Shown here in pieces: positions 1-48,656 of a DNA stretch of 48,656 nt. Under the pieces are notes generated by a model, which was given only the letters and a program-made list of their open reading frames with translations, was not told where the DNA came from and searched no databases. The stretch covers positions 70,255 through 118,910 of the forward strand of contig NZ_FNOJ01000008.1 of assembly GCF_900107035.1 (NCBI RefSeq). Reading direction: 5' to 3'. The translations under genes and the position numbers were made by a program. How positions within the stretch are numbered: position 1 is the first letter of the stretch; each line of letters starts with the position of its first letter. This DNA comes from Alicyclobacillus hesperidum. GTDB taxonomy: Bacteria; Bacillota; Bacilli; Alicyclobacillales; Alicyclobacillaceae.

Positions 1-96
1 TGTTCCCGGTGCTGTTGCCTGTCGTGTTCCCGGTGCTGTTGCCTGTCGTGTTCCCGGTGCTGTTACCCGTCGTGTTCCCGGTGCTGTTGCCCGCAG
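1..96. repeat. 24-bp tandem repeat, four copies in window
   Basis: Four 24-bp units (1-24, 25-48, 49-72, 73-96) differ by only a few bases. They encode the low-complexity NSTGNTTG segment of the leftward secreted protein. The array probably continues left of the window, and its length is likely to vary between strains by slippage. Confidence 0.9.
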
Positions 97-940
97 GATC
101 CGACGTCGTCACAACAACCGGAGCCGGCTTCATCGTCCACTGTGTCCCCTGCCACGTCGATCCGACGCCAGCGCGCTTCAAAGCATTCATGACATACCAG
201 ATGGGCATGAACGTCGTCATTTTCCCGGAGGCCGGATCCGGATAGACGACGGCAATCACATTCGCCACGACGGTACCATTGATGGCAATCGAGGTGCTTC
301 CTTTACCATACTTGATGCTTGAGTAATCGACACTTGCCGCACTCGTCGATGGTGGCGTGATGTTCCAGACGCCATTTGCCCACACGTTTGCGTAGCCTGC
401 CTGTTTCAGAGCCTGCATTACATACCAAATGGGCATGTAGGTCGTGCCGTCATATGTAAATCCTATTGGTGAAGAAACGGTGCTGCCATTAAATACAATG
501 CGTTTGACCTGCACGTTGTTCACAACATGGCTGCTTGCTGAAGCGACAACCGATGATACCTCATAAGCCGCGACAGCTTTCGCTATCGCTCCCCATGTGA
601 GTGATCCGACAATGCCGTCAACCTGTAACTGGTTTGCCTGCTGAAAAGCCTTGACCTGCGCTTCTGTGGTCGCGTCAAACGTCCCCGTTGCTTGCCCGAC
701 CGTAAAACCAAGAGCGTTGAGGTCGTTCTGAAGGACGGCGACGGATGGGCCTTGTGTCCCATATTGGAGCATCGGATAAGATTGCCAGGATGATCCAAGG
801 CCGAACGTTCCGCTTGAACTCGCGCTTGGGGTATTCAATGCGGCATTGCTTGTGGCGGTCTGCGCCCACGCGGTGGGCGACTGGGACAGCGCAACCCAGG
901 CAGGTAGCGCGAGCACCGCGAGTAGGCGACTAGATTTCAC
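1..940 (-). CDS. Secreted peptidoglycan-binding protein with stalk (copper amine oxidase N-like) modules, 3' end outside window
   Basis: Read leftward from a GTG at 940, with AGGAGG eight bases upstream. About 313 codons lie in the window and the frame runs off the left edge without a stop. Residues 1-26 are a signal peptide with an AWA-QT cleavage site. Residues about 53-120 form a PG_binding_1 domain (GPSVAVLQNDL, FQQANQL, VDGIVGSLTW), which usually binds cell wall. Two stalk modules follow, marked by YMPIWYVM...GVWN and FMPIWYVM...WTMKP, and then an eight-residue repeat (NSTGNTTG) at the window edge. It is the third gene of a leftward operon, 25 bp after the stop of a protein with the same stalk motif. 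A cell-wall-anchored surface role is inferred; the C-terminal effector domain is not visible. Confidence 0.8.
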   Translation of the reverse strand, partial: MKSSRLLAVLALPAWVALSQSPTAWAQTATSNAALNTPSASSSGTFGLGSSWQSYPMLQYGTQGPSVAVLQNDLNALGFTVGQATGTFDATTEAQVKAFQQANQLQVDGIVGSLTWGAIAKAVAAYEVSSVVASASSHVVNNVQVKRIVFNGSTVSSPIGFTYDGTTYMPIWYVMQALKQAGYANVWANGVWNITPPSTSAASVDYSSIKYGKGSTSIAINGTVVANVIAVVYPDPASGKMTTFMPIWYVMNALKRAGVGSTWQGTQWTMKPAPVVVTTSDPAGNSTGNTTGNSTGNTTGNSTGNTTGNSTGN

Positions 941-965
941 AGCGACATCCTCCTTTTGGATTTCA

Positions 966-2375
966 TCATGAAGTAGTACTTGAGTTGATGTTCATCCGCT
1001 GTACCTGCAGACCCTGCGCACCGGCGGACAATTGCAGTTCACCGAGCACAACGGTTCCCGAAAATAGCGGCAACATTTGATTCCATGTGATGGTCAGCCC
1101 TGACGATGGAATCTGCACCAGAAGCGTGTGACCCTTGGCCCACTGGACATCGCGCGTGTCGAGTACAAACGCATTTGTCCACTTACTCTGCCCGGAAATC
1201 TCATAGGTGACATTGCCAAATGTGGTGATGTAGCAAAATCCTGTACCCGTCGGCGGGTTTGGTACCACCAACACGTATGAATGGCCCTGCTTGACGACTT
1301 GCAGGGAGTCAAAAAATTGATAGGTTTGCCCCACGGCACTTTGCACGGATGCATTCGACGGAAAAAAGGGCTGCCCATTGCGGCTGTCGCCCGCGAACGA
1401 TGCGGTAGCCTCGTCCCCGATGGGATAGCAAATCTGCCAACTGCTCTTACCCGTTTCGACAAAACCCTTGAGGTTATTGTGGACATTCGACACCACGGTC
1501 GCCAATTCCTGCGGCGTAAGGAAATCTGTCGATTTCCAGGGGCTTGGGACCAACCCAACAGCCGATGCCCACGCCACCGGCGAGCCCCCTGGCTGATAAG
1601 CTGCGTCGTCGGAGCTTATGCCGTACGCGTTCCAAAGGACTTGATCTGCCATCGCCACGGTAAGCGGTGCAAAGACCCCCGCCTGATTCGACGAGATCGG
1701 CTGGTAAATCCCCTTCTCGATGCTGGCATGGACATAACCCCAAGCAGGTGAGTTCGTGGACAAATCTGCATACGGACTGGTACCCGACGTGTCCGGAGCG
1801 ACGCCAAACACCTGGTCCACCGCAACAAGCAGGTTCCATATGCCAATTTGATCTGCGGCTAAGGGAGTCGGCAGTGCACTCGTATCCAGTGACAATGTCG
1901 TACCGTCCCACGTCGCTACAATGCCTAAGCGACCCATCAATTGCTCGATATTTGCCACCGGAAAGAACATAGTCAATTTACCGGATGCCGGATCTGTCGC
2001 TGCGATCCCCTGTAAACGCTGAACGACTGCTCCGTTGAGAGCTATCGCGGCGTTACCTGCACTCTCGGTATCCGGACTTGTGTCGGCTGGAATCGACATT
2101 GGCACAGTCACATTCCAAACGCCCTGTTTCCATGTATTCAAAAATCCTAATTGTTGCAACACGTTCATCACATACCACAGTGGCATGTAGACAACGCCAT
2201 TTTGCGAAAACGTATACGGCTTTGCCTGTGTTGGCTCCCCATTTAACACAATCGTCCGTTGTTCCATCACCGGGGTTGGGCGTGCAACTGACGCCTGCGT
2301 CACTGGCACGGCGACGCTCCCCGCGCACACCGCAAACGCCGCAGTTCGCAACATCCACGTCTTACGATCCGCCAT
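966..2375 (-). CDS. Secreted stalk-domain protein with SLH-like segment
   Basis: The chosen start is the ATG at 2375, preceded by a G-rich GGGGGTGGG. This gives 469 residues beginning MADRKTWMLRT and a signal peptide ending near VTQAS. The start overlaps the stop of the upstream DUF4855 gene by about 14 bp, so translation is probably coupled. Residues about 35-90 form a stalk module (VYMPLWYVMNVLQQLG, GVWNVTVP), and a second diverged copy follows (FFPVANIEQLMGRLG, ATWDGTTLSL). Residues about 180-255 resemble an SLH repeat (YADLSTNSPAWGYV, then FAPLTVAMADQV), which would fit anchoring to wall polymers. The C-terminal 200 residues are not recognised. No catalytic motif was seen. Confidence 0.75.
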   Translation of the reverse strand: MADRKTWMLRTAAFAVCAGSVAVPVTQASVARPTPVMEQRTIVLNGEPTQAKPYTFSQNGVVYMPLWYVMNVLQQLGFLNTWKQGVWNVTVPMSIPADTSPDTESAGNAAIALNGAVVQRLQGIAATDPASGKLTMFFPVANIEQLMGRLGIVATWDGTTLSLDTSALPTPLAADQIGIWNLLVAVDQVFGVAPDTSGTSPYADLSTNSPAWGYVHASIEKGIYQPISSNQAGVFAPLTVAMADQVLWNAYGISSDDAAYQPGGSPVAWASAVGLVPSPWKSTDFLTPQELATVVSNVHNNLKGFVETGKSSWQICYPIGDEATASFAGDSRNGQPFFPSNASVQSAVGQTYQFFDSLQVVKQGHSYVLVVPNPPTGTGFCYITTFGNVTYEISGQSKWTNAFVLDTRDVQWAKGHTLLVQIPSSGLTITWNQMLPLFSGTVVLGELQLSAGAQGLQVQRMNINSSTTS

Positions 2376-4041
2376 GAATACCCACCCCCGCGATGAAACT
2401 TGCCGTCGTGTCATACGCAATGCGTTCACTGCCATGCGACCGCTCCGACGTCAACAGCAGCTTCGAGCCATCGTAGTACGCGTGCGACGCCTGATTGGTG
2501 CCATAGCCGTCCGCGCTCAACTGAGCAAGCGAGCTGTCGTACACGGCCTGATGGGCCGCATCGATCCCTGTCAACTCCACCTCGACGCCAAGCCCAAGCT
2601 CCGAGGCGGTCTCGGTCGCGTTTGTCATGCGTGCGAGATCTGCCTGCTGGCCTTGCTCGACATAATTCGGCTGAATCCAAGCCGCCGTAAAGCCAAGTGA
2701 CTGCCAATGCCATATGCCGCCAGCGCCATAATATGGGATCCAGAACAAAGGCAGCGCGTTTGCCTTGGCTAAAGACGACGCATACTGGATATACTGCGCT
2801 TCCCCAGGCATGGTTTGGCGGTACTGTTCCTCATCCCAATAGAGTCCAACCAGTTTCAGGTGTTTGAAGTCCGCCTTCTTCCAATCGGTTAACAATTGAT
2901 TGACATACCACGTCTCCGCTGCTTCGCGGCTCCGTAATCCATTCGGATCGCCAGACGTACCGCCAAATTGCACGTCCTTCCCACCGATGTCTCCGAAATC
3001 AATATTTCCGTATGCGAAATATGGCAGTGATAGGACGACTTTTTCTTGATATCCCGGGCGATGCAACGTCTGGTTGACGATGCCGACAGCTTCGTTCAAC
3101 GCACGTAATTGCTTGCCACTTGCAAACAAATCCTGAAGGTAGTTGGACAAGCCCTGCTCTGTATCGTTGACCGATCCGTACGGAAGAAACAGCATGGTGT
3201 CAAACAGCGGCTTGGTCATCTGCCCACTCTCTGTGACATACGCAAGCATGGGTTCAAAATCTTGAACGGACCACGCGCCTTGACTGCCATTAGCCCCTGT
3301 TTGCACGAGCAACATGTTGCGAATACCTGCGGCATTGGACGCCGACGGCAGCAGTGGGCCGAGTGGTTTCCCGGATGCGGCCGTTACTTTCGCCAAGGTA
3401 CTGGCGGCAAGCCCGTGCGCTGTCGTCGATCCTTGCACGTCAAAGCCATGGACAAACACCCATACGTCGACGGGGATAACCAGACGGACCGCCGAAGCCT
3501 CAATCCCGGCCGCACTCGACCACGCGAATGTCTGGGTCATCACATTTTGGTCACTTTGCGGCACCGCAGACGGGCGCTGCCCCGCCGTGTACCACTGGCC
3601 GTTTTGCTCGAATTGAAACTCGACATAACTGGGGAAGTAGACACCGAGCGAGAAGTTCTGTAGAGCCTGAATTTGAATAGACTGCACGTCGACAGGGGAC
3701 TTAAACGCCAGCGTGATGGTTCGACTCCCCTGGTGACTGAATCCACGCCACGCCGACGTTTGGGTCACATCGCCCTGGTACGTCTTTTCCTCCTGGGCGA
3801 ATGTGGAATCCGGTACACCACTTACTGCAATGGACAGAGCGCCCTGCGGCGTCAAATCCGTCATGTTGGTGTTGGTATTTGCGCTACCGAAACCCGCCGC
3901 CCCTGTCGCATTGCCTGTCCCGGCGGCAGCCAAGGCGATGTCCGGCGGATCGAGCGAGACGGCCGCTAGCGCACAGAGAGCCATTCCCGCCGCCGCCCAC
4001 ATCTTGCAGTTACTGAACAACCAATACACCTTCCTCATCAC
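2362..4041 (-). CDS. DUF4855 domain secreted protein
   Basis: This 559-residue protein has an N-terminal signal segment (hydrophobic stretch about 15-38, AAVSLDPPDIALA). Its body matches my memory of DUF4855 (LVGLYWDEEQYRQ, LFWIPYYGAGGIWHW, AWIQPNYVEQ, ELGLGVEVELTG), a TIM-barrel-like family of unknown function, sometimes grouped with glycosidases, found in Gram-positive exported proteins. Residues about 60-200 look like a beta-sandwich carbohydrate-binding or discoidin-like region. The longest frame begins at a GTG-ATG pair at 4041/4038 without a clear ribosome binding site. A TTG at 4020 has AGGAAGG just upstream and is a serious alternative start. It is the first gene of the three-gene surface operon. 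Confidence 0.75.
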   Translation of the reverse strand: MMRKVYWLFSNCKMWAAAGMALCALAAVSLDPPDIALAAAGTGNATGAAGFGSANTNTNMTDLTPQGALSIAVSGVPDSTFAQEEKTYQGDVTQTSAWRGFSHQGSRTITLAFKSPVDVQSIQIQALQNFSLGVYFPSYVEFQFEQNGQWYTAGQRPSAVPQSDQNVMTQTFAWSSAAGIEASAVRLVIPVDVWVFVHGFDVQGSTTAHGLAASTLAKVTAASGKPLGPLLPSASNAAGIRNMLLVQTGANGSQGAWSVQDFEPMLAYVTESGQMTKPLFDTMLFLPYGSVNDTEQGLSNYLQDLFASGKQLRALNEAVGIVNQTLHRPGYQEKVVLSLPYFAYGNIDFGDIGGKDVQFGGTSGDPNGLRSREAAETWYVNQLLTDWKKADFKHLKLVGLYWDEEQYRQTMPGEAQYIQYASSLAKANALPLFWIPYYGAGGIWHWQSLGFTAAWIQPNYVEQGQQADLARMTNATETASELGLGVEVELTGIDAAHQAVYDSSLAQLSADGYGTNQASHAYYDGSKLLLTSERSHGSERIAYDTTASFIAGVGIHGGS

Positions 4042-4079
4042 AGCAAAGTTGCCAATATCGCTTCGACAGTGAACGACAA

Positions 4080-4108
4080 TTTAGATAACGATACTTTTCG
4101 AAAGTCAA
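4080..4108 (-). promoter_or_regulatory. Probable sigma-A promoter for the surface-protein operon
   Basis: On the minus strand TTGACT (4108-4103) is followed after 17 bp by TCTAAA (4085-4080), about 40 bp upstream of the DUF4855 start. The -35 is good and the -10 moderate. Confidence 0.45.
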
Positions 4109-4180
4109 GAGTGATTTCTAAGGGCATGCCGCTAAATTTTCACCACGCCAGCATTGGATTTCCAATCTATCAAAAATTCC

Positions 4181-4210
4181 TTGACAACATGAATATCTCG
4201 TCCATATAAT
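4181..4210 (+). promoter_or_regulatory. Strong consensus sigma-A promoter
   Basis: A perfect TTGACA (4181-4186) and a perfect TATAAT (4205-4210) are separated by 18 bp. The nearest rightward gene starts 400 bp away and has its own promoter, while a terminator hairpin lies only 105 bp downstream. The promoter therefore seems to serve a short untranslated RNA. Confidence 0.75.
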
Positions 4211-4216
4211 GTGAAT

Positions 4217-4343
4217 AAGTCATTGGCAATCATCATATACTGTGAGCGTGGACACGAAGATCCTAAGTCGGTAAAGTGGGCACATAGACTTAGGGGAGTG
4301 AGTTGTGCAACCGGCCACCCGATGTGACATCTGGGTGGTTTTT
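4217..4343 (+). ncRNA. Candidate structured small RNA, about 127 nt
   Basis: The inferred transcript runs from just after the 4181-4210 promoter to the T-run of a hairpin terminator. It contains an 8-bp perfect stem (CCTAAGTC 4262-4269 with GACTTAGG 4287-4294) and ends in the hairpin at 4315-4343. No open reading frame with a ribosome binding site fits inside. I compared it from memory with 6S, SRP, tmRNA, RNase P and common riboswitch cores and recognised none. Bases 4313-4320 (GGCCACCC) can pair either in the terminator or with GGGTGGCC at 4405-4412. Read-through could therefore be regulated, making this a leader rather than a free small RNA. Confidence 0.5.
4315..4343 (+). terminator. Rho-independent terminator of the candidate small RNA
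   Basis: The stem is CCACCC+GATG / CATC+GGGTGG with one bulged T and a TGA loop, followed by five T residues (4339-4343). Confidence 0.7.
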
Positions 4344-4491
4344 CTGTTGTCCGCGTTACTCGTTGCACGCCTTGGTATCCGACATCCATGTTCTCTAGAG
4401 CAACGGGTGGCCAAACTGGGGTCAAAGGGTTATACAGAAAACAGGAGACAAGATAGTCTCCGGAACAAACCGCACACAAAACCAACCGATT

Positions 4492-4525
4492 CAGGGATGG
4501 ATACTCGCAGAGAGATCCATCCCTG
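4492..4525. terminator. Perfect 11-bp hairpin upstream of the small His-rich gene
   Basis: CAGGGATGGAT (4492-4502) pairs perfectly with ATCCATCCCTG (4515-4525) around a 12-nt loop and is followed by CTTCGTTTTG. It lies just upstream of the next promoter and could stop read-through from the 4181 promoter. The T-run is short, so the terminator role is inferred. A further hairpin, GGAGAC/GTCTCC (4444-4461), lies between the two terminators. Confidence 0.5.
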
Positions 4526-4544
4526 GCTTCGTTTTGGGCTCCTA

Positions 4545-4573
4545 TTGACCAATTGTATTCGTTTGTATACAAT
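4545..4573 (+). promoter_or_regulatory. Sigma-A promoter of the small His-rich gene
   Basis: TTGACC (4545-4550) and TACAAT (4568-4573) are spaced by 17 bp, 47 bp upstream of the ATG at 4620. The -10 is embedded in a palindromic operator. Confidence 0.7.
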
Positions 4574-4605
4574 GATACCGCAACATCGCATACATCAGTA
4601 TACAA
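4563..4605. promoter_or_regulatory. Paired GTATACAA operator-like sites
   Basis: TTGTATACAA (4563-4572) is a perfect 10-bp palindrome over the -10 box. A second GTATACAA (4598-4605) sits 33 bp downstream, about three helical turns away and next to the ribosome binding site. TTGTATACAA-type palindromes are known for GntR-family repressors such as B. subtilis GntR. No such regulator gene is in the window, so the binder is unknown. Confidence 0.5.
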
Positions 4606-4619
4606 AGGAGTGCAATTGC

Positions 4620-5000
4620 ATGCGACACTTCGATGATGATTCACACAGGCATCGCGGTCCACGCGGCAGGCATGACTCGCATGAACGCCACAAACACAGT
4701 GGTGGTCCGCAAACATTCCGCCGCGGAAGAGCACTCGCCTTTCTGGAAACACTCAATGTGCGGCGTGCAACCCTTAGGCAACAGTTGGAACAGTCCGAAT
4801 TGCAATCGGTTCATCCTGTCATTGCAGGTGAGCTGAAGGCCATTGAAATGGTACGAGACGAGTTCATGGCCATGTTTGACCTGCGCGAATCTCCCGAACA
4901 AGGCGTGGATCGCAATGAACCGCCCCACCCACAGCAGAACCGACCTCTGGATGAAGAACGAACTTCTGCAACCTCCAGCCACGCAGAAGACGACGTCTAA
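4620..5000 (+). CDS. Small His-rich protein of unknown function
   Basis: The ATG at 4620 follows AAAGGAG by nine bases, which rules out the upstream starts of the same frame. The product has 126 residues. Its first 33 residues are rich in His, Arg, Asp and Gly (HFDDDSHRHRGPRGRHDSH), which could bind metal or nucleic acid. Residues about 35-85 form a predicted helical core (FRRGRALAFLETLNVRRATL, LKAIEMVRDEFMAMFDL). The C-terminus is Pro/Glu/Ser-rich and disordered. I cannot name the family. It has its own operator-bearing promoter and converges on rpoN, 50 bp away. A small regulator or metal-sensing accessory is a guess only. Confidence 0.65.
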   Translation: MRHFDDDSHRHRGPRGRHDSHERHKHSGGPQTFRRGRALAFLETLNVRRATLRQQLEQSELQSVHPVIAGELKAIEMVRDEFMAMFDLRESPEQGVDRNEPPHPQQNRPLDEERTSATSSHAEDDV

Positions 5001-5009
5001 CACATCGAA

Positions 5010-5051
5010 GGCGGGAGCCAAAGGGTGCAGTAGCGCCACGCAGTTCCCGCC
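5010..5051. terminator. Weak convergent hairpin between small gene and rpoN
   Basis: GGCGGGA (5010-5016) pairs with TCCCGCC (5045-5051) around a long loop and touches the rpoN stop. There is no T-run on either strand, so termination is possible but not strong. Confidence 0.3.
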
Positions 5052-6343
5052 TATCGTCGCCGCTTTTGCGAACTCGGGATCCCCATCTGCTCGCGATATT
5101 TCGCAACCGTGCGGCGCGACAGGACAATGCCCTGTTGCGCCATGCACTTTGCGATCTCGGCATCCGACAACGGCTTTCGCGTATCTTCCTTAGCTACCAG
5201 CGAACGGAGCACATGTTGCACCGCTTCTGCAGAAAGGCCAGATGTGGCCAATTGGGCCGGGAAAAATGCGTCCATCGCCCACACCCCGTACGGCGTTTTC
5301 ATGCTCTTGTTGCGCAGCGCGCGGCTCACGGTAGACTCGTGGATATCCAACTCTTGCGCCACCTCGCGCAACGTAAGTGGACGCATATGTCCCGGGCCGT
5401 GTTGGAAAAACGGCTGTTGCCGCGCAACAATGACTTCCGCCACCCGTAAAATCGTCATGCGACGCGTTTCGATGGCTTTGGCCATCCGCTCGATGGCTCG
5501 CAAACGTGTGCCCAGGAAAGCGCGCACCTCCGCACCACCGGATGCGAAGAGCGATCGGTAAGATGGCGAGACCCAGAGGCGGGGCTCGGCACTTTCCTGC
5601 ACGCGAACGACAAACGCTTCGCCAGCGCGCTCGACAATGACATCTGGCGGAGCCAAGGCGAACGGCTCCCTGTCCCAAGCTGCACCCGGGCGCGGGGTTA
5701 GCCGCCGAAACTGCGCTAACACTTCATAGATGTCGTCCACTGACGCGTTACAGTTCCGTGCAACGACGCGAAATTTCCCCTGCGCAAGTTCGGTCAGATG
5801 CGCAAGGAGCTTGCGAGCCAAGGCGCGATACGGCGGATCGATGCGATCCAGTTGCAAGAGCAGGCACTCCTCGACATTGCGCGCCCCCACCCCCAAAGGC
5901 TCACAACTCTGTAGCGCAAACAAGGCCCTCTCGACTTCCTCCGCAGAAACGTCGAGGCGTACGGCCGTGACGTCCAGGGGATCGGTGAAATATCCGCGCT
6001 CATCCAGGCTGTGTGCAAGTTGCTCGGCAACGCGCAGCGTGCTTGGCGCGAGTGACAGCGTGCGCAACTGCCGACAAATCTCGTCGGCAAGCGAGGGACG
6101 TTCCGCTATTTGCAGGATGAGATCAGCACGCCCGGGCCTCGCGGCGCCTAATCCGACAAACCCGCTTGCAGTCATGGCCCACGGCCACTCCCACTCCAAG
6201 CAGGGATTGTCTTGTGCCATCTCTTCCAGCATGTCAACAAGTTCAGTGGACGAAGCCTGCAAGACAGCCAGTGCCTGACGCATATCGGCGGTCATGACAA
6301 GCCTCTGACTCTGCTCCATGTCACCGCGAAACGCCATATTCAT
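5051..6343 (-). CDS. rpoN: RNA polymerase sigma-54 factor (RpoN/SigL)
   Basis: At 430 residues this has the usual SigL length. Region I is at the N-terminus (SQRLVMTADMRQALAVLQAS, AQDNPCLEW), where it contacts the AAA+ activator. The core-binding region occupies the middle. The DNA-binding HTH (LREVAQELDIHESTVSRAL) recognises -12, and the RpoN box ARRTVAKYRE near the C-terminus reads -24. The chosen start is the ATG at 6343, which has GGAG eight bases upstream inside the end of the permease gene. A GTG at 6352 overlaps the permease stop but is too close to that site. The gene is therefore translationally linked to the permease and sits behind that gene's sigma-54 promoter, which implies positive autoregulation. 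Confidence 0.95.
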   Translation of the reverse strand: MNMAFRGDMEQSQRLVMTADMRQALAVLQASSTELVDMLEEMAQDNPCLEWEWPWAMTASGFVGLGAARPGRADLILQIAERPSLADEICRQLRTLSLAPSTLRVAEQLAHSLDERGYFTDPLDVTAVRLDVSAEEVERALFALQSCEPLGVGARNVEECLLLQLDRIDPPYRALARKLLAHLTELAQGKFRVVARNCNASVDDIYEVLAQFRRLTPRPGAAWDREPFALAPPDVIVERAGEAFVVRVQESAEPRLWVSPSYRSLFASGGAEVRAFLGTRLRAIERMAKAIETRRMTILRVAEVIVARQQPFFQHGPGHMRPLTLREVAQELDIHESTVSRALRNKSMKTPYGVWAMDAFFPAQLATSGLSAEAVQHVLRSLVAKEDTRKPLSDAEIAKCMAQQGIVLSRRTVAKYREQMGIPSSQKRRR

Positions 6344-6348
6344 GCCTA

Positions 6349-7761
6349 TCACTCCGTCATCGTTTGCTGATTCACCGAAACCTGACTGCGCCGGCGATAG
6401 AACAGATAATAACTAAGGAGAACGATGACAATGATGGGCACACCAGCGTAAATGGCCATACGCTGCCCTGGAATGAAGAGAAGGCTCACCGCGATGGCCA
6501 AATTTAACACAACGCCAGCGATCGGCAAGATGGGAAATAGCGGCGTGCGATACGCCAAGGCGCGGACATCGCCTCCCTCTCGTACATACTTGCGGCGAAA
6601 GCCAATTTGCGAAGCGCAAATAATCGCCCAAGACAAGACAGCAATCAACCCGATGCCAGAGACAATCCACAAATACAGCGTATTCGGTGAAACCTGGTAA
6701 ATCCACAAAGATAACGTGCCAATGACAAGGGTGGCCAGCACTGACCAGACGGGAACCTGCGCTTTGCTCAAGCGCGTTAAAAAGCGTGGAGCCATCCCGT
6801 CGAGTGCCATCGACCAAAGAAGCCGCGACGAAGCATAAGTCCAGGACGATCCGGCGGAAAGCGCCGAAGTAATGACAATCATGTCCATAATCAGGCGCGC
6901 ATACGGGATGCCTGCAACCTGAAAGATGGTCGCGAATGGGCTGTCATTTAGGCCCGCCTTTTGCCAAGGAATGATGCCTACCAAAACAATCATGGCGATG
7001 ACATAGAACAACAAGGTGCGCACGCTCGTACTACGTACCGCGCGCGGCACGGAGCGAGCCGGATCTTTGCTTTCTCCTGCGGCAATGCCTATTAACTCGG
7101 TGCCACTGTAGGCGAAGCTAACCGGTACAAGGGCCATGAACACCGCGCCGATACCGTGTGGGAATAAGCCACCCTGGCCCGTGTAGTTGTGCAGGCCGAT
7201 GGCGCGGTGACCGGTGAGTCCAAAAATGGCCAGGATGCCCGCAATGCAAGCAGCGACAATACCAAACACCTTAATGCTGGCGAACCAAAACTCTGACTCG
7301 CCGTATACACCGACCCGGGTGACATTAAGCGCCAAATAAATCACCGCAAACAAGGCATACCAGACCCATAAGGGAACGCCAGGCAAGTACTGGTGAATGA
7401 TGATGGTCGCTGCAATCCACTCGCCGCCAATGGTGAACGCACCGTTAAGCCAATATAACCAGGCACTCAGATAACCAATGGCAGGACTGATAAATTCCTG
7501 CGCGTACGTCTTGAACGATCCGGCCACCGGCATGGCAGTCGCCAATTCGCCCAAACACATCATGACAATCGAAACAATGATGCCCCCAATCACGTACGCG
7601 AGCACGGCGCCACCTGGCCCTGCTTGATTAACGGTGTAGCCCGAGCTCAAAAACAGGCCCGTGCCAATCACTCCGCCAATCGAGATCATAAACATGTGTC
7701 GCGCGTGCATGCCTCGCCGCAGATGCGACTCCTTTTCCATGATCTGATCAAGTTGCTGCAT
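6349..7761 (-). CDS. Amino acid permease, APC/AAT family (RocE-like)
   Basis: This 470-residue, about 12-TM transporter of the amino acid-polyamine-organocation superfamily has the conserved start region (GGVIGTGLFLSSGY), the TM2-3 signature (PVAGSFKTYAQEF) and GGEWIAATIIIH in TM3-4. The start is the ATG at 7761, with GGGAGA eight bases upstream. The longer frame begins at a TTG inside the leader. A near-perfect sigma-54 promoter lies 78 bp upstream, and the arginine catabolic genes share it. Arginine or ornithine uptake is therefore the best inference (RocE role), although the family also carries lysine, histidine and others. It is co-transcribed with rpoN. Confidence 0.85.
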   Translation of the reverse strand: MQQLDQIMEKESHLRRGMHARHMFMISIGGVIGTGLFLSSGYTVNQAGPGGAVLAYVIGGIIVSIVMMCLGELATAMPVAGSFKTYAQEFISPAIGYLSAWLYWLNGAFTIGGEWIAATIIIHQYLPGVPLWVWYALFAVIYLALNVTRVGVYGESEFWFASIKVFGIVAACIAGILAIFGLTGHRAIGLHNYTGQGGLFPHGIGAVFMALVPVSFAYSGTELIGIAAGESKDPARSVPRAVRSTSVRTLLFYVIAMIVLVGIIPWQKAGLNDSPFATIFQVAGIPYARLIMDMIVITSALSAGSSWTYASSRLLWSMALDGMAPRFLTRLSKAQVPVWSVLATLVIGTLSLWIYQVSPNTLYLWIVSGIGLIAVLSWAIICASQIGFRRKYVREGGDVRALAYRTPLFPILPIAGVVLNLAIAVSLLFIPGQRMAIYAGVPIIVIVLLSYYLFYRRRSQVSVNQQTMTE

Positions 7762-7838
7762 CGATCTACTCTCCCTCGCCAAAACAATGATAACGCTTAC
7801 AACTATATCTGAAACACAGCTTTGTGATCATAAATCAC

Positions 7839-7854
7839 AGCAAGAATCGTGCCA
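7839..7854 (-). promoter_or_regulatory. Sigma-54 (-24/-12) promoter of permease-rpoN
   Basis: The minus strand reads TGGCACGATTCTTGCT, which carries the canonical -24 GG and -12 GC and matches the TGGCAC-N5-TTGCW consensus. The identical 16 bases precede rocA at 9785. Confidence 0.93.
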
Positions 7855-7954
7855 AGTGCCATGACTGGATCTCCCTAACCACGCACAAAGCCGTATCAGT
7901 CGCCCGGGGGCGCAGCAAAGCTCTCCCACCGTGGAAAAATACGCCCGCCTCGAC

Positions 7955-7979
7955 AAAAAAACGGTGCCAACGCGTTTTT
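7955..7979 (-). terminator. Terminator downstream of the RocR-like gene
   Basis: On the minus strand AAAAACG pairs with CGTTTTT and ends in seven T residues, 60-85 bp after the activator stop. The stem is AT-rich but the T-run is good. The surrounding 7855-8038 region also has room for activator sites of the permease promoter. Two similar CCACCGTG-containing blocks (near 7927 and 8000) are the only repeat I see there. Confidence 0.5.
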
Positions 7980-8038
7980 CATCCGCAAGCAGGCTTTGCA
8001 CCACCGTGAGCGGCCGTGCGTTTGCATAAGCATGCACA

Positions 8039-9559
8039 CTACTTGCGGTACACGGCCGGATCGACAGCTAATTCACGAAGCCAATACTGCAAGTTCTGGC
8101 GACTGAGCCCCAGTTCTCGTGCAGTGGCAGAAACATTCCCACCGTGGCGCGCGAGCACCTCCATCAAGATCTGGCGCTCCGCCTGTTGGACTCGTTCCCG
8201 CCATGTCCCAACTCGACTCGCTACTCGCTCGTCCCGTGTACGAGATGCAAAGTCCATCCCCTGTGTGCCTTCATCCACCGCATCTCCCCGCGCACCAGAG
8301 GTTTCATCCCACGCGGCGAGCGTATCATGTTTGCGATCCGCCCCCACCCCTGCCGGCGCTTCCCGCGATGCGTTTACTTGCAGAGCGCGTTCCAACTTGC
8401 GGCGTAGATGAAGTGGCACATGAGACAAGCCGAGTTCACGTTCATCCTGTAGTAAATTCATCGCACCTTCGACGGTATGTTCCAACTCGCGCACATTGCC
8501 TGGCCAATCGTATGCCAGAAACGCCTGTCGCAATGTCGGATGCATCCGTTCTACCGCCAAGCCAAAGCGGCGATTCAGTTTTTCAATAAACACCTCGACC
8601 AGTTGCGCAATGTCTTCTTTACGCTCGCGCAGCGGCGGGATCAACAGCGCAACGACGCTCAGTCGATAGTATAAATCCTCCCGAAGGCGTCCTGCCGCGA
8701 TGGCCTGTAGCGGGTCCTCATTGATGGTCGCGAGAATGCGAACATCGATATGCCGATCCTTTAATTCGCCCACTCGGCGCACCGCCCGTTCCTGCAGGAC
8801 GCGCAGCAGTTTGGCCTGCAGTGGCGGACTCAACGAATTTACCTCATCGAGAAGAAGCGTTCCGCCATCCGCCTGTTCGAGCAACCCAGGTCGGTCCACC
8901 GCCCCCGTGAACGCGCCGCGCGCCGTGCCAAAAAGCAGCCCTTCCATAAGCGAATCCGGGATCGCAGCACAATTTTGCGAGACAAAAGGCCCTTGGCTTC
9001 GCCTGCTCGCCGCGTGTACACTCTGCGCAAACAGCTCCTTTCCTGTCCCCGTTTCGCCAATGATGAGGACGGACGAATCCGTGCGTGCCGCCCGCATCGC
9101 CTGCTCCACCACTTCCCGGAGCACTGGACTGCTACCGACGATTGAAGCGAATGTGTAGCGAACACCCGACTGTCCGAGAAGCTGATTTTGCAGCCGTTCG
9201 ACCGGCGTCACATCGCGGGCAATCTCAACAGCGCCGAAAACGCGTCCGTCGGCGATGATGGGATACGTCCGGTTCACCGTCGTGATGGCTTTTCCACTTT
9301 GATTAAAATACGTTTGTTTTACATTTTCGCGAGCTAGGCGCAAGCGCACGGCCTGTAGCAATGTACTGCCTGCGGCATCCGGAAATGTGAACACATCTTC
9401 GATCCGCTTGCCGATCACGTCCTCCGGCCGCATGCCTTCTATATCGGCCATTTTCCGGTTGTAATAAACAGTCATGCCATTGGCATCAATGATGTGAACA
9501 CCTTCGTCCAGCCCCTTAAGAAGTCCCTCAAGCAGTCGCAAGCGAACAGCGTCTTCCAC
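8039..9559 (-). CDS. rocR: Sigma-54-dependent activator, RocR-like (PAS, AAA+, Fis HTH)
   Basis: The closest remembered relative is B. subtilis RocR. An N-terminal PAS sensor (about 10-120; LDEGVHIIDANG, VYYNRKMADIEGM) should sense ornithine or citrulline. The AAA+ domain has Walker A GETGTGKE (about 170), the sigma-54 contact loop GAFTGA (about 215), Walker B GGTLLLDEVNSL and the arginine-finger region. A Fis-type HTH (NVSATARELGLSRQNLQYWL) ends the protein. The GTG at 9559 has AGGGG eight bases upstream and reproduces the RocR N-terminus. An ATG at 9601 is possible. The longest frame, to 9775, would run almost into the rocA promoter and was rejected. A charged linker of about 70 residues between AAA+ and HTH makes it longer than RocR (506 against about 460). 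Confidence 0.9.
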   Translation of the reverse strand: MEDAVRLRLLEGLLKGLDEGVHIIDANGMTVYYNRKMADIEGMRPEDVIGKRIEDVFTFPDAAGSTLLQAVRLRLARENVKQTYFNQSGKAITTVNRTYPIIADGRVFGAVEIARDVTPVERLQNQLLGQSGVRYTFASIVGSSPVLREVVEQAMRAARTDSSVLIIGETGTGKELFAQSVHAASRRSQGPFVSQNCAAIPDSLMEGLLFGTARGAFTGAVDRPGLLEQADGGTLLLDEVNSLSPPLQAKLLRVLQERAVRRVGELKDRHIDVRILATINEDPLQAIAAGRLREDLYYRLSVVALLIPPLRERKEDIAQLVEVFIEKLNRRFGLAVERMHPTLRQAFLAYDWPGNVRELEHTVEGAMNLLQDERELGLSHVPLHLRRKLERALQVNASREAPAGVGADRKHDTLAAWDETSGARGDAVDEGTQGMDFASRTRDERVASRVGTWRERVQQAERQILMEVLARHGGNVSATARELGLSRQNLQYWLRELAVDPAVYRK

Positions 9560-9784
9560 GTCACGTTCCCCTATCCAGCAAGTTGATTGCGAACTCGACA
9601 TCCCAACGCCAGCCTTCGCGTGCAGCAAAGTCGACGTCGATAGCCGTGTATCAATATACAGCACATCTATCCATTCATACGAAAGTTGTGTGAAACTTCC
9701 CCGCAAGTACAGTTTGCACGCCCGGTACAGACTCTGCAACCGACTTCCGTTCTGCATGCCAAACCGATCAACCATCGCTCATGT
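9560..9784. promoter_or_regulatory. rocR-rocA intergenic control region
   Basis: This 225-bp stretch separates the activator start from the divergent sigma-54 promoter. It should hold the RocR enhancer sites and the activator's own promoter. On the minus strand TATATT near 9655 is a possible -10 without a convincing -35. GCAGCAAAG near 9620 recurs near 7910 upstream of the other sigma-54 promoter and is a weak candidate for a shared activator site. No clear inverted repeat was found by eye. Confidence 0.35.
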
Positions 9785-9800
9785 TGGCACGATTCTTGCT
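9785..9800 (+). promoter_or_regulatory. Sigma-54 (-24/-12) promoter of rocA-rocD-rocG-rocF
   Basis: TGGCACGATTCTTGCT lies 61 bp upstream of the rocA start. It is identical base for base to the promoter at 7839-7854 on the opposite strand. Confidence 0.93.
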
Positions 9801-9860
9801 TCCAGTATGGAGTGAGCAAACGTTTCGAACTGCTTTCTGCGCTATGAAGGAGGATCTGGC

Positions 9861-11411
9861 ATGATACCATACCGTCCTGAACCTTTGACGGACTTCTCTG
9901 CACCACATCACCAGGAGGCGTTTGCAGTTGCGCTCGCGCGTGTGCAAGAGCAGGTCGGCCAAACGTATCCACTCATCATTGGCGGACAGACTGTCGATAC
10001 CGGTCGCTACCTGGAGTCGTACAATCCGTCCGCAAAGACCGAATTGATCGGACGTGTCGCGAAAGCTGGAAAACCAGAAATTGAACGAGCCCTTCGTTGC
10101 GCACAAGAGGCTTTTGCAATCTGGTCCGAGGTTCCCGTCGTAGAACGGGCGTCGCTCCTTTTTAAGACGGCGGCCATTCTGCGCCGACGCAAACACGAAT
10201 TCTCGGCTTGGATGTTGCTCGAAGCTGGCAAGAGCCGCGCGGAAGCCGATGCAGATACGGCAGAAGCCATCGATTTTCTCGAGTACTATGGCCGCCAAAT
10301 GCTTGCATTGGCCCAGCGTGCCGATGCCCTTTTGACGCCATTTGCTGGAGAAGACAATCATATGGAGTACATCCCGCTTGGCGTCGGCGCCATTATTCCG
10401 CCGTGGAATTTTCCCTTGGCCATTGTCACAGGAATGACGGTCTCGGCCGTCGTCGCCGGTAACACCGTGCTGCTTAAACCCGCAAGCCAAACGCCTGTCA
10501 TTGCGTACAAGATGGTGGAGGCTTTGCTGGAGGCCGGTATGCCAGCCGGCGTCGTCAACTTCGTCCCAGGCGATCCGGAGGAAATTGGCGACTTGCTGGT
10601 CGAGCACGCAGACATTCGCTTCATTTCGTTCACCGGATCGAAAGATGTCGGCTTGCGCATGAATGAGCTTGCGGCAAAGCGCATCCCGGGTCAGCGCTGG
10701 ATCAAGCGATTTGTCGCAGAAATGGGCGGCAAAGACGCCATCGTCGTCGATGCAGGGTTTGATATCGACCTGGCTGCGCGCACCATTGTTCAATCCGCAT
10801 TTGGCTTTTCCGGCCAGAAGTGTTCGGCGTGCTCGCGCGTCATCGCCCATGCTTCGCTGTACGATCCGCTCGTCGAACGGGTCGCCGCATTGACGCGCGA
10901 ACTCAAGGTGGGCGATGTGCGCGAGATGGCGCATTTCACCGGCCCGGTCATCGACCAGAAGGCATTCGCGAAGGTGACGAGTTATATCGAGATCGGCAAG
11001 CAAGAAGGGCGGCTTGTGGCTGGCGGCGGCGCATCTGCAGACACGGGATACTTTATTGAACCAACTGTTTTCGCGAATGTTGCACCCTCTTCGCGCCTGA
11101 TGCAAGAGGAGATTTTCGGGCCGGTTGTCGCCTTCACCAAATCGACGAGCTTTGAAGAGGCAATTGCTATTGCCAATCAAACGGAGTTCGGCCTGACAGG
11201 ATCCGTCCTGACCCATGACCGTTCGCATATTGCCTATGCACGACGCAAATTCCACGTGGGCAACCTATACTTTAACCGCAAGTGCACGGGCGCCATCGTA
11301 GGCGTACATCCGTTTGGTGGCTTTAACATGTCGGGCACCGACTCCAAAGCGGGTGGCCCGGACTACTTGTTGTTGTTCACACAACCGAAGGCCAGCTCCG
11401 AATTATTGTAG
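9861..11411 (+). CDS. rocA: L-glutamate gamma-semialdehyde (1-pyrroline-5-carboxylate) dehydrogenase
   Basis: The enzyme oxidises glutamate semialdehyde to glutamate with NAD+, the third step of arginine degradation and the second of proline degradation. The 516-residue aldehyde dehydrogenase has the NAD-binding segment (PPWNFPLAI, FTGSKDVGL), the catalytic glutamate region EMGGKDA (about 285) and the nucleophile in FSGQKCSACSR (about 320). Its length and the ENHMEYIP-type segment fit the RocA/PutC class. The ATG at 9861 has AAGGAGG seven bases upstream. It is the first gene of the operon behind the sigma-54 promoter and divergent from the activator. Confidence 0.95.
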   Translation: MIPYRPEPLTDFSAPHHQEAFAVALARVQEQVGQTYPLIIGGQTVDTGRYLESYNPSAKTELIGRVAKAGKPEIERALRCAQEAFAIWSEVPVVERASLLFKTAAILRRRKHEFSAWMLLEAGKSRAEADADTAEAIDFLEYYGRQMLALAQRADALLTPFAGEDNHMEYIPLGVGAIIPPWNFPLAIVTGMTVSAVVAGNTVLLKPASQTPVIAYKMVEALLEAGMPAGVVNFVPGDPEEIGDLLVEHADIRFISFTGSKDVGLRMNELAAKRIPGQRWIKRFVAEMGGKDAIVVDAGFDIDLAARTIVQSAFGFSGQKCSACSRVIAHASLYDPLVERVAALTRELKVGDVREMAHFTGPVIDQKAFAKVTSYIEIGKQEGRLVAGGGASADTGYFIEPTVFANVAPSSRLMQEEIFGPVVAFTKSTSFEEAIAIANQTEFGLTGSVLTHDRSHIAYARRKFHVGNLYFNRKCTGAIVGVHPFGGFNMSGTDSKAGGPDYLLLFTQPKASSELL

Positions 11412-11483
11412 TAAGGCGTTTGCCAAAACGGGGGGCACAACGGCCCGGGGTTTTAGATTCAGATAAGAGAGGATGATTATCCC

Positions 11484-12695
11484 ATGACGGATCAGGCACA
11501 GACCTCCACAGCACTGCGTTTGGAGCAAACATATGGAGCGAAAAACTACAACCCACTGCCAGTGGTACTGGTCAAAGGCGAAGGTGTCTGGGTTTGGGAT
11601 GAAGAGGGTAACCGTTACCTGGACATGTTGAGCGCGTATTCGGCTCTCAATCAAGGCCATCGCCACCCGAAAATCATCGCCGCCCTCAAAGATCAGGCGG
11701 ATCAAATCACACTGACCTCGCGCGCGTTTTACAACGACAAACTTGGGCGCATGTACGAACGATTGGCCAAACTCACCGGCAAGCCGATGATTTTGCCAAT
11801 GAACACAGGCGCTGAAGCGGTTGAAACGGCCATTAAGGCGGCGCGCCGCTGGGCGTATGACGTAAAACACGTACCTGCGGATCAGGCTGAAATCATCGTG
11901 TGCGAAGGGAACTTTCATGGACGCACGACGACCATCATCTCGTTCTCGTCGGACGCCGAGTACCAACGCGGCTTTGGCCCGCTGACGCCTGGATTCCGCA
12001 TCGTCCCCTACGGCGACATCGCGGCGTTGCGCGCGGCCATCACGCCAAACACCGCGGCCTTTTTGGTGGAGCCGATTCAAGGGGAAGCTGGCATTGTGTT
12101 GCCGCCGGATGGGTATCTACGCGCGGCGCATGAACTGTGTAAGCAGAACAACGTCCTCTTTATCGCCGATGAAATTCAAACAGGTCTAGGACGCACCGGG
12201 AAAATGTTCGCTTGTGAATGGGAACAAGTGGTTCCGGATGTGTACATTATTGGTAAAGCCCTCGGCGGTGGCGTGTTCCCCGTGTCGGCTGTCGCAGCGG
12301 ACGAAGAAGTCCTTGGGGTCTTTGAGCCAGGATCGCACGGTTCGACGTTCGGCGGCAATCCTCTTGGCGCCGCGGTTGCCGTGGCCGCACTTGACGTGTT
12401 GGAAGACGAGGATCTCGTCGAGCGCTCGCGCACGCTCGGAGCGGCGTTTCTTTCCCGCCTTCGCAATGTGCACAGCCCGGTGGTGAAAGAGGTGCGTGGC
12501 CGCGGTCTGTTCGTCGGGGTCGAGCTCACCACCAAAGCTCGCCCCTATTGCGAACGCTTGAAACAAGAAGGATTGCTCTGCAAAGAGACGCACGATACAA
12601 CCATCCGCTTTGCCCCGCCCCTCGTCATCCGCGAGGACGAACTGGACTGGGCACTTGCACGAATTGAACGCGTACTCACCGAGGTGACACCATGA
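11484..12695 (+). CDS. rocD: Ornithine aminotransferase
   Basis: A 403-residue class III PLP aminotransferase that converts ornithine and 2-oxoglutarate to glutamate semialdehyde and glutamate. Visible motifs are the substrate-end [15 protein letters not shown], the phosphate-binding [43 protein letters not shown] (about 230) and the PLP lysine in [15 protein letters not shown] (about 256). AGAGGATG precedes the ATG. It lies 72 bp after rocA, with no terminator between, and its stop overlaps the next start by four bases. It makes the substrate of rocA. Confidence 0.96.
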
Positions 12696-13963
12696 TTGCC
12701 GACTCTTTAATCCATGACGCGAATCAAGAGATGGATGTCCTGCGCTCGGCACAGACCGTGATCCGTGCGGCCCTCGAACAACTCGGCTACGGGCCGCAGT
12801 ACTATGAACTGCTTAAAGAACCGCTGCGCATGCTCACCGTGCGCTTTCCCGTCCGCATGGACGATGGTAGTGTACAGATCTTTACGGGTTACCGCGCCCA
12901 GCACTCGGACGCGGTTGGCCCGACCAAAGGCGGCGTTCGCTTTCACCCTGATGTCAATGAGTCGGAAGTCAAGGCACTTTCGCTTTGGATGACCATCAAG
13001 TGCGGCATCAACGGCTTGCCGTATGGCGGTGGCAAAGGCGGTGTTGTCTGCGATCCGCGCCAGATGTCGTTCGCAGAGCTCGAGCGCGTCAGCCGCGGAT
13101 ACGTTCGCGCCATTAGCCAAATTGTCGGTCCGACAAAAGACATCCCTGCGCCTGACGTGTTCACCAATTCGCAGATCATGGCGTGGATGATGGACGAATA
13201 TAGCCACCTGCGCGAGTTCGATTCCCCCGGCTTTATCACCGGCAAGCCGCGGGTGCTCGGCGGATCGGAAGGAAGGGAGACGGCGACGGCGCGAGGCGTG
13301 CTCATTTGCATCGAGGAGGCGGCACGACGGCGCGCGATGCAACTGCCCGGAGCCCGCGTCATCATTCAAGGCTTCGGCAACGCCGGCAGCTATCTGGCAC
13401 AGTTTTTGCACGAGCAGGGTGCGCGTGTGGTTGGGATCAGCGACGCATACGGCGCGCTGTACGACGAACGAGGTTTGCCAATTCCTGATCTGCTCGAACA
13501 ACGCGACTCGTTTGGCACCGTGACGACGCGCTTTCAAAACACCATCAGCAATCAAGAACTGCTTGAAAAGCCGTGTGACATCTTGGTGCCCGCCGCGATC
13601 GAAAACCAGATCACGGCAGATAACGCGGATCGCATTCAGGCAGCCATCGTTGTGGAAGCGGCGAATGGGCCGACGACCCTGGAGGCGACACGCATCCTGA
13701 GCGATCGCGGTATTTTGCTGGTGCCAGACGTACTCGCCAACTCCGGCGGCGTGACGGTATCGTACTTCGAATGGGTTCAAAATAACCAGGGGTATTACTG
13801 GACGCGCGAAGAAGTGGAACAGCGTTTGGCACAAGCCATGCGCCAGTCGTTTGAAAAGGTCTACGCCACATCGGTGCGCCATCAGGTGGATATGCGCCTC
13901 TCTGCGTACATGACAGGCATTGAACGTACGGCACAAGCTACACAGCTACGCGGCTGGCTCTAA
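12692..13963 (+). CDS. rocG: NAD-type glutamate dehydrogenase
   Basis: Oxidatively deaminates glutamate to 2-oxoglutarate and ammonia, closing the arginine route into the TCA cycle. At 423 residues it matches the RocG/GudB class. Glu/Leu/Phe/Val dehydrogenase motifs are present: [12 protein letters not shown], the catalytic lysine region [16 protein letters not shown] (about 105-118), PAPDVFTN, and the Rossmann [14 protein letters not shown] (about 225-235). The ATG at 12692 overlaps the rocD stop (ATGA), with GAGGTG five bases upstream. In B. subtilis rocG stands alone with a downstream enhancer; here it is inside the operon. A gudB designation is possible, but the location favours a RocG role. 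Confidence 0.93.
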
Positions 13964-14018
13964 GCCCAGCCGCCTGGCGAGTGGCTCACCCAATTTGTAA
14001 GGAAAGCAGGGAACGGAC

Positions 14019-14915
14019 ATGAAGGAGATTCACATCATCGGGGTACCGTCCGACTACGGTCAAAACCGCCGCGGCGTCGATATGGGGCCAAGCGCCATCC
14101 GCTATGCCGGCCTCAAGGAGAAACTTGAGCGTCTCGGCTATCGTGTCCGCGATCTTGGCGATGTCATGGTGCCAACCCCGGAAACGCGGCACATTGAGCA
14201 TCAAAAGTTGAAATATCTCAAAGAGGTCGTCTCGGTCTGCGAGGCCTTGGCTGAGCGGGTGCGCGATGCCGTCGGAAGCGGATACACCCCTGTCATTCTC
14301 GGAGGCGATCACAGCATTGCCATGGGCAGCCTCGCTGGCATGGCCGCTGCCAAGAAGCAATTCGGCGTAATTTGGTTTGACGCGCATGGCGACATGAACA
14401 CAGACGAAACCACGCCTTCCGGGAACATCCACGGCATGCCGTTAGCCGCAAGCATCGGCATCGGGCACGAGGCGCTCACGGGCCTATTCGGCATTCGCCC
14501 GAAGGTGCAGCCAGAGAATGTCGTCCTGGTCGGGGCTCGCTCTATCGATCCGCCCGAAGCAGAACTGATTCGTCAATCAGGCGTGCACGTATTCACCATG
14601 GCCGACATCGATCGGATGGGCATGGACGCCGTCATGCGCAAAGCGATTGAGCTTGCGGCAACGGGGACAGACGGTATCCATCTCAGCCTGGACCTCGACG
14701 GCCTGGATCCCATGTTTGCGCCGGGCGTCGGGACACCGGTGAATGGTGGCGTGACCTATCGCGAAGGACATCTTGCCATGGAACTTTTGTCCGAGTCCGG
14801 TACGCTTTTGTCTGTCGACGTCGTCGAAGTCAACCCCATTCTCGACCACCGCAATCAAACGGGACGCATGGCCGTCGAACTCGTGGAATCTTTGTTCGGA
14901 AAACGGGTGTTGTAA
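14019..14915 (+). CDS. rocF: Arginase
   Basis: Hydrolyses arginine to ornithine and urea, the entry step of the pathway. The 298-residue ureohydrolase carries the binuclear manganese ligands in GGDHSIA (about 94), DAHGDMN (about 120) and SLDLDGLDP (about 224), plus GNIHGMPLA and NGGVTYREGH typical of the arginase subgroup. Its start has a modest AGGGA site. The 55-bp gap after rocG has no hairpin, so it should be the last gene of the sigma-54 operon. Confidence 0.96.
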   Translation: MKEIHIIGVPSDYGQNRRGVDMGPSAIRYAGLKEKLERLGYRVRDLGDVMVPTPETRHIEHQKLKYLKEVVSVCEALAERVRDAVGSGYTPVILGGDHSIAMGSLAGMAAAKKQFGVIWFDAHGDMNTDETTPSGNIHGMPLAASIGIGHEALTGLFGIRPKVQPENVVLVGARSIDPPEAELIRQSGVHVFTMADIDRMGMDAVMRKAIELAATGTDGIHLSLDLDGLDPMFAPGVGTPVNGGVTYREGHLAMELLSESGTLLSVDVVEVNPILDHRNQTGRMAVELVESLFGKRVL

Positions 14916-14938
14916 GCGCAAACCCATAAGGCCCTTGC

Positions 14939-14967
14939 GAGGGGACGACGCCGCAGGCGGTCCCCTC
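14939..14967. terminator. Hairpin between rocF and the MscS gene
   Basis: GAGGGGAC (14939-14946) pairs with GTCCCCTC (14960-14967) in the 58-bp convergent gap. There is no T-run, so it may act as a weak bidirectional terminator. Confidence 0.5.
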
Positions 14968-14973
14968 ATCCCA

Positions 14974-15828
14974 TCAAGCCTGCACGGGCTTGTGCCCGCC
15001 TTGCATATACACGACCTTTTGTGCCGGCAAGTCGATTCCATGTTCCGCAAAGGCGCGATGGATCCGTTGATTCGCCAGACGCATCACGCTCCACTGCGTG
15101 TACGGCTCACACTCGGCCGTCGCGCGAATCGTGTAATTGGAGTCGTTGAGCGCATTCATGCCAAGGACATCGATACTCCCCACGATATTGCTTTGCGTTT
15201 CCCGAAGTTGTTCCATGACATCGCGCACGATGGAGATGGCCAGATCTGCATCCGCGTTGTATCCAACGTTCACATCGATCACGGCGATAGAATTCTCCTT
15301 AGAAAAGTTCACAACCTGCGCGATTTGCCCATTGGGTATCACCACCACCTCGCCTGTCCATATTTTGAGCACCGTGATGCGCAAACCGATGGATTTGACT
15401 TGGCCGGTCAACCCATTAATCGTCACGTAGTCACCGACGCCATACTGATCCTCAAACAAGATAAAGAGCCCGTTAAAAAAGTCCTTCAGCAAGCTTTGCG
15501 CGCCAAAGGCAATCGCAATGCCAGCAACGCCCGCTCCAGCGAGAAGCGCCTCAATGTGCACCCCCACAATCGGGAGAATGGTGAGCAATAGGATAAAGTA
15601 CACCGAGTAGCGAACGATGTTGGTAAAAAGCGAATTCAATGTATGTTGCCGACGCTCGTCTAACTTATTTCGCGAATAAATAATTTTGTGCAAAACCTTA
15701 CAAGCTACATGGATGAAAATTTTTGCGCCAATCAGCAGAACAACAATCCGCAACGCATCCCAGGATATGTGTTCTGCACCCGTGACATGTGTCGCCACAT
15801 AATGTTGAACTGTTTTCCACATCTGCAT
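14974..15828 (-). CDS. Small-conductance mechanosensitive channel, MscS family
   Basis: This 284-residue membrane channel releases solutes on hypo-osmotic shock. Three N-terminal helices are visible (about 26-46, 68-90 and a glycine/alanine-rich TM3 about 92-125 with GAGVAGIAIAFGAQSLLKDF). The cytoplasmic beta domain follows (YGVGDYVTINGLTGQV, VVVIPNGQI). The size is typical of the YkuT subgroup. The ATG at 15828 has GAGGTG nine bases upstream, so the GTG at 15840, which lies inside that site, was rejected. Its neighbour is a compatible-solute transporter, so the two likely serve the same osmotic response from separate transcripts. Confidence 0.9.
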   Translation of the reverse strand: MQMWKTVQHYVATHVTGAEHISWDALRIVVLLIGAKIFIHVACKVLHKIIYSRNKLDERRQHTLNSLFTNIVRYSVYFILLLTILPIVGVHIEALLAGAGVAGIAIAFGAQSLLKDFFNGLFILFEDQYGVGDYVTINGLTGQVKSIGLRITVLKIWTGEVVVIPNGQIAQVVNFSKENSIAVIDVNVGYNADADLAISIVRDVMEQLRETQSNIVGSIDVLGMNALNDSNYTIRATAECEPYTQWSVMRLANQRIHRAFAEHGIDLPAQKVVYMQGGHKPVQA

Positions 15829-15884
15829 AAAAGTTGTCACCTCGCAAAAGCGTCGCTTCTCAAATGGCCACCGGAGTGCACGAA

Positions 15885-15911
15885 GAAGCCCGCGCGCAGG
15901 CGGGCTTCTTT
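15885..15911. terminator. Terminator between the opu operon and the MscS gene
   Basis: GAAGCCCGC (15885-15893) pairs with GCGGGCTTC (15900-15908), a 9-bp stem with a six-base loop, and short T-rich tails follow on both sides. It lies downstream of the leftward transporter operon. Confidence 0.65.
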
Positions 15912-15945
15912 CACATTCGTGACGCTCATTCGTGACGCTGAAACT

Positions 15946-16899
15946 TTAAATCAGGCCTTTCGCGGTAAGCCAGTCTTTCGCCACCTCAGAAGGCGACTTT
16001 TTGTCGACATCCACTTCGGCGTTAAGTTGCTGCATCTGGCTGTCGTCTAGCGTCCCTGCCAGTTTGTTCAAGATGCCCCGCAGTTCGGGATGCGCCTTTA
16101 GCGTACTGTCTCGAATGATAGGGACCGCGTAATAAGGCGGGAAAAAGTGCCGATTATCCTGCAACACCGTCAGATGATACTCAGGGATTTCTGGATCCGT
16201 CGAATAGCCATCGACGACATCCACCTTTTTATCGATCAGGGCTTCGTATTTCAGCCCAACCTCCATGGTCTTCACCGATTGAAAGTGAGCGCCATACACC
16301 TTTTCCAAGCCAGGCAATCCGTCGGCGCGGCCGACGAAGTTCTGCTCCGAACCGAGCGTCAACGACGGAGACTTGGCCGCAAGCTGGGAGAGCGTTGAAA
16401 TGCCGAGGCGTTTCGCTTCACTTGCGCGCATCACCATCGCGTAGGTGTCGTTAAAACCAATCGGTTTTAACCAGGTGACATGATACTTCTGCTCAAACTG
16501 CTGCTTCACTTCGTCGTAAGCCTTGTTTGGATCCTGGGTTACTTTGTCGTGCAAGATGTTGACCAAACCTGTTCCTGTGTATTCGACATACGCATCGACA
16601 TCGCCATTTTTCATTGCGTTCCACAGCACGTTGGTATCCAAGTTGTCTTTCATGACCACGTGCAGTTTCGGATCGTCGTGTTGGATCAACAACTTTAGGA
16701 CATTCGCCATAATGAGCTGTTCCGTAAAATTTTTGCCGCCGATGACAATCGTATTGCTGTTACTTGCCCCGCCCGTACCACAACCTGTAACGGCCGCGAT
16801 CAGCGCCAGCGAAATGACGGAATAACTGGCGGTTCGCAGTTGGCGACGCCCTGTGAAAAACCTAAATAGCGACCTTCCGTAACGCCCGAATCTACGCAA
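15946..16899 (-). CDS. Glycine betaine/choline-type substrate-binding lipoprotein (OpuCC-like)
   Basis: This 317-residue extracellular ligand-binding lipoprotein has a basic leader of about 25 residues, a hydrophobic core and the lipobox AVTGC with the acylated cysteine at position 40. The OpuAC/QAT-type domain follows (IVIGGKNFTEQLIMANVL, VDAYVEYTGTGL, LGSEQNFVGRADGLPGLEKVYG, VDVVDGYSTDPEI). It starts at a TTG at 16899 with GGGAGG seven bases upstream. It is the last gene of a leftward ATPase-permease-binding protein operon. The substrate is probably a quaternary amine, though related binding proteins take choline, carnitine or ergothioneine. The upstream c-di-AMP riboswitch supports an osmolyte. 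Confidence 0.88.
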   Translation of the reverse strand: MRRFGRYGRSLFRFFTGRRQLRTASYSVISLALIAAVTGCGTGGASNSNTIVIGGKNFTEQLIMANVLKLLIQHDDPKLHVVMKDNLDTNVLWNAMKNGDVDAYVEYTGTGLVNILHDKVTQDPNKAYDEVKQQFEQKYHVTWLKPIGFNDTYAMVMRASEAKRLGISTLSQLAAKSPSLTLGSEQNFVGRADGLPGLEKVYGAHFQSVKTMEVGLKYEALIDKKVDVVDGYSTDPEIPEYHLTVLQDNRHFFPPYYAVPIIRDSTLKAHPELRGILNKLAGTLDDSQMQQLNAEVDVDKKSPSEVAKDWLTAKGLI

Positions 16900-16931
16900 A
16901 CCACTACCTCCCTAGCAGTAAACCTATCTCT

Positions 16932-17564
16932 TCATCTCAGTCCTCTTGGCGTCATTCGCCGATCAATCCAGTGCAACAGTTGATCGAACACGATGGCAAG
17001 CAACGCTGCCGGAATCGCCCCAACCAGAATCAGTGGCGGATCGATCATGTTGACGCCCCGCATGATTAAATCGCCAAGCCCACCAGCGCCAATAAACGTC
17101 GCCAACGTCGCCACGCCAATCGTCAACACCGTAGCGGTGCGCAGCCCCGCCATCATGACGTTGCGCGCAAGCGGCAACTGAACGCGAAAGAGCGTTTGCC
17201 ACTTGGTCATGCCCATGCCTCTAGCCGCCTCTATCAGGCTCTGATCCACTTCCATGATCCCTGTGTACGTGTTTCGGACAATCGGCAGCAGAGCATAAAG
17301 TACGAGCGCGATCACGGCCGGCACCGTACCAATACCGAACAACGGCACCATAAAACCGAGCAACGCAAGGCTCGGAATCGTTTGAATGATGGACACCACC
17401 GTGAGCGCCACGTTCGCCAAGCGAGGATGCCCCGTGATGTAGACGCCGAGCGGTATGGCGATGACAGAAGCAATGAGAATGGAAAGGACGCTTAAGTAAA
17501 TGTGCTGGCCCAACGCCGTCCCCAAGGCTCCCCAATTGCTGTTAAACGCTTGCCATAGCGGCAT
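16932..17564 (-). CDS. ABC transporter permease, OpuCB/OpuCD type
   Basis: This single permease of about 210 residues has five to six TM segments and the BPD_transp_1 EAA loop (EAARGMGMTKWQTLFRVQLP). The ATG at 17564 has GGAGG eight bases upstream; the ATG at 17570 is too close to it. The gene overlaps the 3' end of the ATPase gene. Classical OpuC has two permease genes flanking the binding protein. Here only one is present, so a homodimeric membrane domain is inferred. Confidence 0.88.
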   Translation of the reverse strand: MPLWQAFNSNWGALGTALGQHIYLSVLSILIASVIAIPLGVYITGHPRLANVALTVVSIIQTIPSLALLGFMVPLFGIGTVPAVIALVLYALLPIVRNTYTGIMEVDQSLIEAARGMGMTKWQTLFRVQLPLARNVMMAGLRTATVLTIGVATLATFIGAGGLGDLIMRGVNMIDPPLILVGAIPAALLAIVFDQLLHWIDRRMTPRGLR

Positions 17565-18693
17565 CCTCATGCACCTCCCCGCCGGTCGGTGTCATCAGCT
17601 TCAGCACGCTACCGCGAGTTACGGCGCCCAATAACCGCTCCTCGCCGTCGACCACCGGCAAAAATCCATGGCCGTCCGCCTGCAACAGCGCAATCACTGG
17701 TGCGACGTCCGTCCCCGGCTGAATGACAGGAACGCTGGCATCCATCACCGTCGCCGCCGTCGCGCCTTCGTCGGCGAACGACCCAAGCACGCGCATCGCA
17801 TCGACGACCCCAAGATAACGGCCGCTTCGATCCGTCACAATCAACCCGTTCACTCTTCTGGTCCGCATCAACTGAATGCACTCGGCAATGCCCCGATGCG
17901 GGCGAACTGTGACAGCCTGCACGATGGCATCTTCGATGGTCGCCCGCGTCGCCGCCTGGGCAAACCGCTTTTCGCCGACAAATTGCCGGACGAAATCGTT
18001 CTTGGGGTGCCGCAAAATCTGTTCCGGTACATCTTGTTGAATGATCTTCCCGTGCTGCATAAGAACGATTTGGTCCGCAATCTTCAACGCTTCATCCATG
18101 TCGTGTGTGACGAAGACAATCGTCTTTTGAAGCTCTGCCTGCAGCTTTGCAATCTCGTCTTGTAATTGTTCTCGACTGATGGGATCTAACGCACTAAACG
18201 GCTCATCCATCAAAATGATCTCTGGATCAGCCGCGAGCGCGCGTGCTACGCCAACGCGCTGCTGCTGGCCGCCGCTTAATTCCTTCGGATAGCGCGAGGC
18301 AAACACTGCCGGATCCATCCCCATTACATCCAACAGCTCATACGCCCGCTTTACGCACACATCCTTACGCTGTCCCTTCATGCGAGGCACCAAGCTGATG
18401 TTTTCTTCAATGGTCAGGTGCGGAAAAAGCCCAATCTGTTGAATGACGTAGCCAATTTCGCGCCGCAATTCCACGGGATCTATGCGCGAGATATCGACGC
18501 CATGGACAGAAATAGTCCCACTCGTCGGTTCAATCAAACGATTGATCATCTTTAAAGTGGTTGTTTTCCCACACCCGGACGGTCCAATCAACGTCACCAA
18601 GTTGCCTTTTTCAATGGACAGGTTCAGATCGTGAACGATACCTTTCCCATTAAAATCTTTGCAAACAGAAATAAATTCGATGGCCTTTGCCAT
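17542..18693 (-). CDS. ABC transporter ATPase with CBS domains (OpuCA-like)
   Basis: This ATPase of 383 residues has Walker A GPSGCGKTTT (about 36), the Q-loop region IQQIGLFPHL, signature LSGGQQQR (about 135) and Walker B IILMDEPFSALDP. Two C-terminal CBS domains follow (about 260-370; IQLMRTRRVNGLIVTDRSG, VIALLQADGHGFLPVVDG). In OpuA/OpuC transporters these sense ionic strength or bind c-di-AMP. The ATG at 18693 has AAGGAG five bases upstream; the in-frame start at 18723 lacks a site. It is the first gene of the operon, downstream of a c-di-AMP riboswitch. Confidence 0.92.
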   Translation of the reverse strand: MAKAIEFISVCKDFNGKGIVHDLNLSIEKGNLVTLIGPSGCGKTTTLKMINRLIEPTSGTISVHGVDISRIDPVELRREIGYVIQQIGLFPHLTIEENISLVPRMKGQRKDVCVKRAYELLDVMGMDPAVFASRYPKELSGGQQQRVGVARALAADPEIILMDEPFSALDPISREQLQDEIAKLQAELQKTIVFVTHDMDEALKIADQIVLMQHGKIIQQDVPEQILRHPKNDFVRQFVGEKRFAQAATRATIEDAIVQAVTVRPHRGIAECIQLMRTRRVNGLIVTDRSGRYLGVVDAMRVLGSFADEGATAATVMDASVPVIQPGTDVAPVIALLQADGHGFLPVVDGEERLLGAVTRGSVLKLMTPTGGEVHEDAAMASV

Positions 18694-18799
18694 ATCCGCT
18701 CCTTCCCCAAAGCTGTCAATCAATCAGGCAGGAGATCTTCGTCACACAAGTGCTGAGATTAAGAAAGATGTATTGATGCGGAAGATCCAAACACACACT

Positions 18800-18925
18800 T
18801 ATTCGCCTACGAGGTTAGCTGACGGATTCGGCACCCTCGGTGCCTATGCAAACGAATTGGGCGTTCGCCTGCAATTCACCCCAATAATTGGTTCCCCCGT
18901 TCCTGCCAGCGGCAGGATTCGGCCC
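18800..18925 (-). ncRNA. c-di-AMP riboswitch (ydaO-yuaA class)
   Basis: Read on the minus strand, the leader contains the hallmark conserved blocks of this class: GGGGGAACCA, TTGGGGTGAATT, then CCGAATCCGTCAGCTAACC and CTCGTAGGCG near the 3' end. A CCTGCC/GGCAGG stem lies at the 5' side and a GGCACC/GGTGCC stem in the middle. These riboswitches turn genes off at high c-di-AMP and often control potassium and osmolyte uptake, which fits the OpuC-type operon about 107 bp downstream. A clear intrinsic terminator is not visible between aptamer and ATG. GATCTTC/GAAGATC pairing at about 18740-18787 may be part of the expression platform. Confidence 0.9.
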
Positions 18926-18963
18926 TTGATGTCATTTGGTTGGAGAAAGTGTGTATGGAGGGT

Positions 18964-18991
18964 ATTGTACCACAACGTAAATGAGTTGCAA
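18964..18991 (-). promoter_or_regulatory. Sigma-A promoter of the riboswitch-opu operon
   Basis: TTGCAA (18991-18986) and TACAAT (18969-18964) are spaced by 16 bp on the minus strand, with an extended TGG before the -10. The promoter is about 40 bp upstream of the riboswitch aptamer. Confidence 0.6.
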
Positions 18992-19137
18992 GTTCCGGTA
19001 GGCCACACCCAACAAGGGGAAACCCGAACAGGAAATCCAACGAACCATGTCGAATCTGACATAGGTCACGCTGATGGTACTTCGACTTGACATCTGCATC
19101 CGGCAGCCCAGGCTGCCCTATCCGAGGAGGATTTTCT

Positions 19138-20094
19138 ATGCCACAACATCGCAAGGTCGCGATTGCCGCCTTCGCCGTTTTGGGCAGCGCCCTGGTATTG
19201 ACAGGATGCGGTGGCCAAACGGCCACCAGCCCTGCGAATACGGCCACGCCGTCACCCTCGGCAAGTGGGGCAAACAATACGGCCGGAACGGAGAACAACA
19301 CCAGCTCTAACCAATCCAACGCAACAACCAACGGGACATCCAACAGCAGCCAGAGCCCTGCCAACAACTCGTCGTCTGGCGGCAGCAACAACGACTCGTC
19401 CAACGGGACGGGCACCGTGAAAGTTTCCGGCAACTTCCCGTCCATCGTCACGCAGGCGATGACCTCGCTTGGAACAAATGGATTCCCAGGCGCAGATGCG
19501 CCGACGTTCGTGCCCCAGCCGACGTCAGGTGGCAATCCCTCGTACGACGCCCATGAGACGGTACCGACGACAAACGGCCCGCAATTTTTGGCTGGGTACC
19601 ATGTGAGCTTGACAGCAGGCGGGCAAACCTATGCGTCTTACGAGATCGACCATTTTGCAAATACGCAGACGGCAATCCAAAACGTCAATACGTTCGCAAG
19701 CGCGCTTAAAGGCGGCAAGCCCGCGTCGGGCGGCAGTGGCATCGTTCTGCCGAACAACCAGTCCGCTGCGCTCTCATCAAGCGGTGGATCGACCGTCATT
19801 CACTGGACAAACGGCAGTTGGACGTGCCAGGTCGTCAACGAAAACACGTCGGTACCGCCGACGCCGATTGCGGACAAACTGGTCACACAACTGGCCGCAT
19901 CGAGTCTGCCGAAGCCCGACGGAACGGGGCGAGTCATCGTCGATAACGCCAATCCTGCGGGAACCGACTTGACCGTCACGCTCATCTGGAGTGCCAATGG
20001 CAACGTCTATCAAGTGCAGACAACCAGCTCTGCCTCGTCACCCATCACATCGGCCTTGCAGATGGCATCGTCCCTGCAGCCATATCCAGGATGA
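19138..20094 (+). CDS. Lipoprotein with Ser/Asn/Thr-rich linker, unknown function
   Basis: The ATG at 19138 follows GAGGAGG. The 318-residue product has a signal peptide with lipobox VLTGC and lipidated Cys24. A linker of about 85 residues, almost entirely Ser, Asn, Thr and Gly, then spans the wall. The C-terminal domain (about 110-318) looks like a compact alpha/beta fold with HETVPTTNGPQFLAGYHVS and TVIHWTNGSWTCQVV, and I do not recognise it. A GGCAGC/GCTGCC hairpin lies just upstream of the ribosome binding site. It is a stand-alone gene between divergent and convergent neighbours, with no functional clue from context. Confidence 0.8.
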   Translation: MPQHRKVAIAAFAVLGSALVLTGCGGQTATSPANTATPSPSASGANNTAGTENNTSSNQSNATTNGTSNSSQSPANNSSSGGSNNDSSNGTGTVKVSGNFPSIVTQAMTSLGTNGFPGADAPTFVPQPTSGGNPSYDAHETVPTTNGPQFLAGYHVSLTAGGQTYASYEIDHFANTQTAIQNVNTFASALKGGKPASGGSGIVLPNNQSAALSSSGGSTVIHWTNGSWTCQVVNENTSVPPTPIADKLVTQLAASSLPKPDGTGRVIVDNANPAGTDLTVTLIWSANGNVYQVQTTSSASSPITSALQMASSLQPYPG

Positions 20095-20105
20095 TGGAAG
20101 TCTTG

Positions 20106-20138
20106 CGGCAGGAGCAAGGTGCGGCCTCGCTCCTGCCG
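20106..20138. terminator. Convergent terminator hairpin, lipoprotein and GH95 genes
   Basis: CGGCAGGAGC (20106-20115) pairs perfectly with GCTCCTGCCG (20129-20138). The hairpin fills the gap between the two convergent stops. No T-run follows, but the stem is strong. Confidence 0.6.
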
Positions 20139-22553
20139 TCAGCTTTCGGATTTGCGTCGAATGTGGTAGCGCCCCCCCGCCGTCACGGCAAAGGCAAGCG
20201 TTCCGTCGCCCTTGTCCACGGCAACTTCGCCATCCCCGTCCGTGGTCACTACAGCGTCATGTGCATCGGTAAGCCGCACGACGCAACGGGCTAATCTCTC
20301 CGCGTCCAGTGCAACCGTGTGCCACCGACCACCTTCCCAAGCAATATCGATTGTGTATCCACCCCGGCAACGCAATCCGCGCACGCGCCCGCGCGGCCAC
20401 GCATCCGGAAGCGCTGGCAGCACGTGTATCTCCCCACGGTGCGATTGCACCAACATTTCCGCAATCCCTGCGATCACGCCAAAATTCCCGTCAATCTGAA
20501 AGGGCGGGTGCGCATCAAACAAATTGCGGTACACCCCGCCGCCCTCGCCATAAGCGGTATCCTCGACCAGCGTCAGCATCTTGCCAAGTAAGCGCCATGC
20601 CGCATTGCCCTCTCCCAAACGTGCAAACAGACAGACCTTCCAGGCAAGACTCCAGCCTGTGCCACTCTCACCGCGATCGATCAGCGATTTGCGGGCAGCC
20701 TCGCGTAACTTTGCGCAATCGGGCTCTGTCAACTGATATCCCGGATAGAGTGCATATAGATGCGATAGATGGCGATGTTGAGGTTCTCCGTCCTGCCAGT
20801 CTTCCATCCACTCCTGCAGCCTGCCGTCGCGCCCGATACGAAGGGGCCGTAATCGCTCCTGCCACGCGGCCCACTCTGCAGAGAGCTCGGCATCGACGCC
20901 AAGCGTCGACGCAGCCTCGATGCAGTGGGAAAACAGTTCCCGCATGAGCATCACGTCCATGGTCGAACTGGCGGAAACGGCAGCTTTCTGCCCATCTTGT
21001 GTGACGAAATGGTGTTCGGGTGACGTCGACGGAATGGCGAGGCCTCTGCCTGACGGATCGGATGCCAACCAATCGATGCAAAATAAAGCAGCGTCCCGCA
21101 TCAGCGGATAGGCGACGTTTTGTAAAAACGCGTGATCGCGCGAGAATAAATAGTGCTCCCAAAGGTGTGCACACAGCCACGGCCCGGCCATCGGCCACAT
21201 CGACCAGGACGGATCCCCCCGCCCGTCTCCTCCGGCGGCGTGCGCCATCCGCCAAATGTCCGTGTTATGATGTGCCACCCAACCGCGGCACCCATATCTT
21301 TTCGCCACTTCACGGCCTGTCTGCGCCAATTCGCCAATCATGCGCAATAGTGGCTCATGGCATTCACCGATATTGCACACTTCGACAGGCCAGTAGTTCA
21401 TCTCGGCATTGATGTTTAACGTGAGGTTGCTGCTCCATGGCGGGCGCGTCGCATCGTTCCAAATCCCCTGTAGATTCGCCGGCTGTGTGCCCGGCCGCGA
21501 CGAAGCGATGAGCAAATAGCGCCCATAATGAAACAACAGTTCGACAAGCCTCTTTGCATGGACTCCATAGCGCGCAATCAGTTCGTCAGTAGGCAAATCG
21601 CGATAGCCTTCGTTCTCGTCAGGCCGTGGATCAGCCAAGACAAATTCGACGCGATTAAACAGCCTCTGGTGATCCGCCACATGACGAGACTTAAGCTCCG
21701 CAAATGGCGTCGTCCGCAAATCCGCGAGCTGCCGGCCAAGGTTAGCGCTTACATCCAGGGCCTCATCCGGCCTTAGTGCAAAGCTCCGAAAGTTGGTCCC
21801 TGCCCCAAGCAGCAAGGTCACTCGCGTCGCCCCTTCGATCCGCAGTCCATCCCCGCACCAAGCGACCGTCCCGTCACATCGAGCGACAGTAATCCGCGCC
21901 GCAAACCGTATCGGTCGCGGATCGTCAGGTGCGGCGTACTGAATAGGATGGTCATCGACTTCGTAGCTTGGCGCGACATGTATGGGCGCCTGGCCGGTGA
22001 GCGCGAGATCACCCGCCATTTCTGCGATGGCATGGCGCAACTTGCTGCCCATGCAAAGCGTGAACGCCAGAGGCAATGGTCCATCTGCAGTCAAGTGAAT
22101 GACCATCGCCTCATCTGCATGTGAGACAAACATCTCGCGCGTAAACTGCGTCCTGCCAATCCGATAGGAAACCGTCGCCACGGCGGTGCGCAAATCGAGG
22201 CTACGCCGGTAATCGTGCGCAAGATCTCCGTGCTCGAACACCAATTCCAGCCACCCAAGAGGCAAATACGATTCGCTATACGGGCCTGACAATCCCCTAC
22301 TCGCCTCGTGGGCCTCTTGATAGCGGCCTGCCAAGACGAGCTCTCGCACCTGACGCAAGGTCTCCTCAGCCTTTCGCGGCACCGCCACTGTACGCGGGTA
22401 GCCGGACCACAACGTGTCCTCGTTGAGATGAATCCGCTCATGTTCAATGCCGCCAAACACCATTCCGCCCAAACGGCCATTGCCGATAGGCAAGGCATCC
22501 GTCCATGCCACAGCTGGCTTTTCATACCACAGCGCAACAGATCTGTCGCCCAT
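20139..22553 (-). CDS. GH95 family alpha-L-fucosidase-type glycosidase
   Basis: This 804-residue protein starts with the N-terminal GH95 domain ([29 protein letters not shown]). The catalytic (alpha/alpha)6 barrel then has [15 protein letters not shown] (about 358), [11 protein letters not shown] (about 381), STSPEHHF (about 514) with the family's acid/base-type glutamate, and [13 protein letters not shown] (about 591). A beta-sandwich tail ends it. GH95 members cleave alpha-1,2-L-fucose and some cleave alpha-L-galactose by inversion. No signal peptide was seen, so it probably acts inside the cell on imported oligosaccharides. Its ATG lies seven bases after the stop of the membrane glycosyltransferase gene, so the two form an operon. 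Confidence 0.92.
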
Positions 22554-22559
22554 GGTTCA

Positions 22560-23861
22560 TCACGCCCTTCCTGCCGCGGGCCGGCGCCGCCGTTTATGCT
22601 TTGCCATTGGCCGCAACAGCCAACGCACAAACGCCCACAGCCCGGCCGGTGCACCCATCAACATCAACCATTCAATCGGCACATTATAACGTTCAAACGC
22701 GAAGAAAACACAGAACAAGAGGGTGAAGTAAAGCAGGCTTACCCAAACCAGCAACAGTTGCAACCGCCTGCCTTTTGCAAACACCATCGCGACAGCATGC
22801 CCAATGATGGAGACATAGACCAGCCACCGCTGAAGACTGAACAACTGCACACCTTTCATGCCGAAAATCGGAATTGGAAGATACGCGCGGAGCCATAAAA
22901 TCTGCGGCTTCACCCATAGATACGTATGCCAAAACGACTGCGGATTCGTCTTTAACCACTCGCGCATGCGCTGTATCGCGACCTGCTTTTCTAAGGCAAA
23001 CCACGGCAGCTCGTGCAATCGCTGTGGTCGAAGATTCGGGTGCTCGCGCAACAACTGATGCTCCACCGCACCTTCATTGGCCGGCGGCGGATAGCCCTGT
23101 CCCTGAAATGTGCCAAGTAGCAGCGGATTCCAACTGTCGTCCGTGAGCAAGACAAACTTGTGAAAGACCACCTCGTTGCGCACCCACCACGGCAACATGA
23201 AGGCAATGCCGATGGCTGCGGCAATACCGGCGTGGCGAACGAGCAACCGCCTTGGATAGCGCTTGGCGGCAAGGTACAGGATGCCGATGACAGCCCACAG
23301 CGCGACGTTTGGTCGCACATACATCGCCAGCATAAAGAAGATGGAAAGCCAAACGAGATCGCGCAGAGCTTTCGTCTCCTCCAACTTGAGCAAGTAATAG
23401 AAAGCCCAGGCGAACGTGGCCGTAAACAGTGGCTCTGTGAGAAACAAAGTATCGATTTCGACGCTCGGCGGATACAGGGCAATCGCAAGCGCAACGATGG
23501 CCGCAAAGGCCGGGCTCGTGATCTTGCCGACCGTTTTATAAATGCCGACGACGCCGGCGGCGCCAATGAGGGCAAACACGATTTTCCCTACATACAAGCC
23601 GAACGCCCCTTGGCCAAAAAGGGCGATGATGGCCGCGAGCAAAAACGTAATGCCAGGCATCATGTGCAAAGTGGGCTTCTCGGGCGTGTAATACGATAGC
23701 GTGCCTGACTGCAAAAACCAGACGGCACTTCGATAATAGCCTGCATCGTCGCTGTGCAACGACATGTGTGGCCCGTATGTAAAAATGACAAGCAGCCGCG
23801 GCACAAGGGCGACGGCTGCAATCCACATCCAAGCGCGCGAATGCGCCTTTGCTTTCCGCAT
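22560..23861 (-). CDS. Multi-pass membrane glycosyltransferase, PMT/ArnT-like (GT-C fold)
   Basis: This 433-residue protein has about 9-11 TM segments. The first extracytoplasmic loop carries an acidic pair (HSDDAGYYRSAVWFLQ), as in GT39/GT83 enzymes that use polyprenyl-phosphate sugars. LFLTEPLFTATFAW is another family-like stretch, and the C-terminus is very basic. The ATG at 23861 has AGGAG nine bases upstream. It is first in a two-gene operon with the GH95 gene. The acceptor (wall polymer, S-layer or lipid) cannot be told from sequence. Confidence 0.82.
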   Translation of the reverse strand: MRKAKAHSRAWMWIAAVALVPRLLVIFTYGPHMSLHSDDAGYYRSAVWFLQSGTLSYYTPEKPTLHMMPGITFLLAAIIALFGQGAFGLYVGKIVFALIGAAGVVGIYKTVGKITSPAFAAIVALAIALYPPSVEIDTLFLTEPLFTATFAWAFYYLLKLEETKALRDLVWLSIFFMLAMYVRPNVALWAVIGILYLAAKRYPRRLLVRHAGIAAAIGIAFMLPWWVRNEVVFHKFVLLTDDSWNPLLLGTFQGQGYPPPANEGAVEHQLLREHPNLRPQRLHELPWFALEKQVAIQRMREWLKTNPQSFWHTYLWVKPQILWLRAYLPIPIFGMKGVQLFSLQRWLVYVSIIGHAVAMVFAKGRRLQLLLVWVSLLYFTLLFCVFFAFERYNVPIEWLMLMGAPAGLWAFVRWLLRPMAKHKRRRRPAAGRA

Positions 23862-24114
23862 GTATCAGGTCTCCTAATGGCGTGATCGATTGCGGCTGAG
23901 CCTGTCCAACACCAGTGTACACGAATCGACAAAAAGTGCACATGGGCGATGCACTTTAGGATAGCCGATTGGGATGTCTCGCGCATATAAACGATGATAG
24001 GTTGCCGTGGTTGGGATGCTTCACTTCGTGATGCAGGACTAACGTGGCTGCTCGTCGTAAATCTACGAACAGGTATCGGAGCGTATGGTACAACAAGGAG
24101 GTCCACTTGGGTCC

Positions 24115-25176
24115 ATGAACACGTTCGACATCGACGCGTCGAGGCTCCGCAATCCGTTGCTGATCACGCGTGAGGAAGAATTGCATCCCTTTATCGACTG
24201 GTTGTCCGAGGCGCGCCCCGGGACGGCCATCTGGTCGGTACAAGGCATTGGCGGCATTGGTAAAACGACATTTCTCGGGCAGATACGCGCCTGTGCTCGG
24301 CAATATGGAGCTGATACAGTTTACGTAGACGGAACCACCGGTTTTACTAACGCTTCCGAGCTACTTTTTTATCTCCAAACGCAGCTACAGTTTTCCGACG
24401 CTTTATCCATGACCCCTTTGGACCAATTGCTTGACCAGTGGCACGAACGGGCGCAGTTCAAAAAAACCGTCATTCTGTTCGATCACTTTGAGGAAATGTC
24501 GTTTCTCGACTCCTTTTTGCGAAGAGAATTCGCGCCTCAAGTGCCGCTGGTGAATATATTGCTCGTGTTCGCCTCGCGCCAAGGTTTATCCATTGGCTGG
24601 CGCACGGATCCAAACTGCGTTATGCGCCTGAGGAGCTTGGTTTTACATCCCTTCACGTGGGAACAATCGATGCAATACACCTCTGAATTCGGCATTCGCG
24701 ACTTGCAGGTACAACAAAAAATCAGCCGCGCCACGGCCGGCTATCCGCTCGCGCTCGCCTTTGCGGTGCAAGCGACTGAACAACAGGACGAGGCGAGATT
24801 CGGCGGCGACTTGGAAGCCGTTCTTGAATTGTCGTTTCGTATGTTTAGCGAAGTGGCTCCACATCTGAGCCCACTCGTGGAAGGACTAGCGTTTTTGCGC
24901 AGTGCCACACAGGAAATGCTCGTCGAATTGCTGCAGGTCGACATTCCTCGTGACCACTTTCGCGATCTCAGCCGCCTTTCCTTTGTCCGGACGACGGAAA
25001 TGGGACTCGTCATGCACGACGTTGCCCGAACGTTTCTTCTCAACGATCTCAAGCTGCGCAATCCGCATTGCCGTGCAAAAGGCCAGAGTGAGCAGTGCGT
25101 GGGTGGATCATGTTCATCGTTCCCTTGCAGAGGAACAACATTCTGTAGCCACCTATCTCAACATGGCTGGCCTTGA
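24115..25176 (+). pseudogene. STAND/NACHT-like AAA ATPase, 3' part frameshifted
   Basis: The frame encodes a P-loop NTPase of the STAND type. Walker A is GIGGIGKTT (about residue 42), Walker B-like KTVILFDHFEE and a sensor region VNILLVFASRQG follow, then LVLHPFTWEQSMQY and AGYPLALAFAV, as in NB-ARC/MalT-like proteins, and a winged-helix-like part (LVMHDVARTFLLNDL). The ATG at 24115 is 12 bases after AAGGAGGT; the ATG at 24085 is possible. After LLNDLKLRNPH the frame becomes Cys/Ser-rich nonsense. The plausible continuation (DHVHRSLAEEQH) is in the +1 frame from about 25068. The normal C-terminal sensor repeats are absent, so the gene appears broken. Confidence 0.7.
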
Positions 25177-25300
25177 GGCACAACCCGAAATTGTCGTACG
25201 CGCCACGTACGGAGCCAATTACGCACGCCTCGCCACTATCAAGCGCGAATTCGATCCCGACAACATCTTTCGATTGAATCCCAATATTCTACCGGGATGA
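25070..25300 (+). pseudogene. Fusion scar: STAND tail joined to C-terminus of a BBE-type FAD oxidoreductase
   Basis: In the +1 frame relative to the ATPase, about 25070-25150 reads as more ATPase (VDHVHRSLAEEQHSVA). It then changes without a stop into the C-terminal signature of berberine-bridge FAD-linked oxidases (TYGANYARLATIKREFDPDN, then IFRLNPNILPG) up to the stop at 25300. The FAD-binding and substrate domains of that oxidase are missing. The join is best explained by a deletion that removed the end of the ATPase gene and most of an oxidase gene. No ribosome binding site serves this frame. Confidence 0.7.
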
Positions 25301-25340
25301 TGATGCGCCCACCCTAAAGCTCCTCAGATCGGGCGCAAAT

Positions 25341-25379
25341 TGCAAAGAGGCTGTCGGAGAATTTCTTCTCCGGCAGCCT
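25341..25379 (-). terminator. Terminator of the RND exporter gene
   Basis: On the minus strand a 14-bp stem with one wobble pair (25348-25361 with 25366-25379) is followed by TCTTTGC. It lies about 60 bp after the exporter stop. Confidence 0.65.
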
Positions 25380-25435
25380 GCATCTGCAAACACCCGTTTT
25401 CAATACCCAACACGCGTCTGTGCTCGCTTAGGTTA

Positions 25436-28400
25436 TCAAATCCCCAGCGATGGTTCCCCCGTTGTGCCCGGATCTGCCCCACGCTGCTTCGCGCGGCGGC
25501 GTTCATCGCGTTTGCCCGCAAACGACAGGTAGACGGCAGGAACAAGTAATAGCGTGACCAGCGTCGAGAAGGTGAGCCCAAAAGCAATGACCGTCGCCAT
25601 CGAAGCCAGCGTCGCGGCACCCTTGCCATAACCAATCACGAGTGGCAGCATCGCGAGCACCGTCGTCAGGGTCGACATGAGAATGGGGCGCAGACGCACA
25701 GGGCCTGCGAGCAGGAGCGCGTCGTACAGAGAGTGCCCCTCGCGCCGCAACCGGTTGGCATAATCCACGAGCACGATGGCGTTATTCGCAATCAGCCCCA
25801 TGACCATGATGACACCAATCGCTGAATCGATGTTCAGGGATCGATGCGTCAAGAATAGCCCCAGCGCCGCCCCGATAAACGTCGGTGGCAGACAGAACAT
25901 GATGACAAACGGCGTCAACAAGGCTTCAAACAGGCTCGCCATCAACATGTACAGAAGCAGAATTGAAAAGGCAAACGCTGCCGCGAGATCGATCATCGTC
26001 GAGTGCAGAAACTGCCCATTTTGCCCGAAGCCCACGCTGTACCCATTTGGCACCTGCAACGTCTTCAGTTTCTTGGCCAGAGCCGCCTGCGCACGCCCAG
26101 ACGTGACGCCATACGGCGTCGCGGTCACCGTGACGGTGCGCTCGCCATTGACGTGATCGATCTGCGGCGGTTCGGATGAATCGGTGACAGTGCCAAGCTT
26201 GGTCACGGGCACCTCGTTTCCGCGTTGATTCTCGACCGTCAGCTTGGATAGGTTGTTTAGGTTCTGCGCGTAAGACGGCGGCAACTGGACGACGATGTCA
26301 TAGGCATTGCCACCTTGATTGAACGTCGAAGCCACCGCTCCATTGACGTCCGTTCGCAATACCGACTCCACTTCCTGCTCCGTCAGTCCATAGGAAGCAA
26401 GCGCAGATTGGCTCAATGTCAACTGCACATCCGGCACGCCGCTCGTTGCGCCATTCTGGATATCTTCAAGCCCCTTGGTCTGCTGCATCAAGCGCACAAC
26501 CTGGTTGCTCAGGCGCACCAGTTCCGCCATGTTCGGCCCTTGAATCTGCACGGAAATCTGATTCGATGCAGGCCCGCTCGATCCGTTGGCAGATCCGGCC
26601 GCCACCTGAATCTGCGCGCCTTTCACCTTCTGCACGTCGATGCCAAACTGGTGGCTCATTGTATCCACTTGTTTCGATGCGACACTAGATGCGAATGAAA
26701 CTGTTACGGTAGCCTGATTCGTGGCCCCGAGATCGCTATACGAATTGCCGCCAATTTGCGCATCGATTTGCTGGATGCCGGTGAGCTTCGTGCGCGCCAT
26801 CGCCTCCACCTGTTGCGCGATCGCGTTGGTCCGTGTGAGCGATGTACCCTGTGGCGTCTCGATGGAAACGGTCATCTGGTTATCACCGACATTGGGAACC
26901 AACTCAAACCCAATTCTCGGCACCATCGCAATACTGGCCACAAACATGAGCGTTGTCACGACAAATACGGTCTTGCGATGCCCAAGCGCCCAACGTAGCG
27001 CTACTCGATACGCCGCAGTCAAACCGTGCATCGTGCGTGCCGACCAGTCAAACGGAGCATACACGCGAAATGGCGCATCGACGCCGGGCACCGTTTCCGG
27101 CTGCTCAAACCGTCGTCCACGCAATAGCCGCGATGCCAACATCGGTGTGAATGTCAACGCGACGAACAAAGCTGCCACATGCGAAAATGACACCGTGAGC
27201 GCGAGCGGCTTAAAAAACTGCCCCGCTAGCCCTGGGACAAAGATGGACGGCGCAAACACACAAATCTGCGCACAAGCGGCGACAACCACCGCCATCCCCA
27301 CTTCTTCCGTCCCCAGTTTGGCCGCTTCCAAGGCCGACAGCCCCCGCTGACGAGCGCGAAAGATGGATTCCAACACGACAATCGAAAAATCGACGAGCGA
27401 TCCGAGGCCGACCGCAAGTGACCCCAGCGTGATCGAGTTGATGGACAGCCCAGCCGCGGCCATCAGTGCAAACGTCGACAGAGTGGCAATCGGGATGGCA
27501 ACCGCGACAACGGCGGTCGTGCGAATGCTGCGAAGGATGAGCAGAATGACGAGCACGCCGAAAATAAAGCCTAGGACTGTGTGATTGACGACGGTATCAA
27601 TCGTGTCACGGATGGGCTGCGCACTGTCGCTCAAAATTTGCAGATGGACGCCTGCCGGTAATTGCGACTCCAAACTTGCGACCTCTTGGCGCACGGCATT
27701 GGAGACCTGAACGATGTTTGCGTCACTCGCCTGAGAGATCGAAAGTGTCACGGCTGGTTTGCCATTGACCGTGGAGATGAGTGTCACCGTCTTGTCCCCG
27801 TCGTTCACCGTAGCAATGTCCTTGAGCGGAATATTGCCGCCGAGCGGAAGCGAGATGGGAACGTCGTTCAAATCCGCTGGACTTGCAAACTGCCCGTCGA
27901 TGTGGAGAGGTATGAGCAAATTGCCCTTTTGCACCTGCCCTGCATCTGCAGACATGTTATCAGCGGCGATGGCCTGGACCACTTGCTCGATGCTCAAGTG
28001 GTATTTGGCAAGCTTGTCCGGATCGACATCGACGGTGATCTGGCGCGTCAGGTTGCCTGCGGTCTGTACACCGGCGACACCATTCAGACGCTCGATGGCG
28101 GGCTCGACGATATGGGTGGCCGCATCGCTGACCACCTGCTGCGAAACGTGCCCGGTGCCATATACCGACACTTTGACAATCGGCAAGCTGCTCGGATCAA
28201 ACTGCTCCACCGCTGGCGCGCTTGCATCGGACGGCAGCCCTGGCTGTACGCGCGCGATGAGGCTGCGCATCTGGTTGAGTTCTTCGTCAATATTCGTGCC
28301 ATAGTTGAACTCGACGATGACCAGCGAACTGCCCTGCGTCGACGTCGACTCGATGAGTTGCACGCCGGACAGACCTTCCAACGTCTGCTCAATCGGATGC

Positions 28401-28591
28401 GAGACTTGTTGCTCGACCTCCTCTGGTGATGCCCCTGTCCATGAGGTCGCAACGGCCGCAATCGGCAGGTTCAGCTTCGGGTACAGTTCCTCTGGCAGAT
28501 GAAACACCGAAAAAACGCCGACCAACACGACGGCCACCATCAACATCGTGATGGTAACGGGACGGCGAATAGAAAAGTTGGCGATCCGCAC
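25436..28591 (-). CDS. RND family efflux transporter, AcrB/SwrC-like
   Basis: This full-length 1051-residue RND protein has 12 TM segments and two large extracytoplasmic loops. It starts with the typical cytoplasmic FSIRRPVTITMLM, shows GASPEEVEQQVSHPIEQTL in the porter domain, and a TM11 GLIANNAIVLVDYAN. The GTG at 28591 has AAAGGAG eight bases upstream. The TM4 site that normally carries two adjacent aspartates for proton relay reads SLVDFSIVV (about 397), so only one Asp remains. In monoderms such pumps act without an outer membrane channel; SwrC exports surfactin-like lipopeptides. The substrate here is unknown. No adaptor gene or TetR gene is adjacent. Confidence 0.9.
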   Translation of the reverse strand: MRIANFSIRRPVTITMLMVAVVLVGVFSVFHLPEELYPKLNLPIAAVATSWTGASPEEVEQQVSHPIEQTLEGLSGVQLIESTSTQGSSLVIVEFNYGTNIDEELNQMRSLIARVQPGLPSDASAPAVEQFDPSSLPIVKVSVYGTGHVSQQVVSDAATHIVEPAIERLNGVAGVQTAGNLTRQITVDVDPDKLAKYHLSIEQVVQAIAADNMSADAGQVQKGNLLIPLHIDGQFASPADLNDVPISLPLGGNIPLKDIATVNDGDKTVTLISTVNGKPAVTLSISQASDANIVQVSNAVRQEVASLESQLPAGVHLQILSDSAQPIRDTIDTVVNHTVLGFIFGVLVILLILRSIRTTAVVAVAIPIATLSTFALMAAAGLSINSITLGSLAVGLGSLVDFSIVVLESIFRARQRGLSALEAAKLGTEEVGMAVVVAACAQICVFAPSIFVPGLAGQFFKPLALTVSFSHVAALFVALTFTPMLASRLLRGRRFEQPETVPGVDAPFRVYAPFDWSARTMHGLTAAYRVALRWALGHRKTVFVVTTLMFVASIAMVPRIGFELVPNVGDNQMTVSIETPQGTSLTRTNAIAQQVEAMARTKLTGIQQIDAQIGGNSYSDLGATNQATVTVSFASSVASKQVDTMSHQFGIDVQKVKGAQIQVAAGSANGSSGPASNQISVQIQGPNMAELVRLSNQVVRLMQQTKGLEDIQNGATSGVPDVQLTLSQSALASYGLTEQEVESVLRTDVNGAVASTFNQGGNAYDIVVQLPPSYAQNLNNLSKLTVENQRGNEVPVTKLGTVTDSSEPPQIDHVNGERTVTVTATPYGVTSGRAQAALAKKLKTLQVPNGYSVGFGQNGQFLHSTMIDLAAAFAFSILLLYMLMASLFEALLTPFVIMFCLPPTFIGAALGLFLTHRSLNIDSAIGVIMVMGLIANNAIVLVDYANRLRREGHSLYDALLLAGPVRLRPILMSTLTTVLAMLPLVIGYGKGAATLASMATVIAFGLTFSTLVTLLLVPAVYLSFAGKRDERRRAKQRGADPGTTGEPSLGI

Positions 28592-28675
28592 AGAATCGGC
28601 TCCTTTGTATCATGTGATGGGAAGGGCGAAGGGTACACCTTCACCCCTGCTGACCTTTATCCTCGCTTGGGTACA

Positions 28676-28691
28676 TTACTTTTGCAAGTAA
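28676..28691. promoter_or_regulatory. Inverted repeat upstream of the RND gene, possible repressor operator
   Basis: TTACTT (28676-28681) and AAGTAA (28686-28691) form a perfect 6-bp inverted repeat with a four-base centre, 85 bp before the exporter start. The layout resembles TetR or MarR-type operators. No promoter with a good -35/-10 pair could be fixed beside it, and no regulator gene is nearby. Confidence 0.35.
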
Positions 28692-28813
28692 ACTTTTTAT
28701 GAAATTGTAGTGAATCAGCCTGAAATGTGCCATTTGTCGACGTAGACAGCAGGATTTCGACGCCGCCAGGGCGTAGATGTGAGGCATAGGTTGGCGGATG
28801 AACAACGCCGAAG

Positions 28814-28834
28814 CCGCTTTGCAAAGTGGTTTTT
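28814..28834 (+). terminator. Leader terminator/attenuator before the prepilin peptidase gene
   Basis: CCGCTT and AAGTGG pair around TGCA and are followed directly by TTTTT (28830-28834). This ends only about 13 bp before the peptidase start. An intrinsic terminator there implies conditional read-through. The upstream leader (about 28755-28812) can form GGCG/CGCC and CCGCC/GGCGG stems, but I could not match it to a known riboswitch. Confidence 0.5.
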
Positions 28835-28846
28835 ACCTAAGGAGAG

Positions 28847-29632
28847 ATGGCTATTTCTGTGCAATATCCTGCGGTGACCTGGCTCGTTGCCGCGCTTTTG
28901 TTTGTCTATGGACTGGTCTTTGGATCGTTTGCCAACGTGATCGCGTATCGCGTGCCACGCCGCGAATCGGTTGTCTGGCCGAGATCGCACTGCGTACACT
29001 GCCATCACACGTTGGCCTGGTGGGAGTTGGTGCCCGTCCTCTCGTGGCTCGCACTGCGAGGGCGCTGCCGAAAGTGTAGGACACCCATTGCCGTGCGTTA
29101 CCCACTGCTCGAACTGCTGACCGGTGTCCTTTTTGCAAGCGCCTGGTGGCAGGGACATACCATCGCGCAAGTGGTCGTCTGGGCGCTCTTCTGGCTATAC
29201 ATCATGATGGCTGTCGGGACGGACCTGACGGCGATGATCGTCCCGAATGTGTTGTCACTTCCGGCTGCTGTCATCTTTCTTTGCGCCTCCGGCTTGACGC
29301 ACATCCAGTCATGGCCAAATGCCGCCATGGGTCTGGTTGTCGGCTTTGCGATGGTACTTCTCGTACGTCTGCTGTCGGGTGGGCGCATGGGGCTTGGCGA
29401 TGCCAAGCTGTATCTCGCCGTCGGCGCCATGCTAGGGCCTTGGCTCAGCTTGCTCTCCTTCGTCCTCGCCGCCTTGTTTGGCAGCGTGATCGGCCTTGGT
29501 TTGCGGCTTGCTGGAAAGTTAAAAGCCGGACAACTCGTGCCATTTGTACCGTTTATCGCACTCGGCGTGATCGTCACGGCTTGGTACGGGCACGCGTTGC
29601 TGAGGGTGTACATGCAACTCGTCGGATGGTAG
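28847..29632 (+). CDS. pilD: Type IV prepilin peptidase/N-methyltransferase
   Basis: A 261-residue membrane aspartyl protease that cleaves the leader of type IV pilins and methylates the new N-terminus. It has FGSFANVIAYRVP, the two cysteine pairs CVHC and CRKC of the zinc-binding cytoplasmic loop (about 46-84), the first catalytic aspartate in VGTDLTAMIVPN (about 126) and the second in the GLGDAKLY motif (about 185). At least seven TM helices are visible. AAGGAG lies only two bases before the ATG, so the exact start is uncertain by a few codons. ComC is the Bacillus name. It is followed 48 bp later by pilT. Confidence 0.93.
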   Translation: MAISVQYPAVTWLVAALLFVYGLVFGSFANVIAYRVPRRESVVWPRSHCVHCHHTLAWWELVPVLSWLALRGRCRKCRTPIAVRYPLLELLTGVLFASAWWQGHTIAQVVVWALFWLYIMMAVGTDLTAMIVPNVLSLPAAVIFLCASGLTHIQSWPNAAMGLVVGFAMVLLVRLLSGGRMGLGDAKLYLAVGAMLGPWLSLLSFVLAALFGSVIGLGLRLAGKLKAGQLVPFVPFIALGVIVTAWYGHALLRVYMQLVGW

Positions 29633-29680
29633 CGCACATGCCGCCATCGACCTCACGCCATGAACACAGGGGGAAGTTCC

Positions 29681-30721
29681 ATGAACATCGATGCATTTCT
29701 TGTAGAGGCTAAAGAACGAAACGCTTCCGACGTGCATCTCTCCGTCAATGCGCCAGTTATGTATCGGGTGAACGGCGAGTTGGAGCCGCAAGGAGAGCCG
29801 CTTTCGCCGGACGATCTCGATGCCATGGCGAGATCGATGATGAATGCGGAACAATGGGGACGGTTTTTAGAGCGCGGCGAGATCGACTTCTCATATAGCA
29901 TCCGCGGCGTCTCGCGCTATCGCGTGAACGCCTATCGCCAGCGCGGTTGCATCAGCGTGGCGGCTCGACTCATCCCCGCGCGCATCCCGACACTGGACGA
30001 GCTTGGCCTGCCCCGCGTCTTCCGCACCTTTATGGAAAAGCCACACGGCCTCGTACTCGTCACCGGGCCAACCGGCAGCGGCAAGTCCACTTCTCTTGCC
30101 GCACTGCTCGACGCCATCAACCAAACACAGCGCCGCCACATCATTACACTCGAAGATCCGATTGAATATCTGCACACGCACAAAATGTCCATTGTCGATC
30201 AGCGCGAGATTGGCCTTGACACGCTTGGTTTCGCACCTGCCTTGCGCGCTGCGCTGCGCCAAGACCCGGATATCCTGCTCGTCGGCGAAATGCGCGATCT
30301 CGAGACCATCAGCACGGCCATCACCGCATCGGAAACGGGCCACCTCGTGTTTGCCACACTGCATACAAGTGACGCGGTACAAACCGTCGAGCGCATCATC
30401 GACGTCTTCCCAGCCGAACAACAGGGACAAATACGCCTGCAAATCGCCTCCGTGCTACAGGGCGTCGTCTCGCAGCGCCTGCACCGCTCCGCAGATGGAA
30501 CCTGTCGCGTCGCCTCATTTGAAGTGCTCGTCAATACGCCAGCAGTGGCAAACCTTATCCGCACAGGCAAGACGCATCAGATTCCGTCACTGATGCAAAC
30601 CGGCAGGCAGTTTGGGATGCAGACGATGGAGATGAGCATGCAAGAGCTCGTCCAGCAAGGCAAAATTGCAGCGAGCGTGCTCAAGCAGTGGACGTCGTCG
30701 ACTCAATTGGCCGGCTGGTAA
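29681..30721 (+). CDS. pilT: Type IV pilus retraction ATPase PilT
   Basis: The product has 346 residues. The N-terminal PAS-like domain begins FLVEAKERNASDVHLSV. The RecA-like ATPase has Walker A GPTGSGKST (about 128), the Asp box ITLEDPIEYLH, Walker B DPDILLVGEMRD and the His box GHLVFATLHT. The C-terminal retraction motif, normally AIRNLIRE, reads AVANLIRT. The ATG at 29681 has GGGGG seven bases upstream; an in-frame ATG at 29660 lacks a site. PilT depolymerises the pilus and powers twitching or DNA uptake. Its 3' end overlaps the convergent pilO by 19 bp. Confidence 0.93.
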   Translation: MNIDAFLVEAKERNASDVHLSVNAPVMYRVNGELEPQGEPLSPDDLDAMARSMMNAEQWGRFLERGEIDFSYSIRGVSRYRVNAYRQRGCISVAARLIPARIPTLDELGLPRVFRTFMEKPHGLVLVTGPTGSGKSTSLAALLDAINQTQRRHIITLEDPIEYLHTHKMSIVDQREIGLDTLGFAPALRAALRQDPDILLVGEMRDLETISTAITASETGHLVFATLHTSDAVQTVERIIDVFPAEQQGQIRLQIASVLQGVVSQRLHRSADGTCRVASFEVLVNTPAVANLIRTGKTHQIPSLMQTGRQFGMQTMEMSMQELVQQGKIAASVLKQWTSSTQLAGW

Positions 30722-31383
30722 TACGCGGCGATTTGCAAATTCGCCGTCGCTGTTGCTCCGTCAAGCCCTTTAAGGTCAGCGACATACACGTCAAGCAACC
30801 GCTGACTATGGTAGAGATTGGCCAACAGGGCTTCGATGTCTTTGGCCGATCCGCTGACCGTGACCGCGTAATCAAGACTGGGGATGCCCGCGCTGCCGAC
30901 CTCGAGCGGGCCAGTGCTATTTGTACCGGTGTCGCCCAGTTGACCTTCTAACGCCTGCAACGCCGCTTGCGCCTGCGCGCTGTTGGCCAAAGCGCTTTGC
31001 TCCGCCGCGGCCGCCGCTGTAGAGCTACCATTGCTTAATGTCACTGCCCCACCTGCGCTATCCATCCGCGCCACGCTCAGCAAAGTGACGTTGTTCGCAT
31101 TCGCAGCCGCCGCCAACAACTGTAGGAAGCTTGGCTCATTTTCCCCCACAGGCAGAGCCGTGTGGATGTCGACGGTCGCGCCGCCCTTGCTGCCGCTCGC
31201 CTTCGTAGCGGGATGCTCTGAGAGCGAGTTCATCGTGGCGACGAGCGATTGTCGCTGCGTCTGCAACGCACTCAACCGATTCAGCATCGGCGCCAAGCCG
31301 TACACATAGACGAGCGCCACGGCGGCCAACACGCCAGCGCCGTAAAGCAACACACGTTCGCGCCTCGAAAGCTGTCGCTTCAC
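30703..31383 (-). CDS. pilO: PilO-like pilus alignment protein
   Basis: This 226-residue bitopic membrane protein has a short basic N-terminus, one TM helix (about 10-30, LLYGAGVLAAVALVYVYGL), a coiled stretch and a periplasm-side-type ferredoxin-like domain with a long Ala/Ser-rich insert. The GTG at 31383 has GGGAGGG eight bases upstream and overlaps the pilN stop by four bases. Position in the pilM-pilN-pilO order is the main evidence, since PilO sequences diverge strongly. Confidence 0.75.
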   Translation of the reverse strand: MKRQLSRRERVLLYGAGVLAAVALVYVYGLAPMLNRLSALQTQRQSLVATMNSLSEHPATKASGSKGGATVDIHTALPVGENEPSFLQLLAAAANANNVTLLSVARMDSAGGAVTLSNGSSTAAAAAEQSALANSAQAQAALQALEGQLGDTGTNSTGPLEVGSAGIPSLDYAVTVSGSAKDIEALLANLYHSQRLLDVYVADLKGLDGATATANLQIAAYYQPAN

Positions 31384-31967
31384 TGTGCCGTCCCTCCCGT
31401 CGCCATCGCCAACGTCACGGTATACGCGTACATATAATGATTCGATCCGCCACCGACAAATACAGCTTGAGGCGTTTGCCCCGGCGACTGGCTTGGTTCT
31501 TTGGCAACCTGGAACGTCACCGATGCAGCAAAAGGATCCTTCTGCAAGTTCTGCTCAAAAGCTGCCACCTCGGCGACACTCGCACTGCGCCCGTGAATCT
31601 CCATCGCTGAGCCCGCCAACTTGATCTCATCGACTGTCATATCGGCCACCAAGGCGGCGTCGATTTCCTGCAAAACGGTTGCCCAATCGACCCGCGCAGC
31701 CGACGCCTGTGCAAGTTCACTCTGCAACGCCGAAGCCCCCCCGCTATGTGCAGGCGCGCTACCACGCTCGGCCGTCTGCACCTGGCCGTTCAAGGTGGCG
31801 ACCTGTGTAGCCACCTGCGCGACCTGCTCATGTAAAACGACCAACAAGGCCGCGCAAGCCGCGGCGGCCAGCGTCACCACGCCAAACACAAGCAGGCGCC
31901 CGCGCCCGCCGGCCGCTAAACGGTTACCGTGTGATTTTTGCGGTCGTGGCAATAAGTTGATATCCAA
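31380..31967 (-). CDS. pilN: PilN-like pilus assembly protein
   Basis: It begins with the PilN hallmark DINLLPRPQK, the peptide that docks into PilM, followed by one TM helix (about 25-47) and a coiled coil. A ferredoxin-like domain follows (MTVDEIKLAGSAMEIHGRS). It has 195 residues. The start is a TTG at 31967 with GAGGTG six bases upstream, three bases after the pilM stop. It links cytoplasmic PilM to PilO. Confidence 0.85.
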   Translation of the reverse strand: MDINLLPRPQKSHGNRLAAGGRGRLLVFGVVTLAAAACAALLVVLHEQVAQVATQVATLNGQVQTAERGSAPAHSGGASALQSELAQASAARVDWATVLQEIDAALVADMTVDEIKLAGSAMEIHGRSASVAEVAAFEQNLQKDPFAASVTFQVAKEPSQSPGQTPQAVFVGGGSNHYMYAYTVTLAMATGGTAQ

Positions 31968-31970
31968 GTC

Positions 31971-32957
31971 TCACACCTCGCGAAGCGCCAGGCCAATTGC
32001 AGCCGCATAGTCGTGAAGAAATGGGTCGTCTGGGCGGATGGTCACTTTGCGCGAAAACGAAACGTGGCTACGGATGAGCGACGACAAAGACATAATCTCA
32101 CAAGGGATGCCCAGTTGCCCCTCAAGGGCCGACCACTCACTTGTGGCACCCTCTGGCACGGCAATCAACAGTTGCGCGAACTCGACACCTCTCTGATTGA
32201 GCGAATAGCGAAAGAAGTTCATCGTCCGCTCGATCTCGACGCCAATTTGGTTGAGATTATCGAACATGCCCGCGGATACGTCAGTAGCCGGCACTGGCAA
32301 TGGGAACTGGCGCGTCAAATAAAGCAACCCTTGATGAAAGACATGCATATCTGCAACATCGCCGTTGACTTCCATGAAGAGAAACGTCTGTGGCAAGCCG
32401 CCATGGAATCTGCGCAATAAGCGATACACGGCCAGCGGATGGATGTCGACGGAAATGGGACGCACACCACTATGGCGAAGAGATTCCACAAGCGGCGCGA
32501 CCAACTGTTTGTCCGCCGCGACCAGGATGAGACTCGTCTCCGCATCCGTCCCGGCTTCGCCTGCCGCCTCTTCTCGTGGGCAACGCACAAAATCAAACGT
32601 AACCTCGTCGAAAGGCAGATGGATGTTGTGTTGCAACTGGAATTCGATCACGCTGCGCAATTCTTCATCGGAGAAGTCCGGCAATCCTAACTGGCGAATG
32701 ACCGTCCAACGGTTCGGGACCGCGACGTGCAACTTCCGCTTTTTGCGACCGCTTGGTGGGAACACGCGTTGCCAAACGCCTTGCCACGCCGCGAGATCAA
32801 GGTCGGAGGAATTGCTGCCAGGTTCGCCATCGAGTTCATAGGTCTCAAGACGGCGCAAACGGGGTCCTTTTGCCCACTCCAATTCCGCGACGCGAACGCT
32901 CGTGTCACTCACTTCGACGCCAATCGACACGCTTTTGCCACGCAAAGCCACTAACAT
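31971..32957 (-). CDS. pilM: PilM-like actin-fold pilus assembly protein
   Basis: A cytoplasmic actin-like ATPase-fold protein of about 328 residues. Its N-terminal phosphate-1-like segment is SIGVEVSDTSVRVAELEW. HVAVPNRWTVIRQLGLP and FQLQHNIHLPFDEVTFDF match the PilM/ComGF-associated family, and ILVAADKQLVAPLVESL precedes the second lobe. The ATG at 32957 has AGGTGG close upstream; a GTG at 32951 has better spacing and could be used. The gene overlaps the end of the preceding pilin gene slightly if the longest frame is used. Confidence 0.85.
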   Translation of the reverse strand: MLVALRGKSVSIGVEVSDTSVRVAELEWAKGPRLRRLETYELDGEPGSNSSDLDLAAWQGVWQRVFPPSGRKKRKLHVAVPNRWTVIRQLGLPDFSDEELRSVIEFQLQHNIHLPFDEVTFDFVRCPREEAAGEAGTDAETSLILVAADKQLVAPLVESLRHSGVRPISVDIHPLAVYRLLRRFHGGLPQTFLFMEVNGDVADMHVFHQGLLYLTRQFPLPVPATDVSAGMFDNLNQIGVEIERTMNFFRYSLNQRGVEFAQLLIAVPEGATSEWSALEGQLGIPCEIMSLSSLIRSHVSFSRKVTIRPDDPFLHDYAAAIGLALREV

Positions 32958-32964
32958 CACCCAC

Positions 32965-33432
32965 CTACACCGCACGCACGGAAGAATATGTATAGAACAA
33001 AGAGCTTGGCCCTTTCTGCGATTGCTGTTGCAACTGAATATCCAGGATTAATGAGGAACCGCTCAGCGTTGACCGTACCATCTCATGCAACACGCCTTGT
33101 CCATCTGAGTAAGACCCCAAGTAGACGGAAGCGTATCCTTGTACCTTGAGGGCGCCGATCACGCCTGTCTGCACCGCGAGATTCGCCGCAGCCGGGGAAA
33201 CGAACTTTTGTGGTTGCAATATGTTTTGAATGACAGACTCGATTTGATTGAAGCTGGATTCCACTTGATTATCCGCTTGATATTGCGCCGCAATCTCGCT
33301 GACCATCGTGCGTCCCCCTGTATGCAAAGCATAATCCGTCCATGCGATGGCACCAGACACCACAGTGGCCAAAAGCACGACCAAAACGACGGACCAAACC
33401 AAAGTAAATCCGGACTCTGCGGAAATCGACAC
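32965..33432 (-). CDS. Minor type IV pilin-like protein lacking Glu5 (PilX/GspK-like)
   Basis: A GTG at 33432 has GGAGAGG six bases upstream and gives a short leader, SISAESG, before FTLVWSVVLVVLLATVVSGA. This is a class III signal with the hydrophobic pilin helix. After cleavage at G-F, position 5 is Trp rather than the usual Glu. That feature is shared with GspK/PilX-type tip pseudopilins. The longest frame, from 33474, was rejected because it adds residues without a spaced ribosome binding site. The product has 155 residues. Tip initiation complex membership is inferred from context. Confidence 0.75.
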   Translation of the reverse strand: MSISAESGFTLVWSVVLVVLLATVVSGAIAWTDYALHTGGRTMVSEIAAQYQADNQVESSFNQIESVIQNILQPQKFVSPAAANLAVQTGVIGALKVQGYASVYLGSYSDGQGVLHEMVRSTLSGSSLILDIQLQQQSQKGPSSLFYTYSSVRAV

Positions 33433-33483
33433 GGATCGCCTCTCCGGTATTTCATTTCGCCACACGCACTTCACGCTCCTCCA

Positions 33484-34239
33484 TCAGCGGACATCCGCAT
33501 CGTGGTAGCCACTCGCCAAATCATAGGTCAGCGTTTGCCCTGTGCTGCTTTGGTACGGCGCTGACAATCGCATGATGAAACTGTTGACAAAAGTACCGGA
33601 CGAGATGGTGGACGGATGCAAAAACCCAAGAATATAGTTCGTCCACGAAAAGTCGGCCCCACTTCCCTGCGGGTAGAGGACCGGGAACATCCATTCGATG
33701 TTCACCCCACTCGCAAGCGGCGTCCCATTGACCATAGGCGGCGTTTGGGTCTGCGCTTGTGCAGTGTTTGCATTTAGGCTGTATACGTCCCATGAGGAGG
33801 CGGATCGTTGGATAAACTCGAATACTTTGAAACATGTTGCCCCGACAATGGCCGCTTGTGCAGTTTGTCCCCCGGAGACCGTAGGAACGACGGTCGTCGT
33901 GTTGTACATCCAGGGCCTGTCCGCATCGACAGCCGCGGTCGTCGGATAGCCTCCGCGGTAAAGCCAAAGGACGACGACCGCTGAGGAGGAGGCTGGATTG
34001 CCACTAAACTGCATCTGTACGAAATCAGAACTGCGCAACATGCGATTCAGCGCGTGATTGACCGTGAGAACCTTTTCTTGTGCCACGTTGAAGCTGGTCA
34101 GTCGCTGCGCCCGCACTGCAAGCATCCACACCAGGTTGACAAGAACCCCCGCCACCATCGCCGCGATGGCGATAGACGCCAGCAGCTCGATCAAGGTGAG
34201 CCCTGCCTCACCGCTTCTTTTATGCGTTTGCATCGTCAT
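33484..34239 (-). CDS. Minor type IV pilin, PilW-like
   Basis: This prepilin of about 251 residues has leader MTMQTHKRSGEAG and the cleaved helix LTLIELLASIAIAAMVAGVL, with Glu5 present. The body is the large C-terminal domain expected of PilW/ComGF-type proteins. GAGGAG lies ten bases before the ATG at 34239 and seven before a GTG at 34242; either may be used. The ribosome binding site overlaps the stop of the preceding minor pilin gene, so the genes are coupled. Confidence 0.78.
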   Translation of the reverse strand: MTMQTHKRSGEAGLTLIELLASIAIAAMVAGVLVNLVWMLAVRAQRLTSFNVAQEKVLTVNHALNRMLRSSDFVQMQFSGNPASSSAVVVLWLYRGGYPTTAAVDADRPWMYNTTTVVPTVSGGQTAQAAIVGATCFKVFEFIQRSASSWDVYSLNANTAQAQTQTPPMVNGTPLASGVNIEWMFPVLYPQGSGADFSWTNYILGFLHPSTISSGTFVNSFIMRLSAPYQSSTGQTLTYDLASGYHDADVR

Positions 34240-34253
34240 CACCGCATATCTCC

Positions 34254-34730
34254 TCACGACGAAGGTAGTACGGGTGCAGTTACGGTGGCGGTGAGCCCCT
34301 GCGGCGTCTGCACTTGCACCTTGTAGTCCACGTTTGCAGAATTACTGGTGGCGTTCGAAGAGATGGTACACTGAAATCCGTTGTACAGCGGATATGTCCA
34401 AGAGAACGTGATCCCTGGCGGCGGTACAATCAGGATGATGGACGACTGCGCCTCGTTGCCAAGCGCATCACCCGGAACTTCGATGACCCAGCCAATGATG
34501 TTTTGCGGCCTGTCCTTGATTTCCTCAGCAATCGTTGTGGCCAGTCCTAAAGCCTGATCATACTGCGCCATTTTGAGCGTTCCTGCCTGCGCACCGCCGA
34601 CGGCAAGCAGTGCTGCAGTCCCGGCAAGCGCGATCATCACGACCGAGGCCATGACCTCAATCAGGGTCAGGCCCGCTTCGGCTTCACAGTTGTTCGCTCT
34701 CCAGGCGTTGCGTATACGATCGATGAGCAT
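34254..34730 (-). CDS. Minor type IV pilin, PilV-like
   Basis: The ATG at 34730 gives a 158-residue prepilin with leader ending NNCEAEAG and helix LTLIEVMASVVMIALAGTAA. The longer frame, from 34817, runs back through the intergenic hairpin into the pilA stop and was rejected. It lies between the major pilin and the PilW-like gene, the order normal for minor pilins. Confidence 0.78.
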   Translation of the reverse strand: MLIDRIRNAWRANNCEAEAGLTLIEVMASVVMIALAGTAALLAVGGAQAGTLKMAQYDQALGLATTIAEEIKDRPQNIIGWVIEVPGDALGNEAQSSIILIVPPPGITFSWTYPLYNGFQCTISSNATSNSANVDYKVQVQTPQGLTATVTAPVLPSS

Positions 34731-34767
34731 TCCCACTTTCTCAGAGCCCCCGGCAAATAATAGACGA

Positions 34768-34788
34768 AAGCCCCCTCGGCGGGGGCTT
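34768..34788 (-). terminator. Hairpin between major pilin and minor pilin genes
   Basis: AAGCCCCC pairs with GGGGGCTT around a five-base loop, 16 bp after the pilA stop, with TTTCGTCTATT following on the minus strand. The tail is imperfect, so partial termination is likely. This would let the major pilin be made in excess over the minor pilins. Confidence 0.6.
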
Positions 34789-34803
34789 CCACGCAACTTT
34801 TTA

Positions 34804-35415
34804 TTACTGAATGACAATATAATAAGTTGTCATAACGCCGCTGCTGTTTGGATACGAAAATTGAACAGATGGACCTGAATACCCGCTCAGCGACGTGACG
34901 ATGGTAAACGCCCCCTGTTGCGATTGGGGTGTTGGCACCGAATTGAGATACCCACCACTTGAACTACTGGTACCGTTGCCTGTACCGTTGCCTGTACCAC
35001 CAGTCACCGAACTAGAAAGCCCGTACACGAGCAAGTCATATACATTGCTCGACGAACCGGAAGAGCTCGTGGAAGCTGAGTTCGTAGGCAGGATGGTTGC
35101 AATTCCAGACGCCTTCGAGCCTGGAGGTACGCTATCCGCCACAGCGCCAGCAGAGCCAATTTCCAGGGCCCCCGCGTTGCCGGCTGTCGACTGATAATCA
35201 AACTCCGCCCGCTGCAAAGCGTCGGCAATCATTTGCTCATTTGCTTTATCTGTGGCAACACGCGCCTTATTGATTTGCCCCATGACGACAGGTACGCCCA
35301 CGGCCGCCAGGATGGCCAGAATGACGACGACGGCAAGTAGCTCAATCAATGTGACGCCTTCCTGTTCTTTTAGTTTTTTCAATAGGTTTTGTAGCTTGTC
35401 CTTTAATATTTGCAT
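34804..35415 (-). CDS. Major type IV pilin (PilA/ComGC-like)
   Basis: This 203-residue prepilin has a basic leader MQILKDKLQNLLKKLKEQEG. It is cleaved before VTLIELLAVVVILAILAAVG, the canonical methylated helix with Glu5. The C-terminal domain is Ser/Gly/Asn-rich, with a GNGTGNGT repeat typical of surface-exposed loops. The ATG at 35415 has AAAGGGAG upstream. It has its own promoter and a downstream hairpin. The long polar loop makes it larger than ComGC, which favours a true pilin. Confidence 0.88.
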   Translation of the reverse strand: MQILKDKLQNLLKKLKEQEGVTLIELLAVVVILAILAAVGVPVVMGQINKARVATDKANEQMIADALQRAEFDYQSTAGNAGALEIGSAGAVADSVPPGSKASGIATILPTNSASTSSSGSSSNVYDLLVYGLSSSVTGGTGNGTGNGTSSSSGGYLNSVPTPQSQQGAFTIVTSLSGYSGPSVQFSYPNSSGVMTTYYIVIQ

Positions 35416-35492
35416 AACACTCTCCCTTTCACACCCTCGTTGGACGCGCCATTTCCTCTATATCCAAGCGGATCCTGGCCATCCGTGTCTCT

Positions 35493-35522
35493 ATTATAAA
35501 TTGCAAAGAAATGAATTGTACA
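35493..35522 (-). promoter_or_regulatory. Promoter of the major pilin gene
   Basis: TGTACA (35522-35517) and a perfect TATAAT (35498-35493) are 18 bp apart on the minus strand, 78 bp before the pilin ATG. This gives the pilin a transcript separate from pilB-pilC. Confidence 0.6.
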
Positions 35523-35564
35523 CTATCTTCGTATGCGTTCCTCCACCGACTTCATCGAAGGGTA

Positions 35565-36800
35565 TCACATGCCCGTCGCACTGCTCATTCCTTGATATAA
35601 CGAGAACATCGGCAACAGCGCCGCCAGGACGATGATGCCAACAACTCCCGCCAACAATGCGGTTAAAAGCGGCTCCATGAGCTGTTTCAACCTGTCCACA
35701 AACATCGCAAGTTCCGATTCGTAAAAGTCTGCCACCTTCCCGAGCATCTCGTCGAGATGCCCCGTTGTCTCGCCAACCCGCACCATCTGCACCATCATCG
35801 GAGAAAATGCGCCCGTTTCACGCAAGGCCCCAGAGAGCGATCCGCCATCGCCCAAAGCGTCCCGAACCTGGCGCAAGGCCCTGGCCACATAGCGGTTGCC
35901 GACTGCATCGGCAGAGAGCGCGATGGCTTGGAGAGCCGGCAGTGCCGCATGAAAGAGCATTGCCAGAGTTCGCGAGACCTGTGCCATGGCTCGCTTTTCA
36001 AACAACTGCCCAAACACAGGCACGCGCAACAGCAGCCGATCCCGCCAGTACAAACTCGGACCATGTCGGTTGACAAACAGAATAGCGCCCACCAACACCC
36101 CAAACACGCTGAGGCCGATATACCACCTGTGCGAGACGAGACTCGAAGCACCAAGCACCACTCGCGTCGGCCAGGGCAGTTGCAGGTGTTGCGCCGCAAA
36201 TACTGTGACAAAGGTCGGGATGACGCGCAACAGCAGGAAAATGGAGACCAGAATCGCCATCACGGCTACCACGATGGGGTAGATCATCGCAGAGCGGATC
36301 TTCTCCACCGTCTCCCGCTGGCGTTCCTGATACCCCGCCGTATTCTCGAGTACCTCGTCAAGCGTACCGCTCGCCTCGCCCGCCCGCACCATCTGCACAA
36401 ACAAAGCCGGAAAAACGCGCGGGTACTCAGCCAGACTCTCCCAAAGCGGACGCCCGTCGCGAACGCTTGCCCCAACCTGGGCAATGGCATTCTGTAAGAC
36501 GCCCTTTTCCGTCTGTTCGTAAAGCACCTCAAGCGCGGTGACCAAGGGTACCCCTGCGCGCACCAACGTCGCAAACTGCCGGCAGAACGGGACAAACTGT
36601 TCCCGCTTTACGCCGCTAAAGAGCCCTAAATCGACGTTGATCTCGCGCGTCCAGAGCGATTCGTCGACCGGCCGCAGTTCGACGACATACAAGCCCTGCT
36701 CGCTCAACTGACGCACGGCCGCCGCCTCGTCTTCGGCCTCGATGCGCCCCTGCGATCGCTTGCCACGAACAGCCATCGCCTCGTACTGATACACACCCAA
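35565..36800 (-). CDS. pilC: Type IV pilus platform protein PilC (GspF family)
   Basis: This 411-residue inner-membrane protein has two copies of the GspF domain. The N-terminal part is VYQYEAMAVRGKRSQGRIEA. Copy 1 (about 70-190) has FCRQFATLVRAGVPLVTAL and VQMVRAGEASGTLDEVLE; copy 2 (about 275-395) has VSRTLAMLFHAALPALQAI and VQMVRVGETTGHLDEML. Three TM segments are visible. It starts at TTG 36800 with GAGGAG nine bases upstream, 29 bp after pilB. It couples the PilB and PilT motors to pilin insertion. Confidence 0.93.
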   Translation of the reverse strand: MGVYQYEAMAVRGKRSQGRIEAEDEAAAVRQLSEQGLYVVELRPVDESLWTREINVDLGLFSGVKREQFVPFCRQFATLVRAGVPLVTALEVLYEQTEKGVLQNAIAQVGASVRDGRPLWESLAEYPRVFPALFVQMVRAGEASGTLDEVLENTAGYQERQRETVEKIRSAMIYPIVVAVMAILVSIFLLLRVIPTFVTVFAAQHLQLPWPTRVVLGASSLVSHRWYIGLSVFGVLVGAILFVNRHGPSLYWRDRLLLRVPVFGQLFEKRAMAQVSRTLAMLFHAALPALQAIALSADAVGNRYVARALRQVRDALGDGGSLSGALRETGAFSPMMVQMVRVGETTGHLDEMLGKVADFYESELAMFVDRLKQLMEPLLTALLAGVVGIIVLAALLPMFSLYQGMSSATGM

Positions 36801-36829
36801 CTTCGTTCTCTCCTCAACCTACGACCGAA

Positions 36830-38518
36830 TCAAACAAATTCCAGCGCTCCCTCAACGGCCGTCACCCGCAGCACTTCCTGCACCGTGGTCAGGCCCTGTG
36901 CCGCTTTCGCCAGCCCGTCTTCGAGCATCGTCGTCATCCCCCGCTCGCGCAAACGTTGCCTGCAATCATCGGCAGATTGCGCTGTCAAGATAAGACCCGT
37001 CATCTCGTCGTCCGCCTCCAACACCTCGTGAATCGCCATACGCCCGCGAAAGCCTGTGTTGCCGCAGGCGGGACAGCCGCGGCCCACCACGAGTCCATCA
37101 TGAGACATTCCGTAATGCGCCAATAGCTTTTCTTCCATCGGCGTCGGTCGATACGCTTGCTGGCAGCGCGGACAGACGCGGCGAACCAAGCGCTGCGCAA
37201 CGACCCCGGTCAGCGCCGAGGCAATCATATACGGCGCAACCCCCATGTCAAGCAGCCGAGTGACGGTGCTCACCGCATCGTTGGTGTGCAAAGTCGAAAG
37301 CACAAGATGCCCGGTCACGGCCGCGCGCAGGGCAATCTCCGCGGTTTCTTCGTCGCGGATTTCGCCAATCATCACAATATCCGGATCCTGGCGCAACAGG
37401 GCGCGCAAGCCGCGCGCAAACGTCAATCCGGCCGCTATGTTGACCTGCACCTGATTGACGCCATCCAGTTGGTATTCAATCGGGTCCTCAATCGTGATCA
37501 CGTTCATCTCGGGCGTGGCCAAGCCTTTAAGCGCCGCATATAGCGTCGACGTCTTGCCCGATCCGGTGGGGCCGGTGATGAAAATGGCGCCGTGCGGCCG
37601 CGCGAGCATCCGTTCAAACGCTGCCAGATGTGCATGCGAGAAGTCCAACTTCTGCAATTCGAACGTTTGGCCCAAGAGATCGAAGACGCGCATGACAACC
37701 TTTTCACCGTGCGCCGTCGGCATCGTCGCCACGCGCACATCGAGTTTGTAGCCGCTCTCCTCAAGCTCAAAGCGCCCATCCTGTGGCAACCGCTGTTCCG
37801 CGATGTTTAATTGCGCCAATACCTTGACGCGCGCCGTCAAAGCGCTCTGCAGGTGCCGTGGCACCACGCGCTCCGTCCGCAAAAAGCCGTCGATCCGGTA
37901 GCGCACGCGCACGCCGTCCGCCTGCGGATCGAGATGAACGTCGCTCGCGCCCGCAGCGGCGGCCTCGACGAGGATCTGATTCAACATGCGCACGACTGGC
38001 GAATCGCTGCGCATCGGATCCGGTTCGGCTGCGGCAGGTGTCGGCTCCGGTTGCGCCCGGCGCACGGCCTCGTCAAATGTCTCTTGCAGGTGATAATACT
38101 TGCGAATCGCACCTTGGATATCGTGTCGCGTCGCGATGGAAGGCTCAATGGTGAGGTTGGTCGTCATCCGCAAATCGTCGATGGCATAGTAATCGAGCGG
38201 ATCTGCCATCGCGACATACAGTCGATTGCCACTTTTACGGTAGGGAATGACTTGATACGATTCAACCAGCCGTTCGGGGACCAGATGTAAAACGGCGGGA
38301 TCGATCCGCATGTTGCTGAGCACGACATGGGGAATGCCGAGCTGAAATTCAAGTACCTCGACGAGTTGGCTTTCGCTGATATAGCCATTGTTGATCAACA
38401 CATCGCCAAGGCGAGACTGCGACTCGCGCTGATCCGCCAAGGCCTTTTGCAGTTGCTCCGGCGTCAACAAGCCTGCCTCGACGAGAATTTCGCCCATTCG
38501 TTTGCGCGCCACCGGCAT
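36830..38518 (-). CDS. pilB: Type IV pilus extension ATPase PilB
   Basis: The product has 562 residues. The N-terminal MshEN/T2SSE_N domain (about 8-150; MGEILVEAGLLTPEQLQKAL, DVLINNGYISESQLVEVLE) resembles c-di-GMP-binding MshE domains. The ATPase has Walker A GPTGSGKTS (about 318), Asp box ITIEDPIEYQLDGVNQ, Walker B DPDIVMIGEIRDEET and His box GHLVLSTLHTND. A zinc-binding tetracysteine element (CPRC about 450, then CPAC) follows. The ATG at 38518 is close to AAGGGG; a GTG at 38512 is better spaced. It drives pilus polymerisation and heads the pilB-pilC transcript. Confidence 0.94.
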   Translation of the reverse strand: MPVARKRMGEILVEAGLLTPEQLQKALADQRESQSRLGDVLINNGYISESQLVEVLEFQLGIPHVVLSNMRIDPAVLHLVPERLVESYQVIPYRKSGNRLYVAMADPLDYYAIDDLRMTTNLTIEPSIATRHDIQGAIRKYYHLQETFDEAVRRAQPEPTPAAAEPDPMRSDSPVVRMLNQILVEAAAAGASDVHLDPQADGVRVRYRIDGFLRTERVVPRHLQSALTARVKVLAQLNIAEQRLPQDGRFELEESGYKLDVRVATMPTAHGEKVVMRVFDLLGQTFELQKLDFSHAHLAAFERMLARPHGAIFITGPTGSGKTSTLYAALKGLATPEMNVITIEDPIEYQLDGVNQVQVNIAAGLTFARGLRALLRQDPDIVMIGEIRDEETAEIALRAAVTGHLVLSTLHTNDAVSTVTRLLDMGVAPYMIASALTGVVAQRLVRRVCPRCQQAYRPTPMEEKLLAHYGMSHDGLVVGRGCPACGNTGFRGRMAIHEVLEADDEMTGLILTAQSADDCRQRLRERGMTTMLEDGLAKAAQGLTTVQEVLRVTAVEGALEFV

Positions 38519-38588
38519 TCACCCCTTAACCGGATGCAATAGGAAGCTAATCGGCCGCCGTGGCGGCCAGATGACGGTTGCTTATCGA

Positions 38589-39791
38589 TCAATGAAAGAT
38601 GGACAGCGTATTGTATTTTTGCGAGACGAACAAGTCGTAACCGTTCGCTTGAAAGAAACCAAATCCGAGCAACGAGATGCCGGTATAGCTCGGATCGACA
38701 ATGCAGGGAATGTCGGCGAAGTGCTGCCCGCCGATGTCGAGCGAAACCTCGCTCATATACGCTTGATCTTGGCCACCAATGCCAGACACAGCAATGCTAC
38801 CGAGGTTGGGCAGGTGCAACAGTTTGGCATCGGCCGCTGTGAACAACGGTTCATAGGCGCCGGTGTCCAGTTGCAGGGTCAGATTGTCCTTGCCACTACT
38901 AGCGTTAAAAAAGACGCCGTTTTGGAAAGTCGTGATGGGCACCGAGGCGAGCAACGTCTCACCTGCGGCCTGTGGCGCAGCCGTTTGACTCGATGCAGCC
39001 AGTGCAAACTTCACCGCCGCCGTCTGCTGCACCGTCTTCCCCGCCGGATCAACCCAGGATACCGTGACATACGCCGTTTCCGCCGTGTTATCTTCGACGC
39101 CGTTGAACCACATGCCCGAATAATCGGTCGCTGTATGCAAGGTCGCGCTGCCGCTGGAAGGCGTCAATGTGCTAAAACCAGTCGTCGTGATGGTGATGTT
39201 CTGGTTAGGTACAGTGTTCATCCCGTCCAAGGTCGCAATTTGCAGCGGAGCAGGGCTTCCCACTGTCGTATTCTGGGTATCGATCTCGATTTGATAATGA
39301 TGGTTGACGGGCAAGCTGCTAAATGTGAACCCGCCGCCCTTAAGAGGCGTAGCCTTCACCTTCGCGGCAAGCTTTTGCCAAGGGACATACGTGGTGCCCC
39401 CGTAGACGACGCCCTGCACGTAGCCGCCGGTCACCGCAATTTTGCCACCGCCCAGGTCTTCATAGGGCGTTTTCATGGCCGCCATGCCGCTTAGCGCGAC
39501 ATACGTCGTATCGCCAACCGCAATGGCGTCGTACTGCTTGCCACCAATGAGCGCGCGCACATGTCCGTGCGCGAGCGCGTTGGTTTTTACGAGAGCGGCC
39601 TTGGTCGGAGCCTTCTGCACCGCCTTGCCGGCCGCGCGCTTCGCTGACGGCTTCGCCGCGTGTGTACCTGCTACGCGATGTTGCACCGTGTGCGGAGATA
39701 CCGTTTTGGCCGAGACGGTCGCAGCCATGGGTGTTGCCACAAGAAGTCCTGAAACCACCAGGGAAGTCCAAAAAGAACGAGCTGTCTTCAC
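38589..39791 (-). CDS. Secreted retropepsin-like aspartyl protease with stalk-like repeats
   Basis: The GTG at 39791 is followed by a signal peptide (MKTARSFWTSLVVSGLL, cleavage near VSA). An Ala/Lys-rich linker (about 30-75) comes next, then two short stalk-like motifs (YDAIAVGDTTYVALSGM and VVYGGTTYVPWQKLAAK) and a beta-sandwich region. The last 100 residues carry LTLQLDTGAYEPLFTAADAKLL (DTG about 305) and end with ISLLGFGFFQANGYDLFV, the layout of single-domain retropepsin-like aspartyl proteases, which act as dimers. It is 400 residues long. It has its own promoter and follows the pilus genes on the same strand. A role in processing surface or pilus proteins is possible but unproven. Confidence 0.75.
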   Translation of the reverse strand: MKTARSFWTSLVVSGLLVATPMAATVSAKTVSPHTVQHRVAGTHAAKPSAKRAAGKAVQKAPTKAALVKTNALAHGHVRALIGGKQYDAIAVGDTTYVALSGMAAMKTPYEDLGGGKIAVTGGYVQGVVYGGTTYVPWQKLAAKVKATPLKGGGFTFSSLPVNHHYQIEIDTQNTTVGSPAPLQIATLDGMNTVPNQNITITTTGFSTLTPSSGSATLHTATDYSGMWFNGVEDNTAETAYVTVSWVDPAGKTVQQTAAVKFALAASSQTAAPQAAGETLLASVPITTFQNGVFFNASSGKDNLTLQLDTGAYEPLFTAADAKLLHLPNLGSIAVSGIGGQDQAYMSEVSLDIGGQHFADIPCIVDPSYTGISLLGFGFFQANGYDLFVSQKYNTLSIFH

Positions 39792-39855
39792 AAAGAATGC
39801 CTACCTTCTCGAGATGGTCCAAAGGACATAACCTTCAGACGCAATCTGCTACGTA

Positions 39856-39884
39856 ATTTGATTGGTAGGGTAATTCTGTGTCAA
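39856..39884 (-). promoter_or_regulatory. Sigma-A promoter of the aspartyl protease gene
   Basis: A perfect TTGACA (39884-39879) and TCAAAT (39861-39856) are 17 bp apart on the minus strand, 65 bp before the GTG start. Confidence 0.6.
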
Positions 39885-39937
39885 ACTGGTCATTTCCTGC
39901 ACGACTGCCACTGGGATTTACCGACTCCTATCGCCTT

Positions 39938-41005
39938 TCAGCCCTTGTCTGCGGATTCGCGCACGATTTGCAGCACGTCTTCCAACACGGCACTCGCCGT
40001 TGGCAAGGCTCCAGCCCCAGGGCCAATCAAGGTGATGGTGCCCACCACGTCCCCAGTGATGGCAATCGCGTTGTTCACGCCATCGACGAAATAGAGCGGA
40101 TCGTCCGGCTGCAGCACCTGCGGGCCAACCGTGCAATGGACGATGCCATCCTCTCCCCAGACCGCCGACGCAACGTGCTTGACCTTGGCACCAGCCCGTC
40201 TTGCCGCTTCGATTTGTGCCGCATCGACGCTATCGATGCCACGCCGCGGCTTGGTCAATGTCGCCAAAGGTTTTCCGCTGTTTGCCGCCCCAACGAAAGG
40301 CTGACCGTCCGCGACGAATTCGGTTTGCAACAAATGCGTATCCACACGCAGTGCCTGCAGGAGAATTTGCAACTTGTAGTAGGCGTCGAAGCCCTCGACG
40401 TCCGCCGCCGGGTCCGGTTCCGCATAGCCCAAGGCCTGCGCTTCCTGCAACGCCTCGGCAAACGGCGCCCCCGTCTCCCACATGCGCGTCAGGATGTAGT
40501 TGCAGGTGCCGTTGACAATCCCCCGCAAGGATTGCACGCGATTGAGTTCGAAGTATGTATGCAAAGTGTGCAAGACCGGAATGCCGCCAAGCACACTCGC
40601 TTCATGGCGCAAGAACAGACCGCGCTTGCTCGCGAGATCGCGCAATTCCTCGCCGTAGAGGGCCATCAGGGCCTTGTTCGCCGTCACGACGGATTTGCCA
40701 TTTTCGAGCGCGTGTCGCACGACATCATGCGCCACGTCAATCCCGCCCATGACCTCGATCACGATATCGACGTCGTCTGCCTCGCAGACGATCCGCCAGT
40801 CATCTGTCAACAGGTGGCGCGGTACATACTCTGGTCGCGGGCGCTCTAGATGCCTTACGGCGATGTGCGTGGCCGCTAGTTGTACGCCTTCCCACGCCCC
40901 TTTCCGATCCGCCAGCACTCGCAACACGCCGCTTCCTATGACACCACATCCAACAATCCCCAATCGCACCTGATTTGCCAACCGCCTCTCGCCGCCTCTC
41001 TCCAT
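39938..41005 (-). CDS. hom: Homoserine dehydrogenase, short form without ACT domain
   Basis: Reduces aspartate semialdehyde to homoserine for threonine and methionine. The Rossmann segment is LGIVGCGVIGSGVLRVL. Substrate-site motifs are TANKALMALYG, GGIPVL, GIVNGTCNYILTRM and the catalytic region GYAEPDPAADVEGFDAYYK (about 205-225). At about 350 residues it stops before the C-terminal ACT domain of the usual 430-residue enzyme, so feedback inhibition by threonine through ACT is not expected. The first ATG has no ribosome binding site; a TTG at 40981 after a GA-rich tract may be the real start. It stands apart from thrB and thrC. Confidence 0.9.
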   Translation of the reverse strand: MERGGERRLANQVRLGIVGCGVIGSGVLRVLADRKGAWEGVQLAATHIAVRHLERPRPEYVPRHLLTDDWRIVCEADDVDIVIEVMGGIDVAHDVVRHALENGKSVVTANKALMALYGEELRDLASKRGLFLRHEASVLGGIPVLHTLHTYFELNRVQSLRGIVNGTCNYILTRMWETGAPFAEALQEAQALGYAEPDPAADVEGFDAYYKLQILLQALRVDTHLLQTEFVADGQPFVGAANSGKPLATLTKPRRGIDSVDAAQIEAARRAGAKVKHVASAVWGEDGIVHCTVGPQVLQPDDPLYFVDGVNNAIAITGDVVGTITLIGPGAGALPTASAVLEDVLQIVRESADKG

Positions 41006-41035
41006 TATGTAAGACCATACCTGGTCAATGCTCTA

Positions 41036-41067
41036 TTAAAAAAAGGGCACCCCTTCGGGATGCCCTT
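41036..41067 (-). terminator. Strong terminator downstream of panD
   Basis: On the minus strand an 11-bp stem (AAGGGCATCCC with GGGGTGCCCTT) and a GAA loop are followed by seven T residues. It separates panD from hom. Confidence 0.9.
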
Positions 41068-41101
41068 CCACTTCACCCAGTCACTGGCCCGTTTGCACCT
41101 G

Positions 41102-41503
41102 TTACGTCCGAGCTTCGGCCAAGCGCCGATTTTCCTCTGCCTCGCTGTCCAAATGCAATTGTATGCGATTGTTTTCATCGACCAGTACCACAGTTGGCTC
41201 ATGCTGCAGAGCATCCGCATTTTCGTACATCGCATACGAAATGATGATGACCAAATCCCCTGGCTCTGCCAAACGTGCCGCCGCGCCGTTTAAGCCAATG
41301 ACGCCCGTCCCCGCATCGCCTGGAATGACATATGTGTCAAAGCGCGCGCCCGTGTTAATATTGACCACTTGCACACGCTCATTTTCCAATAAATCAGCAG
41401 CTTCCATGAGCTGCGTGTCGATGGTGATACTACCGACATAATTGAGGTTTGTCTGCGTCACCGTCGCGCGATGGATCTTCGACTTCATCATCGTGCGAAA
41501 CAC
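41102..41503 (-). CDS. panD: Aspartate 1-decarboxylase
   Basis: Makes beta-alanine from aspartate for pantothenate and coenzyme A. The proenzyme cleaves itself between Gly24 and Ser25 (NYVGSITID) to form the pyruvoyl cofactor. Starting at the GTG at 41503, with GGAGGGG five bases upstream, puts the site exactly at 24/25 as in E. coli, which supports this start over 41524. [16 protein letters not shown] and VIIISYAMY are conserved. It has 133 residues and is monocistronic, between its own promoter and a strong terminator. Confidence 0.95.
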
Positions 41504-41577
41504 GCCAACCCCTCCGTTTCCCATTCTGTGCTGTCGTCAAGGCTGAAAACCGCATTTCGCGGCGTTTTCCTCAGGCC

Positions 41578-41606
41578 ATCTTACTCCCATCTACGCCCTA
41601 TGACAA
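41578..41606 (-). promoter_or_regulatory. Sigma-A promoter of panD
   Basis: TTGTCA (41606-41601) and TAAGAT (41583-41578) are 17 bp apart on the minus strand. A hairpin with AAAAC/GTTTT arms (about 41544-41567) lies in the leader between promoter and GTG. Confidence 0.55.
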
Positions 41607-41711
41607 GTCAGAAGAGACGGTAATCTCACCAGCGGTCGACAATCAGACATCCATGCCAAATGCAGAGCCATGTATGCTCTACAAGATCTAATCAAATCAC
41701 ACAATATCTAC

Positions 41712-41740
41712 TGGTCAATGATTGCGGCATTGGCTACTAT
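41712..41740 (+). promoter_or_regulatory. Possible promoter of the coiled-coil gene
   Basis: TGGTCA and TACTAT are spaced by 17 bp, 42 bp before the ATG. Each box has four of six consensus bases. Confidence 0.4.
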
Positions 41741-41782
41741 GGCCACAAGACGAGAACGTCGTGAAACGGGAAGTGATGATGC

Positions 41783-42433
41783 ATGATACAACAGCGTTTT
41801 GACCGTCTAGAGGAGATGATTGAAGGACTTATCCACTTTGTCGGAAAGACCAAGGCAGACATGACGGTTCAATTGAATCAACTATCCGCAAAAGTGGATC
41901 ACTTGACAGTGCGCGTGGATGACCTGACAGGCCGCGTTGACCAACTCACTGAGCGCGTCGATGGTCTGACCGTCCGCGTTGACCAACTCACTGAGCGCGT
42001 CGACGGTCTGACCGTGCGCGTTGACCAACTCACCGAGCGCGTCGATGATCTGACAGTCCGCGTTGACCAACTCACCGAGCGCGTCGATGATCTGACCGTG
42101 CGCGTTGACCAACTCACTGAGCGCGTCGATGGTCTGACTGTGCGCGTTGACCAACTCACCGAGCGCGTCGATGAGCTGACAGTCCGCGTTGACCAACTCA
42201 CTGAGCGCGTCGATGGTCTGAACGGTTGCTCGGACGCTCTGACAAACGTAGTCACGAACCTAAGCCAACAGGTCTACAACTTGGATAACAAGGTGACCAA
42301 CTCGGCAGATGTTATAGGTTCCGTGCAAACAACCATGAAACGAATGGACGAGACCTTCGCCCTTACGGAAAAGCGCCTCGACTGGCATGCGGCAGAGATT
42401 GGTCGCCTGCGCGAAAAAGTGTTTCTTGCATAG
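41783..42433 (+). CDS. Heptad-repeat coiled-coil protein, unknown function
   Basis: This 216-residue cytoplasmic protein has a short N-terminal helix (RFDRLEEMIEGLIHFVG). Sixteen near-identical heptads at residues about 38-149 mostly alternate VDQLTER and VD(G/D/E)LTVR. A C-terminal helical part ends RLDWHAAEIGRLREKVFLA. Val at a and Leu at d predict a long parallel coiled coil of about 160 angstroms. There is no signal peptide or TM segment. GGGAAGTGATG lies upstream as a weak ribosome binding site. The style recalls tail-fibre or DUF-type coiled-coil proteins of Bacillota, but no named family is recognised. It is flanked by its own promoter and a bidirectional terminator. Confidence 0.75.
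   Translation: MIQQRFDRLEEMIEGLIHFVGKTKADMTVQLNQLSAKVDHLTVRVDDLTGRVDQLTERVDGLTVRVDQLTERVDGLTVRVDQLTERVDDLTVRVDQLTERVDDLTVRVDQLTERVDGLTVRVDQLTERVDELTVRVDQLTERVDGLNGCSDALTNVVTNLSQQVYNLDNKVTNSADVIGSVQTTMKRMDETFALTEKRLDWHAAEIGRLREKVFLA
41894..42229 (+). repeat. 42-bp (2 x 21-bp) tandem repeat encoding heptads
   Basis: Sixteen 21-bp units, arranged as roughly eight 42-bp units with few changes, are in frame with the coiled-coil protein. The small number of base differences suggests recent expansion by slippage or recombination. Confidence 0.9.
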
Positions 42434-42485
42434 TCGCTGGCACAACCGAAACACGTCGCCCTTGTCTACCGAGTGCCAGCGAAAA

Positions 42486-42522
42486 GGCTACCTCTTTTGC
42501 CTGTATCGGCCTCGAGGTAGCC
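42486..42522. terminator. Bidirectional terminator between coiled-coil and MFS genes
   Basis: GGCTACCTC (42486-42494) pairs with GAGGTAGCC (42514-42522). CTTTCA follows on the plus strand and TTTTC on the minus strand, in the convergent gap. Confidence 0.7.
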
Positions 42523-42575
42523 CTTTCATAGATTTCATCCCTTGCCGCATAGGTCGTTTGTGAGGAACCCCACCC

Positions 42576-43871
42576 TCACCGAAACATCTGCCGCTCGGAC
42601 ATCACTTGGTTCAATCCCGAGCCTGATTTGCGAACGCGGACCGCCATCGTTAGCAAAACAGCCAATACCAGAGAAAGGGCCATGAAGATGTAGGAAGCAT
42701 TCGGGCCACCGGTTACGTTATTCAGATAACCAACGAAGTATGAACCAACGAACGAACCCAAAGCTCCCATGCAATTGATGAGCGCCATCGCCACACCAGC
42801 GACATTGCTCGGCAAAATGCTTGGGACAATCGCGAAAAACGGTCCGTAAGGTGCATACATCGCACCACCTGCGATAACGAGAAGAATAAATGACATCGCA
42901 AAATGCCCAGATCCAAGCAAATACGAGAGATAGAATGCCACCGCACCGATAAGCAACGAGATCCAAACGTAAGCCTTTCGCGTATGTGGCCGCCGGTCGG
43001 ACAGAAACGAGGTCATCAACATGAGAATCGCGGCCAATAAGTACGGCACGGACGACAGCCAGCCTGTGCTCACAATGCCCACGTGTGACGCCGCCTTAAT
43101 CATCGAGGGCAACCACAGAACAAAGCCATAGACACCAATGCTCCAAAAGAAGTATTGCAAACTGAGCAGAATAACCGGTCGGGAACAGAACGCTTCCCGA
43201 TAGTTTTTTACCTGTGCCATACCCTCTTGCTCGGCAGCGAGAGTAGTGATAATCGCCTGTTGTTCTGCTTGATTTAGCCACCTCGCTTGCTCTGGTTTAT
43301 CTTTGACCACCGCCCACCAAATCACCGCCCAAATGATGGAGGGTACGCCTTCAATGATGAACATGCCTTGCCAATGAAACCATTGAATCAAATATCCGGA
43401 TATGACCGACATCCATAAAACCGTGATGGGGTTGCCAAGAATCAGAAACGTGTTCGCGCGCGATCGCTCGCCATTGGTAAACCAGTGGCTGATAAAGATG
43501 AGCATCGCAGGCATGACAACGCTTTCAACCACACCGAGCAAAAACCTATCCACGTAGAGCAAGGGCAAGTTGGTGATCACGCCTTGCAACGATGCAAAGA
43601 TCCCCCATAGAATGAGTGCCCAGAAGACCAGCTTTTTGGCGCTGTGTTTCTTTGCGTAGTGAGCGCCGGGCACTTGGAAGAAAAAGTATCCTAAGAAAAA
43701 TAAGGAGGCCAATAGCGATGATGATGCCGCACTCATGTGTAGAGCTTGCTTCAGTCCAGCCGCCGCACCCAACCCGTAGTTGGACCTATCGAGGTATGCC
43801 AAGCTGTACGTAATGAATATCACGGGAATTAGTCTTGACCATCTTGAGCTTGGCAACGATTGATGCTCCAT
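42576..43871 (-). CDS. MFS transporter, anion:cation symporter (ACS) family
   Basis: This 431-residue, 12-TM transporter has the ACS-type start (YSLAYLDRSNYGLGAAAGL), the loop 2-3 region (VPGAHYAKKHSAKKLVFWAL) and RFLLGVVESVVMPAMLIFISHWF in TM4. This family carries organic anions such as hexuronates, glucarate, tartrate or phthalate with protons. The ATG at 43871 is ten bases from AAGGGG. A LacI-type regulator lies 197 bp upstream on the same strand, and a matching operator sits between them. Uptake of a sugar acid or similar carbon source controlled by that regulator is the best inference. Confidence 0.85.
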   Translation of the reverse strand: MEHQSLPSSRWSRLIPVIFITYSLAYLDRSNYGLGAAAGLKQALHMSAASSSLLASLFFLGYFFFQVPGAHYAKKHSAKKLVFWALILWGIFASLQGVITNLPLLYVDRFLLGVVESVVMPAMLIFISHWFTNGERSRANTFLILGNPITVLWMSVISGYLIQWFHWQGMFIIEGVPSIIWAVIWWAVVKDKPEQARWLNQAEQQAIITTLAAEQEGMAQVKNYREAFCSRPVILLSLQYFFWSIGVYGFVLWLPSMIKAASHVGIVSTGWLSSVPYLLAAILMLMTSFLSDRRPHTRKAYVWISLLIGAVAFYLSYLLGSGHFAMSFILLVIAGGAMYAPYGPFFAIVPSILPSNVAGVAMALINCMGALGSFVGSYFVGYLNNVTGGPNASYIFMALSLVLAVLLTMAVRVRKSGSGLNQVMSERQMFR

Positions 43872-44005
43872 ATGGTTCTCGCCCCTTTGACCAATGTTTC
43901 AGAGCCACACCAGGAACCCCTGATGAAGTACCATCACACACCAACTGGCGCATGGTTCAGCAAATACTTGCTCACCTCCCTTCAGACGATGTTCCGCAAT
44001 TTTTG

Positions 44006-44019
44006 TGGAATCGGTTCCA
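44006..44019. promoter_or_regulatory. LacI-type operator upstream of the MFS gene
   Basis: TGGAATCGGTTCCA has perfect TGGAA/TTCCA arms around a central CG, as in LacI/GalR sites. It shares CGGTTCCATAGA with the second site at 45165. No good promoter was seen beside it. Confidence 0.6.
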
Positions 44020-44067
44020 TAGAGGAAAAGGCCTGTTCCACTCCTTCACCTTGCTAAGGGAAAGTGA

Positions 44068-45093
44068 TTATCCTTTGGCAACCTTTGGGGTTGAGTCTCT
44101 TTCTTGCAGTGTGGAGGTGACATACAAGCGCTGTGGATCACCCGCATCACCACCCAACCGTGCAACAAGCCGCTCCGCCGCCAGGACGCCCATTTCATAC
44201 GCGGATTGAGATACCGTGGTGATGCCCACAATTTGAGCCCAATCCGGGTCATCAAAACTGATGAGCGCCACGTCGTCCGGAACACGATAGCCAAGTTGTT
44301 GCATCGCCAATGCCACTTGCAGCAATATCACCGCGTTACCCGTAAATATCGCCTTTGCGTGAGCATCCTCGCGTTCCATAAATGTTGTTAGGAAATCAGG
44401 TAATGCAGATGCCTTGCCTTCGATTTGGAAGACAATGCTTGTATGCTGCAATTTGCGGTCCGCCATAAAAGATTGGAATGCTTGAACGCGTTCCATTCTC
44501 GTGCTGATATCGGCAGTCGGCGCTGTCACATAGGCTATGCTGTTGTAACCTTGGCAAACCAAGTAGTTGAGAGCATCATATGTCGCTTGCGCATTGTCCA
44601 TGCCGACGAGATCGACATGCATGCCGGCAACCTCGCGATCGAGCAATACGACTGGCGTTTTTTCCTTTTGCAAAGCAAGCAACACGCTCTGATTGGCGCC
44701 TGTTGTATGAAGAATCAGACCGTCTATGTGATGCGACCGGAGGGTGCGAATATAGTTTTGCTCTTTGATGGGATCGTTGTCAGAATTGCAAACGAGCAGG
44801 CTGTAATGGTGCCTGTGGCAAACATCCTCTGCACCACGAAGAATGGCGGTTGTAAACGGATTGGCAATGTCCGCGACGAGGATGCCAATCAGCCTGCTTT
44901 GCTTTGCCTTCAACCCGCGCGCCATTTGACTCGGCTCGTAATGCAAAGCTTGAATGGCCTGCTCAATCTTACGATATGTTTCTTCAGAAATATATTCGGC
45001 CTGATCGCTCAGAAAACGCGACACGGTCGTCTTAGACACGCCCGCTTTTCTTGCTACGTCGGCAATGGTAGGTCGCCGCTGGCTCTCCCGCAC
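44068..45093 (-). CDS. LacI/GalR family transcriptional regulator
   Basis: This 341-residue regulator has an N-terminal HTH (PTIADVARKAGVSKTTVSRFL) and hinge helix (YEPSQMARGLKAKQSRLIG). A periplasmic-binding-protein-like sensor follows (ILVADIANPFTTAILRGAED, DGLILHTT, VVLLDREV, DVALISFDDPDWAQIV). The GTG at 45093 has GAGGTGA seven bases upstream and puts the HTH at the very N-terminus. The longer frame, from 45165, would run over the operator and was rejected. It probably represses itself and the downstream MFS gene through the paired operators. Confidence 0.9.
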   Translation of the reverse strand: MRESQRRPTIADVARKAGVSKTTVSRFLSDQAEYISEETYRKIEQAIQALHYEPSQMARGLKAKQSRLIGILVADIANPFTTAILRGAEDVCHRHHYSLLVCNSDNDPIKEQNYIRTLRSHHIDGLILHTTGANQSVLLALQKEKTPVVLLDREVAGMHVDLVGMDNAQATYDALNYLVCQGYNSIAYVTAPTADISTRMERVQAFQSFMADRKLQHTSIVFQIEGKASALPDFLTTFMEREDAHAKAIFTGNAVILLQVALAMQQLGYRVPDDVALISFDDPDWAQIVGITTVSQSAYEMGVLAAERLVARLGGDAGDPQRLYVTSTLQERDSTPKVAKG

Positions 45094-45164
45094 AGGACAA
45101 TCACCTCGGTGTGGATGGCTGCATTCTCGTTGGACTATGTCAATCTGCGTTGCAAGCGAATGCA

Positions 45165-45178
45165 TGAAACCGGTTCCA
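45165..45178. promoter_or_regulatory. LacI-type operator at the regulator's own promoter
   Basis: TGAAACCGGTTCCA, with a central CG, begins eight bases downstream of the -10 box. This position would block transcription start and implies autorepression. Confidence 0.65.
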
Positions 45179-45185
45179 TAGACCC

Positions 45186-45214
45186 AATATAAGCTTGCGA
45201 TTGAAGGGTGTCAA
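45186..45214 (-). promoter_or_regulatory. Sigma-A promoter of the LacI-type regulator gene
   Basis: A perfect TTGACA (45214-45209) and TATATT (45191-45186) are 17 bp apart on the minus strand, about 93 bp before the GTG start. Confidence 0.75.
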
Positions 45215-45381
45215 CCACCCTCTGGACGCATGTTGACGGCGAATCGACACGTTTGTTTTTGAACAGGAAACCAAGGTGATTTGCGGTACCCCGTTGCGCT
45301 TGGCGTCAGCAAACGCTAAGTTGGAAGCTGGCACTCACGGAAAGGTCGTGGTGTCAATTTGGGATGTGGGAGCCCACACGT

Positions 45382-46635
45382 ATGAATGGATTACGCCGCC
45401 AAAACCATGCACAACCACTTCCGAAAGAGTCGTATGCGTTTGTTCTCGCAAGTCTGGTCAATTCAGTGGGCAGTGCCCTCATCTGGCCGCTTACGACCAT
45501 TTATGTGCACAATGTTCTCCACCGCAACTATGCGGATGCTGGGGTTGCGCTCTTCTTCCAATCACTCGCTTCCATCGTCGGCCAGGTGATCGGCGGATCG
45601 CTATATGCCAGCCTTGGTCCCCGCAAACTGATCATCGGTTCGCTCGTATTGACTGGTTGCGCGCAGTGGACGCTCATCTTGGCCCACACGTGGCCGACCT
45701 ATGTCTGCGCCATGACCGCCAATGCCTTTCTGATTGCGATCACGATGCCCGCAGTGAACGGGTTTGTTGGACAAAGGTGGAAAACGGTGAGCACGCGGCT
45801 ATTTAATGTGATGTATGTCAGTAACAACGTAGGCGTGGCCATCGGCACCACACTTGCGGGGATTCTAGCGTCCATCTCATTTTCATTAACGTTTTTCATC
45901 AATGGCGTTTCAACGTTGTTGTTTGCCGCATTTCTCACGATATTCATGCGCCGTTTCGCAAACGATGAGTTGGAGGAGTGGCGAGGGGGCTTTGGCGCCA
46001 CGCGACAGGACAGCCCCGCGCGTTTGCTCTCGCGATACCACCTGTACGCCTGGATTGGTATTGGCTCGATGCTGGTGAATTTGGCGACATCCACCTGGAA
46101 CTCCGGCGTCGCGCCGTATCTGAATCAGGCGGGGCAGCCACCTGCTGTGTACAGCCTGTTATGGACGGTCAACGGCATACTCATTCTCGTGGGCCAACCG
46201 GTCATTGGTTTTCTCAACCGGCGCCTTACGCAGTCCCTTGCATCCCGGCTCACTGCAAGCGCTGTCTTGTATGGATGCGCGTACGTGATGATTTGGGCAA
46301 CCCATGCCACCTATGCGTTGCTCGTCGTTGGTATGGTGGTGGCCACATTTGGCGAAATGCTAATGGCACCCGCCATTCCTGCACTCATCACCGACACCGC
46401 ACGCAACAACGCCGCCTTTTATTTGGGTGTTTCCGGAGGCATCGGCAGCATTGGCCGCCTGATTGGCCCAGTTTTGTTTGGAACGTTATTCGATCACGCT
46501 GGTCTACCACCGATTCTATGGATCGCTGTCGGCGCATGCGCTGGTGCCGTGATCGCCTTTATCGTACAGCAACGGCAGGATGGTAACGTGTCACATGCCG
46601 CTTCTGGGAAAGCAGACGAAATGAGCAGCCTGTAA
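45382..46635 (+). CDS. MFS transporter, probable drug/metabolite exporter type
   Basis: This protein of about 417 residues has 12 TM segments. Features are SLVNSVGSALIWPLTTIYVHN in TM1, the A-like loop GGSLYASLGPRKLIIGSLVL, and repeat-2 GQPVIGFLNRRLTQSL and GEMLMAPAIPALITDTAR. It resembles the MdtH/YttB group. The ATG at 45382 has GGGAG nine bases upstream; the ATG at 45364 has none. It is divergent from the LacI-type gene with a 288-bp gap, so co-regulation is possible but no third operator was seen. The substrate is unknown. Confidence 0.8.
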   Translation: MNGLRRQNHAQPLPKESYAFVLASLVNSVGSALIWPLTTIYVHNVLHRNYADAGVALFFQSLASIVGQVIGGSLYASLGPRKLIIGSLVLTGCAQWTLILAHTWPTYVCAMTANAFLIAITMPAVNGFVGQRWKTVSTRLFNVMYVSNNVGVAIGTTLAGILASISFSLTFFINGVSTLLFAAFLTIFMRRFANDELEEWRGGFGATRQDSPARLLSRYHLYAWIGIGSMLVNLATSTWNSGVAPYLNQAGQPPAVYSLLWTVNGILILVGQPVIGFLNRRLTQSLASRLTASAVLYGCAYVMIWATHATYALLVVGMVVATFGEMLMAPAIPALITDTARNNAAFYLGVSGGIGSIGRLIGPVLFGTLFDHAGLPPILWIAVGACAGAVIAFIVQQRQDGNVSHAASGKADEMSSL

Positions 46636-46728
46636 CGAAACGCGCCATCCACTAGCCAGAGTGTGAATGACGCGTTCATCTTTGCACCATCACGCACAGA
46701 CCACATCCTCTAGCGGCGTCTTTCCCTG

Positions 46729-47682
46729 TCACACCAACAGTTTCCCCTCCTGCATAATCATCTCCCCATCCAGGTACAGCGTCGGCGCCAGCATGACCAC
46801 ATCCAAGTGCACCCCCGCGCTGACCGTACCGCCAAATGTCGCATTGCTGCCAAACGCCACATGTACGGTGCCAAGTGCCTTCTCGTCCTCCAAAATGACA
46901 CCTGTCAGCCTGGCTTTATCGTTCGTGCCAATCCCCAGCTCCGCCACATTCCTGGCTGCAGGCGTATCTCCAAGCATCTCCAGCCACTTGTCTGCCCCAT
47001 CGCCCTCCGCCGTGACGAGCAGTCCATCTCGCACCACCAGGCGAAGCGGACTTTTGACCAGCCCCAGACCAGCGAGCGATCCGTCCACCACGAGTTCACC
47101 TTGTGCCGATCCCTCCATTGGCGCGATAAACGCTTCCCCCGACGGCGCATTGCCAGCCTCGCCTGGATTGAGATAGACACCCGTGCTCGCAATTCCACGC
47201 CTCCCCGCCAGCGAACATGTAAATACCGCCCCATCCTTCTCGATCCGCACATCCCTCGCTGCCGTCAGCCGTTTCGCCACGCACTCGGTCAATTGGGCCA
47301 CCTTATCGAAGTCCGCCGTCATCGGGCCGTGCTCAAACATATCCTCCGTCACGCCAGGCATTGTCGCGACCCGCGCACCACATTCCGATGCGCGCCTGCG
47401 CGCCTGTGTGTGCGTGAGGGAGCGCAGGGTCGGACAAACGACGACGTCCGCCGCGGCCATCGCAACGGCAACGGCCACAGGTGGCTCTGCTCCGTTCTTG
47501 TCACGCGGCACCATTTCTATGATCATCGCCTCGGCGCCGATTTCCTTACCAGCCTGCCACAGGCTCCGGCAAATGTGATCACGCGTCCCATCCGATACAA
47601 CCAGCAGGCTTTCCCCCGCCTTCAAGTCCATCGCATGCACCAACATGTTCCGTGCCGCGTCCAATAACGCCATCGCGCTCAC
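46729..47682 (-). CDS. M29-like aminopeptidase family protein
   Basis: This 317-residue protein resembles the thermophilic aminopeptidase (M29)/NicX-type metal enzymes. The N-terminal part has LDAARNMLVHAMDLKAGESL. The metal-binding half has NAPSGEAFIAPMEGSAQGEL (with the typical GEAF glutamate), ELGIGTNDKARLTGVILEDE, GTVHVAFGSNATFGG and HLDVVM. It probably acts on short peptides in the cytoplasm, though some family members are ring-cleaving dioxygenases. The GTG at 47682 has AGGAG nine bases upstream. Its neighbours give no further clue, and no strong terminator was seen in the convergent gap. Confidence 0.82.
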   Translation of the reverse strand: MSAMALLDAARNMLVHAMDLKAGESLLVVSDGTRDHICRSLWQAGKEIGAEAMIIEMVPRDKNGAEPPVAVAVAMAAADVVVCPTLRSLTHTQARRRASECGARVATMPGVTEDMFEHGPMTADFDKVAQLTECVAKRLTAARDVRIEKDGAVFTCSLAGRRGIASTGVYLNPGEAGNAPSGEAFIAPMEGSAQGELVVDGSLAGLGLVKSPLRLVVRDGLLVTAEGDGADKWLEMLGDTPAARNVAELGIGTNDKARLTGVILEDEKALGTVHVAFGSNATFGGTVSAGVHLDVVMLAPTLYLDGEMIMQEGKLLV

Positions 47683-47770
47683 GCGTCCTTTCTCCTACAT
47701 TGCTTCAACATCACAAAGCCCCACCCGTCACCGGCTGGGGTCATCATCGCTTGCCACTGTGTGCCAGCAT

Positions 47771-48184
47771 TCAGTTGATGGTAATCGAAATGGAAATGTT
47801 CCCTTTGCCACCCTTATGCCTTGGTTCACCAAGCACGTATTTCACTTTATCGGAAACGGCCATGTAGATCCACAAGATGAACAGAACGATTTCACCCGCA
47901 TACGGCAACAGGATGAACCACAGCCAATGACCACTCTTCCCGAAGGCGTTCAGGAATTTGACATACCAGATGATTGCAAACACGATATTGGCAATCGGGA
48001 TTAAGAGAAACAACAGATTCCATGCCGACTTTCGGATGGTCCACATGTACGGAATCGCACCTAACAAGGGAATCCAGGCAAACCACCGTAAAGCCGTCCC
48101 CGCCTTACGATACAACAGAAAACTTGTCGCACTGTGAATGAGATAGGCAGCAATCATATAAAAGACAGAAAGCGCGACCACCAT
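47771..48184 (-). CDS. Small multi-pass membrane protein, possibly DUF5684-like
   Basis: The ATG at 48184 has GGGGAGG ten bases upstream, which was preferred to the ATG at 48226 without a site. The 137-residue product has about four TM helices. The middle reads LRWFAWIPLLGAIPYMW and LIPIANIVFAIIWYVKFLNA, with FGKSGHWLWFILLP, like the short pattern of DUF5684 proteins. The C-terminus is a hydrophilic Lys/Gly tail. The function is unknown. Confidence 0.65.
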   Translation of the reverse strand: MVVALSVFYMIAAYLIHSATSFLLYRKAGTALRWFAWIPLLGAIPYMWTIRKSAWNLLFLLIPIANIVFAIIWYVKFLNAFGKSGHWLWFILLPYAGEIVLFILWIYMAVSDKVKYVLGEPRHKGGKGNISISITIN

Positions 48185-48460
48185 AAATAGAAACCCTCCC
48201 CAACCCACAATGTATTCTCTATACATGATAGCGGCAGTGTACCATAATATGTTTGGATGAGGTTATTATTGGTTGTTTTATTTTTGTAAACACCTTCTGC
48301 CGCGCTGCTCTCACGTTCGTTTCCAATCGAGTAGACCAGCTATGTAATGTCAAGTCCTTTATCGAGTCTTAGAGCAATGAAGGGGATGAGTTTTAGGTTG
48401 CACGGAACCAAGCCTGTTTCAGGGAAACAGACGGTGATCCGAATATTCATTTGCACTTTT

Positions 48461-48656
48461 TCAAGCTATCGGTTCATACGGTTTGCGATCTCGCAATACC
48501 GCATGAATCACATACGTTAACTTGCGTGCAACGGCTCCAGTGGCGGCTAGGGGATGCTTTCCTTCCGCCCGCTTCTGTTCGTAAAAGGCTTTTAGAATTG
48601 GGTTGTGTGTTTTTGCGACGCTCGCAGCCAACCAGATTGCCCTGCGCAAATAGGGC
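48461..48656 (-). mobile_element. IS110-type transposase, C-terminal part cut by window edge
   Basis: The last 65 codons of a leftward gene read PYLRRAIWLAASVAKTHN, AFYEQKRAEGKHPLAATGAV and LTYVIHAVLRDRKPYE. This is the conserved C-terminal (transposase_20) domain of IS110/IS1111 elements, which use a DEDD plus serine active site. The frame is open to the window edge, so whether the element is intact cannot be judged. A CTGTTTC/GAAACAG hairpin lies about 40 bp after the stop (near 48417-48433). IS110 elements lack long terminal inverted repeats, so the element's end was not defined. Confidence 0.85.

Follow-up and report, generated by a model that had tools for sequence, protein, structure and literature searches.

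A sigma-54 gene apparently captured by the arginine-use (roc) regulon in one Alicyclobacillus lineage

Sigma-54 is normally common to many activators, and in B. subtilis sigL lies outside the roc cluster. In the stretch of Alicyclobacillus hesperidum DNA analysed here (48,656 nucleotides of contig NZ_FNOJ01000008.1, hereafter the window), rpoN lies within a cluster for arginine use, which raises the question of whether sigma-54 amplifies its own supply and serves little else. The rpoN gene (5051–6352, minus strand; TIGR02395, 370 bits, cut-off 277), the only sigma-54 gene found in this genome, encodes a protein with all three sigma-54 domains (AID, CBD and DBD; PF00309, PF04963 and PF04552) and the RpoN box SRRTVAKYRE. 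On the same strand, the preceding gene encodes an amino-acid permease of the AA_permease family (6349–7782; PF00324, 391 bits); its best NCBIfam match, the S-methylmethionine permease, scored under that family's cut-off, and its substrate is probably arginine/ornithine. The rocR-like ORF (8039–9775, minus strand; PF00158, 210–213 bits), with its true start probably near GTG 9559, encodes a sigma-54 activator with a PAS domain, an AAA+ domain carrying GAFTGA and a Fis-type HTH; it is taken as the putative equivalent of B. subtilis RocR on the basis of these domains and the adjacent roc genes. The arginine/ornithine catabolic genes rocA-rocD-gdh-rocF (9861–14915, plus strand) comprise rocA (9861–11411), rocD (11484–12695) and rocF (14019–14915), all above their NCBIfam cut-offs, and gdh (12692–13963; Pfam ELFV_dehydrog).

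The initial annotation had placed the start of rpoN within the end of the permease gene, and this was confirmed: in the sequence GAGTGA the stop of the permease gene and the earliest possible rpoN start (GTG 6352) share 4 nt, although ATG 6343, preceded by GGAG, is the likely start. The permease itself more likely starts at ATG 7761, downstream of the ribosome-binding site GAGGGAGAG. Also borne out was the statement that the same 16 bases precede both transcription units. The element TGGCACGATTCTTGCT occurs at 7839–7854 (minus strand) before permease-rpoN and, identically, at 9785–9800 (plus strand) before rocA, the shared stretch being 17 bases when a leading T is counted. Both copies lie 5' of a gene and match the -24/-12 pattern TGGCAYN5TTGCW with GG and GC intact, as expected of sigma-54 promoters. 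rpoN probably follows the permease gene in one operon, with the conserved -24/-12 element in front.

Further candidate control sites surround this element. Dyads resembling a RocR UAS, GTGCATGCTTATGCAA and TGCAAAGCCTGCTTGC (7985–8037, minus strand), lie upstream of the permease promoter, and a similar dyad, TGCAAACTGTACTTGC (9703–9718, minus strand), lies upstream of rocA; RocR is the presumed binding protein. In 14 regions of 260 nt upstream of the two promoters in 7 genomes, TGCA occurs 67 times, against 12.3 (sd 3.4) in base shuffles; before the permease, the dyads of the second of the two subclades described below are less regular. The initial annotation overlooked a probable CcpA site that lies past the -24/-12 element and before the permease ATG, the cre-like sequence TGTAAGCGTTATCA (7788–7801, minus strand), an exact match to TGWAANCGNTNWCA. 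It is present in all nine genomes with the locus, 50–57 nt past the -24 element (exact in 3, one mismatch in 6). The best CcpA candidate scored 384 bits against a family cut-off of 442. For B. subtilis, a CcpA roadblock on sigL is reported (Choi and Saier 2005, as cited in PMC4348106).

That the 16-mer copies are chance or non-functional matches to the consensus seems very improbable, even though site counts by themselves leave room for it: base composition predicts about 2.8 exact matches to TGGCACN5TTGCW per genome, and 8 of the 10 found in this genome fall within ORFs. With up to 2 mismatches, the window contains 48 sites against 34.5 (sd 6.2) in shuffles, a mild excess only. Conservation is a stronger test, and here both elements are kept in all nine genomes with the locus, beside an activator with intact GAFTGA, in promoter regions that have otherwise diverged (aligned in seven of the nine). 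Of the exact TTGGCAYN4YTTGCT sites, the roc pair accounts for 2 of 4 in this genome (G000), 2 of 3 in G011 and 2 of 6 in G005, the remaining 7 all lying within open frames. Among the 31 one-mismatch sites of G000, all inspected, 29 fall within frames of 130 aa or more that were taken to be coding, one spans a probable start codon and one is probably intergenic. One site pattern was widened to YTGCW once the sites were known, and counts from it are descriptive. In the window's subclade, the 260 nt upstream contain 4–6 TGCA at the 6 roc sites, versus 0–3 at 38 other consensus-like sites, nearly all of which are in ORFs. A third exact site in the window (13395–13410) is inside gdh and was taken as coding sequence. 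There may be a third sigma-54 site, an exact match in G005 with one mismatch in G000, close to where a 76-aa frame ends and about 96 nt 5' of a likely start codon of the following gene; its upstream region has 2 TGCA, versus 4–6 at the roc sites.

Whether rpoN is fed by this promoter only is a separate matter. The initial annotation considered the -24/-12 element to be the only visible promoter; the element is indeed conserved, but a sigma-A-like sequence, TTGGCA-17-TATGAT (7827–7855, minus strand; 10/12 match), overlaps it and could act as a basal promoter. A search for a sigma-A promoter inside the permease gene, which had been proposed as a check, gave nothing reaching 9/12 in the window, while some 9/12 matches were seen in G005, G011 and G014. 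The empty result means little, because the scan for rocR in this genome was empty too, yet rocR must be transcribed. Moreover, rocR is read in the same direction, its stop lies 169–224 nt from the -24 element (7 genomes), and in the window the gap to the permease gene holds no more than a weak terminator-like element, so rpoN may be constitutively fed. The conclusion that no other promoter feeds rpoN is thus unsupported, and a basal supply of sigma-54 through rocR read-through or the overlapping sigma-A-like promoter appears likely. It is a stronger claim that this supply is the main one, with the sigma-54 promoter adding little under arginine and the loop being minor. Genomes of the second subclade do retain other activators that require sigma-54; against this, the overlapping sigma-A-like element, present in G005 and weaker in G011, gave no match in the four genomes of the second subclade that were scanned, whereas the -24/-12 and cre-like sites are in all nine. 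We regard a mainly constitutive supply as unlikely, though it is the strongest of the alternatives.

The same overlap allows the opposite sign of control, in which sigma-54 holoenzyme at the permease promoter would mainly block the sigma-A promoter, giving net negative autoregulation until RocR becomes active. In G000 and G005 the same bases indeed form both the -24 element and the sigma-A -35 element, a related family has a sigma-54-like element just 3' of an ATATAAT box before rpoN, and R. leguminosarum is cited as a case in which rpoN regulates itself negatively (PMC3538637). As the overlap was not found outside the window's subclade, we consider this blocking role doubtful, and less probable than constitutive supply.

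We favour, as reasonably probable, the reading that rpoN has been taken into the roc regulon for arginine use and is self-amplifying, with CcpA control and a basal supply. Gene order, overlap, conserved elements and the counts of activators and sites are read directly from the sequence, and since rpoN stands behind a sigma-54-type promoter and beside a seemingly sole activator, sigma-54 is likely to reinforce its own supply. Promoter use, RocR binding, inducer, permease substrate, CcpA action and loop strength are predictions from these features, as follows. Arginine or a breakdown product would activate RocR, which would bind the TGCA-dyad enhancers and remodel sigma-54 RNA polymerase at the two promoters flanking rocR. 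One promoter would yield RocA-RocD-Gdh-RocF, and the other the permease together with sigma-54, the latter by translational coupling. Sigma-54 and inducer uptake would then boost their own production as long as arginine lasts, and on a preferred carbon source CcpA would probably halt the permease-rpoN transcript at the cre site. To start the loop, basal sigma-54 would come from read-through out of rocR or from a weak sigma-A promoter. The autoregulatory loop of the initial annotation therefore survives in part: the conserved -24/-12 element and the TGCA dyads fit a positive loop on sigma-54, but the activator is not visibly inside it. No exact sigma-54 site aimed at rocR was found in the loci of the nine genomes, and the feed-forward module including the activator is better replaced by a putative positive feedback on sigma-54 and uptake.

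The initial annotation had also missed the number of activators per genome and the opposite course taken by outgroups. In each genome of the window's subclade (G000, G005 and G011), one activator with intact GAFTGA was found, namely RocR; these draft assemblies have 53 to about 70 contigs, which leaves room for an unassembled activator, and hits weaker than E 1e-15 were inspected only in G000. Of the six PF00158 matches in G000, RocR is the sole one with GAFTGA. The next (93 bits), a PAS-AAA-HTH protein beside proline-catabolism-like (put-like) genes named by eye, lacks GAFTGA and was rejected as a sigma-54 activator, probably being one no longer; the four others (45 bits and below) show no GAFTGA either. 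With RocR the only usable activator found in this subclade, sigma-54 would serve essentially one locus there, and it may serve little besides arginine use. In contrast, second-subclade genomes have further activators with GAFTGA or GGFTGA loops, which would need sigma-54 without arginine.

The permease-rpoN linkage was found in 8 of the 15 same-genus genomes searched, with the two genes overlapping or abutting in all 8, and a ninth genome has the locus with rpoN seemingly deleted. Linked rpoN sequences form one side of a branch (94/89), and the linkage is a derived trait within a single Alicyclobacillus lineage. In four outgroup genomes the same roc cluster lacks both rpoN and canonical -24/-12 sites; the outgroup RocR carries GAFPGA, not GAFTGA, and is probably no longer a sigma-54 activator. 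The chances are about even that sigma-54 has become, in one subclade, a self-amplifying switch private to a single locus (one sigma-54, one activator, two promoters flanking its gene), perhaps giving all-or-none arginine use, while in related species RocR lost sigma-54 contact. If so, this would be a natural case of a shared sigma factor becoming dedicated, with shrinkage to one locus and movement of rpoN into that locus. The related species would supply the stages: i) rpoN elsewhere, several activators and RocR apparently decoupled, ii) rpoN captured and several activators kept, iii) rpoN captured and one activator left, and iv) captured rpoN seemingly deleted, in one genome. It is predicted that the other sigma-54 promoters of the second subclade depend on arginine or on a basal promoter.

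Sigma-54 autoregulation and single-activator genomes are already known elsewhere. The prxS-rpoN2 operon of Mesorhizobium loti, which has a NifA/RpoN promoter, is alike in that rpoN comes second, after a first gene with a sigma-54/activator promoter; it differs in that rpoN2 is an additional, symbiotic copy beside another rpoN (PMC3538637), whereas the rpoN described here is the sole one and lies in a Gram-positive amino-acid catabolic cluster. For an operon of this type, gene overlap and promoter element are present and co-transcription is putative. In B. subtilis, RocR and SigL likewise drive the arginine genes rocABC, rocDEF and rocG, with CcpA part of that regulon's control (PMC4348106), but several activators, five reported, share SigL (PMC3162934). 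In Bacilli and other classes, orthologues of rpoN are enriched among the genes that follow predicted sigma-54 promoters (PMC12316311), a similar prediction of autoregulation made at class level; no roc capture is described in the parts of that paper covered here, and its main text lacks the word Alicyclobac-. Chlamydia trachomatis, Lactobacillus plantarum and Borrelia also have one activator per genome, the portions of the review covered here not describing rpoN inside that activator's own regulon (PMC3162934). TyrR, DhaR and HupR have lost sigma-54 contact (PMC3162934), like the outgroup GAFPGA RocR and the put-like PAS-AAA-HTH protein of G000; unlike them, the GAFPGA change sits in a lineage related to the one that captured rpoN. 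Among the papers retrieved, none dealt with sigma-54 in Alicyclobacillus, judging from the titles and the opening lines of the abstracts.

Between the subclades, RpoN shares 40–43% identity, the permease 87–88% and RocA 78–80%. Faster evolution of the captured rpoN was considered and rejected: the RpoN/RpoB distance ratio between subclades (median 25, range 20–27, 12 pairs) does not exceed that among genomes of the genus in which rpoN is unlinked (median 34, range 23–36, 6 pairs), so capture alone did not speed up RpoN. Within the second subclade the ratio has a median of 21 (range 17–42, 6 pairs), and within the single-activator subclade it is higher (median 64, range 41–77, 3 pairs) but noisy, the RpoB distances being 0.001–0.006.

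In the A. hesperidum window (70255–118910 of one contig of a 2.86-Mb draft genome), rocR (8039–9775), an amino-acid permease gene (6349–7782) and the sigma-54 gene rpoN (5051–6352) lie in this order on the minus strand, and rocA, rocD, gdh and rocF follow one another on the plus strand. The rpoN shares 96% identity with that of Alicyclobacillus tengchongensis and 74% with that of A. sacchari, the nearest named relatives. Of 61 genomes searched (own genome counted), 51 contain rpoN, and its neighbourhood was read for 40 of these 51 (the window plus 39 others). Permease-rpoN inside the roc (arginine-use) cluster was found in 8 of the 40, all from the same genus, with rpoN overlapping or abutting the permease gene in every case. 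These genomes form subclades A (G000, the genome of the window, G005 and G011) and B (G002, G008, with its locus divided between two contigs, G009, G010 and G014). A branch with support 94/89 separates their rpoN genes from the others, and the subclades are sisters in an RpoB tree including 7 of the 8 genomes. Within the genus, rpoN is located elsewhere in G001, G003, G006, G007 and G012, and a search for it in G004 and G013 found none. G013 (locus L166) is closely related to subclade B, and its locus has undergone an apparent deletion of roughly 2.4 kb: rpoN is gone, the permease frame now runs into the following gene, and RocR, the two promoter elements and the cre-like (CcpA) site are retained. 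This may reflect true sigma-54 loss or an assembly fault.

One 16-mer, TGGCACGATTCTTGCT, was found before both the permease gene (7839–7854, minus strand) and rocA (9785–9800, plus strand), as the initial annotation had proposed. Upstream of the -24 elements (14 regions of 260 nt, 7 genomes), TGCA occurs 67 times versus 12.3 (sd 3.4) in base shuffles, and the TGCA dyads before each -24 element match what a dimeric activator would be expected to recognise. The dyad TGCAAANTNNNCTTGC (at most one mismatch) precedes rocA in 7/7 genomes; permease-side dyads are clear in subclade A and less regular in subclade B. All 9 genomes with the locus have a cre-like site (exact in 3, one mismatch in 6) between the permease -24/-12 element and the permease ATG, 50–57 nt past -24. 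This putative cre is placed where roadblock action would be possible, similarly to the cre roadblock described for Bacillus subtilis rocG (PMC4348106); the best CcpA candidate scored 384 bits, under the family cut-off of 442. A second exact cre-like site, TGAAAGCGTTGTCA, lies at 43514–43527 (minus strand), and the gdh coding sequence contains an exact sigma-54 consensus, TGGCACAGTTTTTGCA, at 13395–13410 (plus strand).

In each subclade A genome, all drafts on which this count rests, the single PF00158 protein with GAFTGA, the sigma-54-contacting loop, is RocR; the second PF00158 match (93–100 bits) has no GAFTGA. In G000 this second protein (L167 4131–5582, contig C32) is a relative of sigma-54 activators with a PAS-AAA-HTH arrangement, and its gene adjoins proline-catabolism-like genes. 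Subclade B genomes encode RocR, a GGFTGA protein and one to two other activators each; the GGFTGA loop was read in G002, G010, G014 and also G013, and the gene adjoins aminotransferase genes wherever its neighbourhood was inspected. The pattern TTGGCAYN4YTTGCT gave 4 exact and 31 one-mismatch sites in G000, 35 versus 20 for the reversed control pattern. The exact sites comprise the two roc promoters and two places within ORFs; of the 31 one-mismatch sites, 29 fall in open frames of 130 aa or longer, presumed coding, a position that does not prove non-function. Site L186 (one mismatch) spans a probable start codon, and site L181 (one mismatch), covered by frames of just 133 and 77 aa and with the next co-directional ORF more than 400 nt away, is probably intergenic. 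Among exact places, the non-roc sites of G005 (4) and G011 (1) are all in open frames. The upstream 260 nt hold 4–6 TGCA at the 6 roc sites versus 0–3 at the other 38 in the three genomes. An extra site (L136 1501–1517 in G005, exact; L161 1501–1517 in G000, one mismatch), located where a 76-aa frame ends and about 96 nt ahead of the likely start of a membrane-protein gene, could be a further sigma-54 promoter.

In four same-genus genomes (G003, G006, G007 and G012), taken to represent the condition before capture of rpoN, the gene order of both rocF-gdh-rocD-rocA and rocR-permease is conserved (51–77% identity), with other sequence after the permease gene and rpoN absent there. TGGCAYN5YTGCW, with GG and GC required and at most one mismatch allowed, was found in neither of their roc promoter regions. 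A relaxed scan of the rocA-rocR gap gave, on the rocR strand, two one-mismatch sites without GC (G006 and G012) and two two-mismatch sites in G006. The conserved block GGCAGTTGTGTT before the permease gene keeps GG and not GC in these genomes, and TGCA-type dyads are also visible by eye at their roc promoters. The RocR loop is GAFPGA in all four (loci L263, L264, L266 and L265, respectively); in PspF, the loop threonine is described as critical for sigma-54 contact (PMC2941729). Canonical sigma-54 sites, e.g. TTGGCACGGTTCTTGCT, are retained in G003 and G012, the two genomes searched for them, 3 of 4 adjoining GAFTGA or GSFTGA activators; G007 also has one adjoining a GAFTGA activator. Since RocR carries GAFPGA and canonical sites are absent from roc and kept elsewhere, we infer that sigma-54 probably no longer controls roc in these four genomes.

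The mechanism best supported by these sequences would be positive feedback with a CcpA check and an added basal supply. RocR and sigma-54 would raise permease and rpoN output, CcpA would restrain this feedback, and basal sigma-54 would come from rocR read-through or an overlapping sigma-A-like element; a basal route must exist because the loop would be unable to start from zero. The predicted fold of the rocR-to-permease RNA is scarcely more stable than those of shuffled sequences (z -1.06; 26/200 at least as good), and the only terminator-like element found in the gap is weak. Subclade B, because of its further activators, would need basal sigma-54 even more. The activator had also been placed inside the loop with the factor and its targets, and this is not visible: since no exact sigma-54 site for rocR was found across nine loci scanned, rocR feeds the loop without visibly belonging to it.

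Elsewhere in the order, one family has 7 loci out of 11 (L098–L103 and L105; genomes G038–G043 and G045) with a one-mismatch sigma-54-like site that points toward rpoN and lies 37–74 nt ahead of it, just past an ATATAAT box in 6 of the 7. Exact TGGCAYN5YTGCW sites upstream of rpoN and pointing away from it occur in 9 of 17 loci from other genera of the own family (L081, L084, L086, L089–L092, L094 and L096). The background is 0.024 sites per 300 nt and strand, for a pattern widened after sites had been seen and for related genomes. Since such sites stand beside rpoN in several groups, contact of sigma-54 with its own gene seems recurrent in this order, which fits the enrichment at class level reported in PMC12316311. 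The divergent gene opposite rpoN is ProC/ComER-like by eye in G036, and likewise in two genomes from another family, G042 and G043.

An rpoN behind the sigma-54 promoter of an upstream gene is already known from M. loti prxS-rpoN2 (PMC3538637), as are genomes with a single sigma-54 activator (PMC3162934). Not found described in the papers searched was the combination of a genome's sole rpoN within the regulon of its sole activator, in a catabolic cluster, with related species in which rpoN is uncaptured and the outcome is the opposite one.

Downstream of rpoN, a small gene (about 4620–5000) is preceded by a c-di-GMP-II riboswitch at 4241–4324 (plus strand; Rfam RF01786, 61.9 bits versus a gathering threshold of 53.5) and, after it, by a strong hairpin near 4490–4530 (z -5.2 for 4440–4560).
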